In this document: piece by piece, positions 1-64,000 of the stretch
How positions within the stretch are numbered: the stretch's first letter is position 1
Layout: the number at the start of each line of letters is the position of its first letter
Position numbers and translations under genes: made by a program
The notes under the pieces: model-generated
Database searches by the model: none
Told to the model about the DNA's origin: nothing
Seen by the model: the letters and a program-made list of their open reading frames with translations, nothing else
Origin: Firmicutes bacterium HGW-Firmicutes-2
Lineage (GTDB): Bacteria > Bacillota > Clostridia > Lachnospirales > Vallitaleaceae
Length of the DNA stretch: 64,000 bases
Assembly (NCBI GenBank): GCA_002841495.1
Contig: PGZV01000010.1
Span: 1-64,000, forward strand
Reading direction: 5' to 3'

Positions 1-31
1 ACGTTCGATTCTTCATCTTATCTCTATAAGC

Positions 32-62
32 AAAAAGCCTCGCTCTTTGAGCAAGGCCTTTT
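32..62 (-). terminator. Displaced intrinsic terminator of the tmRNA gene
   Basis: A hairpin with arms GCCTCGCTC and GAGCAAGGC (one mismatch) is flanked by A and T runs, so it ends minus-strand transcripts. It lies immediately beyond the left attachment core. Before the prophage inserted, it would have followed directly after the 3' end of ssrA. That it is the tmRNA terminator is inferred from this geometry. Confidence 0.75.
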
Positions 63-67
63 ACTTA

Positions 68-79
68 TGGAGGTGAGGG
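68..79. other. Left prophage attachment core
   Basis: TGGAGGTGAGGG is identical to 34171-34182, and identity stops at both sides (a/g before, t/g after). On the minus strand it reads as the acceptor-stem 3' strand plus discriminator base of tmRNA. Serine integrases exchange at a 2-bp crossover within such a short common core; which dinucleotide is used here cannot be read from the sequence. Confidence 0.85.
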
Positions 80-89
80 TTGGTTTTTC

Positions 90-212
90 TTATCCCTGTC
101 CTCTTGACGCTTTTATTAACCCCTTAATAAAACTATTAATCTTTGTAAGCTCCGAGATTGTTAAGTTGTCATTTAGTCTTTCCATTATCTCTTTTAACAA
201 TCTAATTCTCAT
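90..212 (-). CDS. 40-aa ORF at the prophage left end, under LexA-box promoter
   Basis: This small, basic, probably helical protein begins MRIRLLKEIMERLNDN and ends KASRGQG. I know no family for it. The start at 212 is preceded by AAGGGAGA at good spacing; an in-frame ATG at 230 has a weaker site. The promoter at 260-288 contains a perfect SOS operator. The stop lies 11 bp from the attachment core. In the excised circular phage this ORF would run head-on into the integrase gene and overlap its last codons. Position and SOS control make a recombination directionality factor or induction switch conceivable, but this is inference. Confidence 0.6.
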   Translation of the reverse strand: MRIRLLKEIMERLNDNLTISELTKINSFIKGLIKASRGQG

Positions 213-259
213 CTTGCTGTCTCCCTTCATTCCGTTTCTATATCGATTTCTTGTTTTTA

Positions 260-288
260 ATTATAGCACGAACATATGTTCGTGTCAT
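260..288 (-). promoter_or_regulatory. Sigma-A promoter with LexA (SOS) operator in its spacer
   Basis: Read on the minus strand, -35 ATGACA (283-288) and -10 TATAAT (260-265) are separated by exactly 17 bp. The 18-bp perfect palindrome CACGAACATATGTTCGTG (267-284) fills the spacer. Its core matches the Gram-positive LexA box (CGAACNNNNGTTCG type). LexA bound here would occlude RNA polymerase. The downstream gene is the 40-aa ORF at 90-212. Confidence 0.88.
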
Positions 289-310
289 TATTTTTAAATA
301 TAAAATTTAT

Positions 311-368
311 AGAGCGTTTGGCTTCTGGTCAGAATGTTGTGGGTTCAAGTCATACTGCGTGTGCGCTA
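311..368 (+). pseudogene. Truncated tRNA-like remnant (Arg-UCU-like)
   Basis: The sequence resembles the 3' two-thirds of a tRNA: a D-arm end (AGAGCG), an anticodon arm with loop CTTCTGG (anticodon TCT by position), then a T-arm GTGGGTTCAAGTCATAC. The 5' acceptor strand and D-stem are absent, the T-stem has a mismatch, and the anticodon stem needs wobble pairs. It looks like a dead fragment carried by the phage. Chance resemblance is possible. Confidence 0.4.
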
Positions 369-374
369 AAGAAA

Positions 375-414
375 AAAGCTGCAAAACCTTTATTATATAA
401 GGGTTTACAGCTTT
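375..414 (-). terminator. Intrinsic terminator after the Ltp-like gene
   Basis: Arms beginning AAAGCTG and ending CAGCTTT form a long imperfect hairpin with A and T runs on both sides, so it could work in both directions. It lies 60 bp downstream of the stop of the gene at 475-1152. Confidence 0.75.
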
Positions 415-474
415 TTGTGTTTTCATTTCTTTGTTGTTTTTCTGTTTTTTAACGTTTTCCGAACTCTTTTTTTA

Positions 475-1152
475 TTATAAACCTGTTGAATCAGTTCCGT
501 ATGTTGCTTGTTCCACTGTGAATCCTTCATATATTAATTGATCAATCAGTCCGCTTCTAGAAAAAGAAGTATAATCCAAATAGTCTTGTGCGCTTTTTGC
601 TGCTTGTTCCATCCAATCAGCTCCAGAATTATCAACACCATATACGGCATCTTCTTCATCGAAACCTTCGTACTTCAATTGCTCTATTAAACCGCTTCTA
701 GAAAATGAAGTGTAGTTCAGATAGCTTATTGCGCTTCGTAAAGCGTTTTTTTGAGCTACTGTCTCGCTAGAAGTTTCTACAGTAGTAACTTGCGGTGTTT
801 CTATTGCCGGCTCACTAACTGTTTCCGCTTCAATTAATTCTGTATCATTTGCTTCTGTTTCGGTAGTTTGGGTTATTTCTGTTAAATCTTTTTCAACATT
901 TTCTGTTTGTTCCGAATCTACATTCTCTTCATTTGTTGTCTCTTCACTTGCCATAGGTTCTGTGCCGGTATCATCACCTTTGTCACCTAGATTGCCAAGC
1001 ATACCTAATAAAATAAAAACCATTAAAACGATAAACCACGTTCTTTTGTAAATTGGTTGCTTATTTACAGCTCCACAGCTTGGACATGTTATCTTTCCCT
1101 TAGCAGATATTTCATGACCACATGACTTACATTTTCTTAAATTCTTATCCAT
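475..1152 (-). CDS. Ltp-type superinfection exclusion protein with zinc ribbon and membrane anchor
   Basis: Domains run in order: an N-terminal zinc ribbon (CKSCGHEI...CPSCG), one membrane segment (WFIVLMVFILLGMLG), a long acidic Thr/Glu-rich linker (about residues 55-130), then two tandem Ltp repeats carrying FSRSGLI and YEGF motifs. Ltp repeats are known from the S. thermophilus phage TP-J34 lipoprotein that blocks DNA injection of related phages. Here a membrane anchor replaces the lipobox. The start at 1152 has AGGAGAGAGG upstream; a start 7 codons earlier would use that site as coding sequence. The gene sits alone between lysis genes and attachment site, the usual place for lysogenic-conversion genes. 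Confidence 0.85.
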   Translation of the reverse strand: MDKNLRKCKSCGHEISAKGKITCPSCGAVNKQPIYKRTWFIVLMVFILLGMLGNLGDKGDDTGTEPMASEETTNEENVDSEQTENVEKDLTEITQTTETEANDTELIEAETVSEPAIETPQVTTVETSSETVAQKNALRSAISYLNYTSFSRSGLIEQLKYEGFDEEDAVYGVDNSGADWMEQAAKSAQDYLDYTSFSRSGLIDQLIYEGFTVEQATYGTDSTGL

Positions 1153-1433
1153 GATATTTACCTCTCTCCTCATTGTATATAGTTACTTTATAAGTTTACT
1201 ATAATTTTATGATTTTTACAACTTTCATTAAGGTCAATATGAGTACCGTAAAGCGCTAGATCCTAAGTCTCAAAAATGTATTTTTTACGAGTTCGTGATA
1301 GTTCGCAAAGTCCCGTTTTAATCCATTCTTACGTGTTTTTATTTTTATAATTTATGTGTGCATTCGTGGTTTTTCGCCATATTTTTAAAGTGTGTGCACT
1401 ATGTGTGCACCAACATCAATAATTAAGCAAATA

Positions 1434-1469
1434 AAAAAAGCCCTTGGATTTTCGTCCTTGGGCTTTTTT
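1434..1469 (-). terminator. Strong bidirectional terminator downstream of the lysis genes
   Basis: The 10-bp arms AAAAAAGCCC and GGGCTTTTTT are extended inward by GGA/TCC pairing. It ends the late leftward transcript and separates it from the independently expressed Ltp-like gene. Confidence 0.85.
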
Positions 1470-1548
1470 GGAGAGTCACTAATCGGTGATTATATGACTT
1501 ATTAGATTATAAACTTTTATTAAGTTTTTTGCAATAATATTAATTGGA

Positions 1549-1583
1549 TGTGAGGGGATAGCTAAAGGTCTAGCCCCCTCACA
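1549..1583. other. Stable hairpin without U-tract
   Basis: TGTGAGGGG pairs perfectly with CCCCTCACA, and inside it GCTA pairs with TAGC around a 6-nt loop. No T run follows on either strand, so this is not an intrinsic terminator. It lies in the 3' region of the late transcript, where it could protect mRNA ends or be a protein site. Confidence 0.5.
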
Positions 1584-1692
1584 CTGTATGGTCTGTTTAT
1601 CGTCTATTACCATACTAGACTATAAGAACAGTGGACGCAAATCATAGCCATAGGGTTGGCAAAACACTGTTTCTTTTAATTAAACTTTTTGG

Positions 1693-1890
1693 TTATTCGA
1701 CTTCCGGCAATCCTGCTATGCTTGTTAGTAGCGATAGTACGCCTGCTACTGATGCTACTGACAATACATACATCCAATCTACTTCGTTTACCGCCATGCC
1801 GACTGCAAGCATACCTGATGCAGTTTGACCCACTGTTTTTAATGCTCTGATTAATGCTGCTTTAAACCATTTAACTGTTAATGTTTTCAT
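1693..1890 (-). CDS. Holin, Dp-1 family
   Basis: A 65-aa protein with two hydrophobic stretches and the ending LTSIAGLPEVE, typical of Dp-1-like holins of Gram-positive phages. These form membrane lesions that let the endolysin reach the wall. The start has a good upstream AGGAGGAAT site. It is the last gene of the lysis cassette, 11 bp after the gene at 1902. Confidence 0.85.
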   Translation of the reverse strand: MKTLTVKWFKAALIRALKTVGQTASGMLAVGMAVNEVDWMYVLSVASVAGVLSLLTSIAGLPEVE

Positions 1891-1901
1891 TTTTATTCCT
1901 C

Positions 1902-2201
1902 CTATAATCTTCCTATTTTTTCCATGACCTGTTTCATGTATCCGTTTCCACCCATTGCTTCATAAGATTTGTAAAGATCGTTTGCAACATCTTTTTCATG
2001 TTCTCCTACATGACCTTTTTCTATTGATCTGTTGTAGATATCTAATATCTGACTTTTCAAAAGTTGAGTCATGCCTACCTTAAGCATTTCGTGATCCTGT
2101 TGATGCCTTATTCTGTCGTAACGTATCATTCTTGCTAAGAGTCCTATACTTGATGTTACTATAAATCCTATTGTCCCAATCAATAATTCATTCACTGTCA
2201 A
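1902..2201 (-). CDS. Small single-pass membrane protein of the lysis cassette
   Basis: 99 aa. An N-terminal membrane segment (about residues 5-25, LLIGTIGFIVTSSIGLLARM) is followed by a charged helical tail. It lies between endolysin and holin, so a second holin, antiholin or accessory lysis role is likely by position. No family could be assigned with certainty. Confidence 0.6.
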   Translation of the reverse strand: MTVNELLIGTIGFIVTSSIGLLARMIRYDRIRHQQDHEMLKVGMTQLLKSQILDIYNRSIEKGHVGEHEKDVANDLYKSYEAMGGNGYMKQVMEKIGRL

Positions 2202-2216
2202 AGTCCTCCTGATGTT

Positions 2217-3575
2217 TTATAGTCTACTTATAAAGGCTGCAGGTATGTTTCGTCCTGATTGTTTGGTTACAAATTTACCTTTATGCTTCATGGCTGATGA
2301 TCCACCACCATCGAAGTTGACACAGTAGTCTAAACCTAATAGGTCACATATTACTTGCTGGTCTAGAGCTCTTAGGCCTTTGGAGTTTGTATTTGATTCT
2401 GCTACAATCATGTACCACATTCCTTCACCGTCTACGCCTACCATCGTGCGGTCTGTGTATGAGTTTGCATGAGATACTTTGTCCCAGTACAATCTTGTGT
2501 CTTTGCCTTCTATCTTCAAAGCGTAGCAGCCACTTGCACCAAAAAAGGCGTTACCCTGTATATTGGCAAGCCTTCTATTGTCTACAATATGAGATGTTAC
2601 TGTTTCGATTGTAACTTTGCCATCTTTCCACGCTATTAAATCAACGAAGTTTGGTGATGAATTTTGATAATAGTCGGCTATCTTTTTACCTTGGCCATTA
2701 TCGGTTATTATCAGTCCATACCCAAGTGGCGTTTTTGCTTGATCTACAGCAGAAAAAGGAAATAAGTTTGCATTGACTATGGCTTCTACATCTTTGTACT
2801 TTGATTCTATCTGTGAGATGCTTTCATATCGCCTTGGTGTTCCAAGTACATACTCAGGTGGCTTATTTGACTTGTATATGTGTACATCGGTAAGGAAGTT
2901 GTTATGTAAGTGTCTAAGCTTTGAGTAACCTAATTTAGTGCTAGGTGTTAGGATTGGTAATGGTCCGGGTGCGCTTTCGGTTATGTTAAAGTATTTCTTA
3001 ACGCCTTCGCAAATTTCGCTTGCACATTCATATTGAAAGTCTTGGTCTAACATTAAGGATGCTTCTCTTAGATTACTCATAAATCCAAGTTCCACCAATA
3101 TGGCCGGCATACTGGTGTATTTGATAACATAGTATCCCGCTTCTTTTACACCTCTGTTGCTTTGTACGGTACCTTTTATGATTTCACTGTGTACATCTGC
3201 GGCAAGTCTTTTTCCTTCTTTTGATCCGTAGTGATGGAAGGTTTCAACACCACTGACGCTTGACCAGTTATCCGACATTGCGTTGTAGTGTACACTGATA
3301 AAGATCACTTTACCATTAGGGTATTTTCTTAAGTGGATGGCTGCCAGTGCGTTTGCGATTTTTACTCTTGTTGGCAATGTTACGTCTGCATTTCCTTGTG
3401 TTATGTTATGAGCTGATAATCCATTGTGTTTTAGTAATGCTACCAGTTTGGTTGCTACCGGTTGATTAAATTGATGTTCTTTTATTACTGATCCATCTGT
3501 AAATTTAGGTGTTCTTTTACCTGGTGTCATTTCGCCATGACCATCATCTACTAATACCAGTATTTCTTTGTTCAT
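2217..3575 (-). CDS. Endolysin: N-acetylmuramoyl-L-alanine amidase fused to a phosphodiester glycosidase domain
   Basis: Residues about 5-190 form an Amidase_3 domain with the zinc-ligand patterns DDGHGE, SVHYNA and the late glutamate in VELGFMSN. It cleaves the sugar-peptide amide bond. Residues about 215-452 match the NAGPA (phosphodiester glycosidase) family: RTMVGVDG, NFDGGGSSAM, and an ending close to RNIPAAFISR. In place of a wall-binding domain, this phage carries a second probable hydrolase that would cut a sugar-1-phosphodiester such as one in a wall polymer. That substrate is inference. It is followed by the two small lysis-cassette genes. Confidence 0.88.
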   Translation of the reverse strand: MNKEILVLVDDGHGEMTPGKRTPKFTDGSVIKEHQFNQPVATKLVALLKHNGLSAHNITQGNADVTLPTRVKIANALAAIHLRKYPNGKVIFISVHYNAMSDNWSSVSGVETFHHYGSKEGKRLAADVHSEIIKGTVQSNRGVKEAGYYVIKYTSMPAILVELGFMSNLREASLMLDQDFQYECASEICEGVKKYFNITESAPGPLPILTPSTKLGYSKLRHLHNNFLTDVHIYKSNKPPEYVLGTPRRYESISQIESKYKDVEAIVNANLFPFSAVDQAKTPLGYGLIITDNGQGKKIADYYQNSSPNFVDLIAWKDGKVTIETVTSHIVDNRRLANIQGNAFFGASGCYALKIEGKDTRLYWDKVSHANSYTDRTMVGVDGEGMWYMIVAESNTNSKGLRALDQQVICDLLGLDYCVNFDGGGSSAMKHKGKFVTKQSGRNIPAAFISRL

Positions 3576-3596
3576 TTTACAACCTTCTTTCTTTTA

Positions 3597-5609
3597 CTAC
3601 CTTGTCGTTTCTATATTGGCATTTTCTAATTTTGATTTAAGCTTTTCTGTTAGTGTTGGAAGTTTGTTTCCAAATACAGCCCTTAGCTTGAATCCATCCG
3701 GCTCATAGATCTCAATGACCTCTGTTATTCTTGCATCCATGGACAAGCCCCATTTTTTGTTTTGAATGGTAACTATGTCACCTAAGGACCAATCCTCGTT
3801 GTATTTAAATGATCCTGAGTTTGATATCTCACATTCAAATGCTTCCGCTGCTATTAACTCTGCTAGTTTCTGTTCTCCTCTAGCAATTAACCGCGCTTCA
3901 ATTTCTTCTGGTGATGGTGGCGATTCCTCTTCGCCGACACCTATGTCTCTGGCGTCTACAAACTCTTCATAACGATCTAGGCCGCTTTCGCTTCCCACTT
4001 CTACTATCACACGGTCCGTTCCTTCGCCTTTTCCTGCTACATAAGCAATATTGGCATGACCAATTAAAGAATCGGTGTACTCCTGACTTTCTACATTGTC
4101 AAACTCAACCGAGAATATAACCGGTGGATTAATCTCTTGTCCTGAGGTTAAGTCTTTTCCTTCATATACATCAAATATCCATTTTTCCAAATCTAAATCG
4201 ATGGAGATTTGCCATCCTATACCGGTTGTTCTTGATATTGATTCAAGCTCATCAGCTAAGTTTTTTAGTCTTGTCTGCCATGGTAGTGATGGTCCTCTTT
4301 CTAAATTTTCATTATTGATTAACATAGAAAAAACCCTATCCGGGTTTGATGGGTTGATACAGTTATGATCTATATAGGTTTTCATGATTGTTTCTGCATT
4401 TGCCGTTAATCTATCATATGCTTGTCCCGTTGGTGGAATCGTCCTTCTTTGCCTTGTGATTCCAGATAGAGTATATCCTCTAACTGTTAATGTTTCATCA
4501 TTTTCTTGGATAAAATTTCTATGTTTGATGATATGTACTTTTTTAGGATCAGCGCCAAGCATTATGACGTTGTTTTTTTGTAGTAAATTCGTGCTTTGTT
4601 TGTTTAAATTTATAACCAGCTCAAATTCTCCAGGAGCATGGTACCGATAGGTCGCTGTAAATGATTCATAGTCATCTATCTCTCCTAATAGCCATAATTC
4701 TGGTGTCATTATCCTAATTGGTTTAAAGTGGTTTATCATTGGTTCTGATTCGGGGTAAAAACTTGGTTCTTGTGGTACTTCCGGTTCTGGTTCAGGTTCG
4801 GGATCTGGTTCTGGGTCAGGTATTACTGGTTCTGATTCTGTAATTGGATAAATAGCTGTAATAACTCCCGAATCAGCGTCGTTACTTACCGTTGCGCCCG
4901 AAACAGTAAAGAAATCTTCTGGTACTCCAGATAATGTAAATCCATCTTTTGGTGTCAGTGTGATTGCGGCTGTATAGATTGTACTTGCTAAAAATAGATT
5001 GTTATTGGGGGACCACGAGACCGTACCGTTAAACTGATCTGTCTCGGTTATTGTTATTGCTGGTATTTCACCTTTAACCGGTACCGTTAATCCATTAATT
5101 GTAGGTATGTTGATTGGTGTAGGTAGCTTTACATTATTGATGTAGACCTCTGCGTTTTTAACAAACAGATTACCTACTATATTTGATGCTGTTACATATA
5201 GATAATAATAAGGTGTTATATATGATGTGCCTGATGGTACTGTAAATTGGTGTGTTTTGGTGCTCCAGGTATTTAAAGACGATGTATTGTCTTCGGACTC
5301 ATCTATGGCAACACCACTAGAGTTATATAGTGTAGCGCCTATACCTATGTTTATGTTTGCTTCAGTGTAAAAATCAAATTCGACTTTTATCACATCTCCG
5401 ACGGTTACAGGTATTAGGTGGTCATAATCCATACCGACATATCTAAAACCGCTTCCACTACCACCAGTACTCTTTAATTTTTGACAGTTTAGAGTCGCAT
5501 CGATACTGAACTCATGATTGATATTACCAGAGGAGAAGAATTGTTCCCAATCGTCAGCTATACCGTTTGTATTTATGTCAAGATTCATTGCTTTGTTTAA
5601 TAGAAACAT
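3597..5609 (-). CDS. Tail protein: jelly-roll-like N-terminus plus Gp37-like baseplate/tail domain
   Basis: The C-terminal 360 residues resemble the siphovirus ReqiPepy6 Gp37-like family, a tail-tip component (ILTPELWLLGEIDDYESF, then LIINLNK-like strands). The first about 170 residues look like a carbohydrate-binding jelly roll, followed by an Ig-like segment (about 180-265) and a Pro-Glu repeat linker (PEPDPEPEPEPE). I place the start at the ATG preceded by AGAGGTGATGAAT rather than the GTG three codons earlier. The domain mix suggests a receptor-contacting tail tip. Confidence 0.75.
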   Translation of the reverse strand: MFLLNKAMNLDINTNGIADDWEQFFSSGNINHEFSIDATLNCQKLKSTGGSGSGFRYVGMDYDHLIPVTVGDVIKVEFDFYTEANINIGIGATLYNSSGVAIDESEDNTSSLNTWSTKTHQFTVPSGTSYITPYYYLYVTASNIVGNLFVKNAEVYINNVKLPTPINIPTINGLTVPVKGEIPAITITETDQFNGTVSWSPNNNLFLASTIYTAAITLTPKDGFTLSGVPEDFFTVSGATVSNDADSGVITAIYPITESEPVIPDPEPDPEPEPEPEVPQEPSFYPESEPMINHFKPIRIMTPELWLLGEIDDYESFTATYRYHAPGEFELVINLNKQSTNLLQKNNVIMLGADPKKVHIIKHRNFIQENDETLTVRGYTLSGITRQRRTIPPTGQAYDRLTANAETIMKTYIDHNCINPSNPDRVFSMLINNENLERGPSLPWQTRLKNLADELESISRTTGIGWQISIDLDLEKWIFDVYEGKDLTSGQEINPPVIFSVEFDNVESQEYTDSLIGHANIAYVAGKGEGTDRVIVEVGSESGLDRYEEFVDARDIGVGEEESPPSPEEIEARLIARGEQKLAELIAAEAFECEISNSGSFKYNEDWSLGDIVTIQNKKWGLSMDARITEVIEIYEPDGFKLRAVFGNKLPTLTEKLKSKLENANIETTR

Positions 5610-5630
5610 ATTCATCACCTCTTTTAATAT

Positions 5631-5849
5631 TTAGAATGCTCTAGTTTCATCGTACTCAGCTTGTGTTATCCAACCACTTGCTAAAGCGATATCTAGCTGC
5701 TCTGTTGTGTATGTCTTTGACGCGTATCTTTGTACTTCAGGATAGTATCCATCTGCCAATCCCGGATAACCGTCCCTTGTTGTTAATCTGTTAGTTCCAA
5801 AAACATAAATGGCTCTTGCATAAGTTTGTACTCTAAATTGTAATATCAT
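5631..5849 (-). CDS. Small XkdX-like tail-region protein
   Basis: 72 aa. The C-terminal pattern YTTEQLDIALASGWITQAEYDE resembles the short XkdX-type proteins encoded after tail fibre genes in Gram-positive phages. Its function is unknown. It sits between the fibre-region genes and the Gp37-like gene. Confidence 0.5.
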   Translation of the reverse strand: MILQFRVQTYARAIYVFGTNRLTTRDGYPGLADGYYPEVQRYASKTYTTEQLDIALASGWITQAEYDETRAF

Positions 5850-5861
5850 ATAGCGCCTCCT

Positions 5862-6158
5862 TTATTCCATCGTTGAGAATATAAAGTCCATAAAATCGGA
5901 CATGTTTTGGTTCTGTTCGGCTAATTGTAGTTCTTGTAGTTGAATGGTTTCTTTTAATAGCTCGAGTTCTGTTTTTGGTTCTGGTATATTATTCTCAATG
6001 AAATTTTCACCATCCCATAAATATCCGATACCAACAACTTGCCCTTTCTTAGTCGATACTAATTCGGCATTCGTAATTTTAAAGCTTGGATCTGAACTAA
6101 TAATTATATTAGTAACCACACCACCGATAACAACGGCTTTTTTAGGATTTGTCACCAT
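5862..6158 (-). CDS. Hypothetical tail-fibre accessory protein
   Basis: 98 aa. The N-terminal half is beta-rich, with a WDGENF turn; the C-terminal half is a predicted coiled coil (LELLKETIQLQELQLAEQNQ). The stop is adjacent to the fibre gene upstream. Position and shape suggest a fibre chaperone or trimerising accessory, but I recognise no family. Confidence 0.5.
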   Translation of the reverse strand: MVTNPKKAVVIGGVVTNIIISSDPSFKITNAELVSTKKGQVVGIGYLWDGENFIENNIPEPKTELELLKETIQLQELQLAEQNQNMSDFMDFIFSTME

Positions 6159-6159
6159 A

Positions 6160-7617
6160 TTACCACCACCTTATTGTTATTTTTCCATTGGCTCCGTTTC
6201 CGCCTACCCCAAAATCACCATTCGTTACCCCTTCCGTGTTACCGGACGCTCCACCACCGCCTCCACCTGCCGATGGGAATCCGCCATGTCCACCATTCTC
6301 TGCATTGTTACCATTAGTTGTCGATTTCCCCCCACCACCGCCTCCTCCAGGAAGAAATGGGTTTGTTGACGGTAGCCCGTTCTCTGAATATCCCGCACTT
6401 ATCATTTCACTTATATTACTTACACCGCCAAGTCCCGGTAATTTTTTTGACGTGAGTTCTATCGTTCCACCGCCACCGCCACCACATCCACTCTGTATTA
6501 ATCCAATTCCACTCTCACCTCCAAGTGCGCTATTTGAGTTTCCGCCTTTTCCACCTGACCAATATATAGGCATATTTAGCGATTCTCCACCTGCTCCACC
6601 TATAGCTATTTGGTTAGATGTTCCACTTGACTGTCCATTTCCTCTTACACCGCCTTTTGCTACATAAGGGCCTAATCTTGTATCTCCACCAACATTCCCA
6701 TTTGCTCTAATTGTTTGACCGCCCATACCGCCAGCTCCTATAATAGCAGGTAAATTTTTTTCAAATGCTGATGCAGGTAGTAAGATGTCTATAAATGCAC
6801 CGCCACCACCTCCACCACCACCAGTTATATATCTGCTTGTTGCATAAGACGTATATCTGTCACCGGCTGCACCGCCACCACCGCCACCCCACATTAAGAC
6901 TTGTATCATTTTTGCATTTTCCGGTTTGGTCCAGGTTGTCGATGAGGTAATATCTAAAACCCCTTTTGGCTTATATAGACTACCCACTATAAAAGATGAG
7001 TTTATAACATCCATCAAACTAGGATTAGCTTCAATATCTATTATTTCTTGCGCCGTAAGCTGTTCTTTAAAGTGGACGTACATCCATGCGTCCATAGGAA
7101 CTTGTCCTTCCGGATACCATGCTGGCTTTGTTCTGTATGTAGAGTACTCTCTTGCATCCGTGACCTCTGATGTTTCTATAAAGCTTTTTCCTGCGATTAT
7201 TAATACTTCTGCAAGTGCTATTTCATAAACGTCAGGTGTGAGGACTAATTCAGGTGATCCCATTCCTGGTGTTCCTGTTATCACAAATGCTTTTATGTAT
7301 CGATTTTCTTTATTAAGATCAAGTCTTAAGACGATTAAATCTATTCTGTCTTGGGATGTGTCCGGTAGTTCATGGGTAAGTTCTAATGGTGCATCGTTTT
7401 CGTAGTAGTACCCTTTTACAAAGGCTTTACCTGTTGCAACGATTGTTTTCATCTGTGATCCGTGACCAGTCACTTCTAGGGAATCTGCTATATCTGCCCA
7501 TACTCCTGTTGTGACTAGCGTATCGAAGTACTCGGCATGGTCTTTTACTGGGTAGACCCTGTCTAGTTCCCCTTCTGCTGTTAATTCTGTGTCAAAAAAT
7601 CTTGAGATTTCTGCCAT
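6160..7617 (-). CDS. Tail fibre / receptor-binding protein with glycine-rich C-terminal domain
   Basis: The N-terminal about 230 residues resemble baseplate-attached fibre or upper-baseplate proteins. After WTKPENAKMIQVLMWGGGG, the last about 240 residues are repeated runs of 5-8 glycines separated by short variable segments, ending GANGKITIRWW. This layout is like glycine-rich phage adhesin tips, where polyglycine helices hold variable receptor-contact loops. The gene is unusually G/C-rich locally because of the Gly codons. Confidence 0.8.
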   Translation of the reverse strand: MAEISRFFDTELTAEGELDRVYPVKDHAEYFDTLVTTGVWADIADSLEVTGHGSQMKTIVATGKAFVKGYYYENDAPLELTHELPDTSQDRIDLIVLRLDLNKENRYIKAFVITGTPGMGSPELVLTPDVYEIALAEVLIIAGKSFIETSEVTDAREYSTYRTKPAWYPEGQVPMDAWMYVHFKEQLTAQEIIDIEANPSLMDVINSSFIVGSLYKPKGVLDITSSTTWTKPENAKMIQVLMWGGGGGGAAGDRYTSYATSRYITGGGGGGGGAFIDILLPASAFEKNLPAIIGAGGMGGQTIRANGNVGGDTRLGPYVAKGGVRGNGQSSGTSNQIAIGGAGGESLNMPIYWSGGKGGNSNSALGGESGIGLIQSGCGGGGGGTIELTSKKLPGLGGVSNISEMISAGYSENGLPSTNPFLPGGGGGGGKSTTNGNNAENGGHGGFPSAGGGGGGASGNTEGVTNGDFGVGGNGANGKITIRWW

Positions 7618-7627
7618 AATGCGCCTC

Positions 7628-8491
7628 CTATATTCCTACATATCTGTTTTTCCATTTGACTTTTACTTTAGCTTGTTCCTCGCCTGCGTCTGCTTCGTAT
7701 AGTAATGAGTTTTTTCCAGGTTCCAAGCTCCAAAACTCACTGGCCAAATCAATATAATGCATGGCATTTGTAGCTACGCCCTCAGAGTCAATTAAGTCTA
7801 CTTTTTTACGGCCATATTCTGTACTTATAGTTAGCTTTTCGCCTTCTAGTAATTCTCTTTTGACTCTAACAAATTGATCCGTGGTCAAGTTGATTATTTT
7901 TGGGTTTGTAGCAGGTCCGTAAAAATCAATAACTACTGGCGTATCTACGTTACCGTCATTGGTTACGGATATCTGCTTGCCCCGAACTGAAAAGCTCATT
8001 GGGAAGCTCAAAGGAAAACTTAGTCCACCAATCCATGCTGCCATTTCTGCATCATCTGTTTTGCCAATCCAGTATGGAATAGGTGCTATAAGGTTAATGA
8101 CGAAGTCTTGATACTTGAAGCTTCTTAACTTTTTACTAAATACCGGCGCTTCTTCTATTTGGCATCTGATTTGGCGTACAATGTCACCGTATTCATATTG
8201 AATCCAACCTCTTACCTTAGGGTTAAATACCTCAAGGAGTTGGGCTCTTAAGGTTGCTAGCTCCTCTTTTGTTTCTCCTTTTATGGATCCAAATATTGCT
8301 AGTGGTCTATCTCTTAAGGTTACATTTGATATTGTGGTACCATCTTGACCTATGCCTTTTGTTTTTGTGATAGATGCACTTGTACCATCGACCCCTTCTA
8401 TTTTTTGAAGAAAGAAGGGAAAGGCGTGTTCTATTACTAGACTTTGACCTCTGTCATTTTCATATACTACTTTTTCATGTCTACCTTCCAC
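7628..8491 (-). CDS. Distal tail protein (Dit-like)
   Basis: 287 aa, matching the siphovirus tail component family: the N-terminal pattern FFLQKIEGVDG, a middle RDRPLAIFGSIKGET, and a C-terminal galectin-like part ending LLYEADAGEEQAKVKVKWKN. Dit forms the hub between tail tube and baseplate. The start is GTG with AAGAGGTGAAAAA upstream. It lies directly after the tape measure gene, as expected. Confidence 0.85.
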   Translation of the reverse strand: MEGRHEKVVYENDRGQSLVIEHAFPFFLQKIEGVDGTSASITKTKGIGQDGTTISNVTLRDRPLAIFGSIKGETKEELATLRAQLLEVFNPKVRGWIQYEYGDIVRQIRCQIEEAPVFSKKLRSFKYQDFVINLIAPIPYWIGKTDDAEMAAWIGGLSFPLSFPMSFSVRGKQISVTNDGNVDTPVVIDFYGPATNPKIINLTTDQFVRVKRELLEGEKLTISTEYGRKKVDLIDSEGVATNAMHYIDLASEFWSLEPGKNSLLYEADAGEEQAKVKVKWKNRYVGI

Positions 8492-8502
8492 TTTTTCACC
8501 TC

Positions 8503-11052
8503 TTAAAATTGTAGGGCAAGTTTTTGGCTTGCTTTTTGGTTTTCTCTTGCTGTTTCTGATGGGCTTAGGGCTTTAGGGCTATTGATGGTTATGTTTTGAT
8601 TGATCTGTGTTTTGTACATTTCTTTAGCAACGCTTAGATCTACGCCTTCTTCTCTTGATATTTTATCAATAGCTGATTTGTTGTTTGCGTAAAGAGCCGC
8701 TTCCGCTTGCCTAAAGTCTGCAACTCCGCTGCTTGACCCACCGCTAAAGAAATCCCCTACACTTTTTACCGCATCACCAATGCCGCCAATGGCTGACTTG
8801 ATGCCATCGATAAATCCGGCTATTAGATTTTTGCCCCAGTCGATTGCGCTTTTTGCTAAGTCTGCAAACCAACCGGCAATGTTCTTTTTCAAATCATCAA
8901 AGGATTCTGTTAAGTTTGACCAGGCATTGCTAACAAGTAGTCCTAAGCCTGTCCACATATCGGACCACATTGTTTTAATTGTCTCTGTAAATGTCGTCCA
9001 TGCTCCACTAAATGTAGTTACTAATATGGTTAATAGATTAAGTATTATATCTCTGGCTCCAACTAATATTGCGCCGATACCTGACCAAATACCTTCCCAT
9101 ATCTTACTTAGACCTTGACCCATGCGTTCCCAATCACCGGTAAAGAGTCCTATGAATACATCAAGTATTCCACTTATGATTGATAAGGCCGCTTCAATAA
9201 GTCCTGTTATGAGTTCCCATGTTGCTTGGACTATTGCTTTCAGCTGTTCACTGTTCTTATCCCAAAATTCTCTTATCCTTTCAAGCTCTTTTTGTATGAA
9301 CTCTGTTATAAATGTAAGAGCTAGATTAAATATTTCTTTGATCTGTTCCCAAAGTTCTTTTACATTGTCTCTAAATTCTTCGTTAGTGTTCCACATGGTG
9401 ACCACTATTGCTATGAGTCCTGCGACGGCTGCTACTACTAATCCGATAGGTCCTGTTAATGCTGTCAGTACTGCTCCTAAACCTCCTGCCGCTCCTGATG
9501 CACCTGTTACTCCGGCTACAAGAGGCGCCATTAGTGTCATAATAGATGATATCCCTGTAGCTATTTTACCTATGATTATCAAGGCTGGTCCAAGTGCTGC
9601 AACCATGGCTAGTACCGCCACAACTACAGTTCTTGTGCTTTCGTCCATATTCAATAGATAATCAGTCAGCATGCCAACTACCTCTGCGACTTTTCCTACT
9701 ATAGGGAGAACTACATCTCCTAACTGTATTACAGAATTTTTTATTTTATTAAATGTTATTCTTGATTTTTCTCCATCAGTCTGAAGCTTTTCAAATGCTG
9801 TGTCTGTTGCTCCGATAGAATCATTCATGTCTTTGACTGAGTTATTAAATGTCTCTGCATCATCTCCGAGTAGCACAAGGGCCGCTTTTGCCGCTTCTGC
9901 GCTTCCGAACATGTCAGCTAAAGATAGTCCGTTCTTCTCTGCGTTTTCACTTAGCATTCCAAGGACATCGCTTACTGATGCGCCTTCGTCCATCAATTGT
10001 TTAAAGCTCTTTCCGGATAGTTCTCGAAGTGCTATATCTGTTTTACTTCCTGTTTTTCCAAGTTCATTGAACATTCCGTTCATGTAAGTTGTTGCTTCGG
10101 CCGCTTTGATACCGTTTGAGGTTAGTATTGCATATCCTGCACTCACTTGGTCAAGTTCTACACCATTTGCTTTTGCCGTTGGTATGATTTTACCCATGGC
10201 CGTCGAAAGTTCTCCAACCGTTACTTTGCCTTTGTTTTGCGTTTGTATAAGCATATCTGATACTTTGTTGACTTCATCGGCTTCTAATCCATATGCATTC
10301 ATAATTGTAGTTAATAGGTCAAGGGATTGTGCTGATTCTGCAAATCCGGCCTTTGCTAATTTACTTGATTGAGCAACAAAGGCAACCGCATCTCCGGTGC
10401 TTTGACCTGCTGATATTGCATCGTATACATCGTTGGCGATTTCTGCCGCCGATATGCCTGTTTGATTTGATAAATCCATTATGGATTTTTTTAAGGTCTC
10501 AATTGGGACCTCTGTTTCATCTGCTATCGTTGATACTTTTGCTATTGCATCGTCAAAATTTGATGCCATAACCGTTGCAGCTATTCCAGCTCCACCTATT
10601 GCAGCTGTAACCGGCAACAGTTTTTTTCCAGCCGCTTCTGACTTATCACCAAACTCACCTAATGCATTTGCTCCTTTTTGCCACTTTGTGTTGACGTCTT
10701 CTACTTGCTTTTCAAGTTTTTTTAGGTCTTGTTCGGTCTGTATTACTTCGCGCTGTATCGCCCGATATTGTTCTTCAACGTCTTCTCCACGTTCGAATTG
10801 TTGTTGTACTTGTCTTTCAGCCTCTTTTAAGGTGTCTAGTTTATTTTTTGTGTCGCCGACCGCATCGCCTAATAACTTTTGTTTTTGAGCGAGAAGCTCG
10901 GTGTTTTTAGGATCTAACTTTAGTAGTCTTTCGACTTGCCTTAGTTCGGTTTGAGTTTCTTTTATATTTCTGTTTGTATCGCTTAAGGCCTTTTGAAGCT
11001 TGGTGGTGTTGCCGCCAATCTCAATGGTTATGCCTTTAATTTTACCTGCCAT
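8503..11052 (-). CDS. Tape measure protein, TP901 family
   Basis: 849 aa. The N-terminal coiled coil spans about residues 20-130. The conserved TP901 core follows (NQTGISAAEIANDVYDAISAG, then AGYAILTSNGIKAAEATTYM). Hydrophobic segments at about 475-555 and an amphipathic C-terminal half complete it. Its length sets the tail length. Superinfection proteins of the Ltp type are known to act on incoming tape measure proteins; this phage encodes both. Confidence 0.92.
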   Translation of the reverse strand: MAGKIKGITIEIGGNTTKLQKALSDTNRNIKETQTELRQVERLLKLDPKNTELLAQKQKLLGDAVGDTKNKLDTLKEAERQVQQQFERGEDVEEQYRAIQREVIQTEQDLKKLEKQVEDVNTKWQKGANALGEFGDKSEAAGKKLLPVTAAIGGAGIAATVMASNFDDAIAKVSTIADETEVPIETLKKSIMDLSNQTGISAAEIANDVYDAISAGQSTGDAVAFVAQSSKLAKAGFAESAQSLDLLTTIMNAYGLEADEVNKVSDMLIQTQNKGKVTVGELSTAMGKIIPTAKANGVELDQVSAGYAILTSNGIKAAEATTYMNGMFNELGKTGSKTDIALRELSGKSFKQLMDEGASVSDVLGMLSENAEKNGLSLADMFGSAEAAKAALVLLGDDAETFNNSVKDMNDSIGATDTAFEKLQTDGEKSRITFNKIKNSVIQLGDVVLPIVGKVAEVVGMLTDYLLNMDESTRTVVVAVLAMVAALGPALIIIGKIATGISSIMTLMAPLVAGVTGASGAAGGLGAVLTALTGPIGLVVAAVAGLIAIVVTMWNTNEEFRDNVKELWEQIKEIFNLALTFITEFIQKELERIREFWDKNSEQLKAIVQATWELITGLIEAALSIISGILDVFIGLFTGDWERMGQGLSKIWEGIWSGIGAILVGARDIILNLLTILVTTFSGAWTTFTETIKTMWSDMWTGLGLLVSNAWSNLTESFDDLKKNIAGWFADLAKSAIDWGKNLIAGFIDGIKSAIGGIGDAVKSVGDFFSGGSSSGVADFRQAEAALYANNKSAIDKISREEGVDLSVAKEMYKTQINQNITINSPKALSPSETARENQKASQKLALQF

Positions 11053-11064
11053 TTTCTCACCTCG

Positions 11065-11282
11065 CTAAAAGTTATCAAAGTCGTCTTGACTTGCTATGCG
11101 CATCTTTTTTTCTTCATCATCATTAAGCTCTATGTTGTTATACTCTGTTATTAATCCGATGATCATGCCTGTTGTGAGTATTTCGTAGTCACTTAATGTA
11201 ATACCCCTTTTTAATGAGTGATAGATTAGGTTCTCTGTCGTCATTTCAAAAGGGGCATCTTCTTCAATTTCTATTTTTTTTT
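11065..11282 (-). CDS. Tail assembly chaperone T extension made by -1 frameshift
   Basis: The upstream chaperone ends in nine A residues followed directly by TAG. Slipping back one base there opens a frame that continues IEIEEDAPFEMTTENL and ends at 11065 with SQDDFDNF. This gives a G-T fusion about 70 residues longer. An internal ATG at 11244 also exists. This arrangement between major tail protein and tape measure is the classic siphovirus G/GT pair. The slip itself is inferred. Confidence 0.8.
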
Positions 11283-11615
11283 AGAGTTAACTGTTGGTTT
11301 GATTGTTGCCATTAATAAATCCATGGTTTGAGGGATGATATCCATTAAAGGAAACTCACTGAAGGTATCAAGCCACGTTATAGGATCGCCAATGTCGTTG
11401 TTGGCCGTCTTGGCCAGTGTCCAAATGAGGTTGTAAAACACCTCAAGGTCAAACTTATCAATTTCAATTTCGTTTGTTTCTTTATTAAAGGCTTTTTCAA
11501 TCTTGAATATGTCTTGAAGCGCGTCACGTCTGAACTGTGCCTTGTACCTTAAGAGTGTTGCGCCAGTTGACTTAAACTTGATGTCTCTACCATCAATAGT
11601 GATTATTTTTTCCAT
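11271..11615 (-). CDS. Tail assembly chaperone (G protein)
   Basis: 114 aa, located between the major tail protein and the tape measure gene, with the size and composition of gpG-type chaperones. The gene ends AAA AAA AAA TAG, a slippery site (11274-11282) for producing the GT fusion. It would bind the tape measure and recruit tail subunits during assembly. Confidence 0.85.
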   Translation of the reverse strand: MEKIITIDGRDIKFKSTGATLLRYKAQFRRDALQDIFKIEKAFNKETNEIEIDKFDLEVFYNLIWTLAKTANNDIGDPITWLDTFSEFPLMDIIPQTMDLLMATIKPTVNSKKK

Positions 11616-11618
11616 GTA

Positions 11619-12185
11619 TTACACCCCTGCCGCTATTGTCTTTTTATATACTGTTGTATACCAAGTTTCATATGGTGAGTCGCCTACTTTTGCTTTCGCT
11701 TTTACATCTCCGGTGTCTAGTGCTGCTGATGCACTCATCGTTAAGGATTCCGTTTGTACTTCTAGGCTTTCGCCTTTAGTTTGTGATGAGATGCTTGGAC
11801 GGCTAGCACTTGTGTTGTAAAGTATGTGTCTTGTTGCGTTTGCGTCTCCGTTAAACTCAAATAACAAGGCGAAATTCTTTGTTTTTCCATTCGTGTTTTC
11901 AAACAAAACGCCGTTGTCATCAACTACGTCTCCCAGTACTGCTACTCTGAAATCGTCGGGTATTAATGCCATTTCCAAGTCTCCAGCATAGCCATTGTTG
12001 GCAAATTGATTGAAGTATTTTATGTCATCCGCGTAAAAACTTGATTCTTCACCTTCTGCGCTTAAACTAATAGAGACTGCGCCTGGTATATTTACAGGTG
12101 TGGCGTAAGTTATTACCCCTTCTGTTTCTGTAACTACTGCATAGTGCACGTTCTTTAATCCAAACTTCACTTTATTTTCTGGCAT
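11619..12185 (-). CDS. Major tail protein, phi13 family
   Basis: 188 aa with the family's beta-rich signature: VKFGLKNVHYAVVTE at the start, a central DDIKYFNQFANNGYAGDLEM, and YETWYTTVYKK near the end. It forms the tail tube. Located between tail completion genes and the chaperone pair. Confidence 0.9.
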   Translation of the reverse strand: MPENKVKFGLKNVHYAVVTETEGVITYATPVNIPGAVSISLSAEGEESSFYADDIKYFNQFANNGYAGDLEMALIPDDFRVAVLGDVVDDNGVLFENTNGKTKNFALLFEFNGDANATRHILYNTSASRPSISSQTKGESLEVQTESLTMSASAALDTGDVKAKAKVGDSPYETWYTTVYKKTIAAGV

Positions 12186-12196
12186 TTTTATTCCTC

Positions 12197-12508
12197 CTAA
12201 ATGTTAAAATAATAATAGATTATGAATAGTTTTTGGTTTTCATCATAGGTTTCATCAAATTCCCAAATTAAACCATTGTTTTCAAGCGTGTTTTCTATGG
12301 TTTCTTCAAGTGATTCATCCTTGATTTTCGTATATAATTCAATACGTATAGATTTTTCTTTTAGATAAATTGAATCATCTGCTTTGAAAGTTTCTTTTTC
12401 TTCGTTTATGTACACTAGATATGGTGGTGAGACTGGGTTATCGAAGTGGCTGTATCTGGCAGGTATTCCGATGCCTGATAGTACAATGTATAATTCTTCT
12501 AATGTCAT
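12197..12508 (-). CDS. Tail terminator/completion protein
   Basis: 103 aa. Position directly upstream of the major tail protein and the pattern PVSPPYLVYINEE...ADDSIYLKEKSIRIELYTK match small tail-completion proteins of HK97-like phages. It overlaps the preceding gene by 4 bp. Confidence 0.7.
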   Translation of the reverse strand: MTLEELYIVLSGIGIPARYSHFDNPVSPPYLVYINEEKETFKADDSIYLKEKSIRIELYTKIKDESLEETIENTLENNGLIWEFDETYDENQKLFIIYYYFNI

Positions 12509-12888
12509 GACCCACCTCTTATGATTCTTTCAATATTGCTTGTAAAGTTTCTTATGATTTCATCTTCGACGATTTTAATATGTGGTTGACCAGGGACCCG
12601 ACCACCGTTTACTTTTGCATGTCCTTTTTCTAGTAAATGCGCTAATTGGTAATGGTTTTTGTTGCGTACTGTGTAAGTGTTTGGACTTCCCCAGTTTTTA
12701 TGCGTTACATATCCCCAGCTTTTTGCGTAATCCCCTTTATCTTTGGGGCTGCTTTGCTTAAGCTTTTTAACGCCTTCTGATGCGGTTTTTTTTGCTTCTT
12801 TTTCTAGTCCGTCGTTGATGTCGTCCGTATATGCTTTTAATTGTTTGTTGATTTCTTTTTCAAGGTCATCAATTCTTATATTCGCCAT
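12505..12888 (-). CDS. HK97 gp10-like neck protein
   Basis: 127 aa. The N-terminal amphipathic helix is followed by KLKQSSPKDKGDYAKSW and HLLEKGHAKVNGG, the hallmark pattern of the HK97 gp10 family at the head-tail junction. It overlaps both neighbours, indicating translational coupling. Confidence 0.88.
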   Translation of the reverse strand: MANIRIDDLEKEINKQLKAYTDDINDGLEKEAKKTASEGVKKLKQSSPKDKGDYAKSWGYVTHKNWGSPNTYTVRNKNHYQLAHLLEKGHAKVNGGRVPGQPHIKIVEDEIIRNFTSNIERIIRGGS

Positions 12889-13162
12889 ATAATTCGATCA
12901 TCTCATTTCTTACCGGGTATACACGATAGATATGGTACCTTTTTTCAGAGTATTTGAAGTACAGTTCATCAGAGTAATCCACTTCTCTTACTTCAAAGCA
13001 TTTTATCTTTTCTATACCCGCTTGTCTCGCTTCGAAATACTCACTTCTTGCTATGCCTTTTTCTTTTGCAAACACTTCTTTTAGTGTTTCTATAGATCCA
13101 ATTTCTTGACCTATACTGTCAATTTCAGGCTCTATTGTTATTAATGATATTACGTCATTCAT
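12869..13162 (-). CDS. Head closure / head-tail joining protein
   Basis: 97 aa of compact beta-rich composition, with SEKRYHIYRVYPVRNEMIELYGE at the end, like SPP1 gp16-type head-tail connectors. Placed between the gp6-like connector and the gp10-like protein, which is the standard order. Confidence 0.75.
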   Translation of the reverse strand: MNDVISLITIEPEIDSIGQEIGSIETLKEVFAKEKGIARSEYFEARQAGIEKIKCFEVREVDYSDELYFKYSEKRYHIYRVYPVRNEMIELYGEYKN

Positions 13163-13437
13163 TCAATCGCCTCCACATTGTAATGTCCAGATAAAGCTAA
13201 GCTGTCTCTAAGGTCTTCATATGCTTTTTTCCATTTTTCAGCGTATGGATTGTCATTTCCAAAATTAGCTTTGGAATACATTTTTATAGCTTCGCCAATT
13301 AAATCGTCTGACTCATCAATAACTTCTACGCCTCTAATTAACATGTCTCTTTTTGCGGCTCCAATAAGGTCTGTTATTTCTTGATCGTAGGCATTGCTTT
13401 TAATTCTTAAGGCTAGTTTAACTGCCTCTAACATCAT
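13159..13437 (-). CDS. Head-tail connector, gp6-like
   Basis: About 92 aa beginning MLEAVKLALRIKSNAYDQEI, with helices typical of the DNA-packaging gp6 family. I favour an ATG just after GGTGGTGATA over the longer start at 13449. It overlaps the gene upstream. Confidence 0.78.
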   Translation of the reverse strand: MMLEAVKLALRIKSNAYDQEITDLIGAAKRDMLIRGVEVIDESDDLIGEAIKMYSKANFGNDNPYAEKWKKAYEDLRDSLALSGHYNVEAIE

Positions 13438-13684
13438 TATCACCACCAAGCAATTTGATTAGTTCATCCTTTTTGGCTTTTGGGTTGTATTCGGTTCCTT
13501 GTTCGTCTAAAAGCGCCATGATTTCTTTTTTAGTTAACTCTGTAGACGGGATAGGTTCATCCGCGTCCACAAAGCCTTTTTTAACTAAACTTTCAATCCT
13601 TCTACTGTCTGCGCTTTCAAATTCTTCACCGGCTATCATTATCTTGCCGGTGTTTTTGCATCTAAAATTCTTAAGCACTTTCAT
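13418..13684 (-). CDS. Small HeH/SAP-like domain protein
   Basis: 88 aa. The C-terminal half, LTKKEIMALLDEQGTEYNPKAKKDELIKLL, fits a HeH/SAP-like DNA-binding helix-extended-loop-helix. The first half contains FRCKNTGKIMIAGEEFE. Such proteins are common between capsid and connector genes; their role is unclear. Confidence 0.65.
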   Translation of the reverse strand: MKVLKNFRCKNTGKIMIAGEEFESADSRRIESLVKKGFVDADEPIPSTELTKKEIMALLDEQGTEYNPKAKKDELIKLLGGDNDVRGS

Positions 13685-13693
13685 GTATTACTC

Positions 13694-14941
13694 CTAACCA
13701 GCGTTTTCTTCTAATAACGCAAATGCTTTCGTGTCAAGTGGTCCGCCATCAATGATTGTGTATGCTGCATAATCAACTTTTCTAGCTTTAACGTGCTCTT
13801 CTGTCGCTATGCTCATAGGCTCGTTGGTGTTCATTACGTAACCTTTGATCGCATTTCCAATAACTACGGAACCAGGTGTCACACCGGCATCTGGTTTAAC
13901 TGTCATGCCAAACATACGTCCTATACCACCACTCGTTGCATCAGGAATAAAAATTGGTCTACCTGTTTCATCTAAAATATTTGCAAGTTTAGCCCAAATG
14001 GTTGCGTTGCTTGCATAGATGGCCGCTCCTGCAATATAAGAGGAATGAATCTTTGATATTGCTGTAGTTATGTTTCCATAGGTGATTCCAGCAACCGGAT
14101 CATAGCCAACTACTTGAGGTGTTAACGTTTCGGCAAGTAGTGCCGTTTCTACTCCAAGTGGCTCTGCTTTAAATGTGTCAAGTTCTCCCGGCTTGCCTTT
14201 ACCTCTTGCTACTGCTGTACCTGCAGCTGCACCAACTCTGTCGCCTAATTCATTCTTGATGTAAGGGATAAAGTCTTCTGTTGCCATAGATCTTAATTTC
14301 CAAGTGACTGTGATTGCTTTTGATAATTCACATCCGGATAAAGTAAGTTGACCAAATACATTTTTCTCATCAGCTGTAACGGTTTCTTCATCGTAAAATG
14401 CTGCGTCGCCTTCTTCGATGGATTCATGCTTGTTGATGACTAGGGTACCTTTAACGTTGTATTTTTTGACGTCAGCAAGTAATGGATATGATTCTTCTGC
14501 TCTTTTCCAAATTCCTGCAATTACGGCTTGAGGTATTAAAGTGGCAATGTCACCGGTGTCATGTGTGTAAGCGTTTTGAAATTCTGTGTTAACTGTGTTG
14601 AACACTTCTGTTTCTTTTTCATCTAGTTTTTTACCTTGCAATGTTTTTGCCCAGGCATTCAAGTAGATGTCGTCATCAGTATTTACTTGTGTCTCATCGA
14701 TTTTTGCAACAGGTGTTAAATTTACTGTTAGCTCTGATAAGTTTTCGATGTTGGTAACGTTTGTTTTTTCTTTTAACGCATTTAGGTTGGCGTTGGTTAA
14801 CTTTGCTGCTTCAAATTCATTGTCTAGCTGCTCGATTTCTTTCATTTTTGCATTGGCTTCATCTGTTTTTCCTTCTGCTAGAAATCCCTCAGCTTCTGCC
14901 ATTAACGCGTTTCTCATTTTCAAATACTTTTCTTTATTCAT
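13694..14941 (-). CDS. Major capsid protein, HK97 fold
   Basis: 415 aa. An N-terminal coiled-coil delta domain (about residues 1-110) is of the kind removed during maturation. The HK97 core follows, with IPQAVIAGIWKRAEESYPL, the spine-helix region around IPYIKNELGDRVGAA, and the late GMTVKPDAGVTPGSVVIG. The ClpP-like protease gene is directly upstream and overlaps by 8 bp. Confidence 0.95.
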   Translation of the reverse strand: MNKEKYLKMRNALMAEAEGFLAEGKTDEANAKMKEIEQLDNEFEAAKLTNANLNALKEKTNVTNIENLSELTVNLTPVAKIDETQVNTDDDIYLNAWAKTLQGKKLDEKETEVFNTVNTEFQNAYTHDTGDIATLIPQAVIAGIWKRAEESYPLLADVKKYNVKGTLVINKHESIEEGDAAFYDEETVTADEKNVFGQLTLSGCELSKAITVTWKLRSMATEDFIPYIKNELGDRVGAAAGTAVARGKGKPGELDTFKAEPLGVETALLAETLTPQVVGYDPVAGITYGNITTAISKIHSSYIAGAAIYASNATIWAKLANILDETGRPIFIPDATSGGIGRMFGMTVKPDAGVTPGSVVIGNAIKGYVMNTNEPMSIATEEHVKARKVDYAAYTIIDGGPLDTKAFALLEENAG

Positions 14942-15614
14942 CTCTTTGATCTCCTTTTAGTTTTAATAGTTTTATTTTTGCATCAAAAAAGGCCCTATTT
15001 TCTAGCGCCTTATCTTCGGTTATTAAGTTTTTTACTTTTTCAATTACTGCTTGAGGTAACATGCCGCCAATATCTGCTACCAGGTTAAGTTCTTCAAACA
15101 TGATTTCATCTGCTAATCCCATTTCAACCGCCTTCGCCGGTGTTAGCCATGTTTCATTGTCCATTAACTCAAGTAATTCCTCTTGCGTTTTACCGCTTTT
15201 GATTCTGTAGGCATTTGCTATTGTTTCGTTTGCCCCTTTTAAGACATCTGACATGTGATTCATGTCTCTGTGATCTCCGCTCGCTATGGTTGATACATTG
15301 TGCACCATCATTTGGGACGTTGGCGACATGATGATTTTCTTTCCCGCCATGGCTATTACACTGGCGGCGCTTGCGGCTATTCCCATTATTTTGACTGTTA
15401 CATTTCCTGTGTAGGATTTTAGGGCTGTGTAAATTTCTGATCCAGCGAATACTGAACCACCACCACTGTTGATTTCTACCTCTAGGTCATCACCTTCCGC
15501 CGAATTAATGACATTCATGACCGACTTAGGACTTGTAGCTTCTATCCCAAACCACTCATATATCCTTTGTTCGTTGCTTGAGACGATTGGACCCCTTATA
15601 CTTACCTTCTTCAC
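14934..15614 (-). CDS. ClpP-like head maturation protease
   Basis: 226 aa. ClpP-fold features: INSGGGSVFAGSEIYTAL, the nucleophile region GIAASAASVIAMAG, and the histidine in TSQMMVHNV. These phage S14 peptidases cleave the scaffold domain of the capsid protein. Position between portal and capsid supports this. Confidence 0.93.
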   Translation of the reverse strand: MKKVSIRGPIVSSNEQRIYEWFGIEATSPKSVMNVINSAEGDDLEVEINSGGGSVFAGSEIYTALKSYTGNVTVKIMGIAASAASVIAMAGKKIIMSPTSQMMVHNVSTIASGDHRDMNHMSDVLKGANETIANAYRIKSGKTQEELLELMDNETWLTPAKAVEMGLADEIMFEELNLVADIGGMLPQAVIEKVKNLITEDKALENRAFFDAKIKLLKLKGDQRDE

Positions 15615-15624
15615 TTAATCACCT

Positions 15625-16785
15625 CTATTCATTTGTCGGCCTTGTGTCAAGTCGTCTGATGTATTCATCTCCGTCTTCTCGTGGTGCCATGTTGAGTACT
15701 GCTCTTACTTCGTTTGGATTCATGATGCCTCTGTCAACATATTGAACTAGGTTCAATTTGGTTTGCATAGACGCGAATGTTAAGTTTGCCGACTCAAAGA
15801 TTATTTTGTTTCCAAATCCTCTTTCCCTTCGGCTAAAGAGCAATCTTGTATATTCGTTGCTGATTTGGATAATATCCGGTTCTATTGTTGATTCATAATA
15901 AGCTATCCACTCATCTTCCGAATATTTTCCTTGTATGATCTTTTCGTTTGTGTTGAAAAACGAGTAGATTCTTTGGGTTGTTTTATCCATTTGCGTTGCA
16001 TTTGGCACGTAGTCTTTTGGATCTACTTGTTTCGCATCAAATTTCGAATCTGTTGCCGCTGCGCCTACTGTTTCTGATGTTTCAGTGTTCAAGAAACTGT
16101 CAACGAACTCCTTGGTATGTTTTTTCAAGTCTTCCGGTCTTAATGATTGGGTGAACTGTAGCAACCACCTTATAACATTTGAGTTTTTTATAGCTTTAAC
16201 TATCCCTTGATCCGTTGTTGTTACAATTTCCATAAGTGGTAATAGTGCTTTTGCTGGCGAGTCTCCAAATATTTCATTTTCATTGAAATCTTTGCGCAAA
16301 TGAATGATATCCGTGTATTTAAACGTCGAAACCTTGCCACTTCTTAAGGAAAATCTAAGATATAAAGCACCGTTTCTGTCTTGAAGTGCTTCCGCTGATG
16401 TAGCGTTGATTGGATATATCTCTGTTGGATATTCATTTTCATCTCTGACAATTAAAGCAAAGGCGTTGTTGTTTAGCTCTAATTGCGTTGCTAGTTTTTC
16501 TTGAAGCATCTGTCCGGTCATATAAGGATTAGGCTCTTCTAGTAAGAATCTAATGTAAGCATCCGGATTAACTTTTGTTTCTGTCACACCTTCTTTTATT
16601 GTCGTCCGAATGTGTTTTCCAACTGCTTTTCCAATCGCTCTCGCTTTAGGCCTTATTGCTGATCTTATGATATCGCTCTGATATACGTTGCCATTCCACC
16701 CATAATAGCCACTACCTTGGTCAACGACCATTTTGTATGTTGTTGCTGTAACTAGATTGCTTTTAAATTTGTCGAATATTCCCAA
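15625..16785 (-). CDS. Portal protein, HK97 family
   Basis: About 386 aa starting from TTG at 16785, 5 nt after GGAGGTG. The longer reading from 16803 would translate the ribosome binding site. Typical portal features are GWNGNVYQSDIIRSAIRPKARA at the start and the late FASMQTKLNLVQYVDRGIMNPNEVRAVLNM. It forms the dodecameric DNA channel. Confidence 0.92.
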   Translation of the reverse strand: MGIFDKFKSNLVTATTYKMVVDQGSGYYGWNGNVYQSDIIRSAIRPKARAIGKAVGKHIRTTIKEGVTETKVNPDAYIRFLLEEPNPYMTGQMLQEKLATQLELNNNAFALIVRDENEYPTEIYPINATSAEALQDRNGALYLRFSLRSGKVSTFKYTDIIHLRKDFNENEIFGDSPAKALLPLMEIVTTTDQGIVKAIKNSNVIRWLLQFTQSLRPEDLKKHTKEFVDSFLNTETSETVGAAATDSKFDAKQVDPKDYVPNATQMDKTTQRIYSFFNTNEKIIQGKYSEDEWIAYYESTIEPDIIQISNEYTRLLFSRRERGFGNKIIFESANLTFASMQTKLNLVQYVDRGIMNPNEVRAVLNMAPREDGDEYIRRLDTRPTNE

Positions 16786-16799
16786 TTTTTCACCTCCTC

Positions 16800-18581
16800 T
16801 CAAATTAAAGACATGTATTCATCAAAGTTATTTTCATACACAATAAAAGCATCCATAAAGGATGCTGTTCCGTCTATTCTTCGTCTTTGATTACTTGTTT
16901 TGATTAATGCGATATTATCATTCGTATCTCTTTTTATTGCCGAGTTAGATAGACACCATTTGAAAATAGGATTGTTGTTGTAGTTTATCTTTTTGGCCGC
17001 CAAATCAGACTCAACTCTTTTTAATGGGCTTGAAAATGTTTTAGGTCCTTGTATTACTGCTTCTGTTGTTACTTTTCCAAAGTTTTGTTTTAGTTCATCA
17101 ACCAGGTATGTAGATGACCAACTGTCATAACCTATTTTTGTTATGTATATGTCATCTTCTTGTTGCACTTCTAGAAACCATTTTGTGACATCCTTATAGT
17201 CAACTTTATTTTCTCCGCTTAACCTTATGTGCCCTTGATCTAACCATATATCATAGGGTATCTTGTCTTCTTTAACTCTTTGGTCAAATAAGTCTGTTGG
17301 CAACCAATACATTTGCTTGACGTATAGGATAGGATCATCAATCACGTTAAATATTATTGTTGCGCATGTTAAGTCTGTTGTGGCTCCAAGGTCTATGCCG
17401 CCCATACCGTACCGTGGTTTTAATGCTTTAATGTCGTATGTGGCCGTGTTGTTGAGTGTTGCAAAATCAAGCCACGATTCCGCGCTTGTTTCTCTTATAT
17501 TAAATTCTTTACATACAAAGTTTTTTTCAAGTTTTGGATTGTTATCCACTCTTTTTGCTTTGTCTTGCAAGGCAACGAGTTTTTTAATGGTTCCAATGCC
17601 CGGATTGGCTTTTATCCAGTTGTTTGCATCTCTCCATTCGTCTTTTTTGTCAAGTTCATATATAAAAAAAAGTGTCCTATCGTCCACTTCGTTTTTTAAC
17701 TTATAATTATTAAGTTGTATCTCGGCCTCTTCATAGATTTCATCGAAGATGTCTTCTCTGATAGTACCGGCTGTTGATGTCATTATAATAAGCGGTTGAT
17801 CTCTGGCACTGGTACCGTCGGCCATGATGTTATATAGAGCTCTGCCGCTTTTCCATTGATGCCATTCATCCATAACAACGACATGTACATTTAAGCCGTC
17901 TAAGCTGTCACTGTCGCTTGCTAAGGCTTTAAATATGCCATCGTTAAACTCACTAGATATTTCACCGACTAACGTCTTGATGCGTTTTCTTAGCGTTGGT
18001 GACTTCCTTACCATGCGCTTTGCTTCAAGCCATACGATTTTAGCCTGGTCTTTCTTGGTTGCTACCGCGTAACACTCCGGACCACCTTCACTATCCCCAA
18101 CTAGTCCATATAGTGCCATTATTGAGTCTAGTAAAGACTTTCCGTTCTTTTTCCCTACGATCAGGACGACTCTTTGGTGCTTTCTGAATCCTTCAATGTC
18201 AATAAAGCCATAAACAGATGCAAGATAAGCTTTTTCCCATAACTCAAGCTCTATTTTCTTGCCGGCCATTTTACCTTTTGAGTGGCAGCAATAATTTTCC
18301 GCAAATTCAATGACATGGTTTGCGCGTTTGTTTGAGTAAAACCATTCGCCGTAATCATTGTCTATCCATGATGCGATTTGCTCATACTGTTCATACACTT
18401 TTTTTGATACTAAGGTGGTGCCGTTTTGTATTTGCTCCCAGTATTCTTTTATTGGATTATAATCGTCCGGATATTTCTTTTTTCCTTTTACGATATTAGG
18501 CTTTACTTTACCAAATATTACATCCGGATCCGTCCTTGGATATTTAGTCGGTTCTAGAATTAACGAAGTCTTCGAACTCAT
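16800..18581 (-). CDS. Terminase large subunit
   Basis: The Walker A-like VLIVGKKNGKS and Walker B VVVMDEWHQ form the ATPase half; the nuclease half has GGIDLGATTDLT and KIGYDSWSS. It pumps and cuts phage DNA. The start is placed at the ATG preceded by AGGTGG (18581); this overlaps TerS by 38 bp and avoids an improbable N-terminal extension. Confidence 0.95.
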   Translation of the reverse strand: MSSKTSLILEPTKYPRTDPDVIFGKVKPNIVKGKKKYPDDYNPIKEYWEQIQNGTTLVSKKVYEQYEQIASWIDNDYGEWFYSNKRANHVIEFAENYCCHSKGKMAGKKIELELWEKAYLASVYGFIDIEGFRKHQRVVLIVGKKNGKSLLDSIMALYGLVGDSEGGPECYAVATKKDQAKIVWLEAKRMVRKSPTLRKRIKTLVGEISSEFNDGIFKALASDSDSLDGLNVHVVVMDEWHQWKSGRALYNIMADGTSARDQPLIIMTSTAGTIREDIFDEIYEEAEIQLNNYKLKNEVDDRTLFFIYELDKKDEWRDANNWIKANPGIGTIKKLVALQDKAKRVDNNPKLEKNFVCKEFNIRETSAESWLDFATLNNTATYDIKALKPRYGMGGIDLGATTDLTCATIIFNVIDDPILYVKQMYWLPTDLFDQRVKEDKIPYDIWLDQGHIRLSGENKVDYKDVTKWFLEVQQEDDIYITKIGYDSWSSTYLVDELKQNFGKVTTEAVIQGPKTFSSPLKRVESDLAAKKINYNNNPIFKWCLSNSAIKRDTNDNIALIKTSNQRRRIDGTASFMDAFIVYENNFDEYMSLI

Positions 18582-18900
18582 CTGCTTCCACCTTCTTTGC
18601 TTCTGCTTTTGGCAGCAGGCCAAGAATTTCTTTACAAACCGCATTATATCTTTGGATCATTGTGTTATAACTTCTAAGTGCCGGATGCTCTCGTAGGATT
18701 GTGTATTCACCTTGTTGCATTTCGTCAATCGGTCCGTTTTCATCTATTGATATCTTGAGTTCTTGCAATGTGGCTCGCATGAAAGCCGCTTCATGGATAA
18801 GGCCTTCGACGGATTTCTTTTTATTTATGTCTACTTCTTTCAATATCCGATTAAGTCTAGATATCTCTTTTTTGATTACCTTATCTTTTTCTAAACTCAA
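18544..18900 (-). CDS. Terminase small subunit, P27 family
   Basis: 118 aa, mostly helical, with EHPALRSYNTMIQRYNAVCKEIL, the hallmark of P27-type TerS. It recognises the packaging site and hands DNA to TerL, which is encoded in an overlapping frame downstream. Confidence 0.9.
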   Translation of the reverse strand: MSLEKDKVIKKEISRLNRILKEVDINKKKSVEGLIHEAAFMRATLQELKISIDENGPIDEMQQGEYTILREHPALRSYNTMIQRYNAVCKEILGLLPKAEAKKVEADEFEDFVNSRTD

Positions 18901-19019
18901 TTAAATCACCTCATTTTTTGGGGAGGGGGGTTATGTGAAAATGACCTGCGTGTTAATTTAAGGTTATCTCTCGGTCTTAGGCCTTTGGGTATCCCTTGTT
19001 TTTATAGGGGGGGACTAGG
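18901..19019. other. Gene-free stretch, candidate cos site
   Basis: 119 bp between HNH and TerS genes with strongly skewed G-runs (GGGGAGGGGGG at about 18918 and GGGGGG near 19012). In HK97-like phages with an HNH protein next to TerS, the cohesive-end site usually lies in this interval. The exact nicks cannot be located by eye. Confidence 0.45.
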
Positions 19020-19331
19020 CTATTCTCTCACTATCAACTCACCCAGCTCATTAAACATTACATCATTACCCGTCACTCTTGCTTCACCAAACGTCTTTCT
19101 GTTGTGACAGATTAAACACAGGTATCTAAAGTTATCTCGATTGAGTGTTATGTTTGGATCATCTATGTTGCTTGGTGTTATCTCTTTGACGTGGTCAACT
19201 ATGTATCCTAAGTCTTTCTTGCACTCTTGGCACATCCCACCGTCTATTGATACTCTCGATGATATAAAAGACTTCCTAGCCTTTATCCACTCTTTGCTGT
19301 TGTAGAATTTCTTTGCATATGCTTTGGCCAT
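19020..19331 (-). CDS. HNH endonuclease of the packaging module
   Basis: 103 aa. CQECKKDLGYIVDHVKEITPSN, then NFRYLCLICHNRKT, gives the HNH motif with two zinc-binding Cys pairs. HNH proteins next to terminase stimulate cos cleavage in HK97-type phages. It is the first gene of the packaging module in transcription order. Confidence 0.92.
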   Translation of the reverse strand: MAKAYAKKFYNSKEWIKARKSFISSRVSIDGGMCQECKKDLGYIVDHVKEITPSNIDDPNITLNRDNFRYLCLICHNRKTFGEARVTGNDVMFNELGELIVRE

Positions 19332-19538
19332 CTCTCTACCTTATGCGTCCGCCTCCCACCCCTGACTCACTACTCTGTAGCTTTGACGCATTCATTCCCT
19401 TTTACCCTCTATCTTTAAATCGTTTTGTTTTATTAAAAAAGCACATATGCAAACAACTTGCATACATGCTTCTTGGGATTTGGTTATACTTTAACTAATG
19501 TAAGTCTAACACAAAAAACGTATCATTTCGTATCATGT
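19332..19538. other. Gene-free boundary between early and late modules
   Basis: 207 bp separating SSB from HNH. It contains a minus-strand terminator (19435-19469) and a direct repeat of CGTATCAT (19520-19536 region). The late genes beyond must either have their own promoter here or rely on antitermination; I see no clear -35/-10 pair. Confidence 0.5.
19435..19469 (-). terminator. Early-operon terminator
   Basis: The near-perfect arms GCACATATGCAAA and TTGCATACATGC (with loop CAAC between) are followed on the minus strand by a T6 tract. It would stop leftward early transcription before the packaging genes, a natural point for late-gene control. Confidence 0.75.
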
Positions 19539-19961
19539 TTAAAATGGTAGATCATCATCATCAAAATTCTGTACTGCTACAAATCCGTCTGAATCCGGTT
19601 CTTCTTCTTTTTCGGTATTGCCTTTACTTGCGACTTTATTTCTTTTGCTTTCCGCAAAGTGCTGCTCTTCTACAACAATATCCGTTGTAAGCCTCTTCAC
19701 ACCATCTTTGTCTGTGTATGATCCTGTCTGTAGTCTTCCTACTACTGATATCATCTGACCTTTCTTGAAGTACTTTTCAGCAAACTCTCCTTCTCTACCA
19801 AAAGCCACGATATTAATAAAGTCTGCGTCCGGCTGTCCTTCTTTCTTGAAACGTTTGTTTACCGCAAGAGAGTACCTTGCTATTGCTAATGGTTCAGCTC
19901 CTTGTGTATATCTCACTTCCGGATCGCGTGTTAGTCTTCCCATCAATATTACTTTGTTCAT
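19539..19961 (-). CDS. ssb: Single-stranded DNA-binding protein
   Basis: 140 aa with the OB-fold opening MNKVILMGRLTRDPEVRY, the core FINIVAFGREGEFAEKYFKKG, and the acidic C-terminal tip NFDDDDLPF that docks partner proteins. The start at 19961 has GAAGGAGATAAAACG upstream; longer in-frame starts are unlikely. It would support phage DNA replication. Confidence 0.95.
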   Translation of the reverse strand: MNKVILMGRLTRDPEVRYTQGAEPLAIARYSLAVNKRFKKEGQPDADFINIVAFGREGEFAEKYFKKGQMISVVGRLQTGSYTDKDGVKRLTTDIVVEEQHFAESKRNKVASKGNTEKEEEPDSDGFVAVQNFDDDDLPF

Positions 19962-20020
19962 CGTTTTATCTCCTTCGTTATTTATTAGCCGCTTCATGGT
20001 CATTTTATTATTAGGCTGGG

Positions 20021-20323
20021 TTAACATGTGTTTCTTATTCGTATATCAGGTTTTCTGATTATTATAAAGTTCTTCATGTTTATTCTTGGTGGTGCTTTGT
20101 GCCGCTTCAATTTGGTTTCTTGTCTAACCTCTTCCTGGTATTGAAATATTTCATTTGCTATTTTCTTAATAGCTTTAAAGGCTTCATTGAATGCTTTGGC
20201 AATTTCATATGCTAGATTTTCAAATACTTTTTTTATAATCTCAGCTAGATCACATAATTGTGTAAGTCCTTTTTCTAATCTTTCTTGTACTTCTTTCCAT
20301 TCTTCTTGTGAACTCTATTCCAT
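20021..20323 (-). pseudogene. Helical protein gene with amber stop at codon 3
   Basis: A strong GGGAGG site precedes ATG GAA TAG. The same frame then stays open for 98 more codons, encoding a long amphipathic helix (EEWKEVQERLEKGLTQL...) and a basic tail. No alternative start has a binding site. One base change (for example CAG to TAG at 20315-20317) would explain it. Suppression or readthrough is possible but unsupported. Function unknown. Confidence 0.65.
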
Positions 20324-20361
20324 TTTTCTTTACCTCCCAATCTATTTCACTCAATCTGAGA

Positions 20362-20514
20362 CTATTGTTCGTTGATTTCAAAAACCCTATTTTCTAACAT
20401 TGTCAATTTATCTTTTAATCTAATTGAATCTTGGGTTTCACCATTACTTAGCTCCATAGTATATGCAACATCCAATATATTCTGTTTAACATCTTCCCAC
20501 TCTATAACTTTCAT
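20362..20514 (-). CDS. Small hypothetical phage protein
   Basis: 50 aa, acidic and helical (KVIEWEDVKQNILDVAYTM; the end has RLKDKLTMLENRVFEI). A GAGGTG site precedes the ATG. Its 3' end carries the recurring AACAATAGTC sequence seen at other gene junctions here. No family recognised. Confidence 0.6.
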   Translation of the reverse strand: MKVIEWEDVKQNILDVAYTMELSNGETQDSIRLKDKLTMLENRVFEINEQ

Positions 20515-20564
20515 TCAATCACCTCAATCTCTTTCTTTAATTGGTTATCTGTGACTATTGTTTG

Positions 20565-20834
20565 TTAATTGACAGGTAAGCGATATACTTCTATTGCACC
20601 TTTCGATTTTTTACAAAAAGTATAATACCCACCCTCACCGTCGTATCCACAATCTTTTCTTCCTTTTGGATAATACCTAACATAATCAATTTTAATGTTA
20701 TCTATATTTGCATCTTCTACACCATACTCATTAACCGCCATATTAATAAACTCTTCTTCACTTTTAAAACTCTTAACATTGCCAACGATATCAGTAGTTG
20801 TATTTCCATCTGTAAAATCACAATAATCAAACAC
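20565..20834 (-). CDS. Hypothetical phage protein
   Basis: 89 aa, acidic, with YPKGRKDCGYDGEGGYYTFC near the end. Not recognised. It lies in a run of small early genes separated by near-identical junction sequences. Confidence 0.6.
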   Translation of the reverse strand: MFDYCDFTDGNTTTDIVGNVKSFKSEEEFINMAVNEYGVEDANIDNIKIDYVRYYPKGRKDCGYDGEGGYYTFCKKSKGAIEVYRLPVN

Positions 20835-20873
20835 TTATTCTACACTTCCTTTCTACTCAATCTGTGACTATTG

Positions 20874-21281
20874 TTAGTAATTAAAATAATCTACTATTTC
20901 ATCTTCTGCGCCTTCGAGTATCTCTTGGAACGCCCTTTCAAATGGAACTGACCAATTAACATTACTACTATCGGCATCCTTATAGTCCATTAGAAACCTA
21001 ACTACAAACTCGGCAAATTCTTGATGCTTACCATCTTTTATCTTAGCCAATTGAGATTTACCATTGAAATTATCTGGACTAGCGTTAAATAAAAACTCTA
21101 AACTCTCCAAAGACATCTTCATTATTAGGCTTTCATCTGTTATTTTAAATTCTAAAACTTGTTCTTTGAATTCTAGCCGCTCTTTTCCACTACCTTCGCA
21201 AGACTCACACTTTACAGACTTTCCATTTTTACCAATATTGTCATAGTAACCACTTCCATTACAAGCTACACACACTTTCAT
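20874..21281 (-). CDS. DnaJ-type zinc-finger protein
   Basis: About 135 aa. Two CxxCxGxG motifs (CVACNGSG and CESCEGSG) lie at residues 4-30, as in the DnaJ central domain, followed by an unrelated acidic helical part. No J-domain is present. The start at 21281 is chosen from AGAGGTAGAAAA upstream. A small metal-binding adaptor is likely; the target is unknown. Confidence 0.7.
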   Translation of the reverse strand: MKVCVACNGSGYYDNIGKNGKSVKCESCEGSGKERLEFKEQVLEFKITDESLIMKMSLESLEFLFNASPDNFNGKSQLAKIKDGKHQEFAEFVVRFLMDYKDADSSNVNWSVPFERAFQEILEGAEDEIVDYFNY

Positions 21282-21306
21282 TTTTCTACCTCTCAATCTC
21301 TTTTAT

Positions 21307-21471
21307 TTAAAAATTCGCCTTATAGTTACTCCATTTTTTTGTCTTATAGGTTTTAACGTTAAATTTAGCCATACACTCTGCATTATTACAATTGCAATTT
21401 TCTGTACTTCCTCTTTCTACTTCCATGTTTATTTCTTTATAACACTCAAAACAATCAAATTTTACATTCAT
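21307..21471 (-). CDS. 54-aa Cys-rich protein
   Basis: Short gene with CFEC, CNC and AEC groups, suggesting one zinc site, and a basic C-terminus. An AGAGGTTAAAA-type site precedes the ATG at 21471. Unknown function. Confidence 0.6.
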   Translation of the reverse strand: MNVKFDCFECYKEINMEVERGSTENCNCNNAECMAKFNVKTYKTKKWSNYKANF

Positions 21472-21503
21472 TTTTAACCTCTTTTTTTATTGCGTAATTT
21501 CTT

Positions 21504-21713
21504 TCAATCATTGTCTGTGACTATTGTGTTGTTAAAATGCAAAGCTCCTCTCATAGCTTTTACACCACAATTCTTACACTGTACATCCCGTGTACCATCG
21601 TTTATAGGTGTCCATTTATGTTCATGTGTTATTTTTATTTTTGATAACATATCCATAAGTTCCCTGTTTTGTTCTTGGTTTTGTCTAATTGCTATTATAA
21701 TTTTATTATTCAT
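21504..21713 (-). CDS. Small protein with a single CxxC zinc-binding end
   Basis: 69 aa. An N-terminal helix is followed by HEHKWTPINDGTRDVQCKNCG, a half zinc ribbon often found in small phage proteins. Unknown role. Confidence 0.6.
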   Translation of the reverse strand: MNNKIIIAIRQNQEQNRELMDMLSKIKITHEHKWTPINDGTRDVQCKNCGVKAMRGALHFNNTIVTDND

Positions 21714-21739
21714 TTTTACTCCTTGTAATCATTTTTTTG

Positions 21740-21946
21740 TTAACTATGCCATAAAACATCAAAGCTATTTTCTTCTAGCCATTTTTCAAAATTATCTTCA
21801 TCTTCTTGTTCAATTAACCACTTATTAAATTCTTCCAAAGTCATATCACAATTAATAATATCTACTAAATCAGAATAAACAAATGGTTCTCCAAGTTCTG
21901 TGAATATCATATAATAAGTTCTAAAAATTAGTTCCCATTGATTCAT
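21740..21946 (-). CDS. Small acidic hypothetical protein
   Basis: 68 aa from the ATG at 21946, which has AAAGGAATT upstream; a start 7 codons earlier is possible. Very acidic (EEFNKWLIEQEDEDNFEKWL). No family recognised. Confidence 0.55.
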   Translation of the reverse strand: MNQWELIFRTYYMIFTELGEPFVYSDLVDIINCDMTLEEFNKWLIEQEDEDNFEKWLEENSFDVLWHS

Positions 21947-21994
21947 ATAATCAATTCCTTTCTTCATAATCTCTTTCTATTGTTGTTTATGTTT

Positions 21995-22156
21995 TTATTT
22001 CCTAAGTATGTGACCCATGAACCAAATTAAATAAGTACTACAAATTGAACCCCATAAGGGTACTTCAATAATCATAATTGAAACCATGACACCTATTATA
22101 ATAATTAAGGTCAACACTAATACTCCAGTTGTAAAATCAATTAAAAAATTTTTCAT
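21995..22156 (-). CDS. 53-aa two-segment membrane protein
   Basis: The protein is almost entirely hydrophobic: GVLVLTLIIIIGVMVSIMII, then a second stretch WGSICSTYLIWFMG, with a short basic tail. A GAGGTG site precedes the ATG. Unknown. Confidence 0.6.
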   Translation of the reverse strand: MKNFLIDFTTGVLVLTLIIIIGVMVSIMIIEVPLWGSICSTYLIWFMGHILRK

Positions 22157-22170
22157 TAATTCACCTCGTT

Positions 22171-22479
22171 TTATTCTTCTAGATAGCTTTTGTAGAATAG
22201 TACTCTAAATTCATCTTCTGTCATGTTGTATTCTTCCATGATCCTAATCTGATGTTCTTTTTTGAGACTTAGTCTTAGCTCAGCGTCGTTATGTATTGAA
22301 TCTTTGTTTGTCACATGGCAAGCCCAACACCAGTATATTAAAGCATCGTGTTGTTTAGACTTCTCTTTTAATGCTCCATTGAATACATGGTGCCAGTAAT
22401 GCTTACCATACGCTCCACACTTAGGACAGTTACACCATTTATACTTTAGGTTCGCTTCTCTTTGGCTTTTATTTATCAT
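22171..22479 (-). CDS. HNH-like / NinG-like recombination endonuclease
   Basis: 102 aa. CNCPKCGAYG, then WHHVFNG and CWACHVTNKDSIHNDAELR, form a zinc-stabilised His-Cys nuclease core like phage NinG/DUF968 proteins. These act in phage DNA recombination. It overlaps the ArpU-like gene by 11 bp, and its location just upstream of late control is typical. Confidence 0.65.
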   Translation of the reverse strand: MINKSQREANLKYKWCNCPKCGAYGKHYWHHVFNGALKEKSKQHDALIYWCWACHVTNKDSIHNDAELRLSLKKEHQIRIMEEYNMTEDEFRVLFYKSYLEE

Positions 22480-22891
22480 TTAGATAATTTAATGCCTCAT
22501 AGTAAAGACGTTTAGCGTGGCATTCGCTATAATTTGCTAGCCTCTTAACCATGTGCCAACTCATATTTTTTATTGCTCTGTACTCGACTACTTGTCTTTG
22601 ATTATCCGGTAAGCAATCTAGCCACGCCATTATCTGCATCTCTTGATCACAATAACCTTTTAATTTATCGTTCCATGATCTCAAATTAATATATTCTTGT
22701 TCAATTCTATCTATTGCGGATTCAACAACGGAAGATATTGTTTTAGCTTTAGGCATGTCATCGTAAGAAACAGCACTTAAGTCTCTAATGGCTTCTATTG
22801 TGTCTTTTATTACTTCAACTTGCTTTCTGGATTCTTCAATGTTGCGCTTGATCCAGTTATAGTCCCTTAACTGCTTTTCAACATCTGTCAT
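22469..22891 (-). CDS. ArpU/RinA-like late transcription regulator
   Basis: 140 aa. The N-terminal helices and SYDDMPKAKT signature lead to a C-terminal sigma-70 region-4-like helix-turn-helix (LPDNQRQVVEYRAIKNMSWHMVKRL). Proteins of this type switch on late genes in Gram-positive siphophages. It is the last regulator before the small genes leading to ssb and the late module. Confidence 0.75.
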   Translation of the reverse strand: MTDVEKQLRDYNWIKRNIEESRKQVEVIKDTIEAIRDLSAVSYDDMPKAKTISSVVESAIDRIEQEYINLRSWNDKLKGYCDQEMQIMAWLDCLPDNQRQVVEYRAIKNMSWHMVKRLANYSECHAKRLYYEALNYLNDK

Positions 22892-23093
22892 CGTCTACCT
22901 CCTCATACCAACATGTTTTACATATCTCATAGGCTTCATCTGGATGTGCTCCTATTTCCTGTAATTTACATCCGAATGATCTAGCGCTTGGAAGTGATTC
23001 ATCATAAAACCCTGGGCATCCAGCAATTAGGTTATCTTCCCTTACCGGTCTTTCTGTTTCTATCATGCTTATTATTAAGTCGATTCTTCTCAA
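22878..23093 (-). CDS. Small Cys-rich hypothetical protein
   Basis: 71 aa. The TTG start at 23093 is placed by AAAGGAGAAAACG just upstream. Four spaced cysteines (GCPG, FGCK, ICKTC) suggest a metal site. It overlaps both neighbours by a few bases. Unknown. Confidence 0.6.
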   Translation of the reverse strand: MRRIDLIISMIETERPVREDNLIAGCPGFYDESLPSARSFGCKLQEIGAHPDEAYEICKTCWYEEVDDDRC

Positions 23094-23221
23094 CGTTTTC
23101 TCCTTTCTTTTTCAAGCAGCTTTTCTTCTCTGTCACATTGGTTGCGGTATTTACAGTATTGTCATTTAAAGTGATTGGTTTCTGTGCATTTAATCATAAT
23201 TATTTTATCTTGAGCATTCAT
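23090..23221 (-). pseudogene. Small zinc-finger gene with in-frame TGA
   Basis: ATG at 23221 follows GAGAGGTAG. The frame runs MNAQDKIIMIKCTETNHFK, meets TGA at 23162-23164, and continues QYCKYRNQCDREEKLL to a stop at 23090 that overlaps the next gene's start. The joined product would be a 43-aa C-x-C-x-C protein typical of phage early regions. A single base change (e.g. TGG or TGC to TGA) explains it. Confidence 0.6.
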
Positions 23222-23235
23222 ACGCTACCTCTCTT

Positions 23236-23421
23236 TCAAAAACTAGATAAGCATATTTTAATTACTGTTATCAGAATCATGAATATTATCCCAATGCCTA
23301 TGACTACCTTTGCTGCAAACTTGTCTTCTTTATCTGTTGATCCTTTAAAACACCACCATACATATGTGAGCCAAAATGCCGTCCCAATCATTAGAAAGTA
23401 ATATATGAGATTTATAATCAT
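23236..23421 (-). CDS. Small two-segment membrane protein
   Basis: 61 aa with segments INLIYYFLMIGTAFWLTYVW and VVIGIGIIFMILITVIKICL. The start at 23421 has AGGAGGATAAAATC upstream; a longer upstream reading belongs to the preceding gene in another frame. Unknown function. Confidence 0.65.
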   Translation of the reverse strand: MIINLIYYFLMIGTAFWLTYVWWCFKGSTDKEDKFAAKVVIGIGIIFMILITVIKICLSSF

Positions 23422-23552
23422 GATTTTATCCTCCTGAGCCTGTTTCTTCTTTTGATCTTGTCGAGCCACTTGTTGCAGGTAATATATACACAAGGTCTTT
23501 TCTTGTAGTTGCATTCTCCGAAAAATAAGTAATGTCTATGTTTACAAATCAT
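23418..23552 (-). CDS. 44-aa basic Cys-rich protein
   Basis: The start at 23552 follows GGAGGAGAACCA. Cysteines at positions 3, 14, 21 and 26 and a very basic C-terminus (DKIKRRNRLRRIKS) suggest a small zinc-binding nucleic-acid protein. The stop overlaps the next ATG (ATGA), so the two are coupled. Confidence 0.65.
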   Translation of the reverse strand: MICKHRHYLFFGECNYKKRPCVYITCNKWLDKIKRRNRLRRIKS

Positions 23553-23764
23553 TGGTTCTCCTCCTTAATTGTTGGTTTTAGTGTGAGTAGTCTGTTACAG
23601 TCAATCTTTTCTGATTTTATGAGATGTTCGATTAGTATCAGGATGTCTATTACCGGTCTATCTAGTTCTTCTGTTAGTTCTACCAGGCTTGCATCGTTGT
23701 TATAAAGCATGATGACTTCACTGATTTCTGTTTCTGTCCATCTATGCATGATTTCAATTTTCAT
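23549..23764 (-). CDS. Small HTH-like hypothetical protein
   Basis: 71 aa. RWTETEISEVIMLYNNDASLVELTEELDRPVIDI resembles a small Myb/SANT-like or HTH domain. The start at 23764 is set by GGAGAGGG upstream and overlaps the RNase H-like gene. Confidence 0.55.
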   Translation of the reverse strand: MKIEIMHRWTETEISEVIMLYNNDASLVELTEELDRPVIDILILIEHLIKSEKIDCNRLLTLKPTIKEENQ

Positions 23765-24144
23765 TTGTACCCTCTCCATATTCCGCTTTTATCATTGGAT
23801 TGATTCTTATATAGTTCCAAATTTCTTGCCATAGCTCTTTGTTTTTGATTTCTTTACCTTTTGCGCTTTTCCAATTGTTTCTTTGCCAGGTCTTTAGAAG
23901 TTCATTGATGCCGCGAGTTATATAGTGGTTTTCAGTGATGATGGTGATAGACTTAGTCTTTCCGCTGTTTGTGAGTGATTTTAGGCCTTCGAGTATGGCG
24001 TAAAGTTCGATTTCATTCTTGGTTGTGTCGGTTTTTGTTCCAGTGATCTCTTTTTTTATATTGCTTATACTCTAGTGAGACTATGTAAAGGCCTGATTTT
24101 ACTTTGACTGAGCTCACTTTTCCTTTTACATAGATTTTCAACAC
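23754..24144 (-). pseudogene. RNase H-like gene split by a frameshift at A7
   Basis: GTG at 24144 follows AAAGGAAG. The first frame (LKIYVKGKVSSVKVKSGLYI...) ends in TGA soon after a run of seven A (24051-24057). With one A fewer, the frame continues EITGTKTDTTKNEIELYAIL and TENHYITRGINELLKTWQRN, clearly RNase HI-like to the stop at 23754. Even if joined, the first catalytic Asp (usually in YTDGS) is Lys and the later TDS is TEN, so activity is doubtful. It lies 1 bp after the replication initiator. Confidence 0.75.
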
Positions 24145-24145
24145 A

Positions 24146-24931
24146 TCATCCACTTCCTTTCTTCCGTAGTCTTAAGTATATTGACCATCCGGTAAAGTCG
24201 TTGTATACGGCTTGGATGCCATAGTCTGCGTCTACCGGTTCATAGTCCTTATAGTTGGCCAATATCTTGGAGTACTCATTGCTCATTGCTGCCTTTATGA
24301 TTTGAGACCTTTTATATTTGTGATCATTGTCTTTGGACCATGGTCTTTCTAGATTCTTAGAGCATGTCCAACGCTTCTTGCCTTCCGGTCTTTTTGTTAT
24401 GTATTCAGCTAGACCTGCAAGGCCCATTTTGTCGGGTTGTAATCTTCTTGCGTTTGCTCTGCCTAGTGGCTTTTTCTTCTTTCCTCTTCCTGTTGACCAG
24501 AGATCTTCTACTTCATCTCTTGTTAGGCAGCCATTTATGATCAGGTGGTGATGAATGTTAGAAGGATTATCTTCTGTACCACCAAACTCGGTGACGGCTA
24601 TGTATTTTAGGGCGATTCCTCTCTTGGCCATGTGGTACTTGGCTCGGTCCAGGTACTTCTGTCTTTCTTTTATGGCATCCTCTACTGTTTCAGGTGGTGA
24701 CGAATGTGTTAGGGTTACTATATAATCATTTTCATTGAAGTTTGTGTTTGTAATCTGTCTGAGCTTTTTCCTGGCTCTTTTTTCATTGAGCCTTTTTTGT
24801 TTTGGTAATGATTCTTTTTTCTTTTTAGATCTTTTACCTTTTTTGTTCAATTGATTTTGGGTTATGGGATATATGTCTACTTCTAAATGATCTGGTCCAC
24901 AATATATCCTTTTTTCTCTTATGTAATTCAT
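24146..24931 (-). CDS. HUH-type replication initiator (REP, G2P-like)
   Basis: About 261 aa with a Lys/Arg-rich N-terminus. YIVTLTHSS fits motif 1, IHHHLIINGCLT the metal-binding HUH-type motif, and LAEYITKRPEGKK the tyrosine motif. Such proteins nick one strand to start rolling-circle replication. The start at 24931 is favoured by AAAGG at proper spacing; GTG 6 nt earlier is possible. No helicase or polymerase is seen in the prophage, so it would rely on host enzymes and its own SSB. Confidence 0.8.
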   Translation of the reverse strand: MNYIREKRIYCGPDHLEVDIYPITQNQLNKKGKRSKKKKESLPKQKRLNEKRARKKLRQITNTNFNENDYIVTLTHSSPPETVEDAIKERQKYLDRAKYHMAKRGIALKYIAVTEFGGTEDNPSNIHHHLIINGCLTRDEVEDLWSTGRGKKKKPLGRANARRLQPDKMGLAGLAEYITKRPEGKKRWTCSKNLERPWSKDNDHKYKRSQIIKAAMSNEYSKILANYKDYEPVDADYGIQAVYNDFTGWSIYLRLRKKGSG

Positions 24932-24961
24932 AGGCACATACCTTTCCCTGTAATGTTAATA

Positions 24962-25010
24962 CCCTATACGAGGGCGAAAAGCCTTGTATGGCTTGACTTT
25001 TCACCGCTTT
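24962..25010. other. Inverted repeats upstream of the Rep gene, candidate replication origin
   Basis: CCCT-ATACG-AGGG (24962-24974) is followed by AAGCC-TTGTAT-GGCTT (24979-24994) nested in a longer imperfect palindrome. HUH initiators often nick at cruciforms beside their own gene. Structure only; no nick site consensus is recognisable. Confidence 0.4.
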
Positions 25011-25048
25011 ACGCCTATAATATAAATATAGCTTTTAGTTAAGTTGTT

Positions 25049-25088
25049 AAAAACGATGTTGGTTCTCAGGCCGTTCGCATCGTTTTTT
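25049..25088 (-). terminator. Intrinsic terminator before the Rep gene
   Basis: Arms AAAAACGATG and CATCGTTTTT with T runs on both sides and a 19-nt loop. It ends the upstream early genes, implying that Rep has its own promoter in 24940-25045. Confidence 0.75.
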
Positions 25089-25353
25089 ATTTTGCATTTT
25101 TTTCACCTTCCTCTTGATAATCATTTTCGTTTTCGTTTCTGTAATCGTAGCTATGCATTGCACATTTGTAAGTCATGCTAGTAATTGGTCTCCTAAACGG
25201 TTTGCACATTTCTTTTCTCCTGTATCCGCAATTACCACAACATTCTTTCTCTGCTCTTAGTTTATGCAGCGGTCTAAGGTTTGTTTTTTCTTCCCTTGCC
25301 GCTTCTGCGTTGACATCTGTATTAAATAGCTTTTCAGCTCCTATCCATGCCAT
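25087..25353 (-). CDS. Cys-rich hypothetical protein
   Basis: 88 aa. ECCGNCGYRRKEMCKP and a later C suggest a zinc site. Its opening MAWIGAEKL resembles that of the gene at 26160 (MAWISAEEF). The acidic tail overlaps the upstream gene. Unknown. Confidence 0.6.
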   Translation of the reverse strand: MAWIGAEKLFNTDVNAEAAREEKTNLRPLHKLRAEKECCGNCGYRRKEMCKPFRRPITSMTYKCAMHSYDYRNENENDYQEEGEKNAK

Positions 25354-25661
25354 TCTTTACCCTCCATCAATAGCGATTCTATTCTTAGTGGTAGTTTCTT
25401 AGTCTTTACTGCATATTCTATTTCTCTCTTTGCACCTGGGCTATCTTCCCAGTCAGGAAGGAATGCTAAGATGTTGCATTGATCTATCATTGTAAAACAT
25501 ATGTTCATGTACTCTTCGTACTCGAAGCCTGATGGTAATATTGCTGGGTTCATGACTTTGTGGCCTCTTGCTTTTAGCTTCTCTTCCGCTTCTTTGAATT
25601 TTTCTACGAAATTATCATCACCGGTGATTTTTCCTGATAGATAAACCTTTTTGCTTTTCAT
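25341..25661 (-). CDS. DUF4406, nucleoside 2-deoxyribosyltransferase-like protein
   Basis: 106 aa. VYLSGKITGDDNFVEKF, then QCNILAFLPDWEDSPGAKREIEYA, match the DUF4406 family, which has the nucleoside deoxyribosyltransferase fold. It may act on nucleotide metabolism during infection. Overlaps both neighbours. Confidence 0.85.
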   Translation of the reverse strand: MKSKKVYLSGKITGDDNFVEKFKEAEEKLKARGHKVMNPAILPSGFEYEEYMNICFTMIDQCNILAFLPDWEDSPGAKREIEYAVKTKKLPLRIESLLMEGKEWHG

Positions 25662-25894
25662 TCGTGAGCCCTCATTTTTCTTTTGAATTCTTTTACTGTC
25701 TTAAAGTGCTTTATGTATTCAAAGGTTATTTCTGTGGAGATCATTGTGATTATTGCTACTAGGATTACTAGGCCAGAGTTTTCATAAATGAGTTGTCTTA
25801 GATTTAGTAGCGTATTAACCGGCGTTAAGAGTGACAGTGTTATGATTGTGATTAGCTGCATCAATATGAACATCTTGATATAGAATTCTTTCAT
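25658..25894 (-). CDS. Small membrane protein
   Basis: 78 aa with two hydrophobic segments (MFILMQLITIITLSLLTPV and GLVILVAIITMISTEI) and a basic C-terminus. The stop overlaps the DUF4406 start (ATGA). Unknown. Confidence 0.6.
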   Translation of the reverse strand: MKEFYIKMFILMQLITIITLSLLTPVNTLLNLRQLIYENSGLVILVAIITMISTEITFEYIKHFKTVKEFKRKMRAHE

Positions 25895-25903
25895 GTTAAC
25901 CTC

Positions 25904-26095
25904 CTATACTTCTTCCGCTTCGATTTCTACTTCTTTTTCTTCAAAGTCTATTGATAGTATGTGTATTGGTTGATAGAGCTTTGCTACCCCGCATAACGGA
26001 ATTCTGTGTGTTACTATTTGGATTATCTCGCTTATGGTGATATCTGCTTTGATTGCTTCTTTCAATCCTGATTCGTCTTGAATTATTAAAATCAT
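25904..26095 (-). CDS. Small hypothetical protein
   Basis: 63 aa from the ATG at 26095 (GAGGTGGAAAAG upstream), acidic, ending EEKEVEIEAEEV. The ATG overlaps the stop of the tiny basic ORF upstream. Unknown. Confidence 0.55.
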   Translation of the reverse strand: MILIIQDESGLKEAIKADITISEIIQIVTHRIPLCGVAKLYQPIHILSIDFEEKEVEIEAEEV

Positions 26096-26163
26096 CTTTT
26101 CCACCTCTTTACTCGTTTTCTTCGTTTGATTTTCTCTGTTATGGTAGATATTAGCTTTTTCAC
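26092..26163 (-). CDS. 23-aa highly basic peptide ORF
   Basis: GTG at 26163 follows GAGGTGGAAAG and overlaps the stop of the upstream gene (GTGA); its own TGA overlaps the next ATG (ATGA). Twelve of 23 residues are Lys or Arg, ending RRKRVKRWKR. The coupling at both ends argues for translation. No family known. Confidence 0.45.
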   Translation of the reverse strand: MKKLISTITEKIKRRKRVKRWKR

Positions 26164-26504
26164 CTTTCCACCTCTTTCAACTTGGTTCCGGAATAATGGT
26201 CACCATTTCTTTCAAATCTATACCCTTCTTTTTGAGCTATTTTTCTGATTCGGTAAATGTAAGTGCTAAAGTCCGTTTTTGTGCAAATATCCTCGTCTAC
26301 TTCTAAGGTTTTGAGGATTTCTGATTTGCTTAAAGTTTCTCTCTTTTTTACTAAGGCTATTACAGCCTCATAATTTGTCTTTGTACTTCTTGTCCTTTTT
26401 GGGGCTGATTTTTTCTTATTCTTTTTCATCCCTAATGTCAGCTCTTCGTTTATCTGTTTTTCAGTGTGCTTTCTTACAAACTCTTCTGCTGATATCCACG
26501 CCAT
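26160..26504 (-). CDS. Hypothetical protein with a winged-helix-like C-terminus
   Basis: 114 aa. A basic linker (KKNKKKSAPKRTRSTKTN) is followed by a region (VKKRETLSKSEILKTLEVDEDICTK) plausible as a DNA-binding helix-turn-helix. The N-terminus MAWISAEEF is shared in part with the gene at 25087. Likely DNA-binding; target unknown. Confidence 0.55.
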   Translation of the reverse strand: MAWISAEEFVRKHTEKQINEELTLGMKKNKKKSAPKRTRSTKTNYEAVIALVKKRETLSKSEILKTLEVDEDICTKTDFSTYIYRIRKIAQKEGYRFERNGDHYSGTKLKEVER

Positions 26505-26519
26505 GATTAACCTCTTTCT

Positions 26520-27887
26520 TTATTCTCTTGCTTCTTTTATCTTTGCATAGATTTCATGGGTGCCATCTTCCATCTGAGTTTCTTCGAGTGATTTCTTATA
26601 TCCTAATCTTTCTAGGAAGTTGTATACTTCTATGAGCTTTTCATTAACCATGTAGTTGCCATTCCATTGCATATGGCTGCTATCATTGTGGTATTCATAT
26701 GCCATTAGCAGCAATCCTTTTTCATGTTGGTCTTTTAGAACTTCTTTGACTTTATCCATTGTCCACTCATCATCATCTAAGTTTTGGTGTCCCATTTGTT
26801 CTGCTATATCCCACGGGTCGCTGTTTCCGTACCAGTCCATTTCTAGAAATACCATTTCAATGATTTCTTTCAAGTGCTTTTTGGCTTTTGTATTGCTTAT
26901 ATTTAATACAAAATCTTTTCGGAGTTTGCGGTGTCTGTTGGAAATTTCTTTTGCTTCTTCAATTAATAGATTTTGTTTGTCTCTTTTGGCTTGTTCTACT
27001 TTGTAGTTGTCTACTTCTACTTCTTCTTCTTCAATTACCGGCATGTATATTTCAAAGTTCCATGCTGCTTTTGAGAAGAGTAAACCATGGTCTATTCTTC
27101 CTTTTTCTAGCTCTTCTTGTATTCTTTCTTCTGAAGTTACCCATGTTGCGTATCCGTAACCCTGTTCTTTGGCATCTTCCCTACTTTCCACTTGGGTACC
27201 ATACTGACTTAATACTTCTACTATCCTGGCATCTTTGGCCATTGACTCTTCTTTTTGTATTGCTCTTAGGAGTTCATTGTTAAAGTTATTTGTTCCGATT
27301 GTCTTTAGTACTTTGTTCTTTAGCTCAGGATCCTTTACTTTATCTAGTTCCACGTAGTCCGTTATGCTGCCGCCTCTTTCAACTGATTCTGTTAGAGCTT
27401 CTTTGTCTAGCTCTAGAAGCTTGGCGCGTCTTCTTACTGTTGATTCTGATAGTCCGGTCATGGTGGATATTGAACTGAAGGTTTCTCCAAGGTCCATCAT
27501 CATCTGAAAGCCTTCTGCTTGTTCGATTAGAGTTAGGTCTGCTCTTTGCATGTTTTCCATGAGCATGATGGCCACTTGGGTTTTCTTGTCCATGGTTGTG
27601 ATCATACATGGTAATTCTTTTAGTCCTGCGTTTTTAGCAGCTGCTAGTCTACGGTTACCGATTACTACGAGATATCCCATTCTTTCTTGTTGTTCGGGCT
27701 CGTCCGCTCCAACTCCTGTTATTTGAGAGTACCAAGGCACGACTGTTAGGTTTTGCATGACGCCATTTTCTTTGATTGATTCTTCTAGCTCTTTGAGTTC
27801 CGGTTGATTGATGTAGCTTTGCTTTCTTGGGTTTAATGGGTGACTGTTTAGTTTTTCAATTGGTATCATTTGTATTTGATTTTCCAT
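26520..27887 (-). CDS. ParB/Srx-domain protein
   Basis: 455 aa. The N-terminal ParB-like domain has IPIEKLNSHPLNPRK, VIGNRRLAAAKNAG and MENMQRADLTLIEQA; the HTH is around TFSSISTMTGLSESTVRRRAKL. The C-terminal 250 residues are unassigned. ParB-like CTPase-fold proteins in phages serve replication, partition or gene control. No ParA is nearby, so partition is unlikely. Confidence 0.85.
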   Translation of the reverse strand: MENQIQMIPIEKLNSHPLNPRKQSYINQPELKELEESIKENGVMQNLTVVPWYSQITGVGADEPEQQERMGYLVVIGNRRLAAAKNAGLKELPCMITTMDKKTQVAIMLMENMQRADLTLIEQAEGFQMMMDLGETFSSISTMTGLSESTVRRRAKLLELDKEALTESVERGGSITDYVELDKVKDPELKNKVLKTIGTNNFNNELLRAIQKEESMAKDARIVEVLSQYGTQVESREDAKEQGYGYATWVTSEERIQEELEKGRIDHGLLFSKAAWNFEIYMPVIEEEEVEVDNYKVEQAKRDKQNLLIEEAKEISNRHRKLRKDFVLNISNTKAKKHLKEIIEMVFLEMDWYGNSDPWDIAEQMGHQNLDDDEWTMDKVKEVLKDQHEKGLLLMAYEYHNDSSHMQWNGNYMVNEKLIEVYNFLERLGYKKSLEETQMEDGTHEIYAKIKEARE

Positions 27888-28104
27888 TAGTGTTTCCCTC
27901 TTTCTTGATTTTTATTTGAATATCTCTCAGGTCTTGTTCTTCATTTTTTATTATTCTGTTACACCAAGTAATTTTATTCTTGTCTCCTGCTGCTTTAGCT
28001 ATTGATAGTAGCTCTTTAGCAGCTACGATGCCGGCAATTAATGCCTCTTCTATTTTTTTAGCATTAGCAATTAATGCTTCTTCCAATGTTTCATCCTGTG
28101 TCAT
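27856..28104 (-). CDS. Small helical hypothetical protein
   Basis: 82 aa, Ala- and Lys-rich helices (LEEALIANAKKIEEALIAGI) with an Asn/Thr/Lys tail, overlapping the ParB-like gene by 32 bp. AAGGAG lies upstream of the ATG. Unknown. Confidence 0.55.
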   Translation of the reverse strand: MTQDETLEEALIANAKKIEEALIAGIVAAKELLSIAKAAGDKNKITWCNRIIKNEEQDLRDIQIKIKKEGNTNGKSNTNDTN

Positions 28105-28120
28105 TGTTTTGACTCCTTAT

Positions 28121-28399
28121 TCATTTGCTTTTTTGAATTTCTATCGCGTCTTTACCTCTAATAATTTTTCCATCAACAAACTGTATGTATGCTTCCTTTT
28201 CGTTTCCATGTCCACAACATGCATTTATTACTCCACTCATTTTCCCTAAACAACTATCATGGCCTTCTTTTGTTGACTTTTTACCACAGTTTTTGCATGG
28301 TCTGTCACTATTCTCTAATATAGGTTTTTTTGTATCGCTAAATACCCATTTATCGTTCAAGTATTCTATATCATGGCCTTGGTGTTTGGATTTACTCAT
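28121..28399 (-). CDS. Small zinc-binding hypothetical protein
   Basis: 92 aa. CKNCGKKSTKEGHDSCLGK, then NACCGHGNEKEAYIQF, gives several Cys/His ligands. This C-C-H pattern with a short beta C-terminus recurs in small phage proteins. Unknown function. Overlaps the gene upstream by 8 bp. Confidence 0.6.
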   Translation of the reverse strand: MSKSKHQGHDIEYLNDKWVFSDTKKPILENSDRPCKNCGKKSTKEGHDSCLGKMSGVINACCGHGNEKEAYIQFVDGKIIRGKDAIEIQKSK

Positions 28400-28937
28400 C
28401 TTCCATCTCCATTGTTTGGTTATCCAGTGTCATTTGACATTGATTGGCTAACTGCTGCAGGTTCTCTACCATTGTTTTTGATAGGATTCTATGAGGTAGT
28501 ACGATGGCTCTTATCATCATTCCGTCTTTAACTACAAAGTATGTGTGTCCCGCTTCTGTGGATCTTTCCCATAGGCTCATCTGTTCTATGTCACTTACTG
28601 GTTTTAAGGATCTTGATTGTATGAACTGAACGCCTTGCGATGTTTGTAAGGGGATAGATTCTTCAATCTGAAACCACTTCTTTTCGATTTGTCTTTCGTG
28701 ATCTGCGATGTCTTCGATGCAATATGATTTAGGCATCTCTTCTACTCTGATGGTGTATTTCTTTTTCTTGTCTTCAGGTATGTTCAATACCGTGAATATG
28801 GTTTCTTCTGTTAGCTTTGGCATCTTTATCAGTGGATAGATGGCGTATCCGTCTGATATCCATTGTTCATATTCGGTTTCAAGTAGAACTATGATTTTAC
28901 TGTGCTTACATAGTTGCTCTATGGCTTTTAATATCAT
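28392..28937 (-). CDS. Hypothetical early phage protein
   Basis: 181 aa with AGGAGG upstream. Mixed alpha/beta composition, with no motif I can name. Its place between antirepressor and ParB-like genes suggests an early regulatory or replication accessory. Confidence 0.55.
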   Translation of the reverse strand: MILKAIEQLCKHSKIIVLLETEYEQWISDGYAIYPLIKMPKLTEETIFTVLNIPEDKKKKYTIRVEEMPKSYCIEDIADHERQIEKKWFQIEESIPLQTSQGVQFIQSRSLKPVSDIEQMSLWERSTEAGHTYFVVKDGMMIRAIVLPHRILSKTMVENLQQLANQCQMTLDNQTMEMEDE

Positions 28938-28956
28938 TTGTTTCCTCCTGTTTTTC

Positions 28957-29133
28957 TTATATGCACTCTTGGCACACTAGTTTTGTTGAAGTAAGGTCAC
29001 CATCTTTTAATATTTCCTCTAGGTCAACCTTGATTTCACGCTCACACTTGTTGCATTTGGTAAATACATTTTCAGTCGTGATAGGTACTGCCAGTGTTGC
29101 TTCTTCATACATTCCATATTTTATGTAAAACAT
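28957..29133 (-). CDS. 58-aa zinc-ribbon protein
   Basis: Four cysteines in two CxxC pairs (KCNKC and VCQEC) separated by about 30 residues form a probable zinc ribbon. It starts with ATG at 29133 and ends 20 bp before the next gene. Unknown. Confidence 0.65.
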   Translation of the reverse strand: MFYIKYGMYEEATLAVPITTENVFTKCNKCEREIKVDLEEILKDGDLTSTKLVCQECI

Positions 29134-29144
29134 TTAATTACCCC

Positions 29145-29912
29145 CTAAGCTACTCCGTACTTGATTGCCAGTTCCTTTGCTATGATCACATATCCTTCAA
29201 TGAGTTTTTTGTCTTCACTTATAATATCCATCTTATTGAGTTTTTCTCTTTTAGATTTACATATGCCTTCTTCTGCAAGTCTTCTTTTCTTGTTTATTAA
29301 CCTTTGGTTCAAATTGACGCCGAATCGATGCTCTAGTAGTCTGTAGGTTTCGTTTGTTAAGGTTTTGATATATTCGTTACCTCCAAGTTTGTTAGCCGCC
29401 TTTACTATTAAGGCGTGTCCTTCTTTTCTCCATGATGTTGAGTCTAGTGAGATTACGTCTCTCATATCTTGTACTTCTTGCTTTATTTCCTTTGTGGCCA
29501 GTTCTTGAGCTGCTAGTTGATTTAGTAGTCCGGTTAGTAATTGAAGTTCCGGGCTAAGGTTTCTTGAATCAAGAAGGTTTTGTTTGAACTTTTTCTCAAT
29601 TTCAATGAAATACCTACGGTATTCTCTGCCTTTGTCATTTCTTTCTAGCATGGCCATTTCTTTAGCCGTGTCCAGTTTGAGGATGTACTCGATTAATGTA
29701 GCGTTATTCGCTTCCATTTTTTTATGGAGACGGATATAGTGTTGGTTTTCCTCGGCGTCTGTATCTTCGATTCTCTTTTTTATCCATGTTGAAAAGTCTT
29801 GTTTGCTTTCTAGTCCCTGGTGCAGTTCTCTTGCGTTTACTACTTTTTCCCCTTTATCTGTTTCATATATGATGATCAGTCCTGTTGTCTCTATGATTTT
29901 CAGGTTGTCCAT
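29145..29912 (-). CDS. AntA/AntB-type phage antirepressor
   Basis: 255 aa. The N-terminal AntA domain (KVVNARELHQGLESKQDFSTWIKKRI) is followed by EMAMLERNDKGREYRRYFIEIEKK, a coiled segment, and a C-terminal ORF6C-like domain (DVISLDSTSWRKEGHALIVKAA). Antirepressors lift repression during induction. AAGGGAAAG precedes the ATG. Confidence 0.88.
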   Translation of the reverse strand: MDNLKIIETTGLIIIYETDKGEKVVNARELHQGLESKQDFSTWIKKRIEDTDAEENQHYIRLHKKMEANNATLIEYILKLDTAKEMAMLERNDKGREYRRYFIEIEKKFKQNLLDSRNLSPELQLLTGLLNQLAAQELATKEIKQEVQDMRDVISLDSTSWRKEGHALIVKAANKLGGNEYIKTLTNETYRLLEHRFGVNLNQRLINKKRRLAEEGICKSKREKLNKMDIISEDKKLIEGYVIIAKELAIKYGVA

Positions 29913-29943
29913 ACTTTCCCTTCTTTCTTCGTTTGATTAATCT

Positions 29944-29972
29944 TTAACTTTCTGATATTCTAATTGTAAATA
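29944..29972 (+). promoter_or_regulatory. Putative promoter of the rightward gene at 29994
   Basis: TTAACT and TAAATA are separated by 17 bp. The downstream string TTTTGAAAGGTG is identical to that after the TAGAAT box at 31023, which supports a shared promoter-leader module. Confidence 0.5.
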
Positions 29973-29993
29973 TATTTTGAAAGGTGTGATTTT

Positions 29994-30293
29994 TTGGAAC
30001 TTAGTACTGAAGATGTTGTCACTCTCGTTACTTGTCTTGAATTTTTGAAAAGCGATTATATTAATACACTTAGTTTTAGTGAGCAAATGAGAAACCTTGG
30101 TGATGCGAACTCTGCTATTGAAAAGTTGAAGTCTCCTTATTCACAAATTCATAAGAATGAGTCTAGAGTAATTCAAGCTTCTTTATTGCACATGCAGCTT
30201 TTTTTATCTGAATCTGGTGTTCCAGCTCTTCCCGGTGACCCATTAAACATTTATGACTTGGAGCGCTTATATCCAATCTTCGAGGTTGTATAA
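29994..30293 (+). CDS. Rightward small phage gene, unknown
   Basis: 99 aa with a TTG start after AAAGGTG. Helical, ending GVPALPGDPLNIYDLERLYPIF. It runs against the early operon and has its own promoter, so it may be expressed in the lysogen. Its 3' end overlaps the oppositely oriented gene at 30163 by 131 bp. No family recognised. Confidence 0.6.
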   Translation: MELSTEDVVTLVTCLEFLKSDYINTLSFSEQMRNLGDANSAIEKLKSPYSQIHKNESRVIQASLLHMQLFLSESGVPALPGDPLNIYDLERLYPIFEVV

Positions 30294-30396
30294 CTCTGAT
30301 AAATATTGTTTCTTTTTCATTCGATAAGTCTAATTTCGTTAACTCTTCTATTTTTTTCATACGTATTGAGTTTTCCTTGCTTATTCGCTTTTTCAT
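30163..30396 (-). CDS. Small basic hypothetical protein overlapping an opposite gene
   Basis: 77 aa. AGAAGGTTAAAGG precedes the ATG, and the start overlaps the upstream stop (ATGA). The N-terminal 38 residues are Lys/Glu-rich helix; the C-terminal half is antisense to the rightward gene and may be non-conserved. Unknown. Confidence 0.45.
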   Translation of the reverse strand: MKKRISKENSIRMKKIEELTKLDLSNEKETIFIRVIQPRRLDISAPSHKCLMGHREELEHQIQIKKAACAIKKLELL

Positions 30397-30512
30397 CCTT
30401 TAACCTTCTTTCTTTTGAAACACATAGGACAAACATAATTTTTAAGATGTTTGTTCTTTTTTTGTGTGCTTATGTTCCAGTGGTTTTGGCACTTAGTACA
30501 TTTGGCTGTCAC
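30393..30512 (-). CDS. 39-aa zinc-ribbon protein
   Basis: The GTG start at 30512 follows GGAAGGAGAAAAAAG. CTKCQNHW and VCPMCFKRKK give a minimal four-Cys zinc ribbon with a basic tail. Unknown role. Confidence 0.65.
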   Translation of the reverse strand: MTAKCTKCQNHWNISTQKKNKHLKNYVCPMCFKRKKVKG

Positions 30513-30567
30513 CTTTTTTCTCCTTCCTATCCCATTTCAAATTGAATGACCTCATATTCTAAATTTT

Positions 30568-30975
30568 TTAGGTTGACGACTTGAAGTTTTTATCTTCTGC
30601 CATGATGATTACACTTGCTGCGCTAATGATTGTTTCAGTATTTCTTCTTATTTGTTCAATATCACCGATATTCTTATTCCGTTCCGCTAGTTGTGATGCT
30701 TGTTCTTCAAGTATTTGTATTATATTCTTTTCCATTTTTTCTTCTCCTATTTCTTCAACTTTTATGGTTGTCATTGGTGGCCGTTTCCTTTCTTTAATAA
30801 TATATTCGTTAAAGCCTTCATCATCTATGGGTTCTAATCCTATTTCCTTTCTAATATCATTGATGTTTGCTCTTCCTGTACTGATTCTGTCATATGCATC
30901 TTTTACATTTTTTGCAAACGTTCTGTCCCATGCATCTTTCATATTTTTTGCAAACGCTGTGTAATCATGCTTCAT
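30568..30975 (-). CDS. Hypothetical protein with internal 11-residue duplication and portal-like motif
   Basis: About 135 aa from the ATG at 30975. FAKNMKDAWDR and FAKNVKDAYDR are tandem copies, mirrored by a 33-nt DNA repeat. ISTGRANINDIRKEIGLEPIDD closely resembles the C-terminal motif of phage portal proteins (NEVRAxENLxPI type). It may derive from a portal fragment. The C-terminal part is helical. Unknown function. Confidence 0.5.
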   Translation of the reverse strand: MKHDYTAFAKNMKDAWDRTFAKNVKDAYDRISTGRANINDIRKEIGLEPIDDEGFNEYIIKERKRPPMTTIKVEEIGEEKMEKNIIQILEEQASQLAERNKNIGDIEQIRRNTETIISAASVIIMAEDKNFKSST

Positions 30976-30999
30976 TCTTCTTTTCTCTCTTCCTTTCTG

Positions 31000-31028
31000 T
31001 TGTTCGTCTTCACCCCTTGTGCTAGAAT
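31000..31028 (+). promoter_or_regulatory. Promoter of the rightward gene at 31052
   Basis: TTGTTC (31000-31005), a 17-bp spacer and TAGAAT (31023-31028) form a good sigma-A promoter, followed by AAAGGTG and the ATG. Confidence 0.65.
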
Positions 31029-31051
31029 TGTTTTGAAAGGTGTTGAATAGC

Positions 31052-31222
31052 ATGGATGAACCTATTAAGCAAAATCCTATAGATATAGCTCATGATCTTG
31101 CTTTACTCTGTGTCAAGCGGCAACTTGACGATGAGAGCATTAAGAGTGATTCATTGAGTGTCTTTGAGGCTTATAAGATTGCTTACGACGATCTATATGG
31201 ATATCTAACTCGTGGCACTTAA
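31052..31222 (+). CDS. Rightward small phage gene, unknown
   Basis: 56 aa, beginning MDEPIKQNPIDIAHDLALLC. The start at 31052 is chosen from AAAGGTG upstream. Like the gene at 29994, it opposes the early operon with its own promoter. The two promoters share an identical leader, suggesting co-control and expression in the lysogen. Confidence 0.6.
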   Translation: MDEPIKQNPIDIAHDLALLCVKRQLDDESIKSDSLSVFEAYKIAYDDLYGYLTRGT

Positions 31223-31446
31223 CTTTCTTTGGTTTGGCTCTTGATATGTTGAAACTCAACGTTTCTCATGTGCCTAAGTACTGCATATCTTGTTTGCTCT
31301 TCTATGTAGTTGGGTAAGTCTTTAACCTCTTCTAGTGTGAAGCCTTTGTTTTCACATTGATCTAATACTTCTAATGCAAAGGCTTCTAGTTTTTTTCTAC
31401 TCATTTCATATTCCTCTTTTCTTTTTTCAATTTCTTTTATATCCAT
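31219..31446 (-). CDS. Small helical hypothetical protein
   Basis: 75 aa, Lys/Glu-rich helices (KEIEKRKEEYEMSRKKLEAF). Converges with the rightward gene, overlapping it by 4 bp. Unknown. Confidence 0.55.
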   Translation of the reverse strand: MDIKEIEKRKEEYEMSRKKLEAFALEVLDQCENKGFTLEEVKDLPNYIEEQTRYAVLRHMRNVEFQHIKSQTKES

Positions 31447-31456
31447 GATTATCTCC

Positions 31457-31774
31457 TTACTGTTTGAGTTCTTTTTTTCTTAATTCTTCCACTACATACT
31501 TCATCGCTTCGAACAATGCGTCGCACAGTTCTATTCCCGTATAGAAATATCCATCTAGCTCAATGATCCATCTTTCATCATGTTTCATTTCTCGGATTCT
31601 ATATTTTTCTTCTTGCATTTCAATAAACTCAATCATGCTTCCAATGTTAAAGTCAGCCTTACATCTTTGTACTCTATACATTTGAGTGTGGTCAAACGGG
31701 CGATCATCTGATCCTGGTATTCGTTTTTCACCTGTTATTTCTAATAATTGTTCTACGGTAATGTGTTTTTTCAT
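31457..31774 (-). CDS. Hypothetical early protein
   Basis: About 105 aa from the ATG at 31774, chosen over 31807 because AAGGAG lies upstream. It starts MKKHITVEQLLEITGEKRIP and has a helical C-terminus. Unknown. Confidence 0.55.
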   Translation of the reverse strand: MKKHITVEQLLEITGEKRIPGSDDRPFDHTQMYRVQRCKADFNIGSMIEFIEMQEEKYRIREMKHDERWIIELDGYFYTGIELCDALFEAMKYVVEELRKKELKQ

Positions 31775-31793
31775 AATTATGATTTTCTCCTTC

Positions 31794-32000
31794 CTATCTC
31801 TGTGCAAATTGAATGACCTCAGCTTCTTTTCTCTTGTGCTCAGGGTGATCTTTGAACCATTGGTCTAGCCTTCCGTCGTTTTGCATCTGTATGAGTTCAT
31901 TAGCGTAATACTTGGCCAGCTCTTTCATTACTTCTGATTGTGTTTTTGCCGGTGTACCATCAGATAGGTAGTCACCGGCATATGTTACAATTACTTTCAT
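31794..32000 (-). CDS. Hypothetical early protein
   Basis: 68 aa, beginning MKVIVTYAGDYLSDGTPAKT, with WFKDHPEHKRKEAEVI near the end. AGAGGTGCAAC precedes the start. Unknown. Confidence 0.55.
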   Translation of the reverse strand: MKVIVTYAGDYLSDGTPAKTQSEVMKELAKYYANELIQMQNDGRLDQWFKDHPEHKRKEAEVIQFAQR

Positions 32001-32015
32001 GTTGCACCTCTTTTC

Positions 32016-32144
32016 TTATGATGCTTTGTTGTCATTTTTATTTTTAGCCGCTTCCCATTTGAGTATTAGTAGTAGCTTTTCTTTTGTCTTCTCATCTGAT
32101 TGCTCTAGTAAATCGATGATTTCCTTTTCAACTGTTTTTGCCAT
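32016..32144 (-). CDS. 42-aa first gene of the early operon
   Basis: GAGGTGAGACAG precedes the ATG at 32144. A short charged helix (VEKEIIDLLEQSDEKTKEKLLLILKW). It is the first gene after the early promoter, the position of small Cro-like or regulatory proteins, but it shows no HTH. Unknown. Confidence 0.6.
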   Translation of the reverse strand: MAKTVEKEIIDLLEQSDEKTKEKLLLILKWEAAKNKNDNKAS

Positions 32145-32198
32145 CTGTCTCACCTCTTTTCTGTTAGTTTCTTGCTTGTCTGATTGCTTTGTAATTAG

Positions 32199-32227
32199 AT
32201 AATATCACTATGTAATCATTAAGTCAA
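32199..32227 (-). promoter_or_regulatory. Early leftward promoter
   Basis: On the minus strand, TTGACT, a 17-bp spacer and TATTAT form a strong sigma-A promoter for the early operon. Its spacer contains TGATTACA-like sequence and is flanked by TGATTGC(T/A)TTG repeats (32181-32192, 32244-32254), probable repressor operators. Confidence 0.75.
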
Positions 32228-32246
32228 TAGATTTTTGCTGTTTTGA

Positions 32247-32275
32247 TTGCATTGTGATTGCATTTGTGCTATATT
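32247..32275 (+). promoter_or_regulatory. Repressor-integrase promoter with operator repeats
   Basis: TTGCAT, a 17-bp spacer and TATATT. The spacer overlaps the direct repeat TGATTGCATT (two copies in 32244-32264), so the repressor could control its own synthesis. Confidence 0.65.
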
Positions 32276-32297
32276 TTATTTATGGAGGTGAAACAAC

Positions 32298-32657
32298 ATG
32301 AATGAACGTTTAAAGCAATTAAGGGAGAGTTTAGGGATTAGTCAAAGGGAATTTAGTCAAAATATACGAATTGGTCAATCAACTTTAGCCATGTTGGAAA
32401 CTGGTCAGAGAATTATGAAGGATATTCATATTTCCCAGATATGCTCTGAGTTTGGAGTTAACGAAGATTGGCTACGTACCGGTGAAGGCGAAATGTTTAA
32501 AAATGATGATTTTGCTTATGACCTTGGTACTTATGCAGCTAAAGCAACTGATCTTGATAGAGCTGTGATCACCGAGTGGATGAAGCTCAATGATGATACC
32601 AAGAAGAACTTATATGAGTTTATGAAAAAAGTTGTTGATGCCTCTAATAAAGAATAG
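32298..32657 (+). CDS. CI-type phage repressor (HTH XRE)
   Basis: 119 aa. HTH at residues 4-60 (LKQLRESLGISQREFSQNIRIGQ...). The remaining half is short and helical, with no S24 peptidase domain, so RecA-driven self-cleavage is not expected. Induction must come by another route, such as the antirepressor or the LexA-controlled ORF. GGAGGTG precedes the ATG; the integrase follows after 11 bp. Confidence 0.88.
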   Translation: MNERLKQLRESLGISQREFSQNIRIGQSTLAMLETGQRIMKDIHISQICSEFGVNEDWLRTGEGEMFKNDDFAYDLGTYAAKATDLDRAVITEWMKLNDDTKKNLYEFMKKVVDASNKE

Positions 32658-32668
32658 GATGTGTTGAT

Positions 32669-34240
32669 ATGAAGGCTGTTATATATGCCAGATATTCTAG
32701 CGACAACCAGCGCGAGGAAAGTGTTGAAGCTCAGATTAATGCCATAGAAGAATATGCTAATAAGAATAATCACATAATTCTTAAACACTATATAGATAGA
32801 GAACTGACTGGGACGAATGACAATCGTCCCTCTTTTCAATCCATGATTAAAGATAGTAAGACTGGTTTATTTGATCTTGTTCTTATCCATAAGACGGATA
32901 GATTTTCACGGAACAAGGCCGACTCGGCAATTTATAAGCGAATGCTTTTAGAAAATGGCGTTAAGGTTATACCTGTTGCTGAGTCTTTTATATCTGATAG
33001 TCCTTTTGGTGTTGTTATGGAAGGGATGCTTGAAGGCTGGGCCGAGTATTATAGCCTGAACTTGTCTACAGAGGTTAAGAAGGGCCAGAATTCTAACATC
33101 AGAAAGTTTGATACTATCGGTAAAGTTAAGCATAATGGCGGAAAACCACCTTTTGGGTATGTTATTGATTCTGAAGGATATTATGTAATTGATGATCATG
33201 AGGCGATTGCTGTTCGCAAGATATTTGATATGTATTTGAATGGATATGTTTATAAGGATGTTATGGAGTGGTTAGACCAACTTGGTTATCGCACTAAGTA
33301 CGGTAAGCCTTTTGGTAAGACAAGCATACACGGCATTTTACATAACCCTAAGTACTGTGGTGTCTATACTTATCGTAATAAAAAACGTGTGTATGTTGGT
33401 GGAAGATATAAGGATATTGAAAACCCGGATAAGATTGTTATTGACGGCGGTATACCGGCAATCGTATCAAAAGAAGATTTTGAAAGGATCCAATTGATTA
33501 TGGCTGAGAATAATAAGAATAGTAAGAGAAGTGCTTCGAAAGAAATTTTCATCTTATCCGGAAAGGTTTTTTGTTCTAAATGCGGATCCAAGCTCGAATC
33601 TAATAGCTATATGGGTGGACGTGACCGAAAGCATCAATATCGTAATTATCGTTGTTCCGGTAGGAAGAAGGGTTTAGAGTGCGATCTTAAGCCTTATGAT
33701 AAAGAAACCCTTGAAATGGATGTATGCTTGCAGCTTGAGAAGGATGTTTTTAATGATGATCAAATTGATATTCTTTCAAAAGAAATTTACGAAGCTTTTA
33801 AAAAGCAATCTTCTACTTCAGTTAGTACTTTAAAATCGTATAATACTAAAAAGGCTTCTCTTGAGCGCCAAATTGAAAACTTAACGACCGCTCTGGCCAA
33901 TGGTGCCGCTTTTAATTCTGTCTATTCTAAATTGAGCGACTTAGAACATCAAAAGGATATGCTTGAGTTTGAAATTAAGCGTGAGCAGTACTCTTCTGAT
34001 CGTATCATGTCTCTTGAGTCTATTCGTGATATCCTCTTAGTTGGTAAAGATATGCACTTAAAAACGGACAAAGAAAAAACGACTCTCATCAACATGTTCG
34101 TTGAAAGAATCGTTTTAGGTGATACTCTTGAAGTCCGTCTTAACTTTAAGCCGGACAGGTATATGGATAGTGGAGGTGAGGGGAATCGAACCCCTGTCCG
34201 AAAACCCGTTCATGAAAGTTTCTCCCATCAGAGTCATTAA
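32669..34240 (+). CDS. Large serine integrase whose 3' end is host tmRNA sequence
   Basis: 523 aa. The catalytic resolvase domain (residues 2-145) opens MKAVIYARYSSDNQREESVE. Next come the recombinase domain (about 160-270), a zinc ribbon CSKCGSKLE...YRCSGRKKGLEC (about 300-350), and a coiled-coil region (about 390-445). The last about 20 codons lie past the attachment core and are read from the antisense of ssrA. In the excised circle the same frame would instead end WFFLSLSS and stop at 105-107. So the protein's extreme C-terminus differs between phage and lysogen. Confidence 0.92.
   Translation: MKAVIYARYSSDNQREESVEAQINAIEEYANKNNHIILKHYIDRELTGTNDNRPSFQSMIKDSKTGLFDLVLIHKTDRFSRNKADSAIYKRMLLENGVKVIPVAESFISDSPFGVVMEGMLEGWAEYYSLNLSTEVKKGQNSNIRKFDTIGKVKHNGGKPPFGYVIDSEGYYVIDDHEAIAVRKIFDMYLNGYVYKDVMEWLDQLGYRTKYGKPFGKTSIHGILHNPKYCGVYTYRNKKRVYVGGRYKDIENPDKIVIDGGIPAIVSKEDFERIQLIMAENNKNSKRSASKEIFILSGKVFCSKCGSKLESNSYMGGRDRKHQYRNYRCSGRKKGLECDLKPYDKETLEMDVCLQLEKDVFNDDQIDILSKEIYEAFKKQSSTSVSTLKSYNTKKASLERQIENLTTALANGAAFNSVYSKLSDLEHQKDMLEFEIKREQYSSDRIMSLESIRDILLVGKDMHLKTDKEKTTLINMFVERIVLGDTLEVRLNFKPDRYMDSGGEGNRTPVRKPVHESFSHQSH
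34171..34182. other. Right prophage attachment core
   Basis: TGGAGGTGAGGG, identical to 68-79, forms the 3' end of tmRNA on the minus strand. Both tmRNA function and the integrase reading frame pass through it. Confidence 0.85.
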
Positions 34241-34519
34241 TTTGACATTCCCTCTGCCAAGCGCCTAATGACAGGCTCATGGTTTTAGTAGCTTAATTAG
34301 GTTCTTTTACTACCTCAAAGCATTGGTAGAAAAGTTCCTCGCCCAATCGTTGCCCAGACCCTAAGTGGCGAGTTGCCTAGGAAGGACACCGCAGCCTAAG
34401 CTGCGAAAGCTAAATTATCTTCAGCGTTTAATTTAATTTTACCAGCTTTTAACGTAGCTCCGGTGTCTACGGATGGCTTCCTTCACTGCAGTGATCCCCG
34501 TCGAAACCTGTACACCCCC
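34171..34519 (-). ncRNA. ssrA: tmRNA (trans-translation RNA)
   Basis: The 5' end GGGGGTG pairs with CACCTCC next to discriminator A; the T-arm AGGGG-TTCGATT-CCCCT is present. The tag frame reads GKIKLNAEDNLAFAA then TAG, probably preceded by the alanine from charged tmRNA. CCA is not encoded. tmRNA rescues stalled ribosomes with SmpB, which is encoded 46 bp upstream. The prophage restores the 3' end exactly but moves its terminator 34 kb away. Confidence 0.95.
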
Positions 34520-34565
34520 GGGTTTACAGGCGGTCTCTTTGACCTTTTATAATAAGTAGGTCTAC

Positions 34566-35030
34566 CTACAGATTATCAACTTTGAATTGCTTTTCAGCCA
34601 TTCTTTTTTGATCTTTTTTGGCGATATCTTGTCGTTTGTCATGGAGCTTCTTACCGCGTGCTAAACCGATCTCCATCTTCATTCGACCTTTTTTTAGGTA
34701 GATTTTGAGTGGCATGATGGTATAACCTTTTATGGCAACCGCACCCATGATCTTATTGATCTCATAACGGTTTAACAAGAGCTTTCTGGTTCTCATCGGG
34801 TCCTTATTGAAGATATTGCCCTTTTCATAAGGTGTGATGTGCATGTTGGTGACAAAAATCTCACCATCCATAACCCTTACAAAGCTCTCTTTTATGCTGC
34901 CTTTTCCAAGTCTTAAGGATTTGACTTCTGTTCCTGCAAGTACCATACCTGCTTCATAGGTCTCATCAATAAAATAATCGTGATAGGCTTTTTTGTTTTG
35001 CGCTATGATTTTATAAGCTTCTTTTGCCAT
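34566..35030 (-). CDS. smpB: SmpB, tmRNA-binding protein
   Basis: 154 aa of the standard length. [26 protein letters not shown] and [16 protein letters not shown] are family hallmarks. It carries tmRNA into the stalled ribosome. Located between rnr and ssrA, the common Firmicutes order. Confidence 0.97.
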
Positions 35031-35150
35031 GGTTCACACTCTTTCCAACTAAAAGATTCACTTGAATCTTTCTTCCAAATCTACGCTGCAAGACATATTA
35101 TAACATATTCTATAAGCTTTACAAGGGCAAAGCCATTACAATTATGTTAC

Positions 35151-37118
35151 CTAAACAGCTGGTGTCTCGCTCGCAACCTCTGTCGGTCCTTCTTCTGATA
35201 CGGAAAAATCAATGTTACGTTCTTCCACATTACATCGTTCTACTTTAACATTGATTAAGTCACCAAGGGCATAGATTTTCTTGGTGCGCTCACCCACATA
35301 CATGTACTTAAGCTCATCATGAACGTAATAATCATCATTAAGAGCGGTGACATGAACCAGACCTTCAATGGTGTTTGGAAGTTCTACATAAAGTCCCCAT
35401 CCGGTGACTCCTGAGATGACACCTGTAAATACTTCACCAATATGGCGTTGCATGTATTCCACTTTTTTAAGCTTAATGGTTTCACGCTCAGCAGTTTCAG
35501 CCCGGCGTTCGTACTCGGAATTCTGCTTGGTGACATCCGGTAAGATCTTCTTATAATGACTAATGCGCTTATCGCTCATCTTGCCATTAAGATTTTCCTT
35601 GATGATTCTATGAATCTGTAAATCCGGATAACGACGAATCGGTGAGGTGAAATGGCTATAATACTTTGCTGCAAGTCCATAGTGACCTTCACAATCCACT
35701 TCATACTTAGCTTGTTTCATAGATCTAAGCGCCAATCGACTGATCAAGATCTCCTCTTTGCTGCCTTCAATGTCAATTAAGAGTTTCTGTATTTCTTTAG
35801 GATGGACATCTTCTTTGCCTTTAATATGATAACCGAAGTTATAGATGAACTTACCTAGGGCTTGAATACGCTCATTGTCCGGCTCTTCGTGATTTCTGTA
35901 TACAAAAGGTATCTCTTGCCAGAAATAATGCTCAGCTACGGTCTCATTGGCTAGTAGCATAAATTCTTCAATAATCTTTGTTGCCACGTTACGTTCATAG
36001 ACATAGATCTCAGTGGGCACACCAAACTCATCCAGCTTGACTTTGGCTTCCGGGAAATCAAAGTCGATGGAGCCCCGTTGTTTTCTCTTTGCTCTGAGTA
36101 TGGCCGCTAGGCCTTCCATTCTATGGAACATATCTACAAAATCTTTGTAGCGCTCCGTTAGTTCAGGATCTGATTTCTCTAAGATGCCTGAAACCGCTGT
36201 ATAAGTCATGCGCTCGTCTACGTTAATGATGGTCTCGTCAATGGTATAATTAAAAACTTTACCTTCATGGTCGATGTCCATAATACAACTAAGAGCTAAA
36301 CGGTCTTCCCCTGCATTTAACGAACAAATACCATTAGACAGTTGTCTCGGAATCATAGGGATAACCCGGTCCACCAAATAAACACTGGTACTTCTATTAA
36401 GAGCTTCATCATCTAAGGCACTACCCTCTTTTACATAATAAGTAACATCTGCTATATGAACTCCTAGCCGGTAGCCTTGTTCGATTTTCTCAATGGTGAT
36501 GGCATCGTCCAAATCTTTAGCATCTTCACCGTCAATGGTCACAGTTTGGATATTTCTATAGTCCAGTCTACCTTCAGCTGCTTCCTTAGGCACTTCTGTA
36601 GGTATGGATAGGACTTGTTTTTTGACGCTATCTGGGAACTCTGTAGGTATTTCTAAGTTCTTGACTATGGACAAGATAGCTGTATCCGGATCATCCACGT
36701 GACCGATAATCTCAACAATCTTACCCTCAGGCTTACGGTCTTCACCGCCCCAATCTGTAACCTTCACCACGACTTTATGACCTTTCATGGCCATCATGCT
36801 GTTAGATTTGGCTATATAGATATCTTTCTGTACTTTTTTGTCGTCTGCTCGGACAAAGCCGAAGTTATCGCTTTGTTCATAAAGCCCTACAAGGGTATCT
36901 TTTCCTCTTTCAAGTACTTTAACAATTTCACCTTCAGGACGTTTGCCACGGCTGTCTTTAAGCAATTTAATGGCTACAGTATCATTGTGAAAGGCTGTGT
37001 TAACATATTTGGCAGGAATGAAAATATCATCATCCTGTCCTTCTATAACCACAAAACCAAAGCCTTTAGGATGAGAAACAAATCTTCCTATTATTGGCTC
37101 TGGCGCATCATTAATCAT
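35151..37118 (-). CDS. rnr: RNase R, lacking its N-terminal helix-turn-helix part
   Basis: 655 aa. Cold-shock domains (about 5-150), the catalytic RNB domain with TIDGEDAKDLDDAI and SYHYGLAA-like LAAKYYSHFTSPIRRYPDL, and an S1 domain at the C-terminus are intact. The ATG at 37118 has no good binding site. Just upstream, in another frame, codons for TKRGKY and before that a separate N-terminal piece (37111-37224) are visible. The helix-turn-helix domain is therefore split off and partly deleted. RNase R degrades mRNAs released by trans-translation. Confidence 0.93.
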   Translation of the reverse strand: MINDAPEPIIGRFVSHPKGFGFVVIEGQDDDIFIPAKYVNTAFHNDTVAIKLLKDSRGKRPEGEIVKVLERGKDTLVGLYEQSDNFGFVRADDKKVQKDIYIAKSNSMMAMKGHKVVVKVTDWGGEDRKPEGKIVEIIGHVDDPDTAILSIVKNLEIPTEFPDSVKKQVLSIPTEVPKEAAEGRLDYRNIQTVTIDGEDAKDLDDAITIEKIEQGYRLGVHIADVTYYVKEGSALDDEALNRSTSVYLVDRVIPMIPRQLSNGICSLNAGEDRLALSCIMDIDHEGKVFNYTIDETIINVDERMTYTAVSGILEKSDPELTERYKDFVDMFHRMEGLAAILRAKRKQRGSIDFDFPEAKVKLDEFGVPTEIYVYERNVATKIIEEFMLLANETVAEHYFWQEIPFVYRNHEEPDNERIQALGKFIYNFGYHIKGKEDVHPKEIQKLLIDIEGSKEEILISRLALRSMKQAKYEVDCEGHYGLAAKYYSHFTSPIRRYPDLQIHRIIKENLNGKMSDKRISHYKKILPDVTKQNSEYERRAETAERETIKLKKVEYMQRHIGEVFTGVISGVTGWGLYVELPNTIEGLVHVTALNDDYYVHDELKYMYVGERTKKIYALGDLINVKVERCNVEERNIDFSVSEEGPTEVASETPAV

Positions 37119-37224
37119 ATATTTGCCGCGCTTGGTGCAATAAAGCTAATTCTTTTAATTTGAGGGGCCTGTATTTTTTATCTTTAAACAGATCCAGCAA
37201 TACTTCTTTTTGATCGATTTTCAT
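37111..37224 (-). pseudogene. N-terminal fragment of RNase R (frameshifted)
   Basis: AGGAAGTGAAGAAA precedes ATG AAA ATC; the 37-aa product opens MKIDQKEVLLDLFKDKKYRP and continues KELALL, the RNase R helix-turn-helix start. It then shifts frame and ends TAA 5 bp inside the following rnr reading frame. About 25-30 residues appear deleted with a net frame change. The overlap (ATGATTAA) could allow reinitiation on the truncated rnr. Confidence 0.8.
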
Positions 37225-37249
37225 TTTCTTCACTTCCTAATCTTAGTAT

Positions 37250-37368
37250 GGTTAAAGGGTCAAAACTAAGTTTCACTAAATTCACATACAATATATAGCT
37301 TACGTTGATACATTCATAACTATATATTGTATGTGAAAATTCAACTATATAGTTTTGACACTTTAACC
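37250..37368 (-). repeat. Palindromic element, copy 1
   Basis: 119 bp. The ends GGTTAAAG and CTTTAACC are inverted; the central arms TTCACATACAATATATAG (37281-37298 and 37320-37337) are an 18-bp perfect inverted repeat. It is flanked by the direct repeat TTAGTAT (37243-37249, 37369-37375), like a 7-bp target duplication. It lies between the rnr promoter and start. Confidence 0.85.
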
Positions 37369-37381
37369 TTAGTATACCTCT

Positions 37382-37410
37382 ATTATAGAGTACTTCGACG
37401 CTTTTGTACA
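37382..37410 (-). promoter_or_regulatory. Probable rnr promoter
   Basis: On the minus strand, TGTACA, 17 bp and TATAAT. The transcription start would fall at the edge of the palindromic element, so the element would form the 5' leader of rnr mRNA. Confidence 0.65.
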
Positions 37411-37459
37411 TACTACCACTAAATTGTAAATTTTTGCAAACTCTTTATGACAGTCGCAA

Positions 37460-37499
37460 AAAGAAACGGCTATGATTTTTCATCCATAACCGTTTCTTT
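37460..37499 (-). terminator. Terminator of the VWA protein gene
   Basis: Arms AAAGAAACGG and CCGTTTCTTT with inner ATG/CAT pairing, followed by a T tract on the minus strand. It lies 46 bp after the stop of the gene at 37545. Confidence 0.85.
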
Positions 37500-37544
37500 G
37501 CTGACATCTACTTTTCTTAGAATATAGCTTTATAAAGGAGGTAT

Positions 37545-40331
37545 TTACAAAATGTTCTGGTCTAGCAAATCATTAAGGTCTTCGTTTAAGTATTCCACAA
37601 CCTTGACGGTGTAGTTCCCAAAAGCATCCACGGCATAAATTGTAATCGCACCCTTGGCTACAAACTTGTTGAGTTGTGTTGTTAATGTAACTTTCATATC
37701 GGTATCCAGCAATACTTGATTACCTTGATTGTTTAAAACACGTATAGACTGCTCTTGTGTTGCTGCTAATACCTGATTATAAGTCAACTTTCCTTCAAAG
37801 ACTTTATAGGTCACAATGGTCGTCTTATCCGTTATGGTGATATTGTGGTTAATTAGATTAACGGAGGATTCTAGGGGATCGACGACCACACCTATTACCG
37901 GTGCCACTGTATCTACAAGACCCACTGTTAACATCTTGGAAGTAATAGCTGATACAAGATCCGTGCTATCACCTTGTTCTCTGGTTCGAATCTGATTAAT
38001 ACCAACTTTAAAATCATAATCTAATTGATGGCCTAAGGTTAGTGGTGGGGTCAATACGCCATATGCCACATATTTACCTGTTGGTAATTGACTACCGTTA
38101 TAGCTTAATCGCCCACTGTTCATAGTGAATCCAGGTACCACATTACCAGAAGCGTTTCTTACATCTGCGTTTCCACCGGAATTATTTAAGACAAATGTAT
38201 GGTTGGAACTTGCAAAGTCATCAAATAAGGTCATTTCTGCTTTTGTTAGTGGTCTAACCAATTCGAAGCTGATTTTGGTTTGTGTTGGTTCGTTGAGTTG
38301 ATCGATACTATGATTTGAACTACCATCGAGTGTCGTAATGGCTATGTCTTTAATCTTTAACCGCTCAAAATTAACTACCTTATCAATTTGTGGTGTTGCG
38401 TGACTCAGTACCGCATCAAATACCATATTCATGTTGCCATCTAGTGTAATACCACCGCTTTGACTGGTCATTAAATAACCGCTTGGTACAGGTATGGATA
38501 TTTTATGAAGTCCACTGGTAATACCTTCTACGATAATGACACCACCTTCAACAGTATAAGGTCTTAACACCCCGTTTACATAGAGTTCTACATCTGTAAT
38601 GGCTGTATCAAAATCATCTGAAAAGTCAAGGGTTAACCGACCCATCTTAATATCAATGGCAGCAGGATCAAGTCCTAAGTTGGCATAATCAAAAACATTG
38701 CCTACAGAATTTGTCAGTTGATAATCTACATTATGGTCCAGTCTCAAGTTACCTTCTTTTATGGCTTTAAGCTCTAATGGCACTTCTTTTTGCCATGTAA
38801 GATTCTCACTACCTACCACACTTTTTGATTCTAGAATGTTTAAGGATAGTTTATTATTGACGATACCCCAACCTGCACCAGTACTTATAGGTTGAAGTGT
38901 TACAAATTCACTAATAGTCTGTCCTGATGTGGATTTGGTCAGATTCTTTACGTTAATGGTCTTGTAGTCAAACGGCGCTTCATTATTATAACTCAGACTA
39001 TGATTCATCTTAATAATGTCGCCGACTAAATAACCGAATTGGTTGTTTGTATAAGTAACATTCACATTCACTTGAGGTTGATTCGTCCTTGGTGGTATGA
39101 CGGTCATATTCTGTCCAAGTAATTCTATTACCGTATTGCCACTTAGATCTCTATAAGTTAACATAGCATTCACGTTAATCGGAATCTCAACTTGACCACT
39201 ACCTGTTGGATACACATGGTCTTTAACCTTAACTTTATAACCAAAAGCATAATTGGTATCTACAACATTGCCCAAATCCCAAGTGATGACTTGTCTGCCA
39301 TGAGCATCTACAGTCAAAGTATAGTTCTGAGGTACGATACTGCCTTCAACAACCTCAAACTCTTTCTCAATGGTTTCTACCACTTTTGCATTGGTACCGA
39401 TATAGTTGAGCTCTCCAACAATGGTATCAAAAATGTGTGAAAGTTGTCCTGTTTGTGACGCTTCAAAAAGACCGGCATTTTGAGCTCTGACCAATGTGTC
39501 TCTTGCCACATTCTTAGTTGCAACGTATTCAATGCCTTCAAAGTAACCGACAGCTATGACCTCTGCTACTGACTGGGCCGATTGTCCGGCTTGATAAGCA
39601 GCGATTGTATTGGTATTATGACTTGTGGGGTAGTTTAGATTCTTCTGGCTGTTACTACCACCTTGGGTTGCTACGCCATCTGTAAAAAGTATAATGACAT
39701 TCTGTCCTGATGGTGTTCCTGTGATTTGCTTATGGGTTACTGTGGTCTCCGCATATTCAAAAGACTCTTTTATATTTGTGGCCCCATCAGAAATTTGCCA
39801 GAACTCCCATGCATACCTATAGCCGTTGTTCCTATAGGCTGAGAAATTACTATGATAATGCGTATTCAGATCCCTGTATTGAAAAACTTTTTGGATTTCA
39901 TTCAATGTCTCTGTTTTGTTATTATAATACTTCCAATTATCATTCTTATTGGCATTGGTACCAAAAGAAACAATGGCCATATTGGAATCCGGATAGGTTG
40001 CATAGACTTCATTCACAAAATTATTAACAGCTTTCCATACAGCATCTGCAACCGGTTTGTTGGTGGAAGGGTCAATGCGCAGCATGGAATTGGAACGGTC
40101 TAGAACCAACACAATGTCAAGGCCTGTGGTCACCTGTTCATAGGATACGGAAAAATTATAACCGATGTCAAAGATTCTCTCACCGGCATCCGATAATGTC
40201 ACCTCCGGTGTATCTTTCGTTATGGTTACCGTAGTATTCACATTCCCATAAATAGGCATACCCATCTGTAATACCCAGACAAATGCCATTAAGAGTCCTA
40301 TCTTCTTATTGATGTTCGCGGTTACTTTCAT
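37545..40331 (-). CDS. Secreted von Willebrand factor A domain protein
   Basis: 928 aa. The signal peptide (residues 1-28, IGLLMAFVWVLQMGMPIYG) is followed by a VWA domain at about 65-310 with an intact metal-ion site (VLVLDRSNSM, the later IILFTDGVAT). Beta-rich repeats follow, without an LPXTG or membrane anchor. Likely an adhesive or wall-associated exported protein. A GGAGGCG site and a TTGACT-18-TATAAT promoter lie upstream. Confidence 0.85.
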   Translation of the reverse strand: MKVTANINKKIGLLMAFVWVLQMGMPIYGNVNTTVTITKDTPEVTLSDAGERIFDIGYNFSVSYEQVTTGLDIVLVLDRSNSMLRIDPSTNKPVADAVWKAVNNFVNEVYATYPDSNMAIVSFGTNANKNDNWKYYNNKTETLNEIQKVFQYRDLNTHYHSNFSAYRNNGYRYAWEFWQISDGATNIKESFEYAETTVTHKQITGTPSGQNVIILFTDGVATQGGSNSQKNLNYPTSHNTNTIAAYQAGQSAQSVAEVIAVGYFEGIEYVATKNVARDTLVRAQNAGLFEASQTGQLSHIFDTIVGELNYIGTNAKVVETIEKEFEVVEGSIVPQNYTLTVDAHGRQVITWDLGNVVDTNYAFGYKVKVKDHVYPTGSGQVEIPINVNAMLTYRDLSGNTVIELLGQNMTVIPPRTNQPQVNVNVTYTNNQFGYLVGDIIKMNHSLSYNNEAPFDYKTINVKNLTKSTSGQTISEFVTLQPISTGAGWGIVNNKLSLNILESKSVVGSENLTWQKEVPLELKAIKEGNLRLDHNVDYQLTNSVGNVFDYANLGLDPAAIDIKMGRLTLDFSDDFDTAITDVELYVNGVLRPYTVEGGVIIVEGITSGLHKISIPVPSGYLMTSQSGGITLDGNMNMVFDAVLSHATPQIDKVVNFERLKIKDIAITTLDGSSNHSIDQLNEPTQTKISFELVRPLTKAEMTLFDDFASSNHTFVLNNSGGNADVRNASGNVVPGFTMNSGRLSYNGSQLPTGKYVAYGVLTPPLTLGHQLDYDFKVGINQIRTREQGDSTDLVSAITSKMLTVGLVDTVAPVIGVVVDPLESSVNLINHNITITDKTTIVTYKVFEGKLTYNQVLAATQEQSIRVLNNQGNQVLLDTDMKVTLTTQLNKFVAKGAITIYAVDAFGNYTVKVVEYLNEDLNDLLDQNIL

Positions 40332-40432
40332 ACTTTAACGCCTCCAGTTCCTATTTCATTTCATTGGGCTTATGATCATCTGATTTATACTCTCTCACAT
40401 TAAGTTTTTCATTTATTTGTGTCGTATAAATA

Positions 40433-40462
40433 ATTATATACCCCTTATACACAGCTAGTCAA
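40433..40462 (-). promoter_or_regulatory. Promoter of the VWA protein gene
   Basis: TTGACT and TATAAT on the minus strand with an 18-bp spacer, about 100 bp before the ATG. The remaining part of 40332-40772 holds the -10 box and palindromic element of the divergent SLH gene and nothing else I recognise. Confidence 0.7.
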
Positions 40463-40600
40463 TTAAGATTACGAATATTCACACAAACCAATACCATATA
40501 ACTATACCATAGGACTTATAGCTCATATGTTTTTAAGTTTTTTAACATATTTTTAGATACATGTTCACACTTTGTTCAATATTAATTCTTGAAAAAAGCA

Positions 40601-40606
40601 TATAAT
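40601..40606 (+). promoter_or_regulatory. -10 box of the SLH gene
   Basis: TATAAT lies 9 bp before palindromic element copy 2. A clear -35 box at the right distance is missing; AATATT occupies that place. Confidence 0.4.
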
Positions 40607-40615
40607 TGAATAAAT

Positions 40616-40732
40616 GGTTAAGGTGTTAAAACTAAATAGTTGAATTTTCACATAGAATATATATTACGAATGCATCAACGTAATTTATATATTCTATGTG
40701 AATTTAGTGAAACTTAGTTTTGACCTTTAACC
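40616..40732 (+). repeat. Palindromic element, copy 2
   Basis: 117 bp with GGTTAAGG/CCTTTAACC ends and central arms TTCACATAGAATATATA (40647-40663, 40686-40702). Compared with copies 1 and 3, a C-G pair in the stem is replaced by G-C on both arms. The direct repeat ATAAAT flanks it (40610-40615, 40733-40738). It is in the same orientation relative to the downstream SLH gene as the other copies are to theirs. Confidence 0.85.
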
Positions 40733-40772
40733 ATAAATGTGAATCCATCCAGTGCAAAATAGGAGGTAAATA

Positions 40773-41987
40773 ATGAAATCAAGTAAAAAAAATGTCATTT
40801 CTATCATCATGGTTCTAACAATTCTCATAACAGGATCTTTCACCCATGTATATGCCGATGTCGCACCCCTATACAAAGACACCACCACCCTAGAATGGTA
40901 TTACGGTTCTCTTGACATCTTGTCACAGGAAAATATTATTACCGGCTTCACAGACGGTACTTTCAAGGGTAATCAAAAGCTGACTATTGACCAATATATA
41001 GCCATCTTATGTCGCTTGACCGGCAACGATGTTGGTAACGCTGATGGTTACTGGGCTGCGAATTACATTGCCTTTGCAAAAAATCAAGGTTGGTTGGATG
41101 ATGCAAGCTATACAGTATACAGCACACCTATTGATCGCTATGAAGCCAGTCGACTTACCATCAAGGCTATGAATCTGGTTCCGACAGACTATCCGGATGA
41201 ATTCCTTGACTATAGTATCTATATCAATGACTTTAATATAATGCCACAGGATCAACGCACAACTGTACTCTTATCTTATGCCCTAGGTATCATTACCGGT
41301 TATCCTGACAATTCTTTTAGTGGCAACAATACATTAACACGTGCTGAGGCAGCCGTAATCAGTCATCGTGTTTTTGATCCTAAGGTCAGAAAACTTGCCT
41401 TATCTCCAAGTAAAGCTAGGGCTCTTGCTTCATTATTTGCATCCAATCCGGAACTTTTTGCTGGTTTTGCTGGAGAAATGACCATCATCAATAACCAGCT
41501 CATCTTTATTGATGGAGATGCAACAACAAATCTAAGCAATTCCGGCTTGGATCCTCAGGTTGGTAATATTACGGAAAACATCTTAGCTGATGCCCTCATT
41601 GACAGTTCTGCTGATGAGACGGATAATACTTTATCCGCCGGTTATAACTATGGCGTCTTCAATATCAATCTCTTAACAGAAGATAATGATAGCCTTGTTA
41701 TACTCGATGCACAAAATGGTAAAAAAATCATCGTATTAGACTTAGTACTCATGCAAGGATCTGATGGTAATCTTAAGCCGGGTGCTTCTGAGTTCATACT
41801 TTTGGTTTGTAAAAATATTGATTTTGAAAATGCCAGTGCCATACACAATTTTATTATTACAAATTATCAAGGCCGTGCATCCTTACCATCTTCAGGTGTT
41901 AGTGTTTCCTATGACAGTACGGATATTCTTATGACTGCTTTAGTACATGACCACAATGTGGTTAAGGTTGAGTTTACCCTTAAATAG
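40773..41987 (+). CDS. SLH-domain surface protein
   Basis: 404 aa. The signal peptide (about 1-28) is followed by three SLH repeats in residues 30-205 (ENIITGFTDGTFKGNQKLT; ALGIITGYPDNSFSGNNTLTRAEAA), which bind pyruvylated wall polymer. The C-terminal half has no known domain. AGGAGG precedes the ATG. The gene has palindromic element copy 2 as its leader. Confidence 0.88.
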   Translation: MKSSKKNVISIIMVLTILITGSFTHVYADVAPLYKDTTTLEWYYGSLDILSQENIITGFTDGTFKGNQKLTIDQYIAILCRLTGNDVGNADGYWAANYIAFAKNQGWLDDASYTVYSTPIDRYEASRLTIKAMNLVPTDYPDEFLDYSIYINDFNIMPQDQRTTVLLSYALGIITGYPDNSFSGNNTLTRAEAAVISHRVFDPKVRKLALSPSKARALASLFASNPELFAGFAGEMTIINNQLIFIDGDATTNLSNSGLDPQVGNITENILADALIDSSADETDNTLSAGYNYGVFNINLLTEDNDSLVILDAQNGKKIIVLDLVLMQGSDGNLKPGASEFILLVCKNIDFENASAIHNFIITNYQGRASLPSSGVSVSYDSTDILMTALVHDHNVVKVEFTLK

Positions 41988-42027
41988 AGCATGAAAAAGT
42001 GTAACTTCGTCCTATATTAATAAAATA

Positions 42028-42070
42028 AAAAACCAGGTAGAGGCATATTATATGTCTTCACCTGGTTTTT
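42028..42070. terminator. Bidirectional terminator between SLH gene and era
   Basis: Arms AAAAACCAGGT and ACCTGGTTTTT with further CATA/TATG pairing inside, between two convergent genes. Confidence 0.88.
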
Positions 42071-42106
42071 ATTTTATATTATTTTTATGTTGTTTCTTAT
42101 GAGTAT

Positions 42107-43006
42107 TTATTCTTTATTCGTGTAACCGTAATTCTTTAATAAGTAGTCACTGTCGCGCCAGTCTTTCTTGACCCTGACCCATATCTTCAAGTTAACTTTT
42201 GAACCCAGTAGATTTTCCATATCTCTTCTTGCCATTGAACCGATTTTTTTAAGCATAGCCCCTTGCTTACCGATCACCATGCCTTTGTGGGAGTCTTTCT
42301 CGCAAACAATGGTCGCATCAATATCAATGATGGCCTGACTCTCACGTTCTTTCATTTGATCAATGACAACTGCTACACCATGTGGTATTTCCTGTTCCAT
42401 ATTTAGCAATACTTTTTCACGTATCAGTTCCGCACAAATCTGTCTTTCCGGTTGATCTGTAACCATATCTTCCGGAAAATACATAGGACCATCTTCCAGT
42501 ACATCAAAAATTCGGTCTAATAGAATATCCGTATTCTCACCTTTAAGCGCCGATATTGGAATGATATCCTTGAAGCTATACTGGTCCTTATAGGTGGCGA
42601 TAACTTCCAGAAGTTCATTTTTTGCGATGGTATCCATCTTGTTAATGACTAGAAATACCGGTGTTTCTACCCTTGCTAATCGCTCTATAATGTAGCGATC
42701 ACCTTTACCAATTTTTTTATCCGGCTCAATTAGCCACAATACCGCATCCACTTCATTCAAGGTCGTTTCTGCACTGGTATTCATGAATTCCCCAAGCTTT
42801 GTCATTGGTACATGGATACCAGGTGTATCAATAAAGACAATCTGACCTAAGTCATTGGTCAAGATGGTTTGAATCCGGTTTCTTGTTGTTTGAGGCTTGT
42901 CTGACATAATGGCAATTTTCTGTCCGATTAAGTGATTCATTAATGTTGATTTACCAACATTCGGACGACCGATTATGGTTACAAATCCTGATTTTTTATT
43001 GTTCAC
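42107..43006 (-). CDS. era: Era, ribosome-assembly GTPase
   Basis: 299 aa. GRPNVGKSTLMN (G1), DTPGIHVP (G3) and NKMD (G4) form the GTPase; the KH domain is at the C-terminus (GKQGAMLKKIGSMARRDMENL). It assists 16S rRNA maturation. GTG start after AGGAGGTAATGC. It follows the BadF-family gene by 13 bp, likely co-transcribed. Confidence 0.97.
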   Translation of the reverse strand: MNNKKSGFVTIIGRPNVGKSTLMNHLIGQKIAIMSDKPQTTRNRIQTILTNDLGQIVFIDTPGIHVPMTKLGEFMNTSAETTLNEVDAVLWLIEPDKKIGKGDRYIIERLARVETPVFLVINKMDTIAKNELLEVIATYKDQYSFKDIIPISALKGENTDILLDRIFDVLEDGPMYFPEDMVTDQPERQICAELIREKVLLNMEQEIPHGVAVVIDQMKERESQAIIDIDATIVCEKDSHKGMVIGKQGAMLKKIGSMARRDMENLLGSKVNLKIWVRVKKDWRDSDYLLKNYGYTNKE

Positions 43007-43019
43007 GCATTACCTCCTG

Positions 43020-46000
43020 TTATGCATACTTCTCGTCTGTAGAAGCTACATCTTTCTTTTCGTCTAATAGAACTGTCTTTTTCTCAAGGTTACTAAAGGC
43101 AACCGACAGCATAAGTTTCACGCGATTAAGCTGATTAACTTCACTGGCACCCGGGTCATAATCTATGGCGGCTATATTGGCCATTGGGTACATTTTCTTA
43201 ATAGGTTTAATCATCGATTTCCCAACAACATGATTGGGTAAACATCCAAATGGCTGCACACAAACCACATTCTCAACCCCGTCTTTAACAAGTTCCACCA
43301 TCTCACCGGTTAAAAACCAACCTTCACCGGTTTGATTTCCAAGTGATATAAGTTGCTTGGCAAGCTTGCCTTTTTCCTCGATACTTGATGGTGCATGAAA
43401 ATGTTTGGATGCATGAAGTGCCTTACCGGCTGCTTGTCGGTACCATGACATAATCTTAATGGCTATGTTGGCGCCTCGCCATCCTTTTTTTGTACCGTTT
43501 AGCTTTTCATATCTGAATTTATAATTATAAGCGTTGTATAGATAAAAGTCCATTAAATCCGGTAATACTACTTGTACACCTTCATCTTCAAGTACTTGAG
43601 CAAGCTGATTGTTGCCTGTCGGGTGATACTTAACCAATATTTCTCCTACAATTCCCACTTTAGGTTTGATGATATCTTTACGGGGTAACTTGTCAAATGC
43701 CTCTACAATCTCTATACATTGTTTTCTAAAGGTTATGATGTTACCACTTATAATGGTTGCCATCGCTTTTTGTCGCCACTGATCATACAAAGCGTTAGCT
43801 GAGCCTACCTCGGCTTCATAAGGCCTGGTTGCATATAAGACCCTCATGAACAGGTCACCAAATACTGTTGCCATTAAAGCCTTGTGAATCAAAGAAGGAC
43901 CAATCTTAAAGCCCGGATTCCCTTCAAGTCCAGATGCGTTAATGGATACAACAGGAATATGACTCATGTCTGCATCTCTTAGTGCTTTACGGATAAAGCC
44001 GACATAATTGGATGCACGACAACCTCCGCCAGTCTGAGACATGAAGACAGATACTTGATCCAGGTCATAATCCCCTGATTTTAAAGCCTCCATAATCTGG
44101 CCGATTACCAATATAGATGGGTAACAGGCATCGTTGTTTACATAGGTTAAACCTACATCAATGGCTTTATTATCCACCATTGGCAAAACCACCACATTAT
44201 AACCTAAAGCTCTAAATCCTACTTCATAAAGATCAAAATGTATCGGTGACATCTGCGGTGCAATGATAGTATGTTTGGCTTTATGAGCTTTTGTAAATGG
44301 CACGCGAGTCGTTTCAATTTCTTCCTTATGTAAGCTTTTTTTCTGCTTTAATCTTTCTTCTAATGCCGCTTTTAAGGAACGCATTCTGATTCGAATAGCA
44401 CCTAGATTACTGCCTTCATCAATCTTGATCAGTGTATAGATTTTACCATGTCTTGCCAAGATTTCCTGTACTTGATCCGCCGTAACTGCATCCACACCAC
44501 ATCCAAAAGAGGTGAGTTGAACCATTTCAAGTTGCTTATGCTTACCTACCACTTCAGCAGCCGCATACAATCGACTATGGTAAGCCCATTGATCTAGTAC
44601 TCTAAGTGGTCTTTTCACTTGACTTAGATGACAGATGGCATCTTCCGTTAGCACAGCCATACCAAGTCCTGTGATAATATTGGTTAAACCATGATTGATC
44701 TCTGGATCCACATGATAAGGTCGACCACCAATGACCATGCCAATTTTATCATTGTCCTCAAGCCATCTGATGACACGTTCGCCTTCTTGTTGGATATCTG
44801 CTCTGGTTTTTTCTTTTTCTTGCCATGCCAGTCTTGCTGCTTCAAGAACCTCAGCTTCCGAATGCCCTTTTATCTCAAATTCTTCAAAGAGTCGTACCGC
44901 CAATCGTTCCGGTTCTTCCATCGGCAAGAAGGGACTCATTAACTCCACCTCATTATTTACGATGGCATCCGTATTATGCTTAATGGTCTCAGGATAACTG
45001 GTGACGATGGGACAGTTATAATTATTGTCTGCACCTTCTATTTCTTTGACCTCAAAAGGTACACTGGGATAAAAGATAAAATCCACTTTTTTCTCAATCA
45101 ACTTCATAATATGACCGTGTACGATTTTTGCAGGATAACAAGCCGATTCAGAGGGTATGGTTTCTATACCAGCTTCATAAACGGCTTTATTGGATCTAGG
45201 TGATAAAACCACTCTATAACCCAAATGTGTAAAGAAAGTATGCCAATAAGGATAGTTTTCATACATATTCAGAACCCTTGGAATACCCACTGTTCCTCGA
45301 GGTGCTTCTTCTACAGATAAGGGTTTATAGGCAAAGAGTCTTTTATATTTATAAGTAAAAAGATCCGGTATGTCATGATTTTTTATAGCCATACCCGCCC
45401 CTCGTTCACATCGGTTACCGGATACAAATTGACGACCATCCGAAAAATGATTGATGGTTAACATACAACGGTTACTACACAGTTCACATCTGGACATCTC
45501 ATTGTGTGCCTCAAAATGTTCTAATGCTTCTCTTTTTAGTATCGTGGACTCAGATGTTTGTATACTACGTTCTTTGGCAATCAAAGCCGCACCAAAAGCT
45601 CCCATGATACCGGCAATGTCCGGTCTAACCACTTCTTTACCTGAAATCATCTCAAAAGCTCTTAAAACGGCATCATTATAAAATGTACCGCCCTGTACAA
45701 TCACTTTATTCCCAATTTGCTTAGGGTCTCTTATTTTTATGACTTTCTGTAGTGCGTTCTTAATAACTGAGTAGGATAAACCTGCAGATATTTCGCCGAC
45801 TGTGGCACCTTCTTTTTGAGCCTGCTTAACCCTTGAGTTCATAAAAACCGTACATCTAGAACCCAAATCTACGGGTGCTTCCGAAACAAGGGCCGCTTTT
45901 GCAAAATCCTGTATGTTCATTTCCAAAGATTGAGCAAAGGTTTCAAGGAAAGAACCACATCCTGAAGAGCATGCTTCATTCAAGAGTATGTCATCAATAA

Positions 46001-47306
46001 CTCCGTCTCTAATACGCAGACATTTCATGTCTTGTCCGCCGATATCTAGTATGAACTCTACACCAGGCAAAAAGAACTCGGCTGCTTTGAAGTGAGCCAT
46101 GGTCTCGATTTCGCCGATATCCATATGTAAGGCTTCTTTGATCAATCCTTCACCATAACCTGTAACACAACTGTTTTTTATCTTTGTACCGATCGGCATC
46201 TTTTCATATATTTCCATTAAGATTTCTCTACATAACGCCAAGGGCTTCCCTTGATTGCTACCATAATAATCATACAGAAGCTGTCCTTGATCATCAATGA
46301 GAACCAACTTGGTTGTGGTTGAACCTGCATCTATACCTAAGTAACAGTCACCTACATATTCTTCAAGATTCCCTTTTACAGCTTTGTGTTGTTGATGCCT
46401 CTCATTAAAAATGTCTAAGTCTTCTTGTGACTCAAATAATTTTTGCAGTCTTGCAACCTCATTGATACCGGATGCTTTAAGATGCTTAACCCTTCTGTAG
46501 AGCTCTTCAAACCTTAAAGGTTCTTCTTGTGCTGAAGCCATAGCAGCACCAGTCGCAACAAAAAGTTGAGAATGATCCGGGATTATGGTTTGTTCCTTAG
46601 TAAGGTTCAAGGTATCTACAAAACGGTTCCTAAGCTCCGATAAGAAATATAACGGTCCACCTAAAAAGGCAACATGCCCACGAATGGGTTTACCACATGC
46701 CAGTCCACTAATTGTCTGATTAACTACCGCTTGGAATATGGAAGCGGCAATGTCTTCCTTGGCTGCGCCTTCATTTATAAGAGGCTGAATATCCGTCTTT
46801 GCAAAGACGCCACATCTGGCTGCAATCGGGTGAATAACCTTATATGATTTTGCAAGTTCATTCAGGCCCATGGCATCCGTCTGTAATAATGACGCCATTT
46901 GGTCAATAAAAGCGCCTGTCCCACCAGCACAGGTACCATTCATACGTTGATCGATTGAACCACTTTCAAAATATGTGATTTTTGCATCCTCACCACCGAG
47001 TTCAATGGCAACATCTGTTTTTGGTATGAGATGCTCCACTGTTTTTGCACAAGCTACGACCTCTTGTATAAAACCAACATCCAACCATTTGGAAACAGAG
47101 AGTCCACCTGAGCCTGTTGTAAGAATGCTGATCATGGCTTCCGGGTAATGCTCATACGCCCTGCCCATCATGGATAAAACAGTGCTCTTAATATCTGATA
47201 AATGCCTTTTATATTTACTATATAACATCTCTCCTTGGCTACTTAAGACAACCATCTTGACGGTTGTCGATCCAATATCCAAGCCGATTTTTAAATGTTT
47301 TTCCAA
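43020..47306 (-). CDS. Giant 2-hydroxyacyl-CoA dehydratase activator-like protein (BadF/HgdC plus DUF2229)
   Basis: 1428 aa. Two ASKHA ATPase modules (GLDIGSTTVKMVVL with CAGGTGAFIDQM; GIDAGSTTTKLVLI with CSSGCGSFLETFAQ) are followed by DUF2229 (about 650-900) and an HgdB-like C-terminal part. The conserved Cys would hold a [4Fe-4S] cluster between subunits. Such fusions are widespread in Clostridia, with an unclear substrate. TTG start after AGGAGGTAATTT. Its leader carries palindromic element copy 3. Confidence 0.88.
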   Translation of the reverse strand: MEKHLKIGLDIGSTTVKMVVLSSQGEMLYSKYKRHLSDIKSTVLSMMGRAYEHYPEAMISILTTGSGGLSVSKWLDVGFIQEVVACAKTVEHLIPKTDVAIELGGEDAKITYFESGSIDQRMNGTCAGGTGAFIDQMASLLQTDAMGLNELAKSYKVIHPIAARCGVFAKTDIQPLINEGAAKEDIAASIFQAVVNQTISGLACGKPIRGHVAFLGGPLYFLSELRNRFVDTLNLTKEQTIIPDHSQLFVATGAAMASAQEEPLRFEELYRRVKHLKASGINEVARLQKLFESQEDLDIFNERHQQHKAVKGNLEEYVGDCYLGIDAGSTTTKLVLIDDQGQLLYDYYGSNQGKPLALCREILMEIYEKMPIGTKIKNSCVTGYGEGLIKEALHMDIGEIETMAHFKAAEFFLPGVEFILDIGGQDMKCLRIRDGVIDDILLNEACSSGCGSFLETFAQSLEMNIQDFAKAALVSEAPVDLGSRCTVFMNSRVKQAQKEGATVGEISAGLSYSVIKNALQKVIKIRDPKQIGNKVIVQGGTFYNDAVLRAFEMISGKEVVRPDIAGIMGAFGAALIAKERSIQTSESTILKREALEHFEAHNEMSRCELCSNRCMLTINHFSDGRQFVSGNRCERGAGMAIKNHDIPDLFTYKYKRLFAYKPLSVEEAPRGTVGIPRVLNMYENYPYWHTFFTHLGYRVVLSPRSNKAVYEAGIETIPSESACYPAKIVHGHIMKLIEKKVDFIFYPSVPFEVKEIEGADNNYNCPIVTSYPETIKHNTDAIVNNEVELMSPFLPMEEPERLAVRLFEEFEIKGHSEAEVLEAARLAWQEKEKTRADIQQEGERVIRWLEDNDKIGMVIGGRPYHVDPEINHGLTNIITGLGMAVLTEDAICHLSQVKRPLRVLDQWAYHSRLYAAAEVVGKHKQLEMVQLTSFGCGVDAVTADQVQEILARHGKIYTLIKIDEGSNLGAIRIRMRSLKAALEERLKQKKSLHKEEIETTRVPFTKAHKAKHTIIAPQMSPIHFDLYEVGFRALGYNVVVLPMVDNKAIDVGLTYVNNDACYPSILVIGQIMEALKSGDYDLDQVSVFMSQTGGGCRASNYVGFIRKALRDADMSHIPVVSINASGLEGNPGFKIGPSLIHKALMATVFGDLFMRVLYATRPYEAEVGSANALYDQWRQKAMATIISGNIITFRKQCIEIVEAFDKLPRKDIIKPKVGIVGEILVKYHPTGNNQLAQVLEDEGVQVVLPDLMDFYLYNAYNYKFRYEKLNGTKKGWRGANIAIKIMSWYRQAAGKALHASKHFHAPSSIEEKGKLAKQLISLGNQTGEGWFLTGEMVELVKDGVENVVCVQPFGCLPNHVVGKSMIKPIKKMYPMANIAAIDYDPGASEVNQLNRVKLMLSVAFSNLEKKTVLLDEKKDVASTDEKYA

Positions 47307-47386
47307 AAAATTACCTCCTGTTATCTATAACACATCTTGGTGAATATATCACCTGAAAATACTCTCAAATTATAATACCTCATTAT

Positions 47387-47504
47387 TGTCAAGATATCAA
47401 AACTAAATTTCACTAAATTCACATACAATATATAGATTACGTTGATACACTCATAACTATATATTGTATGTGAAAGTTCAACTCTATGTTTTGACACTAT
47501 AACC
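47387..47504 (-). repeat. Palindromic element, copy 3
   Basis: 118 bp. Central arms are identical to copy 1 (47418-47435, 47457-47474). The end proximal to the gene is more degraded (TGTCAAGATA instead of GGTTAAAGGG). Flanks CATTAT and AATTAT match at 5 of 6 positions. Sits 2 bp from a TATAAT box. Confidence 0.82.
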
Positions 47505-47505
47505 A

Positions 47506-47533
47506 ATTATACCATATTAATTTTTAATGTAAA
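47506..47533 (-). promoter_or_regulatory. Promoter of the BadF-family gene
   Basis: TTTACA, 16 bp and TATAAT on the minus strand, immediately before palindromic element copy 3. Confidence 0.6.
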
Positions 47534-47598
47534 AGTTTTTGAATTCCCCCACTTTATTAGAATTATCCTATATTTATATAATAATTTTCATGATGCTA

Positions 47599-47627
47599 TT
47601 GTAATTTTCCCCATATGTCGATAAAAT
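47599..47627 (+). promoter_or_regulatory. Promoter of the diguanylate cyclase gene
   Basis: TTGTAA, 17 bp and TAAAAT, 33 bp before the start codon. Confidence 0.65.
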
Positions 47628-47660
47628 ATAAAAGAACAGAATCGAGAGGCGGAAACTTCA

Positions 47661-48611
47661 GTGGAAAAGATTTTCAAGATTATGATTGTTGAGGATAGTC
47701 GGTTATACCAAAAGTACTTAACAGACCTCATGATCAAAAATAATTATGAATATATATGTGCCTTTAATGGCCTAGAAGCCATAGGTCTCTTAAGAGAAGA
47801 AAAACCCGACTTAATCTTGTTAGATGTACACCTTCCAGGTTGTAGTGGTTATGATGTTTGTGAGCATGTTCGTAAAACACCAGAGACTTATCACATACCG
47901 ATTATTTTTATCACTTCTAACAATGATCAAAATGATATTGTAAAAGGTTTCCAATTGGGTGGTAACGATTATGTTACAAAGCCTTTTAATGAAACCATCT
48001 TAGAGTCTAGAATTACCAATCAGCTGGACCATGTCTATAACCGTAAACTTCTTAATAGTTATATCCAAGAATTGGAATCCATCAATACCAAGTTAAAAGA
48101 TGAAAAAGAACACTCCGAATATTTGGCTTCTAGAGATCATTTAACCGGTCTTTATAACCGACGTTTTATACAATCCACATTAAAAGAACTTCTGTTGGAT
48201 CATCAACTGGATCAGACTTCCATTTCCCTTGCTTTATTCGATATTGATGATTTTAAGTTGGTCAATGATCAATACGGTCATCCCTGCGGAGACTATACCT
48301 TGAATGAAGTCGTCACACTCATCCAATCCAAAATCCGTGATTATGATTATTTATCACGGTGGGGTGGCGAAGAATTCTTGTTGGTCTTACCTCATACCAC
48401 CAAAGAATCTGCCCTACCTATTATGGAAAGAATCTTAAACACCGTTGATGCACATACCTTTACATATGATAAGTATAGTTTCAAATTAACGCTTACCTGT
48501 GGACTTTCTGATTTTAAGCCTAATGAGAAGTACATTTCGATTCTTAATCGAATCGATGAAGCCTTATACGAAGGAAAGCATTCAGGTAAGAATAGAATCA
48601 TTATAAAATAA
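47661..48611 (+). CDS. Response regulator with GGDEF diguanylate cyclase output
   Basis: 316 aa. The receiver domain (residues 5-125) has the phospho-acceptor Asp in LILLDVHLPG and the Lys in YVTKPF. A coiled linker leads to the GGDEF domain (about 150-316) with active-site GGEEF and an RxxD inhibition site nine residues before it (RDYD). It makes c-di-GMP when phosphorylated. GTG start after GAGGCGG. Confidence 0.93.
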   Translation: MEKIFKIMIVEDSRLYQKYLTDLMIKNNYEYICAFNGLEAIGLLREEKPDLILLDVHLPGCSGYDVCEHVRKTPETYHIPIIFITSNNDQNDIVKGFQLGGNDYVTKPFNETILESRITNQLDHVYNRKLLNSYIQELESINTKLKDEKEHSEYLASRDHLTGLYNRRFIQSTLKELLLDHQLDQTSISLALFDIDDFKLVNDQYGHPCGDYTLNEVVTLIQSKIRDYDYLSRWGGEEFLLVLPHTTKESALPIMERILNTVDAHTFTYDKYSFKLTLTCGLSDFKPNEKYISILNRIDEALYEGKHSGKNRIIIK

Positions 48612-48646
48612 ACCAGTATTTTTGCATACTTGCAAAATACTGGTTT
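48610..48646. terminator. Terminator after the diguanylate cyclase gene
   Basis: Long arms AAACCAGTATTTT and AAAATACTGGTTT, with T runs both ways. It also serves the convergent gene at 48715. Confidence 0.88.
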
Positions 48647-48714
48647 TTTACGCCTAATAATAGATTTGATTGTGCATGTTTCTAGAATGTAATGAAGTGT
48701 GGCTTAATGCTCGT

Positions 48715-49200
48715 CTATAACTCCTCGCCACAGAAAGGACAAAAGACAATATGAAGGTTAAAAGCAGAAATATCTGCGTTACAATGGTCACAGAACCTTT
48801 CCTCACCATCACTAGCTTTCATCTTTTTCTCAATAATGGTCTTTGATATTTTTGCATCAATTCTTCTTAAGAGATCTTTTAAAGTAAACATGCTTACCGG
48901 TGTTCTTAAAACACCATCCAATATGTTTTTCTTGACCTCATCTTTTTGTATCATACTGCTTGAAGATAGCAAACAAATCAAATCCGGTTTGTCTTCTTTG
49001 ATCTGTTCAATGAGTTGGTCTCCGCGTATTTCATGCATAATATAGTTCACCACAATGAGTTCAGGCTCAAACTGTTCCACTTGGTATAGGGCATCGTACT
49101 CATCAGCCAGCTCCACTTCATAATTGAGCTGTAAGAGTAAATCCTTTAATATTAAGCTTTCAAATAAGGAATCGTTTACCAATAAGGCTTTTTTCATCAT
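48715..49200 (-). CDS. Degenerate receiver domain with C-terminal zinc ribbon
   Basis: 161 aa. A CheY-like fold spans residues 1-120, but the phospho-acceptor position reads LIVVNYIM (Asn for Asp), so it probably cannot be phosphorylated. The C-terminus has CDHCNADI...CPFCGEEL, a zinc ribbon. AAGGAGACTT precedes the ATG. It overlaps the MocR gene by 41 bp, so the two are coupled. Role unknown. Confidence 0.75.
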   Translation of the reverse strand: MMKKALLVNDSLFESLILKDLLLQLNYEVELADEYDALYQVEQFEPELIVVNYIMHEIRGDQLIEQIKEDKPDLICLLSSSSMIQKDEVKKNILDGVLRTPVSMFTLKDLLRRIDAKISKTIIEKKMKASDGEERFCDHCNADISAFNLHIVFCPFCGEEL

Positions 49201-50608
49201 AAGTCTCCTTATACATCATCAATACCATCCCCAGTTTCTTGATGCCGTCTTCCATCCGCTTCTCATCTATACCACGGTAGCCTAAGATGAGATAGGGTTT
49301 TGACGGCTTTTTCTCTATACTTCTGTAAACACCTAAACTACTTATACCAATGCCTTTTAACTCACAAGCTAGCACTATCTCAGTCTCATCCCAACCATCC
49401 GGCAGTTTTAGCATAATCTGAAGACCAGCCTTGCCGTGTTCTGGAATGACCACCTTCGGTACATGGGCTTTTATATATTTTAACACATTCCCTTGTTTCT
49501 TTGCATAATAATTTCTTATTTTTCTAACATGACGATCGAAATCACCAGATTCTATGAGTTTTGATAAAGCCAATTGTTCCAACTTAGATGCTGTCTGAGA
49601 AAAATATTCCATATTTTTAGCATAATGTTGATTCAATGCCTGTGGTAGTACCATAAAGCTAATACGTATGCCTGGCGCCAAAACAGTGGAAAAAGATCCT
49701 AAATAAATGACTCGGTCACCTTCATCCAAGCTTTGCATCGCCGGTATAGGGTGACCTTCAAATCTAAGCTCTGCATTGTAATCATCCTCAATGATATAAC
49801 CATCTACTTTCTTTGCCCAATTCAGTAGCTTCAGCCTATTATCCACCGGCATAATGGTTCCGGTTGGGAATTGATGTGAAGGACTCACATAACATAACCT
49901 GACCTTTTTCTCATAAAGCAAAGCAATATCAATCCCCCTCTCATTAACTTCTATCGGTATGGTTTTCAAATGGCTATAATCAAAAACGTGCTTAGCCTTA
50001 TTAAATCCCGGATCTTCCATCCCAATATCATCCAAATCCAAATAATCAAATAGTTTACCTAAAATGGTTAATAAAGGTGTAATACCACCACCGATCACGA
50101 TATTATCCGGTCTTGTCACGACCCCTCTTGTTCTATAAAAATGCTTCGCAATAACCACACGTAAAATATGCTCCCCTCTAGGATTACCTTGCTCATACAG
50201 TGCGTCCACATCATAGTTCATTACTTGATTAATATGTTTTTTCCACATCTTAAAATCAAAACTGTCCTTAGCTACATATTCACTTTTAAAATCATAGGTA
50301 TAGTACTGCTTTGTTTCCTTGGAATCCTCTTCCATGCTTTCTATTTTTTTTCCTTTAATTACTTCGATTTCTGCCACATAGTAGCCTTTTTTAGGCTCAC
50401 TTATTATATAGCCTTCGGCTAAAAGTTGATTGAAAGCATTCTCTACACTGTTGCGACTTATAGCTAGGTGATCTGAAAAAACCCGTACTGAGGGCAACTT
50501 GTCGTTTTTCATTAATCTACCTTCAACCATCTCTTTAACGAGATAATCATGAATCTGCATATAGATGGGCTTTTTAAGTCCATAATTTATTTCCGGTGTG
50601 AGTAGCAT
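49160..50608 (-). CDS. MocR-type regulator (GntR HTH plus aminotransferase-like domain)
   Basis: 482 aa. The GntR winged helix spans residues 10-75 (DKLPSVRVFSDHLAISRNSVENAF), and the PLP-binding aminotransferase fold follows (about 115-470). MocR proteins sense pyridoxal phosphate or amino-compound ligands. The divergent ECF S component suggests a PdxR-like role in vitamin B6 supply, which is inference. Confidence 0.85.
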   Translation of the reverse strand: MLLTPEINYGLKKPIYMQIHDYLVKEMVEGRLMKNDKLPSVRVFSDHLAISRNSVENAFNQLLAEGYIISEPKKGYYVAEIEVIKGKKIESMEEDSKETKQYYTYDFKSEYVAKDSFDFKMWKKHINQVMNYDVDALYEQGNPRGEHILRVVIAKHFYRTRGVVTRPDNIVIGGGITPLLTILGKLFDYLDLDDIGMEDPGFNKAKHVFDYSHLKTIPIEVNERGIDIALLYEKKVRLCYVSPSHQFPTGTIMPVDNRLKLLNWAKKVDGYIIEDDYNAELRFEGHPIPAMQSLDEGDRVIYLGSFSTVLAPGIRISFMVLPQALNQHYAKNMEYFSQTASKLEQLALSKLIESGDFDRHVRKIRNYYAKKQGNVLKYIKAHVPKVVIPEHGKAGLQIMLKLPDGWDETEIVLACELKGIGISSLGVYRSIEKKPSKPYLILGYRGIDEKRMEDGIKKLGMVLMMYKETYDEKSLIGKRFLI

Positions 50609-50632
50609 ACATCTGTCCCCCTTAATATAATC

Positions 50633-50656
50633 AAAACTGACACTTTAAAACAGGTC
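50633..50656. promoter_or_regulatory. Candidate MocR operator
   Basis: The similar half-sites AAAACTGAC and AAAACAGGTC are arranged as direct repeats in the divergent intergenic region; a TATAGT box for the transporter gene follows at 50665-50670. Direct-repeat sites of this kind are usual for MocR regulators. Confidence 0.45.
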
Positions 50657-50706
50657 AATTTCATTATAGTATGAATTACAAAATAAAACAAGTTAGGATG
50701 ATTCTT

Positions 50707-51471
50707 ATGAAAAACACAACAAAAACTTTGACTTACTCCGGTTTAATGGCAGCACTCACTTTTATCAGTACCAGTATCTTAAGTTTTCCTTCTCCCTTTA
50801 CCGGGGGTTATATCCACATCGGTGACGCACTTGTTCTTAGCTGCGGTGTTGTCCTTGGCAAGAGAAACGGTGCACTGGCTGCCGGTATCGGATCTGCTCT
50901 AGCTGATATTTATCTGGGTTATGCCTCTTGGGCGCTTCCCACTTTCATCATTAAGGCTATAATGGCTTATGTAATCGGCTATATGTTCGAGGACCTTACC
51001 AACCTTAAGAAAACCGGTTTTATTACCACCTTCTACAGCTTCCTATGGATAGGCTTCGGCTTCTTAGTAAGAGGATTAATTGCTTCTAATCGTATGATCG
51101 ACGCCACCCAAGACTTAATTACTGATGAAGTTATAACAAGTGAAACCGAACTCTTATCAACTGTATTGTCAACACAAAACATCTTACTGGCTATAGCCTT
51201 ATTGTTACCTCTAGCATTATTGGTTGTTTTTGGTGTAAGCCGTTTTAAGCCATCCATCGCTATGCACTTTAACAAAATAAGTGCTTTCATCGTTGCCGGT
51301 TCTGTTATGGTTATTCTATACTATGCGACCTATGGCATTATGTATGGCAATTGGGTTATACCGGTATTTAGTATCCCTGCTAATATGGTACAATTTGGAT
51401 TTGGAATTACCTTGGCTACTTTAATGCTTCCTATTACACTAAGATTCCAATTATCCAAAGAACAAGAATAA
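50707..51471 (+). CDS. ECF transporter substrate-binding (S) component
   Basis: About 254 aa with six hydrophobic segments. LTYSGLMAALTFISTSIL, then GYIHIGDALVLSCGVVLGKRNGALAAGIGSALADI, match the S-component family (ThiW/HmpT/PdxU group). It needs the shared EcfA-T module encoded elsewhere. The neighbouring MocR gene makes a B6 vitamer the most likely cargo. Start chosen at 50707 with AGGA upstream. Confidence 0.82.
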   Translation: MKNTTKTLTYSGLMAALTFISTSILSFPSPFTGGYIHIGDALVLSCGVVLGKRNGALAAGIGSALADIYLGYASWALPTFIIKAIMAYVIGYMFEDLTNLKKTGFITTFYSFLWIGFGFLVRGLIASNRMIDATQDLITDEVITSETELLSTVLSTQNILLAIALLLPLALLVVFGVSRFKPSIAMHFNKISAFIVAGSVMVILYYATYGIMYGNWVIPVFSIPANMVQFGFGITLATLMLPITLRFQLSKEQE

Positions 51472-51509
51472 TTCTCAAGTAATGAGGTATCTATCCCAAA
51501 AGGCATAAC

Positions 51510-51545
51510 AAAAGCCCTTCATCGATTTTTGATGAAAGGCTTTTT
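51510..51545. terminator. Bidirectional terminator between the ECF gene and pyrG
   Basis: Arms AAAAGCC-TTCATC and GATGAA-GGCTTTTT with one unpaired base on each side. Confidence 0.88.
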
Positions 51546-51550
51546 GTCTA

Positions 51551-53189
<1,639 letters not shown>

Positions 53190-53252
53190 TCACCTCTTTG
53201 ACTTTTTGCTTCAAATTAATCTGTGCCCATTCTATTTCAAAACAACTTCTAT

Positions 53253-53281
53253 ATTTTAGTACTTGCCCACATAGAAGTCAA
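53253..53281 (-). promoter_or_regulatory. pyrG promoter
   Basis: TTGACT, 17 bp and TAAAAT on the minus strand. The early transcript does not show the G-run of the B. subtilis pyrG reiterative-transcription control. Confidence 0.7.
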
Positions 53282-53300
53282 GAAGATTTATATTTTTCTT

Positions 53301-54686
53301 CTATAACCCCATTTGCGCCATTAAAGTTTCAATAGCTTTATCCAGTTGTAAATCTTTTTCGTTCTTCTTTTCCATGAAAGCCTTATTTAACAGATCCTGT
53401 GTTAAGTAATCACAAATACCATAAGCATACACATTTTGGTCGCTTTGGAATTGTTTTATTGCTTCATAGGTCTTGTTATCATATAAGTCATCCGGTGGTC
53501 CTACTTCATAATCTAAAAATGCAAGGATGCTTTCTACTTCAAAAATCTCATCGTTTCTATCATGAGGATAGAATTTACTGGTCTTAGTTAAATAGCTTGG
53601 ATACTCGACAAGTACCTCAGGTGTTACCCCGATATTATTAATTGGTTTATTGGCTCTGGAATAAAAGGTTTCCTGGGTCAACTTGACAACTGCACCATCA
53701 TCTAAGGTATAAAGATATTGAGCCAAACCTTTTCCATAGGTCGTTTCTCCGACAAGGCTTCCTACACCGGATTCACTAATGGCAGCTGCTACAAATTCAG
53801 TAGCTGAAGCACTGTTACGGTTTACAAGTGCGACAATCTTAAAACTTGGATCTTTTAGTTCTGAGTAGTAAACGATCTCTCTTCCGGTATTGTTGACAAA
53901 TCGAAGCACAGGCCCTTCCGGCACTAACAAGTTCGTCACATTAACTGCCGAATCCACATAGCCCCCTCCATTATCTCTTAAATCTAACAATAAATATTTT
54001 TTACCTTGTGATTTATAAGCAGCAAGTATTGGTTCTAGTTCTTCATCCACGTTTCTGGTAAAACTTGAAATCTTCAGGTACCCAACCTGATCAACAACAC
54101 TTTTTGGCATCTCCGGGTATAATTCTGATAGGTCAACTTGGTCAATGGCATTGATGGTGACCCTCCCACGAACTAAAGTTAGATCAAATTCAAAGCCTTG
54201 CCTGTTAATTCTAAGGGTGACTTTGGTGTTTTCTTCTCCGATAATGATGGCAGCCGCTTCTGCTGGCGTTTTTCCAACCAATGAAGTGCCTTGAGCACTG
54301 ATAATCTTATCATGAACCTTTAAACCACTTTTATAAGCAGGTCCATCCAGAAAGACACGTTCAATAACAACATACTCACCTTCTTGAACTAAAGAAACGC
54401 CTATGCCCACATAAGAATTGTTAAGTGTATCAGTAAAAGACTCTGCATTACTGGCACCAATATACATTGAATAGGGATCCAGTACGTCAAAAACGCCATT
54501 CATCGCTGCTTCAAACAGCATCTCAGGTGTCAATTCTTTGGCATTGATGTGATTACTGAGAATCATCTGTATAACAGTCTCAAGTCGGTTGCCATATGTA
54601 TCGCCTTGCTCAGCACCGTAAACCGGTGTCAACGATATGGTCATAACCAATAAAAATACGGTTGCCTTTTTAATCCATGATTTCAT
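53301..54686 (-). CDS. C-terminal processing peptidase (S41) with PDZ and peptidoglycan-binding domains
   Basis: 461 aa. Signal peptide at 1-25, PDZ domain at about 95-170, and the S41 protease core with SSFTRNVDEELEPIL, LDLRDNGGGY and NRNSASATEFVAAA (Ser-Lys dyad region, with KGLAQ). The peptidoglycan-binding type repeat at the end is DDLYDNKTYEAIKQFQSDQNV. It follows two SLH genes by 20 bp and may process exported proteins at the wall. Confidence 0.92.
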   Translation of the reverse strand: MKSWIKKATVFLLVMTISLTPVYGAEQGDTYGNRLETVIQMILSNHINAKELTPEMLFEAAMNGVFDVLDPYSMYIGASNAESFTDTLNNSYVGIGVSLVQEGEYVVIERVFLDGPAYKSGLKVHDKIISAQGTSLVGKTPAEAAAIIIGEENTKVTLRINRQGFEFDLTLVRGRVTINAIDQVDLSELYPEMPKSVVDQVGYLKISSFTRNVDEELEPILAAYKSQGKKYLLLDLRDNGGGYVDSAVNVTNLLVPEGPVLRFVNNTGREIVYYSELKDPSFKIVALVNRNSASATEFVAAAISESGVGSLVGETTYGKGLAQYLYTLDDGAVVKLTQETFYSRANKPINNIGVTPEVLVEYPSYLTKTSKFYPHDRNDEIFEVESILAFLDYEVGPPDDLYDNKTYEAIKQFQSDQNVYAYGICDYLTQDLLNKAFMEKKNEKDLQLDKAIETLMAQMGL

Positions 54687-54706
54687 AATTGGTCTCCTTA
54701 ATTTGC

Positions 54707-56197
54707 TTATTTACGGTAGTCTTCTCCAATATCCGATCGTAAGTAGTCGATTAATCTGTTGATAATTGCTGCCGCCTCTGACTTGGATATCCATTGCTTA
54801 GGTTTGACCCTACCAAGCTCATCACCTTTTATGATGCCAAGCTTGTATCCGGCCATAATCTCTTTTTTGGCCCATGAAGCAATCGTTGCATCATCAACAA
54901 ATGGGGTCATAGGCGATTGGGTTACGCCAAGACGCTCCAGACCAATGACACGCACATATACTACAAAGGCTTCTTCTCTATTAATTGGGCGATCTACATC
55001 AAAATTCTCACCAGTCCCTTTAATAAGCTTCTGGTCATATGCCGCCATTATATAAGGATAATAGGGATGTGTTACAGGCACGTCTCCAAAAATGACCTTC
55101 CTTGGACGTGTGGTGTACTTAGATATATCAATATTCATGGCAAGACAAAGTGCTTTTATATAAGCGCCTCTGCTGATAGCCTCATATTGCATACCACTAT
55201 GAGGCACTTCTGTAAATACCTCCATGCTGTAAAGCTTTTTAAAATCAGCCTCAGCCCAGTGCCCTTGTAAAAAATCCAAGTTACTCGGAATCGGTAGTTT
55301 TTCAATCTGATTGGCCATTTTTATGGATATACGGCCATATTTCTGACTATTGGTTAGATTACTGTGATAAGAAAGCACTTCATACGTCAAATTACTTTCA
55401 CTTTCCATACGTTGATTATACGTCCCGCCAAAGCTAATGGCAAAGGGTTCTGTAGCATCATAATAAATAGTTTTTTTAGCTTCATGAACGGTTTGAACTC
55501 GCACCTGCATGTTGCCTGTATTACCTTCACCTTTGGAAATACCGATGTTTCTTTCTTGAGTCTCTATTTTTGACCACGGTTGATCATAACCATAGTTGCT
55601 ACCGTTACTTGTTAGGGTTACAGGATTACCATCGCCATCTAAGAATTTTGCTACATATGAAATGGTCGTACTAAAATAGGCAACGCCAGGCGTTAAATCT
55701 TTAACACCAGCCTTTGAATAGGATGAACCTACTCTATCAAGGGTGTAGGTCGCGTCACCAACAGTTACTTCTTCAACCCAATTGGTTAATACTGAGTTGG
55801 TGATGATCTGGTTCTTGAAATCCATGTTATCATTGACTTTGTAGTAGGTGGTAAAGGCCAAGGTTCTTTGCAACTCACCTTCACCATCAACACTTGTTGC
55901 TGTGACTGTATACGTCTCTTTGTAACTACCCTCTGTTTTCGTCTTCGTCACACTGTCATCATTGTTTATGGTTATGGTCCCATTAAATTCTGTCGGTACA
56001 CCGGATAAGAAAACAACTTCCTTATATTGATAGGTTCTGGTTTTATTTGTGGGTATGGTAACATATCTCTCAATGGTTTTTGGAAGATTGCTACCTTCTG
56101 AAATACCACCCATATGCCCCATGTCGCCTTCTTTACCATACACGTTTTGACTTAGAAAAAGTGTCATCATTATGCCGATTATTATAAGTTTTCTCAT
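54707..56197 (-). CDS. Secreted protein with C-terminal SLH repeats
   Basis: 496 aa. Signal peptide at 1-21; a beta-rich region with unknown fold at about 40-300; three SLH-type repeats at about 305-485 (FGDVPVTHPYYPYIMAAYDQ; SKSEAAAIINRLIDYL). Operon with the upstream SLH gene (14-bp gap) and CtpA-like protease. Likely a surface layer component. Confidence 0.82.
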   Translation of the reverse strand: MRKLIIIGIMMTLFLSQNVYGKEGDMGHMGGISEGSNLPKTIERYVTIPTNKTRTYQYKEVVFLSGVPTEFNGTITINNDDSVTKTKTEGSYKETYTVTATSVDGEGELQRTLAFTTYYKVNDNMDFKNQIITNSVLTNWVEEVTVGDATYTLDRVGSSYSKAGVKDLTPGVAYFSTTISYVAKFLDGDGNPVTLTSNGSNYGYDQPWSKIETQERNIGISKGEGNTGNMQVRVQTVHEAKKTIYYDATEPFAISFGGTYNQRMESESNLTYEVLSYHSNLTNSQKYGRISIKMANQIEKLPIPSNLDFLQGHWAEADFKKLYSMEVFTEVPHSGMQYEAISRGAYIKALCLAMNIDISKYTTRPRKVIFGDVPVTHPYYPYIMAAYDQKLIKGTGENFDVDRPINREEAFVVYVRVIGLERLGVTQSPMTPFVDDATIASWAKKEIMAGYKLGIIKGDELGRVKPKQWISKSEAAAIINRLIDYLRSDIGEDYRK

Positions 56198-56211
56198 GAC
56201 TGTCTTCCTCT

Positions 56212-59181
56212 CTACTCTACAAATAGGATGTAACCTGTTGCTTGACGGTTACCTGTTAATTTCAACTGTTCACTTAGGTCCACTGTTACCATGGCTCTAA
56301 CCCGATCTCCAAGTTCTAGGTCTTTCATATCTATCACTTTATTATTCTTGATTATAACCGATTCCGTCAATAGCTCAAGTGTCGCATAATTGTTCGTCAA
56401 ACTCAGTTCTGTCCATAATTTAGTCGTGCTATCATAGACTAAAGCATCTTTGATCCTTATTGTATTGTCTCCGTTAATGCTGTAGATCTCTCCCACAACA
56501 CCTTCAGTCGCATAAGGATTTTTAATCAAATGTGTGGCCTTGGTGCCTTCTGCGATTATGGTATAGACCTCATCTACTTTTGATAATTCAGAATAATCAA
56601 TGAAGTCACTGAGGGGTATGATGCCGGATGCGTCCTTAATGATGGTATCGTAGGAAAGGGTGAATTCTCTTTGTATCGGTGAGTAGATCCAAGTCATATC
56701 CTTAAGTATCGCATGAGATTCAACTTTTACTTCTCGGTTGGTTTCAATATTACTGATACGCCCTCTAAAAACAGAAATGGCTTCATTATTAGGTTCAGGT
56801 ATGACATTGACTATAACAGCCCGACCTTGACCGGCTAAAACCACTTGGGCATAATCCGGTGACAATATACTGCCTGTGGATACGATATGATTATTTTTAA
56901 GTACAATTGTTCCTGGATTAATTCCAATATCGCCTATTGTACTTATGAGTCTTATTGCATCATAGCCATTCGAATAGCTTACATTGGTTGAAGCCAGAAC
57001 ATCATCTCGACCGTCTTCGAATACAATTTTTTTGATTCTTTCACGGTCATAATGTTTTTCTGTTACAACATAAGCTTTCATCGTATCTGTTCGTAAGAAT
57101 CGATCGGCATAGCTTAAACTTATTTGATTGCCGTTATGGAAAATCTCAACACCTGCTCCGGACAATTCCAAGTCCGTCATCGGGTTATAGCCACTCCAAC
57201 CTGTTTTGGTCAAATGATATGTATTTAATAGACTTAAAGTACCTGTAGCCATATTCATGTAACCTAGATCACCTTTATAAATCCTAGCGTAAATATTGCC
57301 ATAAGGGTCTACGTCAATTTGTTTTACAGTCTCAACGATTGTTCCGGGAGCAAGAACACCTTGATTCATGAGGATTTTAATCATTTGTCCGACTTGTAAA
57401 TTACCTACACCGATGTTTCTGGTTGATCGTAACACCGGCACAAATCCGTCCACATTTAATGTACCTATGGAACCATTCCCATAGTTAACTCTGATATTGA
57501 CACCACCAGCACCATATGACACCAAGGATACAATCTCTCCGAATTTGACATTATAGTTGGTTTTGGCACTAATGGCTTCAATGTATTGCCCATTGCTGCT
57601 CATTAATAAATGAACAATATCACCTACCTCAATGGCTTCAATACCTGTATCTCTCTCATCAAATCTATAGTCCGGGAAAATCTCGTCAATATATCCGATT
57701 TCATCTTCCACATCATAATAATTCTGCTTCTCAACACGAACCTGATCTCTATTAAAATACTTTGTGACTTCTCCACCATCCCATTTTTCAATGGTGATGA
57801 AATTGAATTGTGTATTGACTTCTTTTACAATACCGCTTACTTCTGAAGAAAGGGGTGTTGCACCTTCCTGATCAATTTTTGTTACCAAATTATTTTGAAC
57901 CGTTAAAGTAATGGTATAGGATACAGGCGCATTGTCAATAGACCTGTAATACTCACCGATTTTTATTTGTCTTTCTTCAAGGTTATATAGGCCAACAGAT
58001 AGTTTATATGTTATTGGCACACCTGATGCATTTTTTATAGTGACATTGCCATTATCTATATCTGCTAACGGCTGAAGTACACCTTTCACTTGTGTTGTTG
58101 CTATATCACCTTTAATAACGACATATTCCATTTCGAGAGTCGTATTATCTACAATATAAACGATACTCTGCCCTTCTCTTAAAGAAGATAATCCCCTTAC
58201 ACCATTAGGACCAAGGACAGGTACATCTAATCTTGATATTTTGTTTAACTCATTGGACGTAACGATCAAATCCACTTGATCCACTAGGCCTTCATCGTTA
58301 CGAATGAGTATGGTTCTTTTAGACTCATTATTAATAGAACCGATGACACCGGCGTCACTAATGCTACCGACAATACCACCTTTTACAGTCTTATCAAGGG
58401 TCTCATAAAGAATATCATCAATATTTGCGATAACTTGGGCCATTTCCGCTCTTGTTAAACTACCTTTTGGTCTGAATCTATTCGCGTCTCCGACCATGAT
58501 GCCGGCTTGCATAACCGCTTCCACGTAGGGAACAAAAGCTATATCTATGCTTTGCCAGTCACTGAGTGTGAAAATCTTGTTATTGACATAAATAGGTTCA
58601 ATACTACCAGGATTAATGATATTAATCGCTTGTACCAACCACTTAGCCACTTGTTCTCTACTGACATTTTGTGAACGAATAAAATTAAAGGCCGGATCCA
58701 AAGCTGTTTGGTCTATGATTAGTCCATCGGCCAGCTCTAATTGTGTTATTAATCCATTATTCGCTGCTACCTGTAAATAGCCTTTTGACCAGATGCTAAG
58801 CAGGCCCTCACCTTCACCGACTTCAATATTTTCTGCGGCTTGATTGGCGGCTGCCTCAAGTCCGACGACTCTAAGTAGAAAAGCTAAGGCTTCTTGTTTT
58901 GACACATTACCATTCGGTCTATAACGCATTGCATTATTTTCATTATAGCCTTTTACAATAGAAAGTGCACCCAATCTTGTGATTGGATCTTTCGCCCAAT
59001 GGCCTACAGGTACATCTGAAAAACTCAAATTATCGGTTATGGTTTGACCAAGTATATTGGCCTTATACACATTAGCAACCGGATCTGATAGGATATCTCG
59101 ATCCGTCACCGCCATACTGGTCCATGAGGACTGCATCACATATATTAAGCATAATAAGATGATCCATCTTTTTCTATTCAT
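56212..59181 (-). CDS. Large SLH-domain surface protein
   Basis: About 989 aa. GGAGGTAATT precedes ATG 59181, giving MNRKRWIILLCLIYVMQSSW as signal peptide; an upstream in-frame start at 59229 is unlikely. SLH repeats are in residues 50-270 (FSDVPVGHWAKDPITRLGAL; MVGDANRFRPKGSLTRAEMA). The rest is repeated small beta-barrel-like segments. First gene of an operon with a second SLH protein and an S41 peptidase. Confidence 0.85.
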   Translation of the reverse strand: MNRKRWIILLCLIYVMQSSWTSMAVTDRDILSDPVANVYKANILGQTITDNLSFSDVPVGHWAKDPITRLGALSIVKGYNENNAMRYRPNGNVSKQEALAFLLRVVGLEAAANQAAENIEVGEGEGLLSIWSKGYLQVAANNGLITQLELADGLIIDQTALDPAFNFIRSQNVSREQVAKWLVQAINIINPGSIEPIYVNNKIFTLSDWQSIDIAFVPYVEAVMQAGIMVGDANRFRPKGSLTRAEMAQVIANIDDILYETLDKTVKGGIVGSISDAGVIGSINNESKRTILIRNDEGLVDQVDLIVTSNELNKISRLDVPVLGPNGVRGLSSLREGQSIVYIVDNTTLEMEYVVIKGDIATTQVKGVLQPLADIDNGNVTIKNASGVPITYKLSVGLYNLEERQIKIGEYYRSIDNAPVSYTITLTVQNNLVTKIDQEGATPLSSEVSGIVKEVNTQFNFITIEKWDGGEVTKYFNRDQVRVEKQNYYDVEDEIGYIDEIFPDYRFDERDTGIEAIEVGDIVHLLMSSNGQYIEAISAKTNYNVKFGEIVSLVSYGAGGVNIRVNYGNGSIGTLNVDGFVPVLRSTRNIGVGNLQVGQMIKILMNQGVLAPGTIVETVKQIDVDPYGNIYARIYKGDLGYMNMATGTLSLLNTYHLTKTGWSGYNPMTDLELSGAGVEIFHNGNQISLSYADRFLRTDTMKAYVVTEKHYDRERIKKIVFEDGRDDVLASTNVSYSNGYDAIRLISTIGDIGINPGTIVLKNNHIVSTGSILSPDYAQVVLAGQGRAVIVNVIPEPNNEAISVFRGRISNIETNREVKVESHAILKDMTWIYSPIQREFTLSYDTIIKDASGIIPLSDFIDYSELSKVDEVYTIIAEGTKATHLIKNPYATEGVVGEIYSINGDNTIRIKDALVYDSTTKLWTELSLTNNYATLELLTESVIIKNNKVIDMKDLELGDRVRAMVTVDLSEQLKLTGNRQATGYILFVE

Positions 59182-59364
59182 AATTACCTCCGAGTCGATT
59201 TTTGCACATAAGGTACATATCTTAACCATTATATCGGCAAATGCTCTCGTTTTATCTATCTTTTTTCATGACTATTCTATTACAATATCTCGTGTCTCAA
59301 GCTGATGTGAGGGAATAAAAGAAAATGAGCTGACTCGAATAATTTCAGAGACAGCCTCTAATCT

Positions 59365-59787
59365 TTATATTTGATTGGTCACCTCAACTTGAAAATTGGA
59401 TGCTATGGCGCCGGTATGGTTCACTTCAATATTATAGGCTACATTGAGCGTTACTTTATCAAATTCTCTATGAAATTGAATATCGGTAGTCCTAAGGAAT
59501 ATCTCAAAAACCCCAAAAGGTGTTTCATATGGGGTGAAGTGCTCTTGGTTTTTCTCAAAAATAAGTTGTGTGTTGGTCGCTCCAAATCTAAGGACACTCA
59601 CCTGAGCCTCATCGATCTTAATGGTTGTTGATGTTACTGCATCTTCATCAAGAGCCGTATCCTCATACTTAATGTATGTTTTCCCGTTTTTTTCATAATA
59701 CTGCCCTGTTGTAATCATCTCTATGGCATCATCTTCAACCAAACTGCCTTGAATGCCCTTAACCTTTATAAGTACATTTTTATTCAT
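59365..59787 (-). CDS. DUF1934 protein (YwiB-like)
   Basis: 140 aa from the ATG at 59787, which is preceded by GGGTGG; a start 7 codons earlier would overlap ddl further. It has the lipocalin-like beta pattern of DUF1934: FEKNQEHFTPYETPFGVFEI, then YNIEVNHTGAIASNFQVEV. Function unknown. It follows ddl, with which it is probably co-transcribed. Confidence 0.85.
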   Translation of the reverse strand: MNKNVLIKVKGIQGSLVEDDAIEMITTGQYYEKNGKTYIKYEDTALDEDAVTSTTIKIDEAQVSVLRFGATNTQLIFEKNQEHFTPYETPFGVFEIFLRTTDIQFHREFDKVTLNVAYNIEVNHTGAIASNFQVEVTNQI

Positions 59788-59798
59788 ATAGCCACCCA

Positions 59799-60854
59799 CT
59801 AAACACAATCATCTATAGCAAGCTGAATCAAATGGTCCATCAACTCACTTTTTGTTATTCCCTCGGCTTCAATCAACATTGGGTACATACTAATATCTGT
59901 AAAGCCAGGGAAAGTATTAATCTCATTAAAAACAATCTCGCCGGTATGGTGCTCAATGAAAAAATCCACCCTCGAAAGTCCACGTCCATCAACTGCTTTG
60001 AATATGGCAATGGCTGCTTCTCTAATCTGCTGTCTGGTTGCTTCCGGCATGTCTGCAGAAAGTATCGTTTTCGACTCAGGGTTATTGTATTTGGAATCAA
60101 AGTCATAGAAGTCATCTGCAGATAAGATTTCTCCAACATCGGAGGCTTTAACCTCCAGATTGCCGATAACAGCACATTCTACTTCTCTACCTTGTATATT
60201 TTCTTCAATAAGAACTTTTCGGTCATGTATAAAAGCATTCAAAAGCGCTTCATGCAAAGTAGCTGTATCTGTCGCTTTGGACACACCAATGGATGACCCT
60301 GCATTCGATGGTTTAACAAATACCGGGAAACCTAATCTGTTCTCCACTTTTTCTTCAACAGCTTCTTTATTATAGCTTTCTTTGTACACACCTACATACT
60401 TAGCTTGGCGTATGCCCAGAGGTTCTACAACCAACTTGGTATAGAATTTGTCCATAGAAACCGCCGATGCCAAAACACCACATCCTACAAAAGGAATCTT
60501 GGCAAGCTTTAATAGGCCTTGTATAGAGCCATCTTCCCCGTATAAGCCATGCAATACCGGTATCACAACATCCACTTTGAAATATTCCAATCCCTTTTCT
60601 CTTTGGATTAATAGAGACTTAAGTGTGGCATCCGGTAATAGGGTAGCAGAAACAGTGCTTTTTTCCCATGCTCCGGATTTAATATCTTCAATACCATTTT
60701 CTACTAAAAGCCACTTGCCATCTCTTGTTATACCAACAACTTTGACTTCATAGCAATTTTCATCCATATACTGAAGGAATGTCAGCACCGACCTTTTTGA
60801 TACATCATGTTCTGTCGATTGTCCTCCAAATAACACCACAACATTTTGCTTCAT
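59799..60854 (-). CDS. ddl: D-alanine--D-alanine ligase
   Basis: 351 aa. VVVLFGGQSTEHDVSKRS at the start, ATP-grasp motifs GLYGEDGSIQGLLKLAKIPFVGCG, KPSNAGSSIGVSKA and VFNEINTFPGFTDISMYP. It makes the peptidoglycan D-Ala-D-Ala dipeptide. AGAGGTATAAA precedes the ATG. The 167 bp before it hold no gene. Confidence 0.97.
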   Translation of the reverse strand: MKQNVVVLFGGQSTEHDVSKRSVLTFLQYMDENCYEVKVVGITRDGKWLLVENGIEDIKSGAWEKSTVSATLLPDATLKSLLIQREKGLEYFKVDVVIPVLHGLYGEDGSIQGLLKLAKIPFVGCGVLASAVSMDKFYTKLVVEPLGIRQAKYVGVYKESYNKEAVEEKVENRLGFPVFVKPSNAGSSIGVSKATDTATLHEALLNAFIHDRKVLIEENIQGREVECAVIGNLEVKASDVGEILSADDFYDFDSKYNNPESKTILSADMPEATRQQIREAAIAIFKAVDGRGLSRVDFFIEHHTGEIVFNEINTFPGFTDISMYPMLIEAEGITKSELMDHLIQLAIDDCV

Positions 60855-61021
60855 TTTATACCTCTATTAGCACTTAGCTATTCTTCTAAAATATTAAACC
60901 CATCTGAATATTTCTTACCTTCTACATTCTATATGCTTTTTTCTAATTATTCAAGTGCCCTAACCTATATATTTTTTTTAGTAATAAGCCGATTTTCCTA
61001 GGTAGAATATAGAGTTACGAA

Positions 61022-61351
61022 TCAACCTATTATTGAATCTTCAAACAAGTATTTGACTGAATGGGCAAATTCATCGCCTGCACCCCAATCAAAATTAAAA
61101 ATCATGCCTTGAGATGATCCTGAAGATATGGTTTCAATTTCAGTTACCTTATTAAAGTTATTGATGGTTACAACTAAGGATGCTCTACTGCTGTTTCTCA
61201 TAAAATATTTTTCATAGATAACAATAATGGATCTCATATTACCAGCCACATCATAGACTTTCTCATAGACCAGTTCATCGTCCATCCCTCTTTTTAAATA
61301 CTCTAATGCTTCAAGTGGTGTCTTATTCACTTTAAAATTGTACATACTCAT
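61022..61351 (-). CDS. DUF6054-like hypothetical protein
   Basis: 109 aa: alpha/beta, beginning MSMYNFKVNKTPLEALEYLK, with the late GAGDEFAHSVKYLFEDS. AGAGGTAATT precedes the ATG. Similar small proteins of unknown function exist in Clostridia. I cannot assign a role. Confidence 0.65.
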   Translation of the reverse strand: MSMYNFKVNKTPLEALEYLKRGMDDELVYEKVYDVAGNMRSIIVIYEKYFMRNSSRASLVVTINNFNKVTEIETISSGSSQGMIFNFDWGAGDEFAHSVKYLFEDSIIG

Positions 61352-61459
61352 AATTACCTCTTCCTCTATCGTATAATCTCATTAATAATCGATAGAACTG
61401 TCTATTATGTGATATCATTCATATAGCAGTCTTTACGAATACCATCACTCATCAAAATT

Positions 61460-64000
61460 CTAACATTGATTTCCAGTTGATACAAGTCTATATACGGATT
61501 TGATTCTGAAATAAAAAAAATAAAAAAAGACAAAAAAAGTCAGACATCCGTCTGACTTTTCCCCTTTTAATGCTATGCTTGATCCTACATGAGCTTTTCT
61601 TTTTTTATGGCTCAATGGTAACAGTTGCTCTGCTGTAAAAGTGCCTGATGAAATCACCCTAGCATAATAGAACATTGGTCTATAGTTTTCTGTGTCTTTA
61701 TATACACCAAACTTTACACTTTGATCTTCTATATCTCGATACCAATAATAATCATCTTCCAATCCGATATCCCATGGGTTTTCCATTGGTACCAGACCGG
61801 ATGGCGCATAATCTGTTATGGTATAGCTTTGATCGATGGCATTTTCATCAATTTTCCAATCTATGATTACTTTGACGATATCACCGGTCTTAAAGTTCCA
61901 TTTTTTTGCTCCGGTTTTATAATCTTCATAACTTCTTGTAACCGATACCTTTGCATCTTTCTCACGATCAATGAGATTATAGCTGTCATAACTAGCTACA
62001 ACCAGCACCTCGGATGTCACATCAACAATCTCAAAGGTATCCATTTTAGCAGATGGTAACGTCACCGAAGTGCCCCACCAATCTTTAAAATCCACATTAT
62101 AGTTAACACCATCATAGCGATAGGTTAATGTTGCTTCATTTTTATTAGCTGATTCCAATCGAATATCAACAAAATGAAGAAGGTCCAAATGATTTAAATA
62201 GTTTTTTGAGTATCTAGAAGTCACATATTCAAACATTCCTTGAGCGTCTTCATCATTTAACATGGCAAGTAATGGTAGCACCATGGAGGTATGTTTAATC
62301 TGACTTTCTTCATCACTGGCAAAGATGACTCTTACTTGATTATCAAAGCGTTCTAAGTGGGGCTTTATAAACTCTCTGTATTGTTTTTCAGCCATAAAAT
62401 CATCACCAAGGCTTCCATATGCTAACGCTGCTATGATATGATCTTCAAAACTCAAATTACCTGTTATCACATAATCGTTTAACTCTAGTAACATTGGCTC
62501 ACCCAGCTGTGCTAATCCGTAAATCATAAGTCCTTTTGAGCCGGCATTTTTCTTAAATAATCCGTTATATAGATATGCTTTTACTTCTGCTTTCTGCTGA
62601 TCATTTTCTAGATAATTGACCATCTTAACCGTTGTTGCAAGGTCAACTTCACTATATGGTAATAGTGTTATGCCACCTTCATCCGTGATATACTCGGATA
62701 ATTGTACATCTACCTCCGGCAATTCTATGTTGAATATTGAATCCAGTCTCTCTTGTACCACAGATGCCAAGTATATCTGATCCACTCTCTTACCTTCAGA
62801 ATAATATAGATTGTATAAGGTCGATATGTATTGACCTGCTGACTGGTCCGCAAAGGTTAAGGTTGTCATGCCTTCTGTGCCTGTTGTTATTTTCAGATTC
62901 TTGATTGCCTGATAGGTATCATGAACAGCCATTTTTTGATACGTATTAACGACGCGAATCGTTTCCACATAGCTGTCTGTAAGACCTGACTTTGTCCTAG
63001 CTGTTATTCGAATCGCATAATCGCCTGCTTCAAGCTTCCATAGTGGCAGGCTAATTTTCTCAAATGCCTTACCTGTACTTGAAAATGTGTAATCCACATC
63101 TTCACTCATAATCTCGTAATCAATGGTTTCATCCACTTTAAGAGCGTTACCATAACCGGCTACATTCACATAGGGATGGTCCCCAACAAGATACGTCTTA
63201 TTGACCACCGGATTAATGAAAAATGGTAAGGTTACTTTTAATTCTTTTTTCTCTGAACCTGCATATAAAGTTTGTGACAAGGCAGATGTTGTAATACGCC
63301 ATGCCGTTACATTGTCTGGCAGTTTGAAACTGATTTTGCCATAGCCTTGTTCATTGAGCTTCAGATTCAGGAATAAAGCTGTATCTTTGAACTCGGAACG
63401 AACGCTTAGATTCCCTGTAGCTGAATCCATAGCCATTGATGTAGGTGTTTCTGCAGCGGATTCTGTCTTGGCCATATCCATGCTTTCTTCCATCGCACCA
63501 TAGCCTCTTAGACCTGTGAAAATAGGACCGCTTGAGAAATTACTGTTATTATGGGAACCTTGTTTTATGTGTATACCACTTGAAACCATGCCATACAAAC
63601 TTTCTAACGCATTGATTTCTTGTTCATTAAGTGCAAATAGTGCTTCATCCACAATACTTAGATTAGCTATACCACTTGGTAGGTTTCTGATAACACCATT
63701 TTCATCTTTGTAAGTCGCTTTAACTTCAATCGTTACTTCATCACCTGGTTTGTAACTCGTTTGATCTGTTGTAACATTCAAATCAACCTTGAATCTCTCT
63801 TTGTTCACTTCAACATTCAAGCTTTCTGTTGCTACATAGGTTTCACCTGTGAAGCTTACACCTGTGATTTCTACATTTGGCATAAATGCTTTCTTATAGG
63901 TTGTATCCAAAATAGGTTGATCTGTAATCTTAAGTTCTTTTACGCCACTGGTACCAAACATGGTCAAATACTGAAGACCAGCTAGGTTACCGGCATTGTC
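61460..64000 (-). CDS. Alpha-2-macroglobulin-like protein, 3' part (partial, C-terminus frameshifted)
   Basis: The frame is open to the window edge; the visible 846 residues cover the macroglobulin-like domains after the bait region (SLNVEV...YKPGDEVTIEV; LNLKLNEQGYGKISFKLPDNVTAWRITTSAL) and the helical thioester-type domain, though no CxEQ motif is visible here. The final residues after GTFTAE are read through the intrinsic terminator. In the -1 frame the codons GCA ACT GTT ACC ATT GAG CCA TAA give ATVTIEP and a stop at 61605, the likely original end. Confidence 0.82.
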   Translation of the reverse strand, partial: DNAGNLAGLQYLTMFGTSGVKELKITDQPILDTTYKKAFMPNVEITGVSFTGETYVATESLNVEVNKERFKVDLNVTTDQTSYKPGDEVTIEVKATYKDENGVIRNLPSGIANLSIVDEALFALNEQEINALESLYGMVSSGIHIKQGSHNNSNFSSGPIFTGLRGYGAMEESMDMAKTESAAETPTSMAMDSATGNLSVRSEFKDTALFLNLKLNEQGYGKISFKLPDNVTAWRITTSALSQTLYAGSEKKELKVTLPFFINPVVNKTYLVGDHPYVNVAGYGNALKVDETIDYEIMSEDVDYTFSSTGKAFEKISLPLWKLEAGDYAIRITARTKSGLTDSYVETIRVVNTYQKMAVHDTYQAIKNLKITTGTEGMTTLTFADQSAGQYISTLYNLYYSEGKRVDQIYLASVVQERLDSIFNIELPEVDVQLSEYITDEGGITLLPYSEVDLATTVKMVNYLENDQQKAEVKAYLYNGLFKKNAGSKGLMIYGLAQLGEPMLLELNDYVITGNLSFEDHIIAALAYGSLGDDFMAEKQYREFIKPHLERFDNQVRVIFASDEESQIKHTSMVLPLLAMLNDEDAQGMFEYVTSRYSKNYLNHLDLLHFVDIRLESANKNEATLTYRYDGVNYNVDFKDWWGTSVTLPSAKMDTFEIVDVTSEVLVVASYDSYNLIDREKDAKVSVTRSYEDYKTGAKKWNFKTGDIVKVIIDWKIDENAIDQSYTITDYAPSGLVPMENPWDIGLEDDYYWYRDIEDQSVKFGVYKDTENYRPMFYYARVISSGTFTAEQLLPLSHKKRKAHVGSSIALKGEKSDGCLTFFVFFYFFYFRIKSVYRLVSTGNQC
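61535..61560 (-). terminator. Terminator of the macroglobulin-like gene
   Basis: Perfect arms AAAAGTCAGAC and GTCTGACTTTT with loop ATCC, followed by T runs on the minus strand. The annotated reading frame passes right through it, which supports a frameshift upstream. Confidence 0.85.

Follow-up and report, generated by a model that had tools for sequence, protein, structure and literature searches.

The bacterial MITEs outlined in the accessible text of PMC2229807 and PMC10969869 are shorter than 200 bp, encode no protein, carry terminal inverted repeats and are flanked by a target duplication; they are also A+T-rich and intergenic, and their transcripts are predicted to form a long stem-loop. 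The bcr1-bcr3 repeats of the Bacillus cereus group are likewise portrayed, in the available part of PMC3446304, as intergenic MITE-like repeats of Firmicutes that often lie within UTRs, and ERIC and RUP, as summarized in the accessible sections of PMC2229807 and PMC2267715, are single long stem-loops of 107-127 bp with many intergenic copies. The repeat family analyzed here resembles these systems in all of these respects. It was recognized in a stretch of 64,000 nucleotides (the window). A contig of Petrocella sp. FN5 is the closest relative with a name (smpB 99% identical), from which we infer that the host is probably a Petrocella.

The window contains three copies of the element, as proposed in the preliminary description (Table 1). 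Copies 2 and 3 are 91% and 94% identical to copy 1, respectively, with a BLAST E-value of 7.5e-41 each, which excludes a chance likeness. Each copy is preceded by an exact TATAAT motif and is in sense with the gene named for it in Table 1, the flanking 6-7 bp direct repeats are present, and the difference between the stem CATAC/GTATG and its counterpart CATAG/CTATG in copy 2 is a true two-sided change; the preliminary description was thus accurate for the window itself. It did not mention that copies 2 and 3 both sit in gaps between divergent genes, or the second TATAAT near the other end of copy 3. Copy 3 is antisense to the divergent gene at 47661, which this second motif faces.

Table 1. 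Copies of the element and associated motifs in the window. The strand listed for copies 1-3 is the family reference strand, as read by the covariance model.
Feature	Position	Strand	Remarks
Copy 1, full-length element, 119 bp	37250..37368	-	upstream of rnr; covariance model 137 bits
Copy 2, full-length element, 117 bp	40616..40732	+	upstream of SLH-domain gene, divergent gap; covariance model 112.7 bits
Copy 3, full-length element, 118 bp, one end decayed	47387..47504	-	upstream of BadF-family gene, divergent gap; covariance model 104.6 bits
Direct repeat TTAGTAT, left of copy 1	37243..37249	.	7 bp, perfect
Direct repeat TTAGTAT, right of copy 1	37369..37375	.	7 bp, perfect; retained in Petrocella sp. 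FN5 flanking internally deleted copy
Direct repeat ATAAAT, left of copy 2	40610..40615	.	6 bp, perfect
Direct repeat ATAAAT, right of copy 2	40733..40738	.	6 bp, perfect
Imperfect direct repeat CATTAT, left of copy 3	47381..47386	.	5/6 match with right repeat
Imperfect direct repeat AATTAT, right of copy 3	47505..47510	.	5/6 match with left repeat
TATAAT, toward rnr	37382..37387	-	13 bp before copy 1; motif match only
TATAAT, toward SLH gene	40601..40606	+	9 bp before copy 2; motif match only
TATAAT, toward BadF-family gene	47506..47511	-	1 bp before copy 3, overlapping direct repeat; motif match only
Second TATAAT, facing divergent gene at 47661	47371..47376	+	10 bp from the other end of copy 3; motif match only

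When the whole window was compared with Rfam at gathering score, tmRNA was the sole match and no known Rfam family was detected at the repeats. The tmRNA gene (34168-34519) is overlapped by the end of a large serine recombinase gene (32669-34240; Pfam Resolvase, Recombinase and zinc ribbon), an arrangement reminiscent of an integrated element with its end at ssrA. Elsewhere in the window, a 36-bp unit occurs as two tandem copies that are 88% alike (30885-30956).

The window copies belong to a large dispersed family in the host genome (G000; 35 contigs, 3,524,282 bases). Searching it with a covariance model derived from 39 copies yielded 123 rows at E <= 1 with both strands counted; these collapse into 86 places, of which 83 have E <= 1e-3, the E-values being rough. 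BLAST with copy 1 gave 86 matches, both strands counted, and the end motif with up to three mismatches was found 222 times (106 + 116) versus five times (4 + 1) for the reversed control. The full-length element is about 115-121 bp long, has no coding capacity for a transposase and ends in GGTT...AACC (GGTTAWRGTGTCAAAA ends); its 19-bp outer stem, which constitutes the terminal inverted repeats, is paired in 88.1% of cells in Petrocella and 93.3% across genera. In the host genome, full-length copies of about 115-119 bp were distinguished from a class of about 83-84 bp and from still smaller ones of 50-60 bp, and tandem groups occur, such as three copies located a few bases apart at C2:62020-62382.

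The family is also multicopy in three more genomes of the host's genus and, within the order, in some further genera and families. It was detected by BLAST in 9 of 59 relatives and, using a broader model at E <= 1e-6 with stricter filters, in 13 genomes out of 246 from the order: four belong to the Petrocella group and six more to that same family, while three other families contribute one each. Genome G003 has 59 places at E <= 1e-6, and G006 and G013 gave 70 and 66 rows at E <= 1e-3, both strands counted; the copies considered from G001 and G002 are the best matches among those listed. No match to copy 1 was found in plasmid and phage collections.

Some divergent forms were observed in the course of these searches. 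In two copies of G013 (L272 and L273), both arms of even the outer stem have diverged, GATTATCGCC... pairing with its complement, and family remnants of about 60-75 bp lie beside genes resembling microcompartment shell proteins in two genomes (L281 in G015 and L291 in G005). Genome G027 contains two near-identical hairpins that are about as long as the family element and give weak matches to its model (L325:164-284 and L326:1514-1632), with GAGGGCACTGAAAAAGTA ends and apparent perfect 9-bp direct repeats (CCTGTTAAG and GTCATTATA). Their ends were found, among 39 genomes, in G027 itself and at one place in G052, and at one place in viral contigs; these hairpins may be either a relative of the family or a structural look-alike with another transposase.

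The mobility suggested by the direct repeats was corroborated by target duplication and one clean empty site, as well as by copies in tandem and copies with internal deletions. The 6-bp flanks of the copies in the host genome matched at 0.529, compared to 0.385 (sd 0.019) with shuffled partners, and were perfectly matched at 15 of 74 sites over 6 bp and at 7 of 74 over 7 bp. Perfect 6-mer flanks also exceeded expectation in G006 (11/36 versus 0.6), G013 (6/31 versus 0.4) and G003 (3/30 versus 0.2). A target duplication of 6-7 bp was thus seen in four genomes, with the same 6-bp peak in G003, G006 and G013 as in the host genome, and the duplicated targets read roughly A-T-N-N-A-T. One site (L181) is occupied in G003 as ATTATAT-element-ATTATAT and has a single ATTATAT in the host genome and in G001; this was the one clean case among three sites for which occupied and empty forms were compared by searches, and no clean junction was found at L004, at L186 or between L185 and L139.

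Comparison of shared sites also showed how copies change in place. The rnr copy of FN5 lacks about 74 internal bp between the same direct repeats as in the window, the FN5 SLH copy is a remnant, and FN5 has an extra copy without a counterpart in the window. Fourteen of 30 G003 copies lie at sites shared with the stretches of the host genome that were compared, which cover part of that genome, so that the other G003 sites are not callable as absent. At one shared site, a full copy in G003 corresponds to an 84-bp copy in the host genome. Shared and unshared sites, together with these differences in size, indicate that old shared insertions coexist with newer unshared ones.

A second end within about 2 kb was sought at 24 loci of the host genome, for which 100 of the 222 end-motif places were listed, and neither an autonomous element nor a transposase with the family ends was found. 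The same was true of seven loci inspected after the end motif was searched in 17 other genomes, where no autonomous partner was seen, and of viral contigs, where three end patterns gave four loci with the motif in unrelated sequence and no match to the model. Mobilization in trans is therefore unproved by these searches.

Taken as a whole, we consider it probable (roughly 0.78) that the family consists of non-autonomous, MITE-like palindromic DNA transposons, the arms of which are kept matched at the DNA level and/or by selection during mobilization. A transposase supplied in trans would recognize ends of about 36 bp, each comprising the 19-bp inverted repeat and a subterminal motif that is not the same at the left and right ends. 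The element inserts into A+T-rich, roughly ATNNAT intergenic targets with duplication of 6 (sometimes 7) bp, as the flanks show, and the comparison of copies shows that it can then multiply in tandem with sharing of the duplicated bases and lose its middle through internal deletion. Insertion beside promoters takes place regardless of direction, as counted below, perhaps partly because the preferred target resembles a -10 box. The sequence of the long stem changes while its pairing persists, as seen in the alignments, and the stem may be maintained by arm-to-arm template switching in hairpin DNA and/or by selection of the hairpin during mobilization. When transcribed, such an element must presumably form a strong hairpin in the mRNA, and effects on neighboring genes would be only incidental.

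The alternative that best withstands the data, although we regard it as unlikely, is that a folded nucleic acid has been selected: one strand, RNA or single-stranded DNA, would have to fold in order to move or work, and its changes would be fixed via G-U intermediates. This explanation draws on the strong covariation of the stem, which also counts in favor of the transposon reading and in which changes were found to be compensatory both within Petrocella and across genera, as the preliminary description had proposed from a single example. In Petrocella, 17 of 42 pairs were changed on both sides (51 cells versus 12.6 after shuffling) and 92.0% of cells were paired; across genera, the corresponding values were 33 of 45 pairs, 220 cells versus 67.6, and 92.3%, and pairing dropped to 32-43% in slid controls. 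The stems of G006, G013 and G024 are largely unlike that of Petrocella, yet they fold over the same length, and the left-arm bulge, the short right-arm bulge and the apical loop are broadly kept across genera, including several in which the stems have been replaced. Full-length copies also stay near 119 nt in several genera: 34 of the 36 copies taken from G006 and six of eight from G024 are 119 bp long, a length that is partly selected for by the choice of top model matches in these two genomes. Template switching alone would not keep conserved bulges and an apical loop, which counts against our preferred explanation. The covariation, genuine as it is, does not by itself establish an RNA.

A selected transcript should tolerate G-U over A-C mismatches. 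The raw cells of the inner stem are in line with this (50 G-U versus 8 A-C), but counting every column and type a single time gave ratios of 26:17 in Petrocella, 18:18 in G006 and 23:14 in G013; the raw excess is thus inflated because copies share ancestry. Changes private to one copy in the inner stem comprised 18 G-U, 20 A-C and 33 other single changes, and 22 private compensated doubles were observed there versus about 0.1 expected from independent mutation. Counted by distinct type, the compensated doubles comprised 27 transitions and 21 transversions. The FN5 copy was excluded from the strand counts, and three divergent or shortened G013 copies from the private-change and doubles-by-type counts. 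According to the accessible text of PMC8794818, a single template-switching event can create compensatory changes, and the transition type made up 61.0% of the instantaneous ones in RNA genes; the 27/48 transitions found here thus cannot alone separate the two accounts.

The comparison most favorable to a selected folded strand came from 19 pairs of copies at shared sites, in which 26 G-U and 9 A-C were counted (p 0.006), these pairs sharing copies, being non-independent and in some cases coming from tandem arrays; an earlier set of 13 shared-site pairs gave 13 versus 3 for the stem and 12 versus 1 for the outer part. Within our preferred explanation this excess is a difficulty, as it points to selection on one folded strand. 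Against such selection, the orientation of the element relative to genes is random, and at nine shared sites the identity of the element (0.845-0.983) does not clearly exceed that of its flanks (0.591-1.0), so purifying selection in place was not retained as an explanation. Inspection by eye suggested that GUUGA of the left internal loop might form a pseudoknot with UCAAC of the apical loop; this was also discarded, as several copies with UCUAC keep GUUGA. Overall, we lean toward maintenance of the stem at the DNA level, although selection may act at the RNA level.

An improbable variant is that the folded hairpin of one strand, and not just the double-stranded ends, is the substrate for movement. 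If true, it would explain the length of about 119 nt, the kept bulges and apical loop, and the stems that are replaced yet paired across genera, while the enrichment of TATAAT independently of orientation would follow if open promoters received insertions in their melted -10 region.

It is far less probable that the family works as an RNA structure in the form of a mobile 5' leader, directed to transcription starts and always inserted in one orientation. All three window copies fit this description, but the fixed orientation relative to the downstream gene was not found family-wide and is already refuted as a general rule. After arrays were collapsed, and with flanking genes called by a crude ORF script, both neighbors were in sense with the element at 22 of 74 sites and antisense at 26 (p 0.67), the rest being divergent (15), convergent (4) or without a called neighbor (7). 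Without collapsing, the 86 places comprised 26 sense, 29 antisense, 17 divergent and 4 convergent cases and 10 without a called neighbor. The orientation shared by the window copies is thus not a family trait.

The proposed targeting of transcription starts fared better, in that TATAAT is enriched near a minority of insertions, but it holds for about one side in five. A gene-pointing TATAAT lay within 15 bp upstream at 16 of 75 gene-facing sides, compared to 4.3 at random positions in the same gaps (14 versus 4.2 in a slightly different construction of the test). By distance, 8 versus 1.9 were found at 0-6 bp and 9 versus 2.4 at 7-15 bp; leaving out the copies of the window (70 sides) changed these values to 7 versus 1.8 and 6 versus 2.2. 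However, the reverse-complement control ATTATA was also raised (8 versus 2.8, and 6 versus 1.6 at 7-15 bp), as were other A/T hexamers near insertions; the test keeps the duplicated bases on the upstream side, which favors A/T motifs there, and the duplicated target is itself A/T and resembles a -10 box. Furthermore, where a TATAAT lay within 40 bp (21 sides), the element was sense at 13 and antisense at 8. We read the TATAAT excess as real but modest, due in part to target preference and in part to promoter proximity. An oriented 5' leader is not supported as a rule, although the enrichment, which counts against the transposon reading, leaves room for a promoter-related role. The case calls for caution, since three nearby copies suggested an oriented promoter-targeting RNA element and genome-wide counting disagreed.

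Lastly, a folded imperfect palindrome with bulges, a variable middle and conserved ends could also be an integron attC or similar recombination site, or a hairpin of the REP/REPIN type mobilized by a Y1 transposase. The former belongs to a cassette array with an integrase and the latter has a RAYT transposase nearby, in both cases without target duplication. Either identity is very unlikely here, because the present family shows dispersed single insertions, 6-7 bp target duplications and a clean empty site, and neither attC recombination nor REPIN movement is known to make such duplications.

Among the systems compared above, MITEs are thus the closest, with the differences that the related insertion sequence was not identified here and that full length stays at about 119 nt despite stem replacement in several genera, set against the general features given in the accessible text of PMC2229807 and PMC10969869. 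The bcr1-bcr3 repeats occur in other hosts and have a length of 147 (PMC2267715, available part), a distinction drawn from their published descriptions. Membership of ERIC, RUP or Correia was rejected, because the family has no terminal TA, unlike the 5'TA3' termini of ERIC and RUP that the accessible text of PMC2229807 and PMC2267715 gives as defining (PMC2229807 for the defining feature), and has GGTT...AACC ends with ATNNAT-like duplications of 6-7 bp. The consulted portion of the Petrocella description mentions numerous transposases and no palindromic repeat family, and no description of the present family was found in the literature on MITEs and Petrocella that was searched, subscription journals being mostly outside this search.

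These data add a well-populated MITE-like family in under-studied anaerobes, and its occupied, deleted and empty sites make its movement testable. As in the template-switch hairpins described in the accessible part of PMC8794818, compensatory doubles would need no G-U intermediate if one arm were copied from the other; unlike the RNA genes of that report, the substrate here would be a mobile palindrome, for which the process is putative. Strong covariation, which is usually read as proof of an RNA structure, may here have a DNA-level cause, and the family is a good natural system in which to separate selection of a fold from templated correction of a palindrome. Compared with what has been described, these repeats seem to form a MITE-like palindromic family that is itself new but of a familiar type, a genomic parasite and not a switch built for gene control.
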